This document shows, piece after piece, positions 1 through 50,997 of a stretch of DNA of 50,997 nt (its first letter is position 1; each line of letters begins with the position of its first letter). The position numbers and the translations under genes are program-made. The stretch spans positions 1 through 50,997 of the forward strand of contig JAFGNP010000053.1 in assembly GCA_016926975.1 (NCBI GenBank), written 5' to 3'. The DNA is from Coriobacteriia bacterium (lineage in GTDB: Bacteria; Actinomycetota; Coriobacteriia; Anaerosomatales; Anaerosomataceae). Below the pieces are notes generated by a model. That model worked only from the letters and a program-made list of their open reading frames with translations. It searched no databases and was not told the origin of the DNA.

Positions 1-265
1 CATCGTCGCGTACGTCGATGTTGAACACGGCGTCGATGTCCTCCGAGGAGGTGAGTCCCTCCACGAACCGCGCTCCGGTATCACCCGCATCCTGGTTGAC
101 GATGGCGACCTCGATGTCGAGCGAGTCCCCCTCGCCGATGCTCCCGAGCGCAGATCCGAGGATGAAGATGAGTCCAAGCGGCATCGCGAGCATCACGAGC
201 AGCGCGGCGCGATCGCGCGCCATGATCTTGGTGTCCTTAGCAGCGATATTCAGCAGTCGCGGCAT
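1..265 (-). CDS. ABC-2 type transporter permease, N-terminal part (gene runs off the window start)
   Basis: Reverse strand reads MPRLLNIAAKDTKIMARDRAALLVMLAMPLGLIFILGSALGSIGEGDSLDIEVAIVNQDAG, typical of ABC-2 permeases; directly follows an ABC ATPase. Confidence 0.8.
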   Translation of the reverse strand, partial: MPRLLNIAAKDTKIMARDRAALLVMLAMPLGLIFILGSALGSIGEGDSLDIEVAIVNQDAGDTGARFVEGLTSSEDIDAVFNIDVRDD

Positions 266-267
266 CG

Positions 268-1206
268 TCAGTCCCGCAGGCTCTTGCCGGTGAGATGTAG
301 GAAGACACTCTCGAGGTTCGGCTCTGTCACCGAGACCGAGGTGACGTGCGCGCCCTCACTCTCAAGGGTGGCCACCAGCTTGCCGAGGATCGAGCCGCTG
401 CTCGGCGTCAGCACCTGCAGCGCGCTGTCCGTGCGATCGGCCTGCTTCACCCCCGCGATCGCGCGAACATCCTCGAGCACGCCTTCGCTCACGTCGGTGA
501 CCTTCACATCCACGACGTCCATGCCGCCCACTACATTGCGCAGTTCGTTCAGCGTGCCGGATGCGATTATCTGGCCGTGATCCATAATCGCGATGCGGTC
601 GCAGAGGTACTCGACTTCTTCCATGTAATGGCTGGTATAGAGCACGGTCATGCCCGACGCGTTCAACTGCTTGACGGTCTCGAGGATGTGATTGCGGCTC
701 TGCGGGTCGATGCCTACGGTCGGCTCGTCCATCAGCAGCACCTTGGGTTTGTGGAGGATTCCGGCCGCGATGTTCACGCGCCTCTTCATGCCTCCCGAGT
801 ACTTCTCGATGCGCTCCTTCGCGCGGTCCGCGAGTCCGGCAAGTTCGAGCGCGTCCGCAACGGCCTGCTTGAGCTCACTCCCTGCAAGGCCGTACATCTG
901 GCCCCAGAACGACAGGTTCTCTGCCGCGGTGAGCGTGGGATACAGGGCTATCTCCTGCGGAACGATACCGAGCGCCGACTTCACTGCACCCGGCGCAGAG
1001 GCGACGCTGCTGCCGTCAACGGCGATGGAGCCTGCACTGGGTTCGATCAGGCACGAGATCATCGAGATGGTGGTGGTCTTCCCGGCACCGTTGGGACCCA
1101 GCAGGCCGAAGAGCTCACCCTGCTCGATGGCGAACGACACGCCATCGACGGCGATGAGATCGCCAAACCGCTTGACGAGCTTGCTGACCTCTACGATCGC
1201 GCTCAT
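268..1206 (-). CDS. ABC transporter ATP-binding protein (ABC-2 exporter type)
   Basis: Walker A GPNGAGKTT, signature YSGGMKRR, Walker B VLLMDEPT; start at MSAIVEVSK is more plausible than the longer ORF. Confidence 0.93.
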   Translation of the reverse strand: MSAIVEVSKLVKRFGDLIAVDGVSFAIEQGELFGLLGPNGAGKTTTISMISCLIEPSAGSIAVDGSSVASAPGAVKSALGIVPQEIALYPTLTAAENLSFWGQMYGLAGSELKQAVADALELAGLADRAKERIEKYSGGMKRRVNIAAGILHKPKVLLMDEPTVGIDPQSRNHILETVKQLNASGMTVLYTSHYMEEVEYLCDRIAIMDHGQIIASGTLNELRNVVGGMDVVDVKVTDVSEGVLEDVRAIAGVKQADRTDSALQVLTPSSGSILGKLVATLESEGAHVTSVSVTEPNLESVFLHLTGKSLRD

Positions 1207-1363
1207 GACCCCTCCGTACGATCTCTCGTTCGCCACAAGCCGTTCTTTGCCTATGATAGGAAGTCGCACACCGACAGATGTTACCCGCAATGACGCAGTG
1301 CTATCGGGATCAGGATCGGCCCTCCTACGAGCTGCCGGTCGTTACTTGAATCGAGGGGCAGTC

Positions 1364-2170
1364 ATGACACATGCCGGAGGCAAGACCAGAACCATCGTCT
1401 TCGTGTTCCTGACCGTCACGGTTCTGTGCTGCATCGGCATAGCGATCTGGGCGGTGACCGCGAACCGCTCCCCACAGCCGGAGACGACGGCCGAAGTCGA
1501 GCAGGCGCCCGCAAGCGCCGAAGAGACCCCTCCGGCACCGGCACCCGAACAGGAAGCGACCATCGATACCGAGACGCAGGTCGTTGCAGAGAGCATCCGG
1601 ACTGCAGAGGAAGGGTGGGCGTCCCACATCACCGGTGTCGAGACCAGAACCATGCTCAGACGCCCGGTCATCGTCGTCTCCACCGACATCGGCCCGGAAC
1701 AGGCGGGGCTGTCGGATGTATTCTCGTCTGACCTGGCATCGTTCATCGGTGGCCTGAGCTCTCCGGACGGTGCCCCGTACACCTATTACGTACAGATCCT
1801 CTCCTCCGAGGGTGACATGCTGGGATCCATCGGTCTTGCCGACGAACGGTGGGCCTTGGATACTCCCCCGGTACCCTGGGATGCTGACAGTCTCTACACG
1901 TGGCTGGATCAGGTGTACGGGTCGGGTTCGCCCTCGCCGGAGGCGTGGTTCAACCGCATCACAAGCGTGGACAGCGGCTCCGGGGGACATGTCGTCATAC
2001 GCACGGACCTCGACCAGAGCGTCCAGGCGGACCTCGCCTGTGCTCAGACCATCATCGATGCGGTCAACTCCTCCGGGGCCACATTCTCCACCGAAGTGCG
2101 AGTCATCTTCGGCGATGGGAAGTTCGAGTGGAGCAGCCTGCTGGACGGCATCGACCCCTACAGTCCGTAG
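1364..2170 (+). CDS. Hypothetical membrane-anchored protein
   Basis: ORF from ATG at 1364 with N-terminal TM (TIVFVFLTVTVLCCIGIAIWAV), Pro/Glu-rich linker, then a soluble domain. Confidence 0.65.
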   Translation: MTHAGGKTRTIVFVFLTVTVLCCIGIAIWAVTANRSPQPETTAEVEQAPASAEETPPAPAPEQEATIDTETQVVAESIRTAEEGWASHITGVETRTMLRRPVIVVSTDIGPEQAGLSDVFSSDLASFIGGLSSPDGAPYTYYVQILSSEGDMLGSIGLADERWALDTPPVPWDADSLYTWLDQVYGSGSPSPEAWFNRITSVDSGSGGHVVIRTDLDQSVQADLACAQTIIDAVNSSGATFSTEVRVIFGDGKFEWSSLLDGIDPYSP

Positions 2171-2224
2171 CCCGGGAGTGAAAGAGCGGCCGGCCTCCCG
2201 AGGGATGACCGGCCGCGCGTGATC

Positions 2225-2299
2225 TGGTGGACGAGATCGGATTCGAACCGACAACCCCCTGCGTGCAAAGCAGGTGCGCTCCCGTTGCGCCACTCGCCC
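2225..2299 (-). tRNA. tRNA-Ala (anticodon TGC)
   Basis: Reverse strand GGGCGAGTGGCGCAACGGGAGCGCACCTGCTTTGCACGCAGGGGGTTGTCGGTTCGAATCCGATCTCGTCCACCA; cloverleaf with TGC anticodon and encoded CCA. Confidence 0.93.
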
Positions 2300-2371
2300 G
2301 TGACTGCCGCTTCCGCGGTCCGCAGACGGAGAGTATAGCACCTGACTCCGAACCCGTGAGGACGCGCACAA

Positions 2372-2403
2372 ACGGCGGGTGCACCTGTAGGCACACCCGC
2401 CGT
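2372..2403. terminator. Strong hairpin, possible terminator on the minus strand
   Basis: Perfect 10-bp inverted repeat ACGGCGGGTG/CACCCGCCGT; minus-strand reading is followed by TTTGTG. Confidence 0.4.
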
Positions 2404-2917
2404 GATCTCACAGTCACCGGGGCGGCCTTCGCACCGCCCGAGTCGCCCCTCCAAAGGGCCATCCTGAGGAGTTCTTGGCCGACAGACGCTTGTCCGCCCC
2501 GCGGCCTCACACCTTCAGCTTCCAGAGGCTTATGCCCGGTACCCCGCGGTTCGCGTGAACGACCATACACGTAGTCGACTTACCTTACATGTACTCTTCG
2601 ATGCTCGAAACGAATCGAACTCTGCACTAACGAACTCGGACTCGCTTACGCGTCACGCGGGACCCTTCATCGACCACCCCGGTGTAAAACGCTGAAACCG
2701 AATCACTCACTCGATGCAGTCACCTCGCTTCGATGAGTCACCCGAAGCGCACATCGCGCCTCTATCTGTTCCTACCCCGGGCGCGAAGATGGAAAACGGG
2801 CACCCCGGTGACGCTGAAGCGCAACTTGCCTGCGCCTGCTCGTGACTTCCATGGCACAATGTACGCAGCCGACAGCAGACACTCGGATAGCGCCTGCCGA
2901 GTGGAGAGAGCGGATGT

Positions 2918-5900
2918 ATGAACCCGAGTACTGACCCGGAATTGACTGCGGCAGCGCGGGCGAACGACCCGCTTCGCGGAGAGCTTCTCGGAGCCGAGCG
3001 ACTCGCCGCATCAGCGCGGGCACTCGCAATGAACCAGAGGTGGACGTACACGCCGTCGCGTGCGCGCACTCCGCTGCTGGGAATGGTTGACCGCGCCGAG
3101 AGCGACCTGGCCGCTGTCTACCGGATACTCGCAGCTGATGTTCGCAAGGACATTCCGATCGCCCCCGCAGCGGAGTGGTTGCTGGACAACTTCTACCTGA
3201 TCGATGAGCAGATCCGCCTGGTGAGGGAGGACCTCCCAGCCGACTACAGTTCAGAGTTGCCCCGGCTGGAAGAGGGGCCGTTCGCCAAACACCCGCGCGT
3301 TTTCGAAGCCGCGATCGACTTGATCATTCACACCGATTCCCGAATCGATCGGGACGGCCTCGGCCTTTTCATCATGGCCTATCAAGATGTATCGCCCCTG
3401 CTCATAGGCGAGGTGTGGGCCGTACCCATCATGCTGCGAATCGCCCTCGTAGAGAACCTGCGAAGGCTGGCACAGCGCATCCTGGAGTCCCACCAGTCGG
3501 TGGTAAGCGGCAACCGGTTCGCGAACGCCCTCATCGTCGCCGCCGATTCCGGACCGGATGCGATCGCGCAGCGGATCGCCGAGCTGGACGTCGCCCACGC
3601 AGATGCCCCGGCCGCCTTCCTCGTCCGGCTGTCGCAACGCCTGGCCGGCCAGGATGCAGCGCTCGCTCCGCTTGCCGACTGGCTGGAGACGGAGCTCGCC
3701 CGGCGCGACGAAAACCTCGAGCAACTCATTCTGGCGACCCATCAGACCCAGGCCGCCGACCAGGTATCCATCGCGAACGCCATCACGAGCATCCGCTTCC
3801 TCGATGGTCTGGAGTGGCGCGAGTTCTTCGAGTACTCCTGCCTGGTAGAGCACGTCCTGCGAGAAGATCCTGCAGGCGTCTACGTACGCATGGATTTCGT
3901 CAGTCGCGACCGATACCGTCACGCCATCGAAGGCATCGCCAAGCGTTGTCCCCTCAGCGAGGTCGAAGTTGCCGAAGCGGCGATCAGCCACTGTCTCGAG
4001 GCGCTTCGCGCCGACCCTGCCGACGGCCTTCGCAGCCATGTCGGCTATTACCTGGTGAGCAAAGGTCGCTACGCTTTCGAAGAGAGCATCCGCTACCGCC
4101 CTCACGCACGCGAGCGCCTGTACCGTGGCCCTCTGGCGGCCCACGGGCTGATCTTCTGGACCTTGCTGGCCGTTGACACCTTCGTGCTAGCCTTGCTGAT
4201 CGGAGCCTTCGCCCTAGTCACTTCCGGGCAGTGGTGGGTAGCAGCCCTGATCGCTCTCCTGGCGGTGGTGCCCGCCTCGGATGTCGCGGTAATCGTCGTG
4301 AACCGGACGGCTGCATGGCTGTGGCCTGCCCGAACACTCCCGAAGATCGATCACCGACAACCGGTGTCCGGCGCTCACCGCACCATGGTGGTGTACACGG
4401 CACTACTCACATCGCCCAAGGCCGCTCAGCATGTCATCGACAACATGGAGGTCGGCTACCTCGCCAACACCGACCACAACGTCACCTTCGCCGTTCTCGC
4501 CGATCTGAAGGCCTCGCCAGACCAGCACACTCCCGCTGACGACACCGTCATCGAAGCAGCGAGACAGGGCATCGACGCGCTGAACGATCGCTACGGGGTG
4601 TCCGGAGAGCGCCCCTTCAACCTCTTCGTGCGAGGAAGAACCTGGAGCGAGTACGACTCCGTCTGGATGGGCTGGGAGCGCAAGCGCGGGGCCCTCACCG
4701 AGTTCTGCAGTCTGCTCCGCGGGGCCACCGACACTTCGTTCGAGGTCGTGGACGGCGACAGCTCCGCGTTCCCCGGCGTGACCTTCGTCCTCACGCTGGA
4801 CACCGATACCGTGCTTCCGAGGGATGGCGCGCGCAAGCTGATCTCGACGATCGCGCATCCGCTCAACCGGGCGCGCATGAACGCCGAGAGCCGCACCGTC
4901 CGCAACGGTTACGGACTGGTACAGCCACGAGTCGCCATGTCGCTCGCAGGCTCCTCGGACAGCCTCTTCGCATGGTTGTATTCGGGGGTCACCGGCGTGG
5001 ACCCCTACGCCGGAGCGGTGTCCGACACGTACCAGGATGTGTTCGGCGAGGGCTCCTTCACCGGCAAGGGCATCTTCGAGGTGGACGTCTTCAACGCTGC
5101 GCTCGAGGACCGCTTCTGCGAGAACATGCTCCTCTCCCATGACCTGCTGGAAGGGTCGTACCTGCGCACTGCCCTAGCCTCCGATGTCGAGGTCTTCGAC
5201 GATCAGCCCGCCAGCTACATCTCGCACTGCGCACGACTTCACCGCTGGGTCCGCGGAGACTGGCAGACCCTGCCCTGGCTGCTGCCGCGCGTTCCGACAC
5301 CGGCGGGTGCTGAGCGCAATCCGCTGACGACCCTCCACCGATGGAAGATCACCGACAATCTGAGGCGCAGTCTGCATCCGCCTCTCGCATTCCTGCTCGC
5401 CATCGTCGGCTTTGCCTTGCTCCCCGACGCTCCCTGGACCTGGCTGGCGGTAGTTCTGGCACTGCTCTTCTTCCCGCTGTACTTCGGTCTGGCCGATTCG
5501 ATCGTCTTTCGGCGACCGCCAGCAGACACCAGAAGCGACCGGACCACTTTCGTTTCCGATCTCCGCCGCGATCTGCTGAGGAACACCTTGAACGTCGCCG
5601 TCCTGCCCCATCAGGCATACCTGATGACGGACGCCATCTGCAGGGCGCTGTGGCGCATGACGATCAGCAAGTGCAATCTCCTTGAGTGGGAGACCGCAGC
5701 CGAAGCCGAGCGCCGGCTCGGCATCACCGTCCTGCCAGCTTTCGTGCGACGGATGTGGCCTGCCAGCGCGTTGACGATGGTCGCTGCTGCTCTTGTCGCG
5801 TTCAGCCCTGGAGGAATCGCGGCTCTCCTCGCTGCCACCCCGCTGCTGATCGTCTGGTTCACGGCGCCGGTATCGGCTTGGACCGTCAGTAGGCCGATAG

Positions 5901-8900
5901 AGGAAGAAGAGTCCCCGATCACGGCAACGGATACCGCTGCCATGCGCAGGTTGGCGCGAAAGACCTGGCGGTTCTTCCAGACGTTCGTAACGCCCGAAGA
6001 CCACCATCTCGCGCCGGACAACTACCAGGAGGAACCGAAGGGCGAGTTGGCGCACCGCACCTCCCCCACGAACATGGGGCTACAGCTCCTCTCGTACCTG
6101 ACCGCCTACGACCTCGGCTACATCACCATCGCCGGCTTGACAGAGCGTGTGTCTCACACGCTGAACACGATGGCCGGCATGGAGCGCTTCCGCGGGCACT
6201 TCTACAACTGGTACGACACCACCAGCCTGCAGCCTCTGCGCCCGACGTACGTGTCCACGGTCGACTCGGGCAACCTGGCAGGCCATCTCGTGGCGCTCAG
6301 GGTGGCGCTGATAGAAATCTCGGAGCGACCGCTGGTCTGCGAGTCGACACTCGCAGGCATAGCCGACGCGGCACGTCTGGCACTCGAGGACCTCCAGGCC
6401 GCAAGGGCTGAGGCGCCTTCCGGCACGTCTCTGACCGAGGCGCGCACCGCTCTCGAGGAGGTCATCAGACGCATCGGCCTGGACGACCCGCCGTCCAACC
6501 TGGGTGAGTGGCTCGCCGCCATCGAGGGCCTTGCCGCGCTGACGGACAGCCTGGGAGCCTCTCTGGCGCCCCTGCTGCGGGACGAAGACACGGAGCCGAT
6601 TCGCGCGGCGCACCGGTCCATCTGTGATGTCGCCGATACTGTGCGCGCAACGCTGGACCTTATCGGCACCTACGCGCCCTGGGCCCGAGAAGTGCTCGCA
6701 GGCATCGGCTCGCATTCGGGCACGCCCGACCCGGCCTTGCAGCCCCTGCTATCGCACGTGCCCAGCCTGGTCGGTCTTGCCGAGGGGCTCGATGACGCCC
6801 TCACCGCCCTTGACGCGCTCCAGGCGCTGGACGGACCCGACTCGCCGTGGGCGGCCAGGGTCAGCGCAGCCATCAGGAGCGGCCGCACTGCCGCACACGC
6901 GCTACTGGCCGAGCTCAGACTCGACGCCGATATCGCCCGCGAGATGTGGGAGCACACCGACTTCTCGATGCTCTTCGACGAGAGCAGGCTGCTGTTCTCC
7001 ATCGGATTCAATGCCGCCGAGGGCAGGCTGGACGACTCCTACTACGACATGCTCGCGAGCGAATGCCGCCTGGCAAGCTTCCTGGCCATCGCCAAGGGCG
7101 AGACGCCACAGGAGCACTGGTTCCGTCTCGGACGCGCCATAACGCGCACTGAAGGAGGAACGGCGCTCGTCAGTTGGAGTGCAAGCATGTTCGAGTACCT
7201 GATGCCGCTCCTGGTGATGAAGAACTGGCCTCTGACTCTGCTGGACCGCACCTACAAGAGCGTGGTCCGCCGACAGATACAGTACGGCCAACAGCGAGGC
7301 GTACCGTGGGGTGTCTCGGAGTCGGCGTTCAACGCCAAGGACGCAGAGCTCACCTACCAGTATCAGGCGTTCGGGGTGCCGGGGCTCGGACTGAAGCGCG
7401 GACTCTCGAACGACGTGGTCATCGCACCGTACGCCACCGTGCTCGCACTCATGGTTTCTCCGCGAGAGGCTCTGGACAATATGGCAGTTCTGGCCAGGCA
7501 GGGTGCCGAGGGCCGTTACGGCTTCTACGAAGCGATCGATTACACGCCCGGCCGTGTTCCGGCAGGCAAGGAACGCGCCATCGTGCGTACGTACATGGCC
7601 CACCACCAGGGCATGAGCTTCGTGTCGCTGGGCAACATGCTCACGGACAATCGCATGCAGGACCGGTTCCACGCCGATCCGAGAATCGCATCCGGCGAGC
7701 TGCTGCTCCAGGAGCGCGTACCGCGCAGGATCCAACTCGCCCAGCCGCGGGTAGAGGAAGTGGAGTTCGTGCGCTCGGTACGCGAGACACCGCCCCCGGT
7801 GACGCGCGCCTATCCTCTGGCAGACACGAGAGTCCCCGCAACGCACTTCCTGTCCAACGGCAGCTACTCGGTCATGGTCACCAACGGCGGAGGCGGTTAC
7901 AGCCGTTGGAGAGACCGTACGGTCACGAGGTATCGCGAAGACATCACCCGCGACTGCTGGGGAACGTTCTTCTACCTGAAGAACGTCGAGACCGGCGCGG
8001 TCTGGTCGGCGACGTTCCAGCCCTCGCTAGCCCAGCCCGACGACTATCACGTGACCTTCTCGGCCGACAAGGCGGACTTCCGTCGTCTCGACGGTGACGT
8101 CGAAACGCACACGGAGGTAATCGTATCTCCCGAGGACGATGCTGAAGTCCGCCGACTGACGATCACCAATCACGGGCGGCAGATACTCTCGCTCGAAGTG
8201 ACTTCCTACCTCGAGGTGACGCTTGCACCGAGGGGGATGGATCACGCACACAAGGCGTACAGCAACCTGTTCGTAGAGACAGAAGCGGTCGATGACCTGC
8301 GCGCACTACTGTTCACTCGCAGACCCCGGTCCGACGAAGAGGCCCGCTACTGGGGCGTGCACATGCTCGCCTGCGAGCACAGCGGTGTCTGTTCCTGGTC
8401 CTACGAGACCGACAGAGCGAAGTTCCTCGGAAGACTGAGAACTCCCGTGAACGCAAGCGCGATCTGGGAAGATGCCCGACTCACCGGAACCACCGGAGCA
8501 GTCCTGGATCCCATCTGCGCAATCCGACAGCCTGTCGTGGTGCCCCCCGGAGAGACCGTACACCTTGCATACGTCACGGGCGCTGCCGATTCGCGGGAAG
8601 GCGCCGTGACGCTCGCCGAGAAGTACCAGGACATCACCAACGCGCAGCGTGCGGCGGATCTCGCCTGGTCCAGCAGCCAGATCGAGCTCCGGGACCTCGG
8701 CCTGACGCCAGAGGAGTCTGTGACGTTCCTGCGGCTCGCCTCCCGCATGCTGCTGACCGATCCGTTCTCCCGCCTGAAATCCTGCACGGAGACCGAGAAC
8801 CGTCTGCCCATGTCGGGCCTGTGGCAGATAGGCATCTCCGGAGACGAACCGATCCTGCTCGTGACCATCGAGCAACTTGAAGAGACCCCGCTGGTTCGGC

Positions 8901-11677
8901 AGGCGCTGCTCGCCCACCAGTACTGGCGCAGCAAGGGGTTCGTCTCGGATCTCGTCATTCTGAATACCAAGCCGAGCGCCTACGCATCAGAGCTCGACGG
9001 CCGGCTGCGAATACTACTGCGCACCGGCCATGCACTGCAGCTCGCAGACAAGCCCGGGGGCGTACACCTCCGGAGCGCCGACCAGATGCACCCGGACATC
9101 CGCAACCTTCTGGAGAGTGTCGCCCGCGTAGTGATCACCGGGAACGCCGGGCCTATCGCGATACAACTCAACCAGCGCCCACGGTATCCCGAGCTCCCAG
9201 ATGCGTTCGTGCCTGCAGAAAAGCCGCAGACTCACACGGCGCCGGCGGTGACTCGGCCAATACTCGTGTTCGACAACGGTGTCGGAGGCTTCGACCCAGA
9301 TGCCGGCGAATACGTGATCGTGCTCGAAGACCGTCACACTACTCCCTCGCCCTGGGTGAACGTGATAGCGACACCTCGCTTCGGTACGCTGGTCTCCGAG
9401 GCAGGCGTGGGCTGCACCTGGGCAGAGAACAGCCACGAGAACCGTATAACCACCTGGAACAACGACCCTGTCTCCGACGGCACCGGCGAGTGTATCTACG
9501 TGCGCGACGAGATTACCGGCGAGTTCTGGAGCCCGACGCCCCTGCCGGTGTGGGGCGACGGCGCATACGTCATCAGGCACGGGCGCGGCTACTCGCGGTT
9601 CGAGCACTCGTCTCACGGCATCGGCCACACGCTCGACTGGTTCGTGGCGCCCCAAGACCCCGTCAGGATCGCCAGGCTGCGCCTGACCAACGAGAGCGAT
9701 CACACCAGACGTCTCTCCGTGACCCACTTTGTCGAGTGGAGTCTCGGCGACTCGCGCTCCAAGGCGCAGCAGACGGTTGTGACGTGGTGGGATGAGGCCA
9801 TCGAGATGCTGATGGCCCACAGCTGGTTCAACCTGGACTTCCCTGGGCGTCCGGCTTTCCTCGCCTGCGACGGCCCGGTCGACTCATACACCGCCAGTCG
9901 CACCGAGTTCATCGGTCGCAACCGCACGCCTTTCGACCCGGCGGCCATGTACCGTAAATCGCTTGGCGCGCAGACCGGGCCCTTCCACGACAACTGCGGG
10001 GCGCTGCTGCGCACATTGGAACTCGAGCCGGGCGCCGACGTGGAGATCACCTTCCTGCTCGGCCAGACGGAGACGATCGAAGCGGCGCATGCACTCGTAT
10101 CGCGCCTCCGTGCGCCGGGAGCGATACAGGCGGAATTCGATGAAGCTCGAGCTGCCTGGGAAGAGCTGCTCGGAACGGTGCAGGCCTCGACGCCGGACGA
10201 GATGTTGGACTTCATGGTGAACGGCGCGGCGCTCTACCAGTCGCTCTCTTGCCGGGTGTGGGGCAGAACGGCCACCTATCAGTCCTCGGGCGCTTACGGG
10301 TTCCGCGACCAGCTTCAGGACAGCCTCGCACTGATAGACATACGCCCGGAGCTGACACGGGAGATGATCGTGGAGGCGTCCCGTCGGCAGTTCCCGGAAG
10401 GCGACGTGCTGCACTGGTGGCAGCCGGAGTCGGGCCGGGGCGTCCGCACACGGATAGTCGACGACAGACACTGGCTGCCTTACGTGACCGCAGCCTATGT
10501 CCGCGCCACCGGCGATTCCTCGGTACTCGATATCGAGACCCCCTACCTGGAGGGACCTCCCGTCCCCGAGGATCGCGAGGACCTCTATCTCCAGCCGAAC
10601 CCCTCGCTCCAGGTCGCAACCGTCTACGAGCACTGCTTGGCGGCGATCGACAACGCGCCACTCGGTGTTCGCGGCCTGCCGCTGATGGGTGGCGGCGACT
10701 GGAACGACGGGATGAACCGCGTGGGCGTGGGAGGACAGGGCGAGAGCGTCTGGATGGCCTGGTTCCTCGATGTTACGATGCGCGCGTTTGCCGAAGTGTG
10801 TGACGCCCGCGGCGCTGCAGAGACGGCCGAATCGCTCCGGACCCGCGCGAGTGGCCTCGTGGCCGCCGTAGAACGAACGGCCTGGGACGGCGCCTGGTAC
10901 CGACGAGCGTTCTTCGACGACGGCACGCCACTCGGCACCTCGGAGGCATCGGAGTGCAGGATCGATGCGATCGCCCAGGCGTGGTCGGTCCTTTCACGCA
11001 GCGGCGACCGCGACCGCGCCCGACGTGCGATGGAGTCGGTGGAAGGACAGCTCGTGTGGTGGGACGAGGGCCTTGTCGCCCTCCTCACCCCTCCGTTCGA
11101 CAAGATGGAGCACGATCCCGGATACATCAAAGGATACCTGCCGGGCGTTCGCGAGAACGGCGGGCAGTACACGCACGCAGCCCTGTGGGTCGCGCTCGCT
11201 TACGCGCGCCTCGGTGATGGCGATGAGGCAGTCTCCCTGCTGGATCTCCTCAACCCCCTGTCCCACACCCGCGATGCCGAGGCCGTGGAGCGCTACAAGG
11301 TGGAGCCGTACGTCGTCGCCGCTGACGTGTACGCGGTCGACCCGCATATGGGCCGCGGCGGCTGGACCTGGTACACGGGTTCGGCGGCCTGGTACTTCCA
11401 GATCGCAGTGCGCGAGGTGCTCGGGCTGAGCACGGAGGCCGACGGACCGAACAGGTATCTCGTGGTGAGGCCGTGCATTCCGAAGGACTGGGAGAGCTAC
11501 GGCATGACATACCGCTTCGGCAACACGACATACCGGATCACCGTGGACAATCCACGCGGTGTGAACCGCGGAGTGGACCACGTCACGCTGGACGGAGTAC
11601 GCCTGGCCGAGTGCAGGGTGCCGCTCGAAGACGACGGGGCGGAACACCGAGTGATAGTGGCGATGCTGGGCGCGTAG
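2918..11677 (+). CDS. ndvB-like: Cyclic beta-1,2-glucan synthase-like protein (GT84 + GH94 phosphorylase domain)
   Basis: 2919 aa; glycosyltransferase motifs LTLDTDTVLP and HRWVRGDWQ within multi-TM segments, GH94 block LPLMGGGDWNDGMNRVG...GESVWMAWF, and HMGRGGWTWYTGSAAWYFQ. Confidence 0.9.
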   Translation: MNPSTDPELTAAARANDPLRGELLGAERLAASARALAMNQRWTYTPSRARTPLLGMVDRAESDLAAVYRILAADVRKDIPIAPAAEWLLDNFYLIDEQIRLVREDLPADYSSELPRLEEGPFAKHPRVFEAAIDLIIHTDSRIDRDGLGLFIMAYQDVSPLLIGEVWAVPIMLRIALVENLRRLAQRILESHQSVVSGNRFANALIVAADSGPDAIAQRIAELDVAHADAPAAFLVRLSQRLAGQDAALAPLADWLETELARRDENLEQLILATHQTQAADQVSIANAITSIRFLDGLEWREFFEYSCLVEHVLREDPAGVYVRMDFVSRDRYRHAIEGIAKRCPLSEVEVAEAAISHCLEALRADPADGLRSHVGYYLVSKGRYAFEESIRYRPHARERLYRGPLAAHGLIFWTLLAVDTFVLALLIGAFALVTSGQWWVAALIALLAVVPASDVAVIVVNRTAAWLWPARTLPKIDHRQPVSGAHRTMVVYTALLTSPKAAQHVIDNMEVGYLANTDHNVTFAVLADLKASPDQHTPADDTVIEAARQGIDALNDRYGVSGERPFNLFVRGRTWSEYDSVWMGWERKRGALTEFCSLLRGATDTSFEVVDGDSSAFPGVTFVLTLDTDTVLPRDGARKLISTIAHPLNRARMNAESRTVRNGYGLVQPRVAMSLAGSSDSLFAWLYSGVTGVDPYAGAVSDTYQDVFGEGSFTGKGIFEVDVFNAALEDRFCENMLLSHDLLEGSYLRTALASDVEVFDDQPASYISHCARLHRWVRGDWQTLPWLLPRVPTPAGAERNPLTTLHRWKITDNLRRSLHPPLAFLLAIVGFALLPDAPWTWLAVVLALLFFPLYFGLADSIVFRRPPADTRSDRTTFVSDLRRDLLRNTLNVAVLPHQAYLMTDAICRALWRMTISKCNLLEWETAAEAERRLGITVLPAFVRRMWPASALTMVAAALVAFSPGGIAALLAATPLLIVWFTAPVSAWTVSRPIEEEESPITATDTAAMRRLARKTWRFFQTFVTPEDHHLAPDNYQEEPKGELAHRTSPTNMGLQLLSYLTAYDLGYITIAGLTERVSHTLNTMAGMERFRGHFYNWYDTTSLQPLRPTYVSTVDSGNLAGHLVALRVALIEISERPLVCESTLAGIADAARLALEDLQAARAEAPSGTSLTEARTALEEVIRRIGLDDPPSNLGEWLAAIEGLAALTDSLGASLAPLLRDEDTEPIRAAHRSICDVADTVRATLDLIGTYAPWAREVLAGIGSHSGTPDPALQPLLSHVPSLVGLAEGLDDALTALDALQALDGPDSPWAARVSAAIRSGRTAAHALLAELRLDADIAREMWEHTDFSMLFDESRLLFSIGFNAAEGRLDDSYYDMLASECRLASFLAIAKGETPQEHWFRLGRAITRTEGGTALVSWSASMFEYLMPLLVMKNWPLTLLDRTYKSVVRRQIQYGQQRGVPWGVSESAFNAKDAELTYQYQAFGVPGLGLKRGLSNDVVIAPYATVLALMVSPREALDNMAVLARQGAEGRYGFYEAIDYTPGRVPAGKERAIVRTYMAHHQGMSFVSLGNMLTDNRMQDRFHADPRIASGELLLQERVPRRIQLAQPRVEEVEFVRSVRETPPPVTRAYPLADTRVPATHFLSNGSYSVMVTNGGGGYSRWRDRTVTRYREDITRDCWGTFFYLKNVETGAVWSATFQPSLAQPDDYHVTFSADKADFRRLDGDVETHTEVIVSPEDDAEVRRLTITNHGRQILSLEVTSYLEVTLAPRGMDHAHKAYSNLFVETEAVDDLRALLFTRRPRSDEEARYWGVHMLACEHSGVCSWSYETDRAKFLGRLRTPVNASAIWEDARLTGTTGAVLDPICAIRQPVVVPPGETVHLAYVTGAADSREGAVTLAEKYQDITNAQRAADLAWSSSQIELRDLGLTPEESVTFLRLASRMLLTDPFSRLKSCTETENRLPMSGLWQIGISGDEPILLVTIEQLEETPLVRQALLAHQYWRSKGFVSDLVILNTKPSAYASELDGRLRILLRTGHALQLADKPGGVHLRSADQMHPDIRNLLESVARVVITGNAGPIAIQLNQRPRYPELPDAFVPAEKPQTHTAPAVTRPILVFDNGVGGFDPDAGEYVIVLEDRHTTPSPWVNVIATPRFGTLVSEAGVGCTWAENSHENRITTWNNDPVSDGTGECIYVRDEITGEFWSPTPLPVWGDGAYVIRHGRGYSRFEHSSHGIGHTLDWFVAPQDPVRIARLRLTNESDHTRRLSVTHFVEWSLGDSRSKAQQTVVTWWDEAIEMLMAHSWFNLDFPGRPAFLACDGPVDSYTASRTEFIGRNRTPFDPAAMYRKSLGAQTGPFHDNCGALLRTLELEPGADVEITFLLGQTETIEAAHALVSRLRAPGAIQAEFDEARAAWEELLGTVQASTPDEMLDFMVNGAALYQSLSCRVWGRTATYQSSGAYGFRDQLQDSLALIDIRPELTREMIVEASRRQFPEGDVLHWWQPESGRGVRTRIVDDRHWLPYVTAAYVRATGDSSVLDIETPYLEGPPVPEDREDLYLQPNPSLQVATVYEHCLAAIDNAPLGVRGLPLMGGGDWNDGMNRVGVGGQGESVWMAWFLDVTMRAFAEVCDARGAAETAESLRTRASGLVAAVERTAWDGAWYRRAFFDDGTPLGTSEASECRIDAIAQAWSVLSRSGDRDRARRAMESVEGQLVWWDEGLVALLTPPFDKMEHDPGYIKGYLPGVRENGGQYTHAALWVALAYARLGDGDEAVSLLDLLNPLSHTRDAEAVERYKVEPYVVAADVYAVDPHMGRGGWTWYTGSAAWYFQIAVREVLGLSTEADGPNRYLVVRPCIPKDWESYGMTYRFGNTTYRITVDNPRGVNRGVDHVTLDGVRLAECRVPLEDDGAEHRVIVAMLGA

Positions 11678-11753
11678 CCGACGCTTCCGGCCCGCAAGCC
11701 CCGGACCGCACCCTGAGGATCCACTCCAGCTGCTCGCCCCGATTGACCCGGAG

Positions 11754-12566
11754 CTATTCGTCCTCGCCCATCCAGCGCCGGTGCATGAAACTCATGAACC
11801 GCCTCTCGCCGACCAACCGCCTGGCCGCCAGCAGCGGCCTCGCATACGCGGCGACCGGGTAGCGCAACCTGTCGGAGGGGTCCACGATCACGCGCCACAC
11901 CTCATCCGCAGCCTCCTCGGGGCTGGTGCGCTTGCGGACGCCCTCGCCGAAAGCATTCATCGCCTCGAGGTATCGCGCGTACGGCCCGGTAGGCCTCGCC
12001 CTCTCGTCCATGGCCTTGTAGATGGGCGTCTCTATGTAGCCGGGCTCGACCACCTTCACACGGATGCCAAATGGCTTCAGCTCGTGCCACAGGCCTTCGC
12101 TGAAGCCTTCCATTGCATGCTTGGTGGAGTTGTAGACCGAGAAGAACGGGAACACGAACCGGCCACCGAGAGACGTGACGTTGACTACGAGACCGCTTCC
12201 CCGATTGCGCATCGCGGGCACCATGGCCGAGATAAGCTCCACCGCAGAGAAGGCGTTGACCTGGAAGATGTCGCGCAGGGACTCGGCGGACACCTCTTCC
12301 ACCGGACCGTAGATGACATACCCGGCGTTGTTCACCAACACGTCGGGCGGACCGTTCTCGGCGACAAAGCGCTCCGCGAACGCCTTGACGGCATTGGGGA
12401 ACTTCAGCTCCAGCCGGTAGACAGACACGTCGGCCGGCAGTTCGAGCTCGACCGGGCCGCGCTCGTCACGCACGGTGCCGAACGTCCGCCAGCCGGCGGA
12501 ATGAGCCCGCCGGACAAGTGCGTGGCCGAGGCCAGACGACACGCCGGTGATCAGAATCGATGGCAC
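11754..12566 (-). CDS. SDR family NAD(P)-dependent oxidoreductase
   Basis: TGVSSGLG cofactor motif, NNAG, and YNSTKHA catalytic motif; GTG start at 12566 assumed. Confidence 0.9.
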   Translation of the reverse strand: MPSILITGVSSGLGHALVRRAHSAGWRTFGTVRDERGPVELELPADVSVYRLELKFPNAVKAFAERFVAENGPPDVLVNNAGYVIYGPVEEVSAESLRDIFQVNAFSAVELISAMVPAMRNRGSGLVVNVTSLGGRFVFPFFSVYNSTKHAMEGFSEGLWHELKPFGIRVKVVEPGYIETPIYKAMDERARPTGPYARYLEAMNAFGEGVRKRTSPEEAADEVWRVIVDPSDRLRYPVAAYARPLLAARRLVGERRFMSFMHRRWMGEDE

Positions 12567-12720
12567 CCGAACACCGCCTCCCACGCAACATGAAACGCAC
12601 CACGTATATTCCCGAAACAGACGCACGCCCGAGCCCGGAGCCGAAGTGCTTTGACGATATGGCAGGCCAAGCGCACAATCATGGCAGCAACAGTCACCCG
12701 GCAGCACACGAGGAGATGCC

Positions 12721-13446
12721 ATGGACGACTACTCTGCCCCGACTCCAACGCCCGGCACCCCACCACCCCCTGCGTACCAGCCACCACCTCCGCCAGCTCC
12801 CACTCCACAAGCCCCGCCAACGCCCGGCTACTCACCCCAACCGGACTACGCGCCTCCGGCAGCGCCGCCGAAGAAGAAGACCTGGCTCTTCGTCGTGATC
12901 GGTCTTGTAGTTCTGGGCCTCCTCGGATGCTGTGCGGCGATGGGTTTCGGCGGCTTCGCATTGTTCAAGGCCGGAGCTGAGCCGGTCGCCACGATCGACG
13001 CCATCAACCAGGCAGCGCTGGATAACGACAGCGCCACGTTTGATAAGTACTTCGATGCCGACTCGGTCAGTGAGGCCGCCTACGAGGCCTTCGTCGAGTA
13101 CATCAAGACGACACCGGACTGGGATACCGTAGTCGCCGAACTCGGCGAAGAAGAGGCCGATAGGGTGCTGCGCGAAGAGGTCTTGCCGAAGGACGACTTC
13201 GTGGACGAGATCTCGCGCGAATTCAGCATCGAAGGACTCGATGAGGGGAGCGTCCCCTTCCCCGAGTACACGCTGATCTCCAGCTCGATCGAGAACGACA
13301 CCGCAGAAGTCACCATCGACACGATCGAGGATGGCGAGACCATGCACTTCGTACTCGGCATGGTCAAGGAGAAGGTGGGAGACGAAGAGATCTGGCGCAT
13401 CAAGGAGATCAAGAACATCTCCGACCTCTTCGAGGACGAGCTGTAA
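12721..13446 (+). CDS. Hypothetical membrane protein with Pro-rich N-terminus
   Basis: PPPPPAP-rich N-terminus, one TM (LFVVIGLVVLGLLGCCAAMGFGGFALF), acidic extracellular-type domain. Confidence 0.75.
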   Translation: MDDYSAPTPTPGTPPPPAYQPPPPPAPTPQAPPTPGYSPQPDYAPPAAPPKKKTWLFVVIGLVVLGLLGCCAAMGFGGFALFKAGAEPVATIDAINQAALDNDSATFDKYFDADSVSEAAYEAFVEYIKTTPDWDTVVAELGEEEADRVLREEVLPKDDFVDEISREFSIEGLDEGSVPFPEYTLISSSIENDTAEVTIDTIEDGETMHFVLGMVKEKVGDEEIWRIKEIKNISDLFEDEL

Positions 13447-13475
13447 CAGGCACAGCCTGAGATCCGGAGTACAAG

Positions 13476-13510
13476 AATCGGGCGGGGATCATCCCCGCCC
13501 GATTGGTTTT
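13476..13510 (+). terminator. Rho-independent terminator
   Basis: Perfect hairpin AATCGGGCGGGGA-TCA-TCCCCGCCCGATT followed by GGTTTT, just after the 13446 stop. Confidence 0.85.
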
Positions 13511-13514
13511 CTCA

Positions 13515-13591
13515 TGGTGGGCCCAGGTGGACTCGAACCACCGACCTCACGGTTATCAGCCGTGCGCTCTAGCCGACTGAGCTATGGGCCC
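13515..13591 (-). tRNA. tRNA-Ile (anticodon GAT)
   Basis: Reverse strand GGGCCCATAGCTCAGTCGGCTAGAGCGCACGGCTGATAACCGTGAGGTCGGTGGTTCGAGTCCACCTGGGCCCACCA. Confidence 0.95.
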
Positions 13592-13637
13592 TCGCTGGAA
13601 ACAGCCTGGATACCATAGCCTACGCTTCGAATCAGCG

Positions 13638-14039
13638 TCAAGAAACCCCGCGCGCGGACACCACCGCAGTCAACGAACGTCTGCGCGGACCGTCGAAATC
13701 GCACAGGAATATGCCCTGCCAGGACCCGAGCGCTACCTCGCCGTCCACGATCGGCAGGGTCACGCTCGATCCGACGAGAGTGGCTTTCAGGTGCGCATCC
13801 GCATTGCCTCCGGCATGCGACCACGGGCCCTCGTTGGGAATGAGTCGCGCGAGTCCTGACAGGATGTCGGTTGCCACGTCGGGATCGACGACTTCGTTGA
13901 CAGTCACCGCCGCAGTGGTGTGCGGACAGAACACCACCACACACCCTTCTCGTACACCCGACTTGGCCACTGCCGAGAGAACCTCTCGCGTCACATCGAC
14001 CATCTGCTCGCGCCGCTGAGTGTGAACCTCGAAGCGCAT
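13638..14039 (-). CDS. YjbQ / UPF0047 family protein (secondary thiamine-phosphate synthase-like)
   Basis: HTTAAVTVNE, HAGGNADAHLKATLVGSS and GSWQGIFLCDFDGPR motifs; start within the longer ORF at MRFEVHTQ. Confidence 0.9.
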   Translation of the reverse strand: MRFEVHTQRREQMVDVTREVLSAVAKSGVREGCVVVFCPHTTAAVTVNEVVDPDVATDILSGLARLIPNEGPWSHAGGNADAHLKATLVGSSVTLPIVDGEVALGSWQGIFLCDFDGPRRRSLTAVVSARGVS

Positions 14040-14144
14040 CGCGTGCACCCCTTTCCGAACCTCAGTCCAGCGTACAAGAGGCTGTAGGGCGACGCCAGGG
14101 GGAAATGATAGGGTAAGGGGGGCACGCTTCCTGAAGGAGTCAGC

Positions 14145-14633
14145 ATGTTGCATGTACGCATCGCCGGTCTCAGCCTGGACGCCACCACCGAACAGCCGGT
14201 GCTTCTGCTCGTTCCGGAGGACGGCTCCGGGGCGGAGAACCGCGCGCTGCCGATATGGATCGGTCACGCCGAGGCCACGGCCATACTCCTTGCCATCCAG
14301 GGAATCGAGCCGCCAAGGCCGATGACGCACGACTTGATGAAGGCGGCCATCGAAGCCACCGGTCACGCAGTGAGCAGGGTCGAGATCACCCGCCTCGAAG
14401 ACGGGACCTTCTATGCGACGCTGGTACTCCGCGGACAGGATCGCGAGATGTACCTGGATGCGAGACCGTCCGACTCGGTAGCCCTGGCGGTACGGTTCCA
14501 GTGCCCGATCTTCATCGCCGAGGAGGTCTTCGAAGAGGCTGCCGTAGTGGTGACCGATGTTGACGAAGAAGACGAAGTCGAGCGCTTCCGCACCTTCCTC
14601 GACCATGTGGACCCGGCCGATTTCATGTCTTAG
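14145..14633 (+). CDS. Bifunctional nuclease (BFN, DUF151) family protein
   Basis: PVLLLVPEDG...LPIWIGHAEATAILLAIQGIEPPRPMTHDLM and DARPSDSVALAVR motifs. Confidence 0.92.
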   Translation: MLHVRIAGLSLDATTEQPVLLLVPEDGSGAENRALPIWIGHAEATAILLAIQGIEPPRPMTHDLMKAAIEATGHAVSRVEITRLEDGTFYATLVLRGQDREMYLDARPSDSVALAVRFQCPIFIAEEVFEEAAVVVTDVDEEDEVERFRTFLDHVDPADFMS

Positions 14634-14635
14634 AG

Positions 14636-15826
14636 CTACTCGTACCTGAGCGCTTCTATCGGGTCGAGTTGGCTGGCCTTGAATGCCGGGTAGACACCGA
14701 AGAACACTCCCACGCCGGACGCGAAGAAGAACGACATCGCGACTGCCCAGGGCGTGACATTCGTTGGCACGGGACTCAACTGCTCTATCAACACCGCGCC
14801 TCCCCAGCCGACACCGATGCCGATGATCCCACCGATTATCGACAGTGCCATGGCCTCTATCACGAACTGCGAGAGAATGTCGTAAGTCCTGGCTCCGACC
14901 GCCTTGCGTATGCCGATCTCGCGAGTCCGCTCGCTCACGCTCACCAGCATGATGTTCATGATGCCGATACCCCCCACGAGCAGTGATATGCCGGCGATGC
15001 CGGCGAGCATGTACGTCAGCATGCCCAGCAGGTCCGACAGGATGCCCAGCGTCTGCTCCTGAGTGAAGACCGTGAACTCCTCGCCGAACGTCGGCATCAG
15101 CGCACGCTCGATCTCCCGTTGCACGGCGTCCACCCTGTCGGGATCGGCGGCCTTCACCACGATGGTGGCGATGTCGCTCTTGCCGAAGAGCTTCTGGGCC
15201 GTGGTGATCGGAATGTACACCTGCAGGTCCTGGTCGCCGCCCAGCCCTCCACCCATTGATTCGTAGTGCCCGACTACTGTGAAGCGCTGTCCGTTTATCG
15301 TTACCTGCTTGTCCAGAGGGTCCTGATTGGGGAACAGCTGTGAGGCGGCCCGGTAGCCCAGTGCGACGACCCGCGAGGCGGCCTGGACCTCGCTCCGCCG
15401 GTAGTGCCGCCCGTCTGCCAGCTCGGAGTTGAAGACCTCCGGTCCCTGCTCGCTGCCAGCGGCAACTATCACCCGCAAGGAACGATTCCCCGCCTTCATC
15501 GTCGCGCTCGCCTGCATTACCGGAACGACCGCACTTGCACCTTCCACGCGCCGTTGGAGAGTGTCCACGTCATCGAGAGTGAAGTACCTCGACGGCGGGC
15601 CGCCCGACTCCATTCCCGTGCTGTACTGTCCCGGGATGACGAACAGCAGATTCGAGCCGAGTCCCTCGAGCGAGCCGGTGACCTCGTCCTGGACACCCGT
15701 ACCGATCCCCACGAGCAGAATCACCGCCGCGACTCCGATGATCACACCGAGCATCGTGAGCAGGCTTCTGGCTTTGTTGGCCGAGAGCGCGCGAAACGCT
15801 ATCCGGAAGCTCTCTACGAAGTTCAC
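14636..15826 (-). CDS. MacB-type ABC transporter permease
   Basis: MacB periplasmic core-like N-terminal region and FtsX-like C-terminus (ERTREIGIRKAVGA). Confidence 0.92.
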   Translation of the reverse strand: MNFVESFRIAFRALSANKARSLLTMLGVIIGVAAVILLVGIGTGVQDEVTGSLEGLGSNLLFVIPGQYSTGMESGGPPSRYFTLDDVDTLQRRVEGASAVVPVMQASATMKAGNRSLRVIVAAGSEQGPEVFNSELADGRHYRRSEVQAASRVVALGYRAASQLFPNQDPLDKQVTINGQRFTVVGHYESMGGGLGGDQDLQVYIPITTAQKLFGKSDIATIVVKAADPDRVDAVQREIERALMPTFGEEFTVFTQEQTLGILSDLLGMLTYMLAGIAGISLLVGGIGIMNIMLVSVSERTREIGIRKAVGARTYDILSQFVIEAMALSIIGGIIGIGVGWGGAVLIEQLSPVPTNVTPWAVAMSFFFASGVGVFFGVYPAFKASQLDPIEALRYE

Positions 15827-16584
15827 CGGTCGGCGTCCTCGGCAGACATGGCTGCCATCTCGTCGGCAGCCATGACGCGATCGGACACCGCTGCATCCGA
15901 GCGAACGCGGCCGTCGAAGATCTCGATCACGCGTTCTGAATGGCGGGCTACACGATCATCGTGAGTTACGAGCACGACCGTGATTCCCTGCGCATGGAGG
16001 TCCTGGAGCGTCACCATGACCTCAACGCCCGAACGCGAGTCGAGGTTGCCGGTGGGCTCGTCGGCCAGCACGATGCTCGGATTGTTGACGAGCGCTCGTG
16101 CGATCGCCACGCGCTGCTGCTGCCCCCCGGAAAGCTGACTGGAGAAGTGGCCGAGCCGATCGCCCAGGCCTACGGTCTCCAGCGCCGCTTTGGCCCGACG
16201 CGCCCGCTCGCTGCCCGCCACCCCTCCATAGACCAGCGGCAGCTCGACGTTGGCCAGCGCGCTGGTGCGTGGCAACAGGTTGAACGCCTGGAAGACGAAG
16301 CCGATATGCCGGTTGCGAAGCGCAGCAAGCTCGTTCGGCAGCATCGAGCTGATGTCCTCCGAGTCGAGTATCACCTGGCCCGACGTAGGCCGGTCGAGGA
16401 GCCCGATTATGTGCATCAGCGTTGACTTGCCCGAGCCCGACGGCCCCATGATGGAGACCATCTCGCCCTGGCGGATCGACACACTAACACCGCGAAGCGC
16501 GTTGACCTCCATATGCTCGAGGAGATACGACTTCGTGACATCGCGCGTCTCAAGGACGATGCGAGTCTCGTCAGACGGGCCCAT
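15823..16584 (-). CDS. MacB/LolD-type ABC transporter ATP-binding protein
   Basis: [35 protein letters not shown]; start at MGPSDETR avoids overlap with the upstream gene. Confidence 0.93.
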
Positions 16585-16591
16585 CACGAAG

Positions 16592-18112
16592 TCACTCCGT
16601 CCGGACCCGGTCGCCATCGGCAAGATCGGACACGCCGCTGACGATCACCTGATCGCCCTCGGCAAGGCCAGAGCGGACCTCCACCCGCGTATCCGTGAGC
16701 TGGCCTATCTTGATTTCCGTGCGCCGCGCTCGGCCGTCCTCTACCGTGAACACGTAGTGCCCGCCGTCGCCCTCTAAGAGCGCTTCCACTGGCATGGTGA
16801 TGACATCCTCGACTGTGTCGACGGCTATCTCCGCCGAGCCGTTCATCCCGAGTAGTACGGACTCCCCCGCGGCCGAGAAGACCAGACGCACGGGAAACGC
16901 CGTACCTCCCGTGGGCGTGAGAACCGATTCTATCCCGACGCGGTCGACCTCCGCTGCAAAAGTGACGTCCGCGAGCCCGTCGAGTTCCACGAGCGTCTTC
17001 ATGCCCGGCAGGACGCGGACTATGTCTGCTTCGTCCACGTTCGCCGTGAAGGCCAGCGTCTCCAGCGACACCACGGCGAATGGCGCGGCAGCGGGACTCA
17101 CCGAAGAACCTACGGTCGGCCCGCCCCCGGAGGCGGAAGCACCGGATGCCGACAGCAGTGACGCCGCACCAGAGTTAAACAGCACGATGCCGTCGATAGG
17201 AGCGACGATCTGCGTCCGGCTCAGCGTGTCGCCAGTGAGCGCACGCGCGGCGTCGGCTGCCTCGATCGCTGCGTCGGCCGAGTTCAGGGCGCTGCCGACG
17301 CTCGTAGCCCTGGAAAGCGCGTCCCGCTGGGCCACTGCGCCCAGATATGCCGCGTAGGCCTGGTCCCGGGCAACCTGTGCCGCAGCGATCGCTGCGGTGT
17401 TGTCTGCAGCTGCCAGCAGGGCGGCTAGCGCTTGTTGCGCGGACAGCAGGTTCGCCGCCGACTGGTCGCGAGTAAGCGCAAGCACCGCCAGTGTGGTCTC
17501 CAGTTCCGGCGTCTTGGGGTCGGCGGGCTGGTACACGGTCTGGTAGAAGTTGTCGTACGCAGCCTTGGCCGTCTCTGCGTTGGTTTGCGCAAGAGCCACT
17601 TTCGCCTGGGCGTCAGCGATGTCTCCCGCACTCGGCGCCCCCGCTCCGGCCAGCGCCGCCTCGTAGCGCAGGTTCGCCAGAGAGTACGATGTCCAAGCCA
17701 CGTTGACGGCCGCTTGCGCCGCCTCTACGTCACTCGAGCCGGGAGCCGACTTCACGATGGCGTCTCGCTGGGCTACCGCACCAGCGTATGCAGCCTCCGC
17801 CTGCGCCAACTGAACCTCGATCGGCCGGGCGTCCATAGTCGCGATGACTTGCCCGGCAGTCACCCTATCGCCTTCGGTCACCTCGATACTGCTGAGAGTG
17901 CCCGCGGTGGGTGGATACAGATCGACCCGTGTGTCCGCTTGCACCTGACCGGCTGCCGCAACGATGACATTGAGGTCCTCGCGCGTCACTTCGGCCAACT
18001 GGACTTCGGTCGCCTGATTGCCGGAAGTCACAAGTGCCGCCGCCACGCCTCCAACCGCCAACACCGCGATGACGGCGCCTACTACTTTGCCCTTTGACAC
18101 CTCGACCTCCAA
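16592..18112 (-). CDS. HlyD/RND-type efflux adaptor subunit
   Basis: N-terminal TM, Ala-rich coiled coil, barrel-sandwich motif (IVAPIDGIVL), C-terminal permuted domain; TTG or nearby GTG start. Confidence 0.88.
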   Translation of the reverse strand: MEVEVSKGKVVGAVIAVLAVGGVAAALVTSGNQATEVQLAEVTREDLNVIVAAAGQVQADTRVDLYPPTAGTLSSIEVTEGDRVTAGQVIATMDARPIEVQLAQAEAAYAGAVAQRDAIVKSAPGSSDVEAAQAAVNVAWTSYSLANLRYEAALAGAGAPSAGDIADAQAKVALAQTNAETAKAAYDNFYQTVYQPADPKTPELETTLAVLALTRDQSAANLLSAQQALAALLAAADNTAAIAAAQVARDQAYAAYLGAVAQRDALSRATSVGSALNSADAAIEAADAARALTGDTLSRTQIVAPIDGIVLFNSGAASLLSASGASASGGGPTVGSSVSPAAAPFAVVSLETLAFTANVDEADIVRVLPGMKTLVELDGLADVTFAAEVDRVGIESVLTPTGGTAFPVRLVFSAAGESVLLGMNGSAEIAVDTVEDVITMPVEALLEGDGGHYVFTVEDGRARRTEIKIGQLTDTRVEVRSGLAEGDQVIVSGVSDLADGDRVRTE

Positions 18113-18123
18113 CGTCGGAACAG

Positions 18124-18840
18124 CTAGAACTCTATGCCGAGAAGTGGCGGAAGCGCGCCGATGTCATCGATGATCGCGTCGGGGCCTGTGGCCGCGAGTC
18201 GCTCATGGCTCGCCACGCCCCACGTTGCGGCCACCGTTGCGACCCCTGCCCCCCTACCGGATTCTATATCTGCTGGGCTGTCCCCCACATATACCGCCCG
18301 GGAAGGCTCGACTCCAAGCAGACTCGCACCGAGGACTACTGGCAGCGGGTCGGGCTTGTGGCGCGGCGTATCGTCTGCGGTGACCACCGCCTCGAAGTAA
18401 CCTCCCAGGTCGAACAGGGCAACCGCCCTCTCGGCCATCATGCGGCTCTTCGAGGTGACAATAGCCATGGGCAGCCCGGCCGACCGCAACGCCTCAAGCG
18501 TCACGATCGTGTTCGGGTACAGCAACGCCATCTCGTCGTGCGTCCTCTGGTTGAACTCGCGATACGACGCGAGGAGTCTCCGTGCGACCTCGTCGTCGTC
18601 GGTGAAGCAGTACATCTGGTTGCTCAGCGGGATGCCGACGTTGTGCAGCAGTTCCTCATCGGACAGCGACACGCCGAGCACCTCTTCGGTGGCGTGCCGG
18701 AATGATGCGAGGATGTGCGGAACAGTGTTCACGACGGTGCCGTCGAGATCGAAGAGGACCGCCTCTAGTGCAGCGAGGCGTGATACGCTGGAGGCGATAG
18801 TGTTCACGGGTGTCATCTTAGCATCCGGACCTGGACCCAT
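18124..18840 (-). CDS. HAD family hydrolase (phosphoglycolate/pyrophosphatase-like)
   Basis: FDLDGTVVNT, VTSKSR, KPDPLPVVL, YVGDSPADIESGRGAG. Confidence 0.9.
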   Translation of the reverse strand: MGPGPDAKMTPVNTIASSVSRLAALEAVLFDLDGTVVNTVPHILASFRHATEEVLGVSLSDEELLHNVGIPLSNQMYCFTDDDEVARRLLASYREFNQRTHDEMALLYPNTIVTLEALRSAGLPMAIVTSKSRMMAERAVALFDLGGYFEAVVTADDTPRHKPDPLPVVLGASLLGVEPSRAVYVGDSPADIESGRGAGVATVAATWGVASHERLAATGPDAIIDDIGALPPLLGIEF

Positions 18841-18873
18841 CGCAGGATCGGAACTCCAGCGACCGGGCGTGCT

Positions 18874-21435
18874 CTACTCCTCTTCGTCGAACTCTTCGCT
18901 CACCAGGTCTTCCGCTGCAGCCTCAAGGTCCGTCATCCCCGGCACCCGATCACCCGGTTCTTCTATTAAGGCCTGCTGACCGTCTACTGTCGCAGGTTTC
19001 TTCTTCTTCTTGGCGCTCACACGCGCTATCGCCGAGACCCTGTCGCTCTCGCCGACGTTCATCACTTTCACGCCCTGCGTGGAGCGGCCGAGCTGGCTGA
19101 TGTCCTCGGCCTTGACCCGAATCACGACGCCCTCTTCTGAGATCAGCATGAGCTCGTGGCCCGGCATCACGATCTTCATACCAGCCAGGCGCCCCTTCTT
19201 GGGCGTCACCTGGATCGTCTTCACGCCCATGCCACCGCGGTTCTGCATCGGATACTGATCGACAGGAGTGCGCTTCCCGTAGCCCCGCTCGGTCACGACG
19301 AAGAGCTCGGAACCCGGGTATGCGATCTCCATGCCGAGCACGCGGTCGTCGCCTTTGACGTTCATCCCGCGCACACCCATGGTGTCCCGACCCATGGGGC
19401 GGGCGTTGTCCTCGTCCCACTTGATGGCCTTGCCCTCAGCGGAGACCATCATGACCCGCTCGCCCTTGCGCACCCGTCGGACCGAGATGAGCTCGTCGTC
19501 GTCGCGCAGGTTGATTGCGATGATCCCGTCGCGTCGGCTCCGGTCGTACGCCTGGATTGCGGTCTTCTTAACCATGCCCTGCGCGGTGGCGAAGAGCAGA
19601 TACTCATCGGCCGAGAACTCCCTCGTGGTGATGACGGCAGCGATACGTTCGTCTTGCGTGAACGGAAGCAGGTTAACCGCCGCGGTGCCGCGAGAGTGCC
19701 TCGACCCTACCGGGAGCTCGTGCACCTTGAGCCTGTACACCTTGCCTCGGGTGGAGAAGAAGAGCACGTAATCGTGCGTGGAGCTGATGAACAAGTGCTC
19801 CACGAAATCGCTCTCTTTGAGATTCACGCCCGAGATACCCTTGCCACCACGCTTCTGCTGCCGGTAGGTAGCAACGGGAAGACGCTTCACATAGCCGGCC
19901 TTGGTGATAGTCACGACCATGTCTTCCTCGGCGATCAGATCCTCGACATCCAGATCGTGGGCAACGCCGGACAACTCGGTGCGGCGCTTGTTGCCGTACT
20001 TGTCTTTGATCTCGAGCATCTCATCTTTGATGATCTGAAGTACGAGCGCTGTATCGCCGAGAACTTTCTGGTACCACGCGATTTTCTCGCGCAGGTCAGC
20101 TAGCTCCTCGTCGATCTTCGAACGCTCCAGGCCGGTTAGGCGGCGAAGACGCATCTCGAGTATCGCGTCGGTCTGTGCTTCGGACAGTCCGAAGCGCTCC
20201 ATCAGGCGGGACTTCGCCTCTCCGTCATCCTGGCTGCCGCGGATGATCTTGATGACCTCGTCTATGTTGTCCAGGGCTATGACGTAGCCCTCCAGGATGT
20301 GGGCCCTCTCCTCGGCCTTCCTGAGGTCGTAGCTAGTCCGCCGGACAATGACGTCCTTCTGATGCTCCACGTAGTGGAAGAGCATCTCCTTGAGGGGCAG
20401 CTCCTTGGGCACGCCGTCGACAAGGGCAAGCTGGATGATGCCCATGCCGGTCTCCAGCGGGGTGTGCTTGTACAGCTTGTTCATCACCACTTGCGGAATA
20501 GCGATCTGCTTCAGTTCGACCACGATCCGCATGCCCTTGCGGTCCGACTCGTCGCGAAGGTCCGAGATCTCGGGCAGCTTCTTCTCTCGCACGAGTTCGG
20601 CGATCTTCGTCACGAGTTTCGACTTGTTCACCGCGTATGGGATCTCGGTGATGATGATTCGCATCCGCCCGGTGGAGGTCTGCTCGGCATATGCCTTGCC
20701 CCGCACCTTGATGGAACCGCGGCCCGTTTCGTAGGCCGACTGGATCCCCTCGCGCCCCATGATGACCCCGCCGGTCGGAAAGTCCGGGCCGGGCAGGTGC
20801 TCCATCAGACCTTCGGTGGAGATACCAGGGTCATCGATCAGCGCACATGTGGCGTCGATGACTTCTCCCAGATTGTGAGGAAGGATGTTCGTGGCCATGC
20901 CCACCGCGATACCTGCCGAGCCGTTCACCAGCAGGTTCGGGTATCTGGAAGGGAGCACGAGCGGTTCGGTCAGAGACTCGTCGTAGTTCGGACCGAAGTC
21001 CACCGTCTCCTTCTCCAGGTCACGCAACAGCTCCATAGCCGGTTTTGCTAGACGAGACTCCGTATAGCGCATCGCAGCCGCCGAGTCCCCGTCGACGGAA
21101 CCGAAGTTCCCGTGACCGTCCACGAGCGGGGCGCGCATCGAGAAGTCCTGCGCCATGCGCACCATCGTGTCGTACACGGCGCTGTCGCCATGCGGGTGGT
21201 ACTTGCCGATGACTTCACCGACGGTCCATGCGGACTTCTTGTACGCCCGTGTAGGCGTGAGGCCCGACTCGTGCATCGCGTAGAGGATGCGGCGGTGCAC
21301 CGGCTTGAGCCCGTCGCGCACGTCCGGCAGCGCACGAGCCACTATGACGCTCATCGAGTACTCGAGGAACGATCGCCTCAGCTCGTCTTCTATGTCGACT
21401 GGCATAACGCTGGATGCCATTGCTTCCTCGGTCAC
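18874..21435 (-). CDS. gyrA: DNA gyrase subunit A
   Basis: [39 protein letters not shown]; GyrA-box-like [11 protein letters not shown]. Confidence 0.98.
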
Positions 21436-21451
21436 TTAGGGCATCTCCTCA

Positions 21452-21985
21452 TCACTGGTGGTACTTGCGGAACAACATGACTGCGCCCCCGATGAATCCG
21501 AGGCCGGTCAGAAACACCATGAACGACATCGTGGCGGCCAGCATAGTAGCCGATGCGTTCGACGACCGCGCGTCCCCGAAGAGCAAAGTCGCCTGCACGA
21601 GAATGACGATGCCCGTCGCGGACATGAACCCTATCACGCCGTTGACCAACCCGATGTTCACCGGCTTCACCGGCGATTCCTCGCCGCGCAGCTGGATCAG
21701 CATGGCGTCGATCCGCGCTTCCGGAACCGCCTCCGCTGCCCCGGCCGTCTCTGCTGGGTCCTGCGCCACCGGTGTATCGAGCATCTCTGCGGCGTCCGGC
21801 TCTTCCTGCTCCGGCGCCATCCCGGCGCCTTCTTCTGCCACAGCAGTCTCTTCGCGCACTTGTCTTAGAGCCGCTTCCAGCTCCCGGCGCGCCCTCTCCT
21901 CTTCCTGCTCCTTCCGGAACCGCTCGAATGCTTCTCGCTCCCATGGCGGGGGCTCGAAACGCGGCTTCGGTTCTTCGGCTGCCAT
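21452..21985 (-). CDS. Hypothetical two-TM membrane protein encoded between gyrB and gyrA
   Basis: Intact ORF in the gyrB-gyrA gap; charged N-terminal coiled-coil-like region, then two hydrophobic helices. Confidence 0.75.
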   Translation of the reverse strand: MAAEEPKPRFEPPPWEREAFERFRKEQEEERARRELEAALRQVREETAVAEEGAGMAPEQEEPDAAEMLDTPVAQDPAETAGAAEAVPEARIDAMLIQLRGEESPVKPVNIGLVNGVIGFMSATGIVILVQATLLFGDARSSNASATMLAATMSFMVFLTGLGFIGGAVMLFRKYHQ

Positions 21986-22012
21986 CCGGTGCCTCCGACG
22001 GGGTCACACTAC

Positions 22013-24001
<1,989 letters not shown>

Positions 24002-24004
24002 TCA

Positions 24005-24023
24005 AGTATACCACAAGTGGTAT
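24005..24023 (-). promoter_or_regulatory. Candidate gyrB promoter with overlapping palindrome
   Basis: 16-bp perfect palindrome ATACCAC-AA-GTGGTAT (24008-24023); minus-strand reading contains extended -10 TGGTATACT. Confidence 0.4.
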
Positions 24024-24592
24024 TACAAGCTGACACCCGGGAGCCCGCTGCGAGGCTCCTCGACTGCCCTTTCGGCTGCCTTCATCCGCTTGCCCTTCTT
24101 GAGCTCCAGGTCCTTCGTCATGACCCTCAATACGACCTCCCGTAGCTCCGGGTTCTTTATGGCTGCGGCCACATGGGCGACCTGCTCTTGCTCGGTTGCG
24201 TCTAGAGGCTCCGGGCTGATGTCGTCAGGTGTGTAGAACTCGTCCGTGTCGGCCGAGCCGACCTCCCAGACGATCGCTTCCTCCACCTTGCGCGACACAG
24301 TGAACCTCAGCGCCCTAACCGTATTCTCACCCAGACGCGCGTTGATTGCGTCCAGAAGATCACCCGACATCAACGTGAGCTGATTGGCCCACGCCGCGCT
24401 GTCCACGAACACGACGAGTTCGCGGTCTTCTCTCATCGCGAAACCCCGCGTGTGCTGAGCTATCTCGTCCCCGGCGATGGAACTCCAGGCGCTGACCGCC
24501 TTGGCGCCGTGCCGCTTGCCGGACTTGTCAGCTCTTCTGATCACACCCTCCGCGACATCTCCAAGACCTAAGGTCTTTCTTGAGCGCGCCAC
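24023..24592 (-). CDS. dciA: DUF721 / DciA-family protein
   Basis: Position recF-X-gyrB and DUF721 segment AWSSIAGDEIAQHTRG...LVVFVDSAAWANQLTLMSGDLLDAINARLGE. Confidence 0.85.
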   Translation of the reverse strand: MARSRKTLGLGDVAEGVIRRADKSGKRHGAKAVSAWSSIAGDEIAQHTRGFAMREDRELVVFVDSAAWANQLTLMSGDLLDAINARLGENTVRALRFTVSRKVEEAIVWEVGSADTDEFYTPDDISPEPLDATEQEQVAHVAAAIKNPELREVVLRVMTKDLELKKGKRMKAAERAVEEPRSGLPGVSL

Positions 24593-25695
24593 TATGAAGT
24601 CGCCCCCAGTGAGACCACACGCGCCTCCTTGAGCATCGCCGAATCGAAGTATCCTGTTGTAGTGGTGGTCACGAGAGTCTGCACGTCTCGTTGCACGAGG
24701 TCGGTCAGCGCTCGGCGACGGACCTCATCAAGCTCGGACATTACGTCATCGAGCAGCAGAACCGGCATCCTTTTCAAGACGTCGGCCACAACGGCCACCT
24801 CGGCCCACTTCCAGGCTAGCGAGATTGTTCGTTGCTGCCCCTGACTTGCATAGGCGCGCGCATCCCGTCCGTTGATAAGGAACGCAATGTCGTCTCTGTG
24901 AGGGCCCACGAGTGTGATCTTCCGCGCCCGTTCTTCTTCCCTGCGAAGGCCGAGTTGTGCGACAAGCGCTTCTCTTGCCCGCTCCTCCCCCACACGATCC
25001 CCCGGGCTCCCGCAGTCGATGCCGCACTTGTCCAAGACTCGCACATCGAGCGTCTCCCCACCAGCAAGATGATCGTATACCGGCGCAGCTGCATCGAGGA
25101 TTCGGCTGGTGAGCCTCCTGCGATGTACGTGGAGTGTGGCTCCGAGCGAGACCAACTGTTCGTCCCAGGGTTCAAGCGACGCGGCGGATCCGTCTTCCCT
25201 CAGGACCACATTCCTTTGCCGGACCACGCGTGTGTAGTCGCGCCTGATCGCCCCGTATGTGGCCGACAACTGCTCGCCTAATCCATCAATCGCAGACCGA
25301 CGCTTCTCCGCAGGTCCCTTCGCAAGCGCAAGGTCATCCGGAGTGAAAGCCACCACTGGAACGAACCGTGTCGCGTCCACGGTCCGTCGCTTGGCAACCC
25401 CTCCAACCTCCCATGCCCTGGTCCCAGCAGACTCGACCGTCAAGCCCACCTCAGTGTGCGAGCCCTCGCCTTCGGCTGTCATGGACACGGTTGCCCTGTC
25501 GGATCCCCAACGCACGAGGTCCTCCCACCGGGAGCCCCTGAATGACATTCCTGTCGAGACAAGCTGAGCTGCTTCGAGAACGTTCGTCTTCCCGGTAGCG
25601 TTTCCACCCACGAATACGGTCAGAGCCGAGTCGGGCTCGATCTCCCAGCGCGTGTAGTTGCGGAAGTCGTGTAGTTCCAGCCGGGAGATACGCAC
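24592..25695 (-). CDS. recF: DNA replication/repair protein RecF
   Basis: ISRLELHDFRNYTRWEIEPDSALTVFVGGNATGKTNVLEA; SQGQQRTISLAWKWAE; LLLDDVMSELD. Confidence 0.97.
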   Translation of the reverse strand: MRISRLELHDFRNYTRWEIEPDSALTVFVGGNATGKTNVLEAAQLVSTGMSFRGSRWEDLVRWGSDRATVSMTAEGEGSHTEVGLTVESAGTRAWEVGGVAKRRTVDATRFVPVVAFTPDDLALAKGPAEKRRSAIDGLGEQLSATYGAIRRDYTRVVRQRNVVLREDGSAASLEPWDEQLVSLGATLHVHRRRLTSRILDAAAPVYDHLAGGETLDVRVLDKCGIDCGSPGDRVGEERAREALVAQLGLRREEERARKITLVGPHRDDIAFLINGRDARAYASQGQQRTISLAWKWAEVAVVADVLKRMPVLLLDDVMSELDEVRRRALTDLVQRDVQTLVTTTTTGYFDSAMLKEARVVSLGATS

Positions 25696-25710
25696 GCCTA
25701 CAGTCGCCGA

Positions 25711-26811
25711 CTAACCGAGACGGACCGGCATCAGGAGGTATACGAAGCCGTCACCCTTGCCAGGCTTAAGCACTCCCGGCTTAAGGGGACTGCTCACCTC
25801 AAGGGCGACAGTGTCCCCCTCCGCCACAGAGACACCATCAAGCAGGTATGCGTGATTGAACGCGATCTCGACATCCTCGCCATCCGGTACCACTTGGATG
25901 TCTTCGCTGGCGTCACCGACATCTTGTGTGGCGGCAGAGAGTGTGAGGGTGTGTTCCGCCGCAGAGATCTTCACGCGGAGAGGTGTGCTGTGTTGGGCCA
26001 TCAAGGAGACTCTCTTCACGGCTTCCAACAACTCAACCCTGTCCACTACTGCTCTTGTGGAGTGTTCTTTTGGCAGTAGTTGGCGATAGTTGGGGAACGA
26101 ACCCTCTATCCTTCTTGAGATGAAAGTCGTGTCGCCGAAGGTGAAGATCACTTGGTTCTCTGAAACTCCTAGAGACACAGATTCTGCGGAACCTGCAAGC
26201 TTCGCCACGTCCTCCATGGCTTTGCCGGGCACGACCAATTCTATGTCATCGCCGACACCTTCGACTTCCACCTCTCCAACACAGAGGCGATACGAGTCTG
26301 TTGCGACCATTCGAAGCATTCCCGCTTCGATCATCACAAGCATTCCTGTAAGAATCGGACGAGTCTCATCCCTGCTCACGGAACGCGACACTTGATGGAC
26401 TAGATGGGAGAAAACCTCACTTGGCACCGATATCGTCTGGTTAGCATTCACTTCCGGGAACTTAGGATAGTCTTCTGGCGCGAGAGTCTTCATCGAGAAA
26501 GACGACTGTCCACAGACTACTTGCGCTGTCCTTTTCTCGTTTGTGGTCACAGTGACCGCTGCTTCCGGAAGACTCCTTACAACATCGGTCAGCAGTTTAC
26601 CTGGTAAAACACTATTCCCTGGCGTTTCAACCCTCGCCTTACATGAAGTCTTGATGGACACCTCTAGATCAGTGGCCTGAAAGACCACCGTATCTTCGTT
26701 TGTCGACACATGTATCCCTGACAAGATAGGAAGCGTGGTCCTTGAAGACAGCCCTCGGGATACCACGGATAGAGCATCAAGCAGCTCTCCGCGTGCGATC
26801 GAGATCTTCAT
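25711..26811 (-). CDS. dnaN: DNA polymerase III beta subunit (sliding clamp)
   Basis: MKISIARGELLDALSVVSRGLSSRTTLPILSGI...; C-terminal YLLMPVRLG. Confidence 0.97.
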   Translation of the reverse strand: MKISIARGELLDALSVVSRGLSSRTTLPILSGIHVSTNEDTVVFQATDLEVSIKTSCKARVETPGNSVLPGKLLTDVVRSLPEAAVTVTTNEKRTAQVVCGQSSFSMKTLAPEDYPKFPEVNANQTISVPSEVFSHLVHQVSRSVSRDETRPILTGMLVMIEAGMLRMVATDSYRLCVGEVEVEGVGDDIELVVPGKAMEDVAKLAGSAESVSLGVSENQVIFTFGDTTFISRRIEGSFPNYRQLLPKEHSTRAVVDRVELLEAVKRVSLMAQHSTPLRVKISAAEHTLTLSAATQDVGDASEDIQVVPDGEDVEIAFNHAYLLDGVSVAEGDTVALEVSSPLKPGVLKPGKGDGFVYLLMPVRLG

Positions 26812-26848
26812 GCTGCGCCCCTTCTCTATGTCTGAATGTATATCTATC

Positions 26849-26866
26849 TAGTAACCGTAGTAATAA
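26849..26866 (-). promoter_or_regulatory. Candidate DnaA-trio (origin unwinding) element
   Basis: TAGTAACCGTAGTAATAA next to a GC-rich spacer and a near-consensus DnaA box at 26880; read 3'->5' it is AAT-AAT-GAT-GCC-AAT-GAT. Confidence 0.35.
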
Positions 26867-26879
26867 GGCCTGTGCAGAC

Positions 26880-26991
26880 TGTGGATTGAGCCAGTCTGTG
26901 CAGGTGACAACCGTAAACTCTTTTGTGCCCTACTTGTGGGGGAACTGTACCGGTTTCTCCACATTTCCACAGCCGAGAGATCATATCCACA
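26880..26991. promoter_or_regulatory. DnaA-box cluster between dnaN and dnaA (second part of oriC)
   Basis: TGTGGATTG (26880-26888), TTCTCCACA (26955-26963), ATTTCCACA (26963-26971), ATATCCACA (26983-26991), compared with consensus TTATCCACA. Confidence 0.65.
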
Positions 26992-27039
26992 AAGAAACCT
27001 ACCTTTCCCCATCCCTACTAACACAATCTAAACAGGTTG

Positions 27040-28407
27040 CTAATTCCGTTGCCGTATCAAGTTTGTGAGCGTTTGAATCTGGTTGTAGACATCCCGCTGC
27101 TCATTCATAAGCCTTTGAATCTTAGTATTCGCGTACATAACCGTCGTGTGATCTCGGCCACCGAACTCACTGCCGATTTTGGGCAGAGAATGGTCAGTCA
27201 GCTCGCGGGACAGATACATACCTATCTGCCGAGGAAAGACGATCGACTGGGCCCGCTTGTTTCCCACCAACTCATTCTTGTTGATTCCGTAGTACTTGCA
27301 GACCTCTTGTTGGATGAGCGAGATGGAGATCGGTTTGATCGAGCGCTCAGGGAAGATGTCCTTCAAGACGCTTTGCGCCAGATCGAGATTGATGGCACGC
27401 CGGGTCACTGAGCTGAAGGCTACCACTCGAAGCAACGCCCCCCAGAGCTCGCGGATGTTGCTGGAGAAGCGGTCCGCTATCAACGAGAGAACCTCATCCG
27501 GGACCTCGTGGCCGTCTGCCTGGGCTTTGCGGCGGAGTATAGCGATGCGGGTCTCGAGGTCGGGCGGCTGGATGTCCGCAATCAAACCCCCACCGAAGCG
27601 CGTGCGAAGGCGTTCCTCGATATCGCCGATTTCCGCCGGTGGCCGATCCGAGGTCATCACTATCTGCTTACCGGCCTCCCGAAGCGTGTTGAAGGTGTGG
27701 AAGAACTCAGTCTGCGTCTGTTCTTTACCAGCGATGAACTGTATGTCGTCAACAAGGAGGACGTCGTTCTCTCGATAGGAGCGACGGAACCCCTCGATGC
27801 GGTTCTTGTCACGGATGGAGTCCACAAAGTCATTGGTGAACTGCTCACTGGACACATACTTAACCTTCATGTGCGGGTAGCTGGACCTGACGTACGAACC
27901 GATCGCCTGAAGAAGGTGAGTCTTCCCCAAGCCGGCACCTCCATAGATGAAGAGTGGGTTGTACGCAGAGCCGGGGGCTTCGGCCACAGCCAGGGCCACA
28001 TGGTAGGAGAACTGGTTTGATGCACCGACGACAAATGAATCGAAGGTGCACCGGGGATTCAGCTCTACCTCATCCTGTTTGCTAACGGAGGTGACGATGG
28101 GATCCGGTTCCACCGTGAGTGTGTAGTTCACAGGCTCCGGTGGGGTCTCTACGGCGCTGCTCCCCGGGACACTGAAACGAACGACCATCGGCGATCCGGT
28201 GACCTGGGTCAGGGCGGAAGCCAACAGACTTGAGTAGCGGGTTTCAAGCCAGTCCCTGGCGAAGTCGTTCTGAACGGACACAACCATCTCCTGCTCTACG
28301 ATCCCAAGCGGGGCTGTCTGCTCGAACCAGGTCTTGAAAGTCGGCGTGTTCAGCTCTCCCCGCACGACATCAAGGGTGTCCTGCCAAACCTGCTGTACGT
28401 CAACCAT
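27040..28407 (-). CDS. dnaA: Chromosomal replication initiator protein DnaA
   Basis: NPLFIYGGAGLGKTHLLQAIGSY, DVLLVDDIQFIAGKEQTQTEFFHTFN, FGGRDHTTVMYANTKI. Confidence 0.98.
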   Translation of the reverse strand: MVDVQQVWQDTLDVVRGELNTPTFKTWFEQTAPLGIVEQEMVVSVQNDFARDWLETRYSSLLASALTQVTGSPMVVRFSVPGSSAVETPPEPVNYTLTVEPDPIVTSVSKQDEVELNPRCTFDSFVVGASNQFSYHVALAVAEAPGSAYNPLFIYGGAGLGKTHLLQAIGSYVRSSYPHMKVKYVSSEQFTNDFVDSIRDKNRIEGFRRSYRENDVLLVDDIQFIAGKEQTQTEFFHTFNTLREAGKQIVMTSDRPPAEIGDIEERLRTRFGGGLIADIQPPDLETRIAILRRKAQADGHEVPDEVLSLIADRFSSNIRELWGALLRVVAFSSVTRRAINLDLAQSVLKDIFPERSIKPISISLIQQEVCKYYGINKNELVGNKRAQSIVFPRQIGMYLSRELTDHSLPKIGSEFGGRDHTTVMYANTKIQRLMNEQRDVYNQIQTLTNLIRQRN

Positions 28408-28422
28408 CAGCCACTCGCCGCC

Positions 28423-29235
28423 TTATCTTCCAAGTATTGCATCAAGACACCGGACACCCCGATCGGTAAGCATCCGCTTACCGGCATTGTCGGCCGACAG
28501 GAGTTCATGGCCGGCCAACTGCTCGAGGTCGCGATACGCGGTAGAAAGCCCGACGCCCAGCTCTCTAGACACTATGCTGGGGCCGATCGAACCCAACTCC
28601 ATTGCGAGGGACAGCACCTGTTTCTGGCGCAAGCTCAGGGCGGGGAGTTCATACTCCTCCCGGACCAGCGCAGTATCCGGTTCGACGGCCTGGACAGGTG
28701 TGTTCATGCGGAGCGTCACGACAGTTCCACTACCGAGGTTGTCGTCGATCGCGATCGTGCCCCCCGAGAAGGTCAGGCACTCCCGGGCGACCGGCAGTCC
28801 GGATCCGACGCCCTTGATGACGTACTTCATTTCCGTCGTTGCGGTGGTGAACCCTGGGAGGAAGACCCGGTCCTTGTCTCGGATACCGGGACCCTGGTCT
28901 GCGAAGCTGATCATCCTTCCTCCATCCAGAATGCTGACGACGACCTCGTCGAACCCGGCGTGGATGAAGTTCTCAACGACCTCACGTATGACCGTATAGG
29001 GAATCTCCCCGCCGGGCTCATGCGACAGTTGGTACGTGCGCGAAGACAGACTCTCTATCAGGGCGCGCGCGGAGTCCTCTTCGACACGCTCCACCCGGGG
29101 TGGCGCAGTCATGGCATCGTACACCGCGATCAGGGCGGGAGCCGGACCGGGCACTGAAGTTGCCGCGTCCAGAGACTCTGCTGGCGCGAGAGCTTCAAGG
29201 CCGTCAAGCCCACGCGGATCATAGGGAGACCTCAT
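28423..29235 (-). CDS. GHKL (HATPase_c, SpoIIAB/anti-sigma-like) ATP-binding protein with C-terminal HTH-like domain, upstream of dnaA
   Basis: N-box REVVENFIHAGF, G1 ADQGPGI, G2 GVGSGLPVAREC, GSGTVVTLRM; C-terminal LSLRQKQVLSLAMELGSIGPSIVSRELGVGLSTAYRDLEQL resembles a winged/HTH domain; no His phosphoacceptor domain evident. Confidence 0.8.
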   Translation of the reverse strand: MRSPYDPRGLDGLEALAPAESLDAATSVPGPAPALIAVYDAMTAPPRVERVEEDSARALIESLSSRTYQLSHEPGGEIPYTVIREVVENFIHAGFDEVVVSILDGGRMISFADQGPGIRDKDRVFLPGFTTATTEMKYVIKGVGSGLPVARECLTFSGGTIAIDDNLGSGTVVTLRMNTPVQAVEPDTALVREEYELPALSLRQKQVLSLAMELGSIGPSIVSRELGVGLSTAYRDLEQLAGHELLSADNAGKRMLTDRGVRCLDAILGR

Positions 29236-29258
29236 TCACAAACCCCCAAGAGACTACT

Positions 29259-29797
29259 TCATCCACAAACCAGTCCACAATTCACACAGTTGGCCTTGTA
29301 CCAGAAACTGCTGGTAGATGCCGTATCCACAAGCCTCGCGTTCCAGTCGAGCCGTTCCCAGTGAAATGCGCTGAACAGGTCGTTTACCTGTTGTCCACAA
29401 GACTTTCCACACCTGTGGAGAGACTTTCCACCACATCCATCGAACACGCGTCGAACACGCAGGTAGTGGTTCTCCAGAGCTACGAAAAGCCTTTCCATCG
29501 GCATTCGGCCGGTGGACAACGCTCTCGCTGTTGTGGAAAGAGCTGACATACTGTCAAATGGCTAAAGGTACACAGGTGCTGCGCTGTGGATAACCAGTCG
29601 GAGCAACCTGTCTGCAGCTGGGCCGTAGAAACCGTACAACCACTCTGACCTGGGCGTTTACAGCTGCGCGGCCGAGAAACATCGGGCGGCGGAGCGGGAT
29701 CGATTGTATCAGAGCGGTTGCGGGCGCAACAACGGACGGAATGCTGTTATCCACAGGTGCGGCGTGCTTGATTCCTGGGTTTTCCACACTGTCCACA
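29259..29797. promoter_or_regulatory. oriC: oriC: main DnaA-box cluster
   Basis: Perfect boxes TGTGGATAA (29585-29593) and TTATCCACA (29747-29755); near-consensus TCATCCACA 29259, GTATCCACA 29323, TTGTCCACA 29391, CTTTCCACA 29403, TGTGGAGAG 29414, TGTGGAAAG 29532, TTTTCCACA 29780, CTGTCCACA 29789. Confidence 0.9.
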
Positions 29798-29893
29798 GAT
29801 TTCGGACTTTTTTCGCGCATCAGCCCGGGGAGTACTGTGAAACGCCACCACCAGCCACGAGGCACAACGTGCTCTCCAGGTGATGTAGGCACG

Positions 29894-29923
29894 TTGACAT
29901 GCGGCACAGGGCGCCGCTATAAT
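29894..29923 (+). promoter_or_regulatory. Consensus housekeeping promoter of the rpmH operon
   Basis: TTGACA (29894-29899), 18-bp spacer, TATAAT (29918-29923). Confidence 0.88.
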
Positions 29924-29975
29924 CGCCGAGCTTGTGCCCAGACCAGCACCGGGGCACCGACATGGAGGTTCTGAA

Positions 29976-30119
29976 GTGAAGCGTACATATCAGCCGAACA
30001 ACCGGAAGCGCGCGAAGACGCACGGATTCCGGAAGCGCATGTCCACGAAGGCCGGCCGGGCGATACTGGCCGCTCGCCGCCGCAAGGGTCGCAAGGTAAT
30101 CTGCCCTAGCGCCGCGTGA
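29976..30119 (+). CDS. rpmH: 50S ribosomal protein L34
   Basis: [50 protein letters not shown] start. Confidence 0.97.
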
Positions 30120-30138
30120 GCGTCTAGGCGAGCGGTTC

Positions 30139-30474
30139 GTGCAAATGCGCACCATCACCGCGCACAGTGAGATCGAGCGGCTGTTTCGAGAAGGGCGCCG
30201 GGTATCCCACCCGGCGCTTCTTGTATTGGCTGCCCCCCGCCCGCAGGGCGAGGCGTCGGCAGGAAGGGCGTTGTTCGTTGCCGGCAAGCGGCTCGGGGGT
30301 GCGGTAGTACGGAATCGGTCGAAGCGGGTCCTCCGAGAGACGGTGCGCCGCATGAGCGGCCCTTGGGCCGGCTGGGACGTTGCGTTAATAGCGCGACCGG
30401 GTACCGCGGACGCTGACGCGAGGACCTTGGACGAAGCCGTGAATAAGGCTCTCGAGTCACTGGGCATCGTCTGA
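30139..30474 (+). CDS. rnpA: Ribonuclease P protein component
   Basis: RLFREGRR..., [24 protein letters not shown]-type motif ([20 protein letters not shown]); position after rpmH. Confidence 0.95.
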
Positions 30475-30695
30475 TGAGTAATCCGCTAGCGGGCGGGGCC
30501 GTCCTCGCCATACGCTTCTACCAGAAGTTCCTGTCGCCGCTACTGCCGGCATCGTGTCGCTTCATGCCGACGTGCTCGAACTACACGATCACCGCGATCG
30601 AGCGGTATGGCCTGTGGAGGGGCGGGTGGCTCGGGCTCAAGCGCATCGGGCGTTGCCATCCGTGGAGCAAGGGTGGACATGATCCCGTGCCATGA
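30474..30695 (+). CDS. yidD: Membrane protein insertion efficiency factor YidD
   Basis: [53 protein letters not shown]. Confidence 0.97.
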
Positions 30696-30820
30696 GGACG
30701 GACGCGCGTGTGAGTAGTATAGTGTGTAGATTGCAAACGGCCCCCCGACGTCGGATCGGGAGTGGATGGGACACCAAGCACCAGTAGATCCTGCACCTCA
30801 GATTAGGAGGTTGGCGCGCT

Positions 30821-31540
30821 GTGCTCGAACCGATCGAAGAAGCGCTCTTCTGGATTCTCCAGCAGCTCCACACGGTAGTCGGCGACTACGGGTTCGCGAT
30901 CATCGGCCTGACGGTGCTCATCAGAGTCCTGCTGCTGCCGCTCACGGTGAAGCAGACCAAGTCGATGTACGAGCTTCAGCGGATACAGCCGAAGATCAAG
31001 GAGCTGCAGGACAAGTATAAGAAGGACAAAGAGAAGCTCCAGGAAGAGACGATGAAGTTCTACCAGGAGAACAAGGTCAACCCCTTCGGGGGCTGTCTGC
31101 CACTGCTGCTGCAGATGCCGGTCTTCTTCGCGCTGTTCCGCATGCTAGGAACCGCTGGAGGTAAGCCCGGGCTCTTCCCGCAGTACATCGCGTCTCTCCC
31201 TGAGACTGTAGCCGAGGCAGCTTCAAGATTCTGGATAATTCTGCCAGATATTACCATGTCCGCCAGTCAGGTCTACAAGGCCAGCGGGCTTGGCTCTGCG
31301 TTGCCGTATGTCATATTCGTCATCCTGTTCGGACTCAGCACGGTCATTCCCCAACTAATGCAACCCGGCGCCCAGGGTCAGCAGAAGCAGATGGCGATCA
31401 TGATGGGCGGAATGATGTTGTTCTTCGGGTGGAGCGTTTCGGGGGGAGTAGTCCTGTACTGGGTCACGCAGGGCATACTCGGCCTGGCCCAGCAGCAGAT
31501 ACAGATGCGCATGTATAAGTCCCAGGAGGAGCGGGCATGA
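30821..31540 (+). CDS. yidC: Membrane protein insertase YidC/Oxa1
   Basis: LIRVLLLPLTVKQTKSMYELQRIQPKIKELQDKYKKDKEKLQEETMKFYQENKVNPFGGCLPLLLQMPVFFALFRML. Confidence 0.97.
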   Translation: MLEPIEEALFWILQQLHTVVGDYGFAIIGLTVLIRVLLLPLTVKQTKSMYELQRIQPKIKELQDKYKKDKEKLQEETMKFYQENKVNPFGGCLPLLLQMPVFFALFRMLGTAGGKPGLFPQYIASLPETVAEAASRFWIILPDITMSASQVYKASGLGSALPYVIFVILFGLSTVIPQLMQPGAQGQQKQMAIMMGGMMLFFGWSVSGGVVLYWVTQGILGLAQQQIQMRMYKSQEERA

Positions 31541-32289
31541 TCGAGGAAGTCACGATGGAGGGCCCGACAGTTGCCGAAGCCGTAGACGCGGCTCTTGAGG
31601 AGATGGGCGTTCAACAGGACGCCATCAACTTCGAGGTTCTGTCAGAGCCGAGCCGAGGGTTGTTCGGATCGTCCGGTAAGCCGGCGGTAGTCCGGGTCTG
31701 GCTGAAGCCGGAGGCTTTGGTCGGCGATTCAACCGACGAGGCCAACGAGGACTACGAGGAGATGGACAGCGAAGCGCCACCGGCCGCGTCCAAGAGGGTG
31801 GCTCCGGCCGATATCGTCGAGATGAGCGACGAGGAGCTTGACGCAATCGCGGACACTGGAGTGGCTACGATCGGGGACATTCTTGCGAGCCTCGGCATCG
31901 AAGCGACGGTGGAGGAGTACGAGGGCGATGAAGGAGAGATAATCCTGGACATCGTCGGCGACGACCTCGGGATTCTTATAGGCAGGCACGGGAGGACCCT
32001 GGACGCACTGCAGATCCTCGTGTCAGCCATCACCAACCGGAAGCTCGATCAGAGGTACCCGCTTATCGTCGACGTGTCGGGATACCGTCACCGTCGGCGA
32101 GTGAAGCTGGAGGAGATAGCACGGCGTGCGGCAGACCGAGCTGTTCGGCAGAAGAGGCCCGTGCAACTGAGACCGATGACGAGTTTCGAGCGTCGCGTAA
32201 TACATGTGGTCTTGCGTGACGACCGCAGGGTGAAGACAGAGAGCGAAGGCGAAGAGCCCCGCAGAATGGTAGTAGTGCGGCCAGGGTAG
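31537..32289 (+). CDS. khpB: Jag/KhpB RNA-binding protein (Jag_N, KH, R3H)
   Basis: Jag_N-type start, GDDLGILIGRHGRTLDALQILVSAITNRK (KH), LRPMTSFERRVIHVVLRDDRRVKTESEGEEPRRMVVVRP (R3H). Confidence 0.95.
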   Translation: MIEEVTMEGPTVAEAVDAALEEMGVQQDAINFEVLSEPSRGLFGSSGKPAVVRVWLKPEALVGDSTDEANEDYEEMDSEAPPAASKRVAPADIVEMSDEELDAIADTGVATIGDILASLGIEATVEEYEGDEGEIILDIVGDDLGILIGRHGRTLDALQILVSAITNRKLDQRYPLIVDVSGYRHRRRVKLEEIARRAADRAVRQKRPVQLRPMTSFERRVIHVVLRDDRRVKTESEGEEPRRMVVVRPG

Positions 32290-32309
32290 TCATCGCGCGG
32301 AGTGTTTCT

Positions 32310-32343
32310 GGGCGTCCGGCGTTTGCCGGGCGCCCTTCTGTTT
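32310..32343 (+). terminator. Rho-independent terminator after khpB
   Basis: GGGCGTCCGGC-GTTT-GCCGGGCGCCC then TTCTGTTT. Confidence 0.75.
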
Positions 32344-32703
32344 GCGGAGGCCAGTTGCGTCGGCACGTAGCCGATCGTGCGGCGATCCTGACGTCGACGC
32401 CTGGGGCCCGGCTGCCAATGTCAGCACTCTGATGAGTGGATTGCAGACGGCAGAGAGAGCAGATCATCATCTCCAGCCGCACTGCGAAACGAGTTCGGCC
32501 TTGAGCCCTCTAACGCGGCGGGCCAAGTCGCCAGGCTGATGGACACAGGCAACGATCGCGCCCATCATCCGTTGGCGCACAAGAGCCGTAGGGTTGGCGC
32601 AAGCGAAAACCTCAATCCATTGTCTAGACTTCATGGCTCATGGGTTTGCGGCGGATGGGCCGTCAGAATGTGGTTCTCGAACGTAGCGATACCCATGCTG
32701 AGT

Positions 32704-32719
32704 TGTTTCACGTGAAACT
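32704..32719. promoter_or_regulatory. parS: parS site 1
   Basis: TGTTTCACGTGAAACT; 14-bp palindromic core GTTTCACGTGAAAC, upstream of parAB. Confidence 0.95.
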
Positions 32720-32763
32720 TCCGAGCCGAAGACATCTTGATTGTGGAACCGTTAGGCCGCAAT

Positions 32764-33489
32764 ATGTTTCACGTGAAACCTGAGAGCGACATCATCAGCC
32801 CAATGGCTATCCGCGAAGCCCTGATGGCGGCGGGTGTCCCGACGACTGAAGAGCAGTCCATTCTGTTGGGGCGTCACGCGGAGCGTGTCATTCGCAGCAA
32901 TGCGGTCATGAATCTGACGAGAATCGTTGAGCCGGACGACGTGATCCGCCTTCACATAGTGGACTCCCTGGCATTCTTGCCACACGTGGGTCCAGACGAG
33001 GGCAAGATCGTGGACCTTGGATCCGGCGCAGGCTTTCCTGGGATTCCTCTGGCAATACTGGGGAGAGACGTTACCCTGTGCGAATCCAGCTTGAAGAAGG
33101 CCAAGTTCCTGCAGGAGTGTGTGGAAGACCTGGGATTGTCATGCGCAGTTGCCGGTATGCGTGCCGAGGAGCTTGCGTTGAGCAATCCGCGGGCTGCTGA
33201 TTGGGTGATTGCTCGAGCAGTGACGTCGCTGGCGTCGTTAGTAGAATTGGCCTCTCCGCTGTTGCGGAAGGGCGGGCGTTTGCTCGCCCTTAAGGGTCGG
33301 GAGGATAGCGAAGAGGAGTTCCAGGCCGACAGGGCATGCGCCCTGTGCGGAATGCGCCTGTTGGAGCGCAGGGCGTACGGTCTGTCGGGAGGAGAAGTAA
33401 GAACATGCTACGTGTACGAATGGGTCGCGGAGCCCTCCAAGAAGCTGCCTCGGAGAGTGGGCCTCGCACAGAAGAGGCCGCTGGGCTGA
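32764..33489 (+). CDS. rsmG: 16S rRNA (guanine527-N7)-methyltransferase RsmG
   Basis: VDLGSGAGFPGIPLAI, NLTRIVEPDDVIRLHIVDSLAFL; start taken at MFHVKPESD (ORF can extend to 32737). Confidence 0.95.
   Translation: MFHVKPESDIISPMAIREALMAAGVPTTEEQSILLGRHAERVIRSNAVMNLTRIVEPDDVIRLHIVDSLAFLPHVGPDEGKIVDLGSGAGFPGIPLAILGRDVTLCESSLKKAKFLQECVEDLGLSCAVAGMRAEELALSNPRAADWVIARAVTSLASLVELASPLLRKGGRLLALKGREDSEEEFQADRACALCGMRLLERRAYGLSGGEVRTCYVYEWVAEPSKKLPRRVGLAQKRPLG
32765..32780. promoter_or_regulatory. parS: parS site 2, overlapping the rsmG start codon
   Basis: TGTTTCACGTGAAACC; same 14-bp core as parS site 1. Confidence 0.95.
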
Positions 33490-33557
33490 AATGGGGCTAT
33501 GAGGGCAGGAAGCGTTGCCGTATACTCGCTGGATAGCGGAGGCTGGGAGGAGGACCC

Positions 33558-34361
33558 GTGTCCGAATGGGATGATATGCCGGGCTCTGCGGGCAACCCCG
33601 CGGCTCATGTACTGGCGGTGGTCAACCAAAAGGGCGGTGTGGGCAAGAGCACCACGGCGGTCAATCTGTCGGCGACTCTCGCCGACGGCGGGAAGAGAGT
33701 GCTCCTGATCGATCTTGACCCCCAGGGTAACGCCACCTCCGGATACGGGCTGGACAAGAATCAGAGGGAGCAATGCGTGTACGACGCCCTTCTGAACGAT
33801 GTGCCTCTGAGCCAGCTGATCGAGCCAGTTGGCGTAGAAGGTGTATTCATGGTCCCTTCCACCATCCAGCTGGCGGGTGCGGAAATCGAGCTCGTATCTG
33901 CGTTCAGCCGCGAATCCAAGCTCAAGCAAATGCTGGAGCCGGTGAAGGGCGACTTCGACTTTGTCGTGATTGACTGCCCTCCATCACTGGGGCTGCTTAC
34001 TATCAATGCGCTCACCGCTTCCGATGGGGTATTGATACCGGTGCAATGCGAGTACTACGCACTGGAAGGGTTGTCCAAGCTTCTGGAGAGCGTTCGTCTG
34101 GTGAAGACACACCTGAATCCCGGACTAGAGGTATTCGGTGTCGTGATGACGATGTACGACGCGCGGACCAGGTTGTCACAACAGGTCGTGGAGGAAGTGA
34201 AGGACTTCTTTGGGGAACGTGTGTTCGATACTGTCATTCCCCGCAGCGTTCGTCTGTCGGAGGCCCCGAGCTATGGTCAGCCTATTACGATATTCGACTC
34301 GAGCGGACGTGGTTCAGAGGCTTACAGGCAACTGGCGAAGGAAGTGATGGCTCGTGTCTAA
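33558..34361 (+). CDS. parA: Chromosome partitioning ATPase ParA/Soj
   Basis: NQKGGVGKSTTAVNLSATLA, LIDLDPQGNAT, VIDCPPSLGLLTINAL. Confidence 0.97.
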   Translation: MSEWDDMPGSAGNPAAHVLAVVNQKGGVGKSTTAVNLSATLADGGKRVLLIDLDPQGNATSGYGLDKNQREQCVYDALLNDVPLSQLIEPVGVEGVFMVPSTIQLAGAEIELVSAFSRESKLKQMLEPVKGDFDFVVIDCPPSLGLLTINALTASDGVLIPVQCEYYALEGLSKLLESVRLVKTHLNPGLEVFGVVMTMYDARTRLSQQVVEEVKDFFGERVFDTVIPRSVRLSEAPSYGQPITIFDSSGRGSEAYRQLAKEVMARV

Positions 34362-35235
34362 GCGAGGTTTGGGCAGAGGGCTTTCTGCCTTGATTCCTGG
34401 GGCTGGGCAGGAAGTGGGTGGAGATGTCATCGAGCTCGGTGTGAACGAGATCACTCCGAATCCGCTGCAGCCAAGAACGGACATAGCCGAAGAGCAGATA
34501 TCAGAGCTTGCGGACTCTATCCGGAAGGTCGGAGTGTTGCAGCCGATCATCGTCCGACCGGAAGGTGCGGGGTATCAGATCATTGCCGGAGAGCGGAGAT
34601 GGCGCGCTTCCCGCGCGGCCGGCCTTGAGCGGGTTCCCGTCCGAGTTATGGCAACAACGGAGACAGAGGCACTCGCACTCGCCCTGATAGAGAACCTCCA
34701 GCGCGAGGATCTGAATCCAATCGAAGAGGCCAGCGGCTACCGAAGGTTGATTGCGGAGCACGGCATGACCCAGGCCGAGCTTGCGAATCGAGTCTCTAAG
34801 TCGCGTTCCGCTGTGACCAACACACTCCGACTCCTTGATCTGCCCGAGGATATTCAGCAGCTCCTCTACGAGGGGAAGCTCTCGGCCGGTCACGCCCGGG
34901 CGATTCTGTCGGTGAATGATGATGACCGGCGGCACACCCTTGCACGCAAGTGTGTCGAGGAGGGCCTGTCGGTGCGTGAGGCCGAAGGTCTTGCCAAGCT
35001 GTTGGCTGCCGGCGCATCCGTTCACACGCCACGCGCAGTCACGCCGAAGTCATACAAGATCGTGGCCCGAAAATTGCGACGGCTGCTCTCTACCAACGTG
35101 CGTGTACGTCAGACTGCGAAGAAGGGCAAGATAGAGATCGACTTCCACGACGAGGAGGAGCTGGAGCGAATCGTCAGACTCCTGACGGAAGGGTCCGAGA
35201 CTCCGACGGCAGGGGGGGCGATGCAGAATGAGTAG
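34354..35235 (+). CDS. parB: Chromosome partitioning protein ParB/Spo0J
   Basis: KRGLGRGLSALIP, GERRWRASRAAGLERVPV, LIENLQREDLNPIEEA. Confidence 0.97.
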   Translation: MSKRGLGRGLSALIPGAGQEVGGDVIELGVNEITPNPLQPRTDIAEEQISELADSIRKVGVLQPIIVRPEGAGYQIIAGERRWRASRAAGLERVPVRVMATTETEALALALIENLQREDLNPIEEASGYRRLIAEHGMTQAELANRVSKSRSAVTNTLRLLDLPEDIQQLLYEGKLSAGHARAILSVNDDDRRHTLARKCVEEGLSVREAEGLAKLLAAGASVHTPRAVTPKSYKIVARKLRRLLSTNVRVRQTAKKGKIEIDFHDEEELERIVRLLTEGSETPTAGGAMQNE

Positions 35236-35527
35236 ACGGCTGGAAGATTTTGTCATTGGACTCTGCGTCGGAGGGGCGATGGGTATCGTTCTGGGCTTGT
35301 TGCTGGCCCCCGACAGCGGTTCGCGAACCAGACAGAGACTTGCTGCTGAAGCCACGCGTGTTGCAGATGCCGCTCGCGTTGTGGCAGAGCGTGCCGAGAG
35401 AGCGGCTGAGGCTCTTGGAGTCCGAATGGATCACTACATGGGCCGCGAAGAAGAAGTGGCCTGGAAGAAGGTCCAGGAGATTCGCGAAGGGGTTCAGCGG
35501 TACTCGCGAACCGTAATGTCGTCGTGA
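35228..35527 (+). CDS. YtxH-like small membrane protein
   Basis: FVIGLCVGGAMGIVLGLLLAPDSGSRTRQRL resembles the YtxH TM-APxSGxxTR pattern. Confidence 0.75.
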   Translation: MSRRLEDFVIGLCVGGAMGIVLGLLLAPDSGSRTRQRLAAEATRVADAARVVAERAERAAEALGVRMDHYMGREEEVAWKKVQEIREGVQRYSRTVMSS

Positions 35528-35572
35528 TGTCAGTCCCGGGTACTATGCTCCTCCCCTAGGCAGGGAGGGGTA

Positions 35573-38476
35573 GTGCCGCTTCACGTGATCACAGGGCCGG
35601 CGAACACCGGCAAGACCCAGGTTGCTCACGAGCGCCTGATCGCGCACGTACGCGATGGGGGGCGGGCGACTCTGCTATTGCCCTCGGAGCCAGATGTTTC
35701 ACGTGCTCTCGAGGAGTTTGAGGCCGATGCTCCAGTCGGTCTTGGCGTATCGACTTTCGACGGCTACCTCAACGGCCTGTGGGCCAGCAGCGGTGACGGC
35801 CGAGCGATTATCACACCGGCGCAGAGATGGGCGCGGCTGGCAGAATATGTCAGTGAGCAACTCTCCGGAACAGACGCTGAGCTTCTATCGTCTCCCGGCG
35901 TGGTGAACGTTCTTGCGGCACTCGTGCAGCGGGCCGCAGAGTCGCCGATGGAGTTGCCGGAGCCGATACGAGGACGAGGCGCGGCGCAGGAACTGCTACG
36001 TCGCGCGGCGGCGTACTCGGCGTCCCTTCGTGCTGCTGGCCTGATCGAGCGCGCGGAAGCGCACAGGAGGGTCTGCGAACTGAGCGGGAGCTTGGAACTC
36101 CCTGACTTGCTGACGGTCAGCCAGTTCACCGGCTTCACCGCAGCGCAGGAGTGTTTTCTGACGGTCGTCTCACAGTCATGTGAGGTGCTGGTGTGTTTGA
36201 CGTACGACCCTGCCGTACCTGCGACTGCCGCGGCCGAGTGCTTGATTCGGCGCCTCGAGTCCCAGGGCACGGTCGAGCACCGGGGCTGCGAAGATAGCAC
36301 GACATCCGAGCCCGAGCTGCGCCGGGTGGAGCGGACGCTCGGGACGCAGGGCTCGCCCGAGGTTCAGGCCGCAGGAGCGATTCGACTGTCGGAAGCGTGG
36401 GGAGAGACAGCCGAGGCGGCCCGGGTCGTGCGCGAGGTTCAAGACGCGATTGCATACGGAATAGCCCCAGGCCAGATAGCCATCGTCTTCAGGGATGTCG
36501 CTCAACACATGTTCGAGCTCCGGCTCGCTTTGGAGGAAGCTGGAATCCCGGCTGAGTTCGATGCGCGGATCCCGTTTCACCTCACCGGCATGGGACGCGT
36601 ACTCCTGACGCTACTCGAGATGGCCGGGGAGGGGCCGGAGCACAGTCGCCTAATGGACGTGCTTCGATCTCCATTCAGCCCGACCGATGACGGGAGTCTT
36701 GATGCGCTAGACGCCGAGGTACGCTCGCGGCGAGCTGGAGGTCTGGCGCTCGTAGAAAGATGGGCTCGTAGGAATCATCCGGAGACTGGGAGGCTCCTCC
36801 GCAGGGCGCGCAGTCTGTGCGCCGATGCGGTCGGTGCGGACGCGGAGCGAGGGTGGTACCTCCTTCTGTCGGACATGCTGAGGCATGCTCGCTGCGGCGA
36901 GGCTGCAGTGGATTCCGAAGTCCTGGCGGACGCAGCTGCTGCACGAGCGTTTCTGGAGGCCGTTCGAGGCATTGGAGCGCTGCCGGGACATGTGGGGGGT
37001 CCCGACTCGCTCGCATCGGCGCTTCGGGAGACTCGGGTGTCCGTCGCATCAGGTGACCGTGAGGGATGCGTGCAGGTCATGGGGATGGAGCGTGTGCGTG
37101 GACGCCGCTATGACTGCGTGATCGTGGGGGGTCTGACGGCGAAGGAAGTGCCGCGAAGGACCGGAGAAGAGGCGCTCTGCGCCCCATCCGTTGCAGAGTG
37201 CTTCCACAGGTTCGGCATAGACGTAGCCCCGCGCGGAGGGACCGATGAAGAGCGCTTGCTCTTCTATCAGGCAACCACCCGGGCTGCAAGAAGGCTGGTT
37301 CTGAGCGCGCAGTCTCATGATTCGCAAGGACGACCCGTGAGGCCATCGCTCTTCCTCGAGGAGGTGCTCGATCTCTACCGGGACCCGGTCTCGGGGCAGT
37401 TCTTCAACGGTGAGCCTCCGAAGCAGACCCTCGGCCTGGATGGGCTTTCCTGCGATCCCGCGGCCCCGCTGTCCCGCAGTCGTGCCCTCAGGTGCTCTGC
37501 GTCAGAGATGGAGGGGCTTGAGAGCGATGTTGGAGATGAGCTGCGTGAGGTGAGGAGGCGGGCATCACGCAAGGCGCCCCCTTGTTCGGAGGGTGTGCGC
37601 AGAGTCACCGCTGAACGGGAGGTCTTCTCGGCAAGCGAGATCGAGACCTACCTGCAGTGCCCGTTCCGGTGGTACACGCAGTACGTGATCCAGCCAAGAG
37701 AGCTTGACGAACGGCTCAACGCGGCTGCTGTCGGACGTCATGCGCACGAGATCATGTGGCGTTTCTACGAGCTCTGGGAGCCGATGACCGGAGGGCGCCG
37801 GGTCGTTCCCCAGCTGCTCGGGACTGCACGCGACGTACATGGAGAGGCGGTGGAAGCAGCGCGGGAAGGCATCCACGTGCTGACTGCCAGAGAGGATTCG
37901 GCGATCAGGCTTGCTGCGAAACAGACGCTCTCGCTGGTGGAGGCCGACGCGGACTTTCTCCCCGGGTTCGAGCCGGCCTATCGCGAGTGGTCATTCGGCA
38001 TCGTTGAAGGGGACCCCCCGGAACCGTTCGGTGACTTTGGCCTGGCGGGGCGAGTCGACCGGATAGACGTGGATGAGCGGCGACTCTTCGTCATCGACTA
38101 CAAGCTGGGGACTGTCGATCAGAAGCGAGGGGTGACTGCTTTCGAGTCCGAGGGGCTGGTTCAGCTGCCGCTGTACGCAGCGGCAGCGTCCCGGCGTCTG
38201 GGGCTAGAGGTCGCCGGAGGAGCTTATCGCCCGATAGGCGAGTCGAAGCCGCGGGGCTTCGTTCGTGAGGACCTGAGATCGCCGACATTCGTGGGCAACG
38301 ATGTGGTCGGGTTCGCCGAAGCCGAGGATGTGATCAAGGCCGCGATCGGGCGTGCGGCACAAGCTGTGGAAGGCCTGCGGTCAGGCAACATCGCGGCCTG
38401 TCCGCGGGGCGGCAAGTGCCCCCCGTACTGTCCCGCTATCGCCTTCTGCGCCGAATGGAGACCTGGCCGTGGCTGA
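35573..38476 (+). CDS. addB-like: AddB-like / PD-(D/E)XK nuclease family protein
   Basis: N-terminal GPANTGKT, nuclease motif RLFVIDYKLGT, Cys residues LQCPFRWY and CPRGGKCPPYCPAIAFC. Confidence 0.85.
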   Translation: MPLHVITGPANTGKTQVAHERLIAHVRDGGRATLLLPSEPDVSRALEEFEADAPVGLGVSTFDGYLNGLWASSGDGRAIITPAQRWARLAEYVSEQLSGTDAELLSSPGVVNVLAALVQRAAESPMELPEPIRGRGAAQELLRRAAAYSASLRAAGLIERAEAHRRVCELSGSLELPDLLTVSQFTGFTAAQECFLTVVSQSCEVLVCLTYDPAVPATAAAECLIRRLESQGTVEHRGCEDSTTSEPELRRVERTLGTQGSPEVQAAGAIRLSEAWGETAEAARVVREVQDAIAYGIAPGQIAIVFRDVAQHMFELRLALEEAGIPAEFDARIPFHLTGMGRVLLTLLEMAGEGPEHSRLMDVLRSPFSPTDDGSLDALDAEVRSRRAGGLALVERWARRNHPETGRLLRRARSLCADAVGADAERGWYLLLSDMLRHARCGEAAVDSEVLADAAAARAFLEAVRGIGALPGHVGGPDSLASALRETRVSVASGDREGCVQVMGMERVRGRRYDCVIVGGLTAKEVPRRTGEEALCAPSVAECFHRFGIDVAPRGGTDEERLLFYQATTRAARRLVLSAQSHDSQGRPVRPSLFLEEVLDLYRDPVSGQFFNGEPPKQTLGLDGLSCDPAAPLSRSRALRCSASEMEGLESDVGDELREVRRRASRKAPPCSEGVRRVTAEREVFSASEIETYLQCPFRWYTQYVIQPRELDERLNAAAVGRHAHEIMWRFYELWEPMTGGRRVVPQLLGTARDVHGEAVEAAREGIHVLTAREDSAIRLAAKQTLSLVEADADFLPGFEPAYREWSFGIVEGDPPEPFGDFGLAGRVDRIDVDERRLFVIDYKLGTVDQKRGVTAFESEGLVQLPLYAAAASRRLGLEVAGGAYRPIGESKPRGFVREDLRSPTFVGNDVVGFAEAEDVIKAAIGRAAQAVEGLRSGNIAACPRGGKCPPYCPAIAFCAEWRPGRG

Positions 38477-41400
38477 ACTCGATCCCCGCCAGTTCGAGGC
38501 CGTGACGGCCGGTCCTGTCGACCTGTTCGTGGAGGCAGGCGCAGGCTCGGGCAAGACCCGCGTGCTCGCAGCCAGATTCGTGAGCGCAGTTCTCGGCGAG
38601 GAGCCGTACGAGGCTTGCGTTCCGGGCGAGCTGCTCGCCGTGACGTTCACGGAGAAGGCGGCCGGCGAGCTGTCGGAGCGGATCAGAGGCGAGCTCATGG
38701 CAGCTGGTGCCGCCGCATCCGCGCGGGCTGTGGGGGACGCCTGGATCTCGACGATCCATGGCATGTGTGCCCGGATGCTCCGCCAACATGCGTTCGCAGC
38801 GGGAATCGATCCCCACTTCCGGGTGTTGGACGAGGTGGAGGCCTCTGTATTGGAGGCCAGTGCCATGGAGGATGCTGCAAGAGCGGCCATGAGCTGCGAC
38901 GGAGCATCAGCAGCGTTGTTCGACGAATACGGCTACGACGCTGTCGTGACGGCAGCGCGCTTCACCCGTGCGAGCGTGCGGTCGCTCGGGGTGTCGATAG
39001 AAGACGTGGCAGTGATAGACGCGAAGGAAGTTGTCGACCGCCTTCATCAGGTCGCAAACGAGCTGTCGGCTGTAGCAGGAGGATTCGAGGGACTGCGGTC
39101 GCTCAAGACCGTTGATGATGATGCGGCACTGGTGCGTGCTGCGGTTCAGACGCTTGCCTCGGCATCGGGTCGCGGGGAGCCCGATGCCGAGAGGCTGCTC
39201 GCCGAATTGCCCACAGGCGGGTTCAAGCACCTGAGCTCGGTAGAGGGTCTTGACGAGTTGGTGGACTCGGCAATCGCGCTCGTCGAAGAGGCGCGTGCGT
39301 GTGCGGCGCAGCTCCTGGTCGATCAGCACGAACGGGCGTTCCTCTCATTCGTCAGCGCGTTCGACGAGGGCTACTCAAGAGCCAAGGCACGGCGCGGCAT
39401 GCTTGATTTCGAGGACTTGCAGCTCGAGACAGCCCGTCTGTTGGAGTTGCACCCTGAGGTTGCCGCAGAGTACCGCTCGCGCTTCAAGATGCTGATGCTG
39501 GACGAGTTCCAGGACACGAACGCTCTCCAGATGCGTGTCATCGACAGCCTGTCGGACTCCAATCTGTGTACGGTCGGCGACGAGAACCAATCGATATACG
39601 CGTTTCGTCACGCGGATGTAGAGGTCTTCCGCGAAAGGGCCAGGCGGGTGACCGAGACGCGTCAGCTAGACATCAACTATCGTTCCGCGCCGGACCTTCT
39701 CGAGGCGGTCAACGGGCTCTTCTCCCACGGAGCGCTTCTCGGCGCGGGCTTCATGTCACTGCTGCCACCGAAGCAGGGCAAGAACCGCCCCGACTGGCCC
39801 GCGGACCAGCCAAGATTCGAGGCGCGCTTCATCGACTGGTCGGGCGCCAAAGGTATCGACACGCACGAAGCAGAGGCCGAGTGTATCGCCGGCCGAGTCT
39901 CCGAGTTGATTGACTCGGGCGTGGAGCCCAGGGACATAGCGATCCTGATGCGTGCTCTTGCCGGGGGGCGTGCCCGCAAGGTGGAGCGGGCGCTGACGGC
40001 GCGGAACATCAGAGTGCACCTGGCAAGCGGCGGAGCGTACTTCGATTGCCCGGAGGTGATGGAGGCTTGCGCTCTCCTTCGCGTCATCGACAACGTGCGG
40101 GATGACGTCGCCCTGACGGTGGTACTGGCGGGTCGGCTGACGGGGCTCAGCCCGGAGTCGATGATCTCCATCCGCCGATGTGCGGACAGGCTGGGCACCG
40201 AGAAGGGACTTCGCCGGTCGGAGTCACGTCTCTGGGATGCACTGACGGATCCCGAAGTGCAGTCAAGGGGAGACGAGGCCGCTGCATTGCGGTGCACCAT
40301 CGATGCGATCACGGATGCGCGTCGTCTTCGCGGGCTCAGGTCACTCAGCCAAACCGTGCTGCAGCCGTTGCTTGCTCTGGACTTCGACCTGGTCTTGTTC
40401 GCGTCCGGCCCTGGCGGAGCCCGCTCGTGGGGCAACGTACTCAAGCTGGCCAGAATGGCCGACGAGTACGAGACGGCCACCGGTGGGGACCTCGGCGGAT
40501 TCCTGGAGTACCTGGAACTGCGAGATGCCCATTCTACAAGTGAGCAGGAAGCAACTCTCGATGGCGAGTCCGATGCCGTACGGATCATGAGCATCCATGC
40601 CGCCAAAGGACTCGAGTTCCCGGTGGTGATCGTTGGCGGTCTCTCGGGCGGCGGAGACGTCTCCTCGATCTCCATGGCGCGTGTAGACGGGCGACCGATG
40701 TTGGGGATGGTTCTGCACCGGCGCGGGGGCAGCATCCCTACGCTGTCCTCGATGCGCGTCAAGTCCGTGCGTCGGGCAGTGGACGATGCCGAGGCGATCC
40801 GGCTTCTCTATGTAGCCTGCACGCGGGCGCAGGAGGGTCTTACGGTGATCGCCCGTACGAATCCCCTGAAGGATGCCGACGATTCACTCGGCGGACTCAT
40901 AAGGCGTGCGCTCGGCATGGGCGCTGCCGGAACGCTGGTGGATTGTGATGGCGTCAGAGGACAGAAGGAGGCGCGGGTGAGGCTCGTCCCTGCCGCGACT
41001 TCTGAAGAAGAAGAGGTTCCAGAGGGTGGTGAGAGCGAAGAGCCCGCGGCACGATCGGGCCGAGAGGCGCTGCCTTCCAGCCCGGTCAGCCGTCTGCCGG
41101 CGGATGAGGATGCGATGGCGACCGGCCGCAGGATGGTCCCGCGTCGGGTCTCCTACACGGGGCTGGCCACCTACTCGCGCTGTCCGTACAGGTTCTACCT
41201 GACGAGCATTGCGAAGTTGCCGGCGCCTCCGGCTGCTCAGGGAGGAGAGGCGCTCGCGTTCGGAAGTGCCCTGCACGCGGTTCTCGAGCGCCTAGACTCT
41301 CCTTCGGCAGACGTGAAGGGACTCATCGAAATGGCCATGCGCTCCGCCGGTTTGCGGAAGTCTGCAGGTCCGCGGTTGAAGAGCGCAGTAGACGCCTATC

Positions 41401-41873
41401 TTGCCCTTCCGGTGGCCGAAGATATCTTCGGCTGTCAGCGGGTGATGCGCGAGGCGCCTATTGCCATACCGGTCGCGGGCACCGTCCTTGCGGGAGCCAT
41501 CGATGTCCTGGCGTGGAACGACGATCGTGCGCTCATCGTCGATTACAAGACCGGCAGCACCTTGCTGACAGACGAGCGGGCGATCGAGCGCTATCGCCTG
41601 CAAGGCGAGTGCTACTCCCTCGCCGCTTTCGCTGCTGGAGCATCGGCCGTCCGGGTCGTCTTCGCTGAGGTGGAGCGTGGCCGTGAGAGCTCGTACTCGT
41701 ATGGCGAAAAGGACTCGGGACGCATCAGGGGTCACGTGAGTTCGATTATCGAGAGCATGTCCACGGAGGGTTTTCCGGCCAAGTCCGAATACGAGCGCGA
41801 CTTCTGCGAGACGTGTCCCGGGCTCAACGGGATGTGTCCGGTCACGCGCCCTTCGGCCGGTGGCGCTGCGTGA
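38469..41873 (+). CDS. addA-like: AddA-like UvrD-type helicase/exonuclease
   Basis: VEAGAGSGKTRVLAARFV, MLMLDEFQDTN, VGDENQSIYAFRHADVEVF, MSIHAAKGLEFPVVIVGG, ALIVDYKTGS; GTG start at 38469 overlaps the addB-like stop. Confidence 0.92.
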   Translation: MAELDPRQFEAVTAGPVDLFVEAGAGSGKTRVLAARFVSAVLGEEPYEACVPGELLAVTFTEKAAGELSERIRGELMAAGAAASARAVGDAWISTIHGMCARMLRQHAFAAGIDPHFRVLDEVEASVLEASAMEDAARAAMSCDGASAALFDEYGYDAVVTAARFTRASVRSLGVSIEDVAVIDAKEVVDRLHQVANELSAVAGGFEGLRSLKTVDDDAALVRAAVQTLASASGRGEPDAERLLAELPTGGFKHLSSVEGLDELVDSAIALVEEARACAAQLLVDQHERAFLSFVSAFDEGYSRAKARRGMLDFEDLQLETARLLELHPEVAAEYRSRFKMLMLDEFQDTNALQMRVIDSLSDSNLCTVGDENQSIYAFRHADVEVFRERARRVTETRQLDINYRSAPDLLEAVNGLFSHGALLGAGFMSLLPPKQGKNRPDWPADQPRFEARFIDWSGAKGIDTHEAEAECIAGRVSELIDSGVEPRDIAILMRALAGGRARKVERALTARNIRVHLASGGAYFDCPEVMEACALLRVIDNVRDDVALTVVLAGRLTGLSPESMISIRRCADRLGTEKGLRRSESRLWDALTDPEVQSRGDEAAALRCTIDAITDARRLRGLRSLSQTVLQPLLALDFDLVLFASGPGGARSWGNVLKLARMADEYETATGGDLGGFLEYLELRDAHSTSEQEATLDGESDAVRIMSIHAAKGLEFPVVIVGGLSGGGDVSSISMARVDGRPMLGMVLHRRGGSIPTLSSMRVKSVRRAVDDAEAIRLLYVACTRAQEGLTVIARTNPLKDADDSLGGLIRRALGMGAAGTLVDCDGVRGQKEARVRLVPAATSEEEEVPEGGESEEPAARSGREALPSSPVSRLPADEDAMATGRRMVPRRVSYTGLATYSRCPYRFYLTSIAKLPAPPAAQGGEALAFGSALHAVLERLDSPSADVKGLIEMAMRSAGLRKSAGPRLKSAVDAYLALPVAEDIFGCQRVMREAPIAIPVAGTVLAGAIDVLAWNDDRALIVDYKTGSTLLTDERAIERYRLQGECYSLAAFAAGASAVRVVFAEVERGRESSYSYGEKDSGRIRGHVSSIIESMSTEGFPAKSEYERDFCETCPGLNGMCPVTRPSAGGAA

Positions 41874-42888
41874 GCTGACCGCAAGCTGCGTCGATGTCGG
41901 TTCCCCGCTCCGAGCGGACGGTGGTCTCAACGCCGGCCGCACTCAGGGAGTTGGCGATCTCTGCGATGCGGGCATCGGATGGGCGATCGGCGTTGGCCCC
42001 CGTAACGGGGTTCACCGGGATGAGGTTGACGTGGCACATCCAGCCCCTCGCAAAGGCCACCAGAGCGGACACCTCTGCCGGCGAGTCGTTCTCGCCGGCG
42101 ATTAGCGCGAACTCGAGAGTCGGGCGTCTGCCCGTTCGCTGGGTGTAGTCGATCAGTGCTGACTGCAGAGTCTCGAGGGGCCACTTCTTCACGCTCGGCA
42201 TGATGCGATCCCGGGTCTTCTGGACTGCGGAGTGAAGGGAGACTGCTAGCGTGAACTGTTCGGGCTCTCTGGCCAGCCGTTCGATTCCCGGTATGACCCC
42301 GCACGTGGATACAGTCAGATGGCGGGCACCTATGCCTAGACCCTCCTTGGCGTTCATCAGCCTGAGCGCGCCCAGCGTGGCGTCGTAGTTCCGCATAGGC
42401 TCGCCCTGGCCCATGGCCACGGCGTTAGATGCGCGCATGCCGAAGTCGCGTGCCACCAGAGCCACCTGCCAGGTCATCTCTCCCGGCAACAGGTCTCGCA
42501 CGAATCCGCCTTCACCGGTCGCACAGAACCTGCATCCCATCGCACACCCCGCCTGCGTGCTGAAGCAGACCGTGAGACGGTCGCCGACCGGGATACCGAC
42601 GCTCTCAACCATCACGCTGTCGGCGAAGCGCCAGAGGTACTTGCGCGTGCCGTCCGACGAGCGCTGTGTCTCTACGAGTTCCGGGAGCTGGAGCGAGTAC
42701 GTCTCGGCGATGGAATCGCGAAACGCGGCCGGCAGGTCGGTCATGGCGTCGAATCCCGAAACGACCTTGTCGTACAGCCAGGCCAGGAGCTGTTTGCCGC
42801 GATAGGCGGGCATACCGAGGGCAGACACTGCTTCTGTCAGTCCCGCGGGATCGAGCGCCGCTATGTCTTTGGGGGGTGTCTCGCTCAA
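41842..42888 (-). CDS. rlmN: 23S rRNA (adenine2503-C2)-methyltransferase RlmN
   Basis: FSTQAGCAMGCRFCATGEGGF radical-SAM motif, MGQGEPMRNYD; start uncertain (ORF extends to 43005). Confidence 0.95.
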   Translation of the reverse strand: MSETPPKDIAALDPAGLTEAVSALGMPAYRGKQLLAWLYDKVVSGFDAMTDLPAAFRDSIAETYSLQLPELVETQRSSDGTRKYLWRFADSVMVESVGIPVGDRLTVCFSTQAGCAMGCRFCATGEGGFVRDLLPGEMTWQVALVARDFGMRASNAVAMGQGEPMRNYDATLGALRLMNAKEGLGIGARHLTVSTCGVIPGIERLAREPEQFTLAVSLHSAVQKTRDRIMPSVKKWPLETLQSALIDYTQRTGRRPTLEFALIAGENDSPAEVSALVAFARGWMCHVNLIPVNPVTGANADRPSDARIAEIANSLSAAGVETTVRSERGTDIDAACGQLTQRHRPKGA

Positions 42889-43130
42889 TCCGGTTGCGCG
42901 CTCCTCAGGATGAAGGCTCGATGTCGGTCGGAGTGACCATTCTAGCGCGACGACCGCCTGTGGGCAGACGATTGTCACGCGTGTTGTCCGACAACGGCTC
43001 AGCACGCCAGGATGCCGCTCGGCAAGAAGGAGCGGTACCTTGCGGAGACGTGCGGTAGGTTATTGTCATGCAGACAGTGTTGTAGCCCGTCCATCTGCCC
43101 GTACAGCGGTAATGGAAAGGGAGGAAGCAG

Positions 43131-44477
43131 ATGAAACGCAGGTCAGCGTTAGTGATCGCGATCGTTCTGTTGGCACTGGCGATCCCGGCCGTCGCGAGCG
43201 CGTTGCCATCGATGCCGAGCTCGAAGTTCGGTCCTTCGGCAGGGTGTGGCTGTCATGCCGCGCTGTTATCGCAATGGACTCCCTCCATGCATGCGCAAGC
43301 GTTGGTCGACCCCCTGTTCGTCCTCAAGCTCGAAGAGGGTGAGGCGGCCACCAATGGCGGTCTCGGACTGTACTGCAATGCATGTCACTCGCCGATCGCA
43401 GTCATGGCCGGTGAGCTCACCAGTGTCGACCAGTCCGCGGTCTCAGCAGTCGGTCTCGAGGGAGTGACCTGCGACTTCTGTCATCAAGTGACCGGCACCG
43501 ACGGCCCACTCGGCAACACCTCAACGGCGATCACCGGAGACGGCATCAAGCGTGCGCAGTTGCAGGACCCGCAGGCGCCGCATGCAGCCGAGTACTCGCA
43601 GTTCCACGAGACCGCCGAGTTCTGCGGCAACTGTCACGATGTGGATCATCCGGGCAACGGGATGCACCTGGAGGCCACCTACACGGAGTGGAAGAACGGT
43701 CCGTACTCCGCCGAGGGCATCGTGTGCCAGGACTGTCATATGACCCCGGGCCCCGGCGTCACGAAGCCCAATCCGGGCAAGTCCGCCGCGATGGGACCCG
43801 ACCGCGAGCACATCTACACGATGACTTTCGCAGGCGGGAACGTCGGCCTGGGCGATTCGGCTCTGGCCGAGGAACGCCTCAAGGCGGCCGCGGAACTGGA
43901 GCTCGATGTACCCGAGGTTCAGGAAAGCGGAGACGTGGCTGTGAAGGCCACCATCACGAATGTAGGTGCCGGCCACTACCTGCCCACCGGTCTCACCGAG
44001 GTGCGGCAGATGTGGCTGGAGGTCAAGGCGACCGGAGAAGACGGCACCGAACTTCTGAACGAGCGCCGGGACTTCGGCAGCGTGCTCAAAGATGCTGCAG
44101 GCAAGTCGCCGGTCGAGCTCTGGGAAGCGGTCGACTTCGAGAGCGATGACAGGATACCGCCGAAGGAGTCCACCTCGAACGAGTACACTTTCCCGATGTC
44201 CAGCGGGGAAGTCACCGTGGAGGCGACGCTCTACTACCGGTCGTGCTCGGAGGAGATGGCCGAGAAAGCGGGCGTGGAGATTCCTACGACCACGATGGCC
44301 AGCGTGACCAAGACGGTGTACGCGTCATCCGAGGCGATGGCGGCGAGCGAGGAGGCCGCCCGGGAGGACACGGGTGAAGGGGGCGGCAGCACCGCACTGC
44401 CGATCGTACTGGGCGTCCTCGGGGTTGCCGCCCTGGCCGTCATCGGTCTTGCGGTATTCAAGCGTCGCAAGTCGTAG
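43131..44477 (+). CDS. Multiheme c-type cytochrome (cytochrome c554-like), C-terminally membrane-anchored
   Basis: Signal peptide, CxxCH motifs CNACH, CDFCH, CGNCH, CQDCH plus atypical CGCH; C-terminal TM ALPIVLGVLGVAALAVIGLAVFKRRKS. Confidence 0.9.
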   Translation: MKRRSALVIAIVLLALAIPAVASALPSMPSSKFGPSAGCGCHAALLSQWTPSMHAQALVDPLFVLKLEEGEAATNGGLGLYCNACHSPIAVMAGELTSVDQSAVSAVGLEGVTCDFCHQVTGTDGPLGNTSTAITGDGIKRAQLQDPQAPHAAEYSQFHETAEFCGNCHDVDHPGNGMHLEATYTEWKNGPYSAEGIVCQDCHMTPGPGVTKPNPGKSAAMGPDREHIYTMTFAGGNVGLGDSALAEERLKAAAELELDVPEVQESGDVAVKATITNVGAGHYLPTGLTEVRQMWLEVKATGEDGTELLNERRDFGSVLKDAAGKSPVELWEAVDFESDDRIPPKESTSNEYTFPMSSGEVTVEATLYYRSCSEEMAEKAGVEIPTTTMASVTKTVYASSEAMAASEEAAREDTGEGGGSTALPIVLGVLGVAALAVIGLAVFKRRKS

Positions 44478-44497
44478 AGCGAATCGACGGAAAGTGA

Positions 44498-44526
44498 GAC
44501 GGGGCGCCTCGCCGTGGCGCCCCGTC
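44498..44526. terminator. Bidirectional terminator between convergent genes
   Basis: GACGGGGCGCC-tcgccgt-GGCGCCCCGTC followed by TTCTCGT, between convergent stops at 44477 and 44550. Confidence 0.75.
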
Positions 44527-44549
44527 TTCTCGTACATACATACCCGCGA

Positions 44550-45863
44550 CTACTGGGTGGACAGGTTCTGCGGCTTGACCCCTACGATCATGTCGAGCGA
44601 GGTCTTCTCGCCGTTTCGCCATATAGTCAGCGTGACCGTCTGGCCCACAGTGCGCCGTCGGACGACCGTGATCAGATCATCCATCGACCGGATGCGGTCC
44701 TCGTCGACGGCCACGATGACGTCTCCGCTGAGCACGCCCGACTTCTCGGCCTCGGTACCTTCGGTCACCTCCACCACGTAGGCGCCATTTTCTACGGGGA
44801 GGCCCTCCTGGCTGGCGAATTCGGGCGTCACGGTCTGTCCGAGGACGCCGAGGAACGGGGTATCTACCCTGCCCTTCTCTATCAGCTCTTCTGCTGCTCG
44901 AGTTGCCTGGCTCACGGGAATGGCGAGGCCGACGCCGTCCGAGGCGCCGGTGTCGGTGTAGATGGCCGAGGGGATACCTATCAGCCTGCCCAACCGGTCC
45001 ACGAGTGCGCCCCCAGAGTTGCCGGGGTTGATCGCGGCGTCGGTCTGTATCGAGTTGACGTACGGGTACTCGCCATTTTGTCCGCCAAAATCGGTCAGCG
45101 AACGCTGCACGGCCGATATGACGCCAGAGGCGACCGAGTGCTCCAGGCCGAAAGGCGAGCCTATGGCGATGGCCACCTGGCCGACGACCACTTCGTCCGA
45201 ATCGCCCAGCTCGATGGTAGGTATGCTCGCGCTCACCAGCACGACGGCGATGTCACTCTCCCTGTCACCTCCGATGAGCTGGGCGACGTAGCGCTCGCCC
45301 AGGGAGTCGGTGACCACGATCTGAGTGGCGTCCTCAATGACGTGGTTGTTGGTGATGATGTAGGTGCCACCGTCCGGAGCCTCCTTGTAGGCGACCCCGG
45401 ATCCTTCGCCCTGCAGCGGAACGCTTGGGTGGTCGGAGGGCAGATCGTCGGACGACGCCTGTTCGCCGCTCACATCGATGTTCACAACGCTCGGCAAGGC
45501 CGCCGCTGCTGCTGCCGCGACGATCTCCTCGGTACTGTCACCGATGATCTCGATCTGGCGGGACTCGGCAGACGGCTGAGACAGGTACCGGGATGTGAAA
45601 TAGCCGCCGGCAAGGCCGGCCGCGCCGCCGAAAATGAGTGAAGACACCACTGCGAGTACCACTGGCAGCGCGTGCGAGTGTTTCCCGGACTGGGCGACCA
45701 CCTGAGCGGGCGGCTCGACGATTTCCGGCTCGGCGCTTGTCGGCAAGGCTGCCACCGGTTCGGTTGCCGGTGGTTCTGCAATGGCGGCTTCGACGGGAGG
45801 CTCGGGCAGGTCGTTCAAATCCATATCGGGATCCTTTCCCCGTGTGTTGAAACGTGGTGCCAT
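44550..45863 (-). CDS. S1C (HtrA/DegP) membrane-anchored serine protease with PDZ domain
   Basis: ITNNHVIEDA, ESDIAVVLV, INPGNSGGALVDRLGRLIGI; C-terminal PDZ GTEAEKSGVLSGDVIVAVD. Confidence 0.95.
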   Translation of the reverse strand: MAPRFNTRGKDPDMDLNDLPEPPVEAAIAEPPATEPVAALPTSAEPEIVEPPAQVVAQSGKHSHALPVVLAVVSSLIFGGAAGLAGGYFTSRYLSQPSAESRQIEIIGDSTEEIVAAAAAAALPSVVNIDVSGEQASSDDLPSDHPSVPLQGEGSGVAYKEAPDGGTYIITNNHVIEDATQIVVTDSLGERYVAQLIGGDRESDIAVVLVSASIPTIELGDSDEVVVGQVAIAIGSPFGLEHSVASGVISAVQRSLTDFGGQNGEYPYVNSIQTDAAINPGNSGGALVDRLGRLIGIPSAIYTDTGASDGVGLAIPVSQATRAAEELIEKGRVDTPFLGVLGQTVTPEFASQEGLPVENGAYVVEVTEGTEAEKSGVLSGDVIVAVDEDRIRSMDDLITVVRRRTVGQTVTLTIWRNGEKTSLDMIVGVKPQNLSTQ

Positions 45864-46000
45864 GATTCTACGCTCGGTTCAGGGCACGACAACCACTCGG
45901 CAGACGAATCCACGAACTCTCCATACCTGCAATCCACGTTGTACGCTCAGTACGCCTCGACTAGACTGGCTCCGATGACTCGCGAGGGGAGAGCTCTGTC

Positions 46001-46603
46001 GTGCAAGAAGCCGAAGACATCACTCAGTCTGAAGAGGGTGAGCTCCCCGAGCCGGAGCCCGCGCTCGAGCTGGAGTCGGAGCCCGAAGCTGCGCCGGAGC
46101 CCGTGCTCGAACCCGAAGCTGAACCCGAGCCGGAGCCCGAAGCCGAGCCCGAGCCCGAAGCTGCGCCCGAAGCCGAGCCTGAGCCGGAGCCTGCGCCCGA
46201 GCCGGAGCTCGACCAACCGCTACCGGACTCGGCTGACGCTGCCCTCGTCGAAGGCGTAAGCGGTGGCCTCACGTGGATCCCGTTCGCCTGCTACGCGGGG
46301 CTGTGGGTCGTCCTCGTTGGCGTGACCGCCTATCTGCTGTACGGCATCGGAGGCGATCAGCCTGCCCGCTGGTCGCCGGTCTACGAACCCCTCCTGTGGG
46401 CCGGAGTCGCTCTGACTGCCGTCGGCCCGGCAATCTCGTTCGTCGTGTGGTTGGTTGCGCGTGCGCGGAGGCCGAAGGGCTCGCGCCGGGGGCTGTTCGC
46501 CTCGTCCATGACCCGGGGCGCGCTCGTCGCGTTCTTCGGAGTGGCGATATGGGTCGCGACCCTGTACGTACTCGAGATACTCGCCTCCGGAGGGACTGTG
46601 TGA
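46001..46603 (+). CDS. Membrane protein with N-terminal Glu-Pro repeat
   Basis: ORF with EPEPE/APEPE repeat then three hydrophobic helices; GTG start; its TGA overlaps the ddl ATG. Confidence 0.75.
46038..46215 (+). repeat. Degenerate GAGCCGGAGCCCGAAGC-type repeat encoding (E/A)PEPE
   Basis: Repeated GAGCC(G/C)GAGCCCGAAGC units visible in the DNA. Confidence 0.8.
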
Positions 46604-47535
46604 TGTCGTGCGAGCACCTGCGCATCGCGGTCCTAATGGGTGGCACATCGGCCGAGCGCGAGGTCTCGCTCAACACGGGCGAGCAGGTGTCGCGAGCACT
46701 TGAAACATGCGGGCACGACGTCGATCGTATCGATACGGCCGACCTGAGTTTCATCGAACGTCTGCGGACCGGCGGCTTCGATGCCGTCTTCATCTGTCTG
46801 CACGGCCGGTTCGGTGAAGACGGGACAGTGCAGGGTCTGCTCGAGATCCTGGGCCTCCCGTACGTCGGCTCAGGCGTGCTGGCAAGCGCGCTGGCGATGG
46901 ACAAAGTGGCATCGAAACACATCTTCACTGCGTGCGGACTGAAGACTCCTGCTTCGGTCACGCTGCGGGCGGGCGACGCTCCGGATACTCAAGCGATGCT
47001 GTCCGAGCTGGGCACCAAGCTCGTGGTGAAGCCCGTGAGCGAGGGCTCGTCTGTCGGGATGTCCATCGTGCACGATCCGTCCGAGCTCGCGCGAGCCATC
47101 GAGTTGGCTTTCGAGCACGACAGCACCGTGCTGGTGGAGCGTTTCGTCACAGGTACAGAGGTCACCGTCGGCGTGCTCGGAAACGACGAGCTGGTCGCAC
47201 TACCCACGCTGGAGATCGTGCCCGAGCACGAGTTCTATGACTACGAGTCCAAGTACGTGCCCGGCATGAGTCGGCACATCATACCTGCAGGTATCAGCGA
47301 CGAAGCGCGCATGGAATGCCAGCGGGTAGCCATCGAGGCTCACCGTGCGCTCGGATGCCGGGGGATGTCCCGGTCGGACATGATCGTCACTAGCGAAGAC
47401 GACGTTCAGCTTCTAGAGGTCAACACCATACCGGGAATGACGTCGACCAGCCTTCTCCCGGACTCGGCCCGTGCGGCGGGCATGGAGTTCACCGAGTTGT
47501 GCGACAAGCTGGTTCGACTCGCGCTGGACCGCTAG
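46603..47535 (+). CDS. ddl: D-alanine--D-alanine ligase
   Basis: VLMGGTSAEREVSLNTG, FICLHGRFGEDGTVQGLLEILGLPYVGSGVLASALAMDK, LLEVNTIPGMTSTSLLP. Confidence 0.96.
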   Translation: MSCEHLRIAVLMGGTSAEREVSLNTGEQVSRALETCGHDVDRIDTADLSFIERLRTGGFDAVFICLHGRFGEDGTVQGLLEILGLPYVGSGVLASALAMDKVASKHIFTACGLKTPASVTLRAGDAPDTQAMLSELGTKLVVKPVSEGSSVGMSIVHDPSELARAIELAFEHDSTVLVERFVTGTEVTVGVLGNDELVALPTLEIVPEHEFYDYESKYVPGMSRHIIPAGISDEARMECQRVAIEAHRALGCRGMSRSDMIVTSEDDVQLLEVNTIPGMTSTSLLPDSARAAGMEFTELCDKLVRLALDR

Positions 47536-49661
47536 AAAGACTCGGCGTCGGGCTCGACGATCGGCAGGTCCAGGACGAAGCGGGTGCCGTTCTTCATGTC
47601 GTCAACGTAGGCCGACCCGCCGTGTGCCTCGGCCACGACCCGCACGATGTAGAGTCCCAGGCCCATCCCGGGCGTTCCGGCCGATGCCTCCCCACGGGCT
47701 CCACGCGCGAAGAGGGTCTTACGCTGGTCCTCGGGGATCCCTGGTCCGTCGTCCTCCACGCCGATGATGGCCCGTCCGTCACGAGCGGTCACCTCTACCC
47801 GGACCTTCCCTTCCGGCGGACCGTGCTTGATGGCGTTCCCGACGAGATTGGTGATCGCCTGCTCGAGTCGGACGACATCGCCGAGAACGGTGATGTCGGG
47901 CTCTGTCGCTGTGAAGATCTGCTGCTCTGCGCTCAGCCGAAGTGATGTTGCCACGCCTTCGACCAGCGCTCCGAGGTCGACAGGTCTGAGGACCTTCGGG
48001 GCGAAGACCCGTTCGGCGCGGGTCGCGTGCAACAGGTCGTCAAGCAGGTCCTCCATCCTCTGTGCCGCGCGCTGTGCACCCTCGATCGCACTAGTCCGGC
48101 GCTCCTCGTCGAGCGGCTTGCCCAGGATGTCGAGGTAGCCTCGAACGACGGTCAACGGGCTTCGCAGGTCGTGTGAGACGAGTGACAGCACCTCTTCCCG
48201 GAGAGCTTCCAGCCGACGCTCCTCCGTGATGTTCCGGGCCGAGATGACGTAGTCGTGGCCTGCGGGATCGATGGAAGCAACGCTCAGCTCGATCCAGCGG
48301 TCCGATTGGTCGGGCGCAACGACCCGTGCGACCACAGGAGCCTCTTGCCTCTTGGCCGCGATGTCGGGCAGCTTCAGAGGGGTGCCATCCTCGGCAAGTA
48401 GCGTGACTCCCGAGAAGAGTCCCTCGGGTTCAGCCCGCAGCAGATCGCCTAGTTGCAGGCCGAGAAAGTGGGCAGCCGCGGGGTTAGCGATCTCCACCAC
48501 ACCGCCTCTGACGAGGATCTTGACCTCTGGCGACTCCTCGACGACAGTCCGGAATGCGCGTTCGGCTGATAGGGCCTGCTCCCCGGCCTCGATCAGTTCA
48601 GACTGGTTGATGCGCAGCTGGGTCATGAGGTCCTTAATCACCTGCGCGAGGTCAGCGAAGTCGTCCGGGAGCGTGGGATCCACCAGCAGCTCCTCATCGG
48701 TGCGGAGGCCCTGAAGGGCAAGATACCCCTGCTCTTGCAGGTAGGTGATGAATTTGCGCAGCGGGCGTCCGACGGTGCGACTCAGGACTACGCCGAGCAG
48801 GTAGCCGACGCCGAGTGTGACTAGACCGAGTACGAGCGGCACCAGGAAGACGAACGGCGCCCGTCCGTCACCGAGCCAGGGATCCGGGCGGGTGATCTCT
48901 AGGGACAGCGCAGGGTTCCCATCGACGCCGGTCATAGTCGCTCGCGTGAGGAGGTTGCCGTCGCGCAAGCGGGTCATCACGGAGGAGAAACCCTCGGGAT
49001 GTGCGGCGTCGCGCCACTTGCCGTCGTCGTCGGCGGAAGTGTTGCGCAGGGTCACCGTCACATCCTGGACCCCACAGGCGGCGAGTTCCTCCGTAGTGAC
49101 GCTGCGGGCTACCGCGAGTGTGCCGACCGAGGTCGCCGGGGGATCGCCGACCACGGGGCGAAGAGCCACCACCGCAGGACCGCTCGGCAGCGAGAAGGGG
49201 CCGAGCATCCCGCCGGGGTTTTCGTCGGCGAGCTTGAGGAGGGCAGAGATATCCTCCGCGTCACCGAACGAGTTGATGACGGTGCCTCTCCCGTCGGCCC
49301 ACACCACGGTGTCCGCCGCTGCCCTTTCGGCCAACCAGGGATCGAACTCCGCGTATACGAACTCCTCGCTGGGCGATACCGTCCGATCGTAGAACTCACG
49401 CCATTCGGTGAAGCCCACCACCAGAGCGTCGAGTGCGTCCGCCTGAAGGCCGAGTACGTAACGCACCTCGGTCAGCTGACGCTGCGAGTCGGCCGCAGTG
49501 AGAGAGCGGGTGTAGGAGGACAGGCCCAGTCCCACGACCGTGGCGGTCACCACGAAGACGAAGCCTGTGGTGATGACGATGCTGGCTGTCAGTCGGGTTG
49601 ACAGGCGTGCAGGGGCGAGGCGGTGTAGCCATCCTCCCCCAGGCGCTGTCCGAGATGCCAT
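47532..49661 (-). CDS. Sensor histidine kinase (CHASE4-like sensor, TM, PAS, HisKA, HATPase_c)
   Basis: Two TM segments flanking an extracellular domain (DALVVGFTEWREFYDR...NSFGDAEDI), SLVSHDLRSPLTVVRGYLDIL H-box, GVEDDGPGIPED, GMGLGLYIVRVVAEAHGG. Confidence 0.92.
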   Translation of the reverse strand: MASRTAPGGGWLHRLAPARLSTRLTASIVITTGFVFVVTATVVGLGLSSYTRSLTAADSQRQLTEVRYVLGLQADALDALVVGFTEWREFYDRTVSPSEEFVYAEFDPWLAERAAADTVVWADGRGTVINSFGDAEDISALLKLADENPGGMLGPFSLPSGPAVVALRPVVGDPPATSVGTLAVARSVTTEELAACGVQDVTVTLRNTSADDDGKWRDAAHPEGFSSVMTRLRDGNLLTRATMTGVDGNPALSLEITRPDPWLGDGRAPFVFLVPLVLGLVTLGVGYLLGVVLSRTVGRPLRKFITYLQEQGYLALQGLRTDEELLVDPTLPDDFADLAQVIKDLMTQLRINQSELIEAGEQALSAERAFRTVVEESPEVKILVRGGVVEIANPAAAHFLGLQLGDLLRAEPEGLFSGVTLLAEDGTPLKLPDIAAKRQEAPVVARVVAPDQSDRWIELSVASIDPAGHDYVISARNITEERRLEALREEVLSLVSHDLRSPLTVVRGYLDILGKPLDEERRTSAIEGAQRAAQRMEDLLDDLLHATRAERVFAPKVLRPVDLGALVEGVATSLRLSAEQQIFTATEPDITVLGDVVRLEQAITNLVGNAIKHGPPEGKVRVEVTARDGRAIIGVEDDGPGIPEDQRKTLFARGARGEASAGTPGMGLGLYIVRVVAEAHGGSAYVDDMKNGTRFVLDLPIVEPDAESF

Positions 49662-49779
49662 TCCTACCCCTCGTCTGTTGACGCAGCTAGTCGGGCCGTG
49701 CCAGGGCCGACTCAATGGCTGGCTCCAAGTCTACCCTTCCTTCGGGCGTGCCGACATAGGAGGCCGCAACGGCCGCGCC

Positions 49780-49841
49780 TTGACGAAAGGGCCGAGCGTG
49801 GATTAGCATGGGAGCAAGAAGGAGTTAGTATGTACTAACTC
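49780..49841 (+). promoter_or_regulatory. feoAB candidate promoter and palindromic operator
   Basis: TTGACG (49780) and TAGCAT (49804) with 18-bp spacing; perfect 9-2-9 palindrome GAGTTAGTA-TG-TACTAACTC (49822-49841) just downstream. Confidence 0.55.
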
Positions 49842-49860
49842 TGCCGTCAGGAGACTAGAC

Positions 49861-50169
49861 ATGGCCCCCAGGTCTCGACATCATCGCACGGGTCCTCGCG
49901 GCTTCGGCCGGGGTGGCTTCGGTCGATTTGCACAGGAGATGCCGGGAACGCTTGCGTGTCTGACTCCCGGTAACAGCGCGGTGATCGAGTCCATAGAATG
50001 TCCGAATGCGAGAGCGCAGGCCCTGCGCTTCGGAATGGGCGAAGGCGCAACCGTGAGTTGCGTGACGGTCATACCGTCCGGGCCTCTCGTGCTGCGCTCG
50101 GGCAGGCAGGAGATCGCGGTCGGCCGGGGGCTCGCGCGGCGGATTCGTGTGCGCCAAGCGGCGGTATGA
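49861..50169 (+). CDS. feoA: FeoA-domain ferrous iron transport protein
   Basis: C-terminal FeoA-like SH3 fold pattern (SAVIESIECPNARAQALRFGMGEGATVSCVTVIPSGPLVLRSGRQEIAVGRGLARRIRV) adjacent to feoB. Confidence 0.85.
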   Translation: MAPRSRHHRTGPRGFGRGGFGRFAQEMPGTLACLTPGNSAVIESIECPNARAQALRFGMGEGATVSCVTVIPSGPLVLRSGRQEIAVGRGLARRIRVRQAAV

Positions 50170-50170
50170 G

Positions 50171-50997
50171 GTGGGCGCCGGCTCGAAGGCGTCTGCCGTA
50201 GCCGGGCAGATCGCGACGCGGACCCTTGTTCTGGCGGGCAATCCCAATGTCGGCAAGTCGGTGTTCTTCAACCATCTGACCGGCACCTACGTCGATGTGA
50301 GCAACTTCCCCGGCACCACCGTTGAGATCATGCGGGGACGTCACGGCGAGTGGGAGGTCCTGGACACGCCGGGCGTCTACGGCATCGGTTCGTTCAACGA
50401 CGAAGAGACCGTCGCCAGGGACGTGATCCTGGCCGCTGACGTCGTCGTCAATGTCGTCGATGCGGTCCATCCCGAGCGCGATCTGTTCCTTACGCTGCAC
50501 CTTATCGACCTTGGCCTGCCTATGATCGTGGCTCTCAACATGGCCGACGAGGCCCGCAAGCAGGGCGTCGCGATCGACAGGGACCTGCTCGAAGACCTGC
50601 TCGGGGTGTCTGTGGTGGAGACCGTAGCGGTGTCGGGAGTCGGTTTCGACGAGCTCGCAGAGCGACTTCCGCAGGCCCGCAGAGGTCATGCGGACTACGC
50701 CCTTGAGGTCGACATACTGCAGATCGCCTCACGTGTCGGCACTAGAGCCGAGGCGCTTCTGGTGCTCGAAGGGGACGAGATGATGGCCGAGCGCCACGGC
50801 CTCGAGCCAGGCACGCAGCGCGACGAGATCTACTCCCGCCGACGGGATCGCGTGAACGACATCATCGGTCATGTTGTCACCGCGTCGGACGAGGGCCTTG
50901 ATATGAGCGCCCGGATCTCGCGGATGATGCTGAACCCCGTGACAGGCGTCCCCCTGCTCGCTCTGTTGCTGGCTGTGGTGTACGTGGTTCTCGGCCG
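50171..50997 (+). CDS. feoB: Ferrous iron transporter FeoB, N-terminal part (runs off the window end)
   Basis: LAGNPNVGKSVFFNHLTGTYVDVSNFPGTTVEIMRG, LDTPGVYGIGSFNDEETVARD, ALNMADEARKQG; GTG start assumed. Confidence 0.95.
   Translation, partial: MGAGSKASAVAGQIATRTLVLAGNPNVGKSVFFNHLTGTYVDVSNFPGTTVEIMRGRHGEWEVLDTPGVYGIGSFNDEETVARDVILAADVVVNVVDAVHPERDLFLTLHLIDLGLPMIVALNMADEARKQGVAIDRDLLEDLLGVSVVETVAVSGVGFDELAERLPQARRGHADYALEVDILQIASRVGTRAEALLVLEGDEMMAERHGLEPGTQRDEIYSRRRDRVNDIIGHVVTASDEGLDMSARISRMMLNPVTGVPLLALLLAVVYVVLG

Follow-up and report, generated by a model that had tools for sequence, protein, structure and literature searches.

Immediately upstream of dnaA and beside the replication origin, the window (the whole stretch of 50,997 nucleotides analysed here) carries a gene whose 270-residue product is predicted to join a GHKL ATPase domain to a winged helix-turn-helix (wHTH). 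From its sequence and its position, this gene is a strong candidate for an undescribed control of the timing of chromosome copying. We lean towards a reading in which the product would bind DNA in an ATP-gated way and regulate the dnaA operon, oriC or both, as a single-copy regulator that is ancestral to the actinobacteria and whose gene comes first in the dnaA unit. GHKL-wHTH proteins and one-component regulators are known; no description of a GHKL-wHTH gene family beside dnaA was found in the open-access literature and, as far as could be found, the present family and its place are undescribed. The features of the locus are the following.

28423..29235, minus strand: gene for the GHKL-wHTH protein, 270 aa (ORF; HATPase_c 1.3e-10; AlphaFold2 pLDDT 87.5; orthologs)
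28702..29136, minus strand: GHKL ATPase domain, aa 34-178 (Pfam HATPase_c at aa 80-178, AlphaFold2 fold, invariant residues)
28951..28992, minus strand: N box, aa 82-95, VIREVVENFIHAGF (alignment of 50 orthologs)
28882..28899, minus strand: G1 box, aa 113-118, DQGPGI (same alignment)
28792..28812, minus strand: G2 box, aa 142-148, GVGSGLP (same alignment)
28432..28638, minus strand: predicted winged helix-turn-helix, aa ~200-268 (AlphaFold2 helices and wing strands; HTH families across members; PDB wHTH profile matches)
28528..28551, minus strand: predicted recognition helix, aa 229-236, GLSTAYRD (top conservation among the segments compared at phylum scale)
27040..28407, minus strand: dnaA, next gene in the unit of the GHKL-wHTH gene (TIGR00362, E 9.9e-163)
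25711..26811, minus strand: dnaN (ORF; also recovered downstream of dnaA in relatives)
29236..29975, no strand: oriC-type interval with DnaA boxes (e.g. 29788-29780, 29755-29747 and 29593-29585; conserved cluster at ~29421-29370)
29703..29732, minus strand: predicted promoter of the gene-dnaA unit, TTGTTG-18-TACAAT, with an extended -10 (TGATACAAT)
29648..29665, minus strand: candidate operator or degenerate DnaA site, unproven (order consensus CCTTGAAAA, degenerate in the window)
29894..29923, plus strand: rpmH promoter, TTGACA-18-TATAAT (12/12 match)
29976..30119, plus strand: rpmH, divergent neighbour (ORF; conserved neighbour in relatives)

The ORF begins with ATG, and 15 nt separate its stop codon from the dnaA ORF on the same strand, as a sequence-only reading of this stretch had described; the DnaA-box cluster that it had placed next to the gene is also there, canonical boxes being present in the rpmH-dnaA interval. 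Elsewhere in the window a DUF721-type protein is encoded beside recF (24023-24592, minus strand), and is probably DciA, the ancestral helicase operator (PMC5109545).

The HATPase_c match of the window protein (PF02518) lies above the Pfam cut-off; no NCBIfam model exceeded its own cut-off, GHKL-type similarities alone appearing far below. All 50 class orthologs collected in alignment A1 matched HATPase_c, and the three boxes, which read R-E-V-V-E-N-F-I-H-A (with E85 and N89), D113-Q-G-P-G-I and G142-V-G-S-G-L-P, were nearly invariant. Residues N89, H92, G106, D113, G115, G117, G128, I140, G142, G144, G146, N166, G170, T174 and G260 were identical in every member, and E85 was kept in at least 90%. 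Together with the Pfam match and the predicted Bergerat fold, these residues place the domain in the GHKL superfamily. Judged from the alignment, the ATP site is complete, including the catalytic general-base Glu85 of an E-x-x-x-N N box. Neither a transmembrane segment nor a phosphoacceptor domain was matched in the window protein, in agreement with the sequence-only reading. The same reading had called the boxes SpoIIAB/RsbW-like: all three are present, but the N box resembles that of MutL (ELVENxxDAG) at least equally and the invariant His at N+3 is unusual. PDB-profile matches to KinB, MutL and CheA were better than that to SpoIIAB (1.3e-5 for MutL; E 0.003 for SpoIIAB, 1l0o). Membership of the sensor histidine kinases was rejected, as HisKA was matched neither in the window protein nor in the 50 members and the AlphaFold2 model contains no DHp helix pair.

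The wHTH is weak in the single window sequence (0.014; Pfam matches at aa ~193-266) and clear across orthologs, with HVO_A0261_N found in 47/50 and HTH_IclR in 46/50 (best HTH_IclR match 5.7e-11). The AlphaFold2 model computed on A1 (mean pLDDT 87.5) shows the GHKL fold at aa 34-178, a variable linker, and a wHTH at aa 202-268 composed of helices 202-214, 219-226 and 230-242, a wing and a helix 258-268, with pLDDT mostly 96-98. The same two domains were predicted for L100, a protein of another family that is 46% identical to the window protein in alignment A2. Pfam, PDB profiles, AlphaFold2 and Foldseek thus agree on the architecture, and an H1-H2-H3-wing fold with a recognition helix is predicted in two families, so that the C-terminal helix-turn-helix-like segment suspected from the letters alone is upheld by structure prediction.

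Segment conservation was compared at phylum scale, with members not chosen by their helix and with the Coriobacteriales left out as a clade. The recognition helix (LSTAYRD) had the highest mean majority fraction, 0.81, followed by the N box (0.75), G1 (0.75), the lid/G2 region (0.71), the wing GKR.LT (0.68) and the linker (0.21). This ranking suggests that, outside the Coriobacteriales, the DNA target is conserved across families and hardly changed while they diverged; DNA binding in itself is very likely. In the Coriobacteriales the wHTH has diverged (TWSR, not AYRD) and the GHKL part is retained, so the ATPase part may be the more important there. Separately from the domains, the first residues of the orthologs are conserved (window 29206-29235), start codons having been chosen heuristically: they read M[KR]xF[FY] in the order, M-x-x-x-FYPF in Atopobiaceae-type genomes and MENYFQRFV or MKNFLEK in deep families. 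In L100 a helix is predicted at residues 2-16 with lower confidence, tethered by a low-confidence linker. This N terminus is possibly a partner-binding peptide.

Within the class, the gene is present in a single copy in 183 of 200 genomes (E <= 1e-12). Nine of the 17 genomes without it give no dnaA match either (E <= 1e-30), and the region is therefore probably missing from these assemblies; in G019, dnaA is cut by the contig start; and seven (G036, G051, G066, G068, G074, G078 and G156) keep rpmH and dnaA with no homolog between them. Linkage was tallied in 125 class genomes from the positions of gene and dnaA. In 117 the gene immediately precedes dnaA in the same orientation, and five more show this arrangement across the start of a circular record (122/125); in the other three, the pair is split between contigs (two) or inverted (G185, locus L070). 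A second inversion was found in G115 (L080). In G185 and G115 alike, the gene faces away from dnaA and is separated from it by an interval that contains DnaA boxes and that the gene therefore still borders. Wherever the contig permits, and save these two inversions, the order is rpmH pointing away from oriC on one side and the gene, dnaA and dnaN on the other. Of the three outcomes that would have refuted the sequence-only reading, none arose in the computations: homologs outside this strain are linked to dnaA, an HTH fold is predicted, and so is a shared transcript. A 61/61 tally includes histidine kinases, and only strong matches are called orthologs; the L019-L021 matches were rejected as orthologs because they are GHKL-only.

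The gene is common to most deep-branching Actinomycetota, which corrects the view of it as a Coriobacteriia speciality: a profile search of 297 genomes of the phylum gave 126 matches at E <= 1e-20, one per genome, of which 96 lie outside the class, in 20 family groups. Among 56 loci inspected outside the class (50 genomes), dnaA is directly downstream in 52 and the remaining four stop at a contig or record end; rpmH is divergent upstream wherever the stretch extends to it. In 18 phylum genomes without a match, no homolog was found around the dnaA start even with the profile. Because the same gene recurs at the same place across a phylum, in this strain and far beyond it, the arrangement is far beyond chance. 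On a DnaA tree of 85 rows, presence and absence change 9 times against a shuffled mean of 21.6, and 15 of the rows without the gene cluster together (support 91, not starred), surrounded by rows that carry it. The simplest reading of this tree, which is unrooted and does not strictly separate gain from loss, is that the gene is ancestral and underwent one large loss and several small, scattered ones. Gene and DnaA distances correlate (Pearson r 0.70), as vertical inheritance predicts, and a mobile or viral origin was rejected, no relatives having been found on plasmids or viral contigs. Streptomyces-type relatives do not have the gene, and we presume that the large clade lacking it includes the Actinomycetia. 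Since the gene is absent from this clade and, with rpmH-dnaA intact, from seven class genomes and G220, it is not essential for initiation generally and is dispensable in some lineages. One public record, L004 (JADIIM010000009.1, "Aeromicrobium sp. isolate bin3"), looks misnamed: its DnaA groups with the genus and family of the window with full support.

Over 88 loci in which the DnaA N terminus could be aligned, the median gap between gene stop and dnaA start is 14.5 nt; in the Coriobacteriales, either the spacing is greater or the start of dnaA is uncertain. A scan of 28300-30000 gave no terminator-like site. When 23 intergenic regions were aligned, conserved DnaA boxes emerged together with a conserved extended -10 promoter on the strand of the gene, at window 29732-29703, ~470 nt upstream of the gene. 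TGnTAgAAT is conserved at this position in order-level relatives, and TGnTATAAT promoters lie 170-500 nt upstream of the gene in many other families of the phylum. The conserved upstream promoter and the short gap predict that the gene is the first in the dnaA transcript, as had been proposed from this one locus: a single, shared transcript would start on the rpmH side of oriC and run through the DnaA boxes and the gene into dnaA. In genomes that lost the gene the promoter is mostly not seen; natural losses that keep rpmH and dnaA are found at L072-L078 and L162, and one of them, G036 (L078), still has the TGCTAGAAT promoter.

An operator search combining the 23-region alignment, 8-mer enrichment and promoter-anchored alignment yielded, besides DnaA boxes and the promoter, only a single further block, and no proven operator. 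The block, CCTTGAAAA, lies ~45 nt after the -10; it is conserved in 29 relatives, degenerate in the window, and may be a weak or degenerate DnaA site. The leader gave no Rfam match up to E 0.5. In the Coriobacteriales the enriched 8-mer of the rpmH-gene interval (L010-L018, L055, L056, L066, L067, L071, L081-L083 and L091) is TGTTGAAA (TTTCAACA), not TGTGGAWA, and the DnaA box has apparently changed there from TTWTCCACA to TTTTCAACA. Recognition helix and DnaA-box type both differ in this order; a link between the two was not used as evidence, being confounded by phylogeny, and family f36 has a changed helix with an unchanged box.

How might such a protein work? On the regulator reading, the GHKL half would bind, and probably hydrolyse, ATP and thereby change its conformation or dimer state, the wHTH half would recognise a conserved site within or close to the neighbouring dnaA promoter/oriC interval, and the protein would tune its own and dnaA transcription, origin access, or both, according to nucleotide state; negative feedback is the simplest guess for the sign of the effect. 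ATP binding commonly drives dimerisation of GHKL proteins (MutL, GyrB, Hsp90), which makes an ATP-gated dimeric wHTH regulator the simplest mechanism and ATP a plausible gate. The strict position of the gene suggests that the target is local, and likely within the interval. In favour of this reading we count the architecture, the intact ATP site, the conservation of the helix, the linkage, the gap, the promoter, the single copy and the DnaA-correlated distances. Against it, (i) no proven operator stands apart from the DnaA boxes and the promoter, (ii) the gene is absent in some lineages, (iii) the Coriobacteriales have a diverged wHTH with the GHKL part kept, and (iv) adjacency and co-transcription alone would also fit a protein acting on DnaA itself or elsewhere. 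We put forward only tentatively a bolder form, a nucleotide-state gate built into the origin, in which the ATP- or ADP-bound protein at an oriC/PdnaA element would license or block both initiation and dnaA expression, the gate being ancestral to the Actinomycetota and lost in the clade with well-studied members.

It is rather unlikely that the protein regulates initiation mainly through protein-protein contacts, its GHKL domain or N-terminal peptide touching DnaA or another replisome protein and the wHTH chiefly holding it at the origin, in a role comparable to those of SirA, YabA and Soj. Predicted co-production with DnaA, the short conserved N terminus with its predicted helix 2-16 in a deep relative and low-confidence linker, and the retention of the GHKL part beside a diverged wHTH in the Coriobacteriales would all suit such a role; however, across most of the phylum no compared segment is as conserved as the recognition helix, and tethering alone would not need this. 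We regard as decidedly improbable an ATP-dependent wHTH regulator with its main targets elsewhere in the genome, for which the location would provide growth-linked expression and autoregulation only. One-component regulators often have distant targets and the gene is dispensable in some lineages, but the gene keeps strictly to the neighbourhood of origin and dnaA, even in the two inversions, which such a regulator would not require. A SpoIIAB/RsbW-type Ser/Thr kinase or anti-factor, part of a partner-switching pathway and simply housed in the dnaA operon, is highly improbable and membership of that family was rejected: the E-x-x-x-N N box, the DxGPGI/GxGxG boxes and the weak 1l0o match recall SpoIIAB, but other GHKL profiles match better, the fused wHTH is foreign to the family, and the conserved neighbours are rpmH, dnaA and dnaN, with no STAS partner.

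Control of initiation is understood in few lineages, and a single-copy gene combining ATPase and DNA-binding domains, kept beside the origin and dnaA in at least 20 families and a whole class, is a strong genomic hint of a role in replication control. The natural losses and the inversions are built-in controls, and the role is directly testable in culturable members. If the origin gate exists, its loss in a clade with well-studied members would go some way to explaining how such control came to be overlooked.

Compared with known systems, the window protein resembles Hda, SeqA, DiaA, YabA, SirA and Soj in its proposed role only, the control of DnaA or of initiation; we know of no GHKL-wHTH protein among them. 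A published table names no homologs of these six as DnaA regulators in mycobacteria, which are thus reported to be without the set listed for E. coli and B. subtilis (PMC5720831). In M. tuberculosis, PrpR represses dnaA, binding the rpmH-dnaA region and linking metabolism to dnaA (PMC3982210). Transcription factors can thus act on an actinobacterial dnaA promoter. Unlike the window gene, that of PrpR is encoded elsewhere (Rv1129c) and its site is weak; the rpmH-dnaA interval of that lineage is oriC and promoter DNA only. To our knowledge, PrpR has no GHKL domain. CodY and NrdR, both one-component regulators, respond to nucleotide pools (GTP; ATP/dATP), and their likeness to the window protein is one of principle, the sensor domains being unrelated. 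SpoIIAB and RsbW share with it a small GHKL protein without HisKA and E-x-x-x-N and DxGxG boxes, whereas the window protein matches them weakly (E 0.003), has a wHTH and has no partner-switch genes among its conserved neighbours. With MutL, GyrB and Hsp90 it shares an E-x-x-E-N N box with the general-base Glu (MutL profile 1.3e-5); it differs in having an attached wHTH and no mismatch-repair, topoisomerase or chaperone modules, and its invariant His92 stands where these proteins have Asp. In the Foldseek search, DIP2311 of Corynebacterium diphtheriae (PDB 3lmm) came first, over both domains (E 3.1e-8, probability 1.00), followed by histidine kinases over the GHKL part; the order of COG2865/DIP2311-like proteins, GHKL then wHTH in one chain, was found at Foldseek ranks 1-4. 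DIP2311 is larger, with further N-terminal sequence that we take to be AlbA_2/Schlafen-like (COG2865), whereas neither AlbA_2 nor HATPase_c_4 matched the window protein up to E 10 and its N terminus is a short variable tail. The interdomain geometry also differs (query-normalised TM-score only 0.48, rmsd 10.5), and sequence identity is 17-18%. Both proteins nonetheless place a GHKL-like ATPase before a wHTH in one soluble chain, and on the predicted model the closest solved full architecture is DIP2311 rather than an anti-sigma factor.
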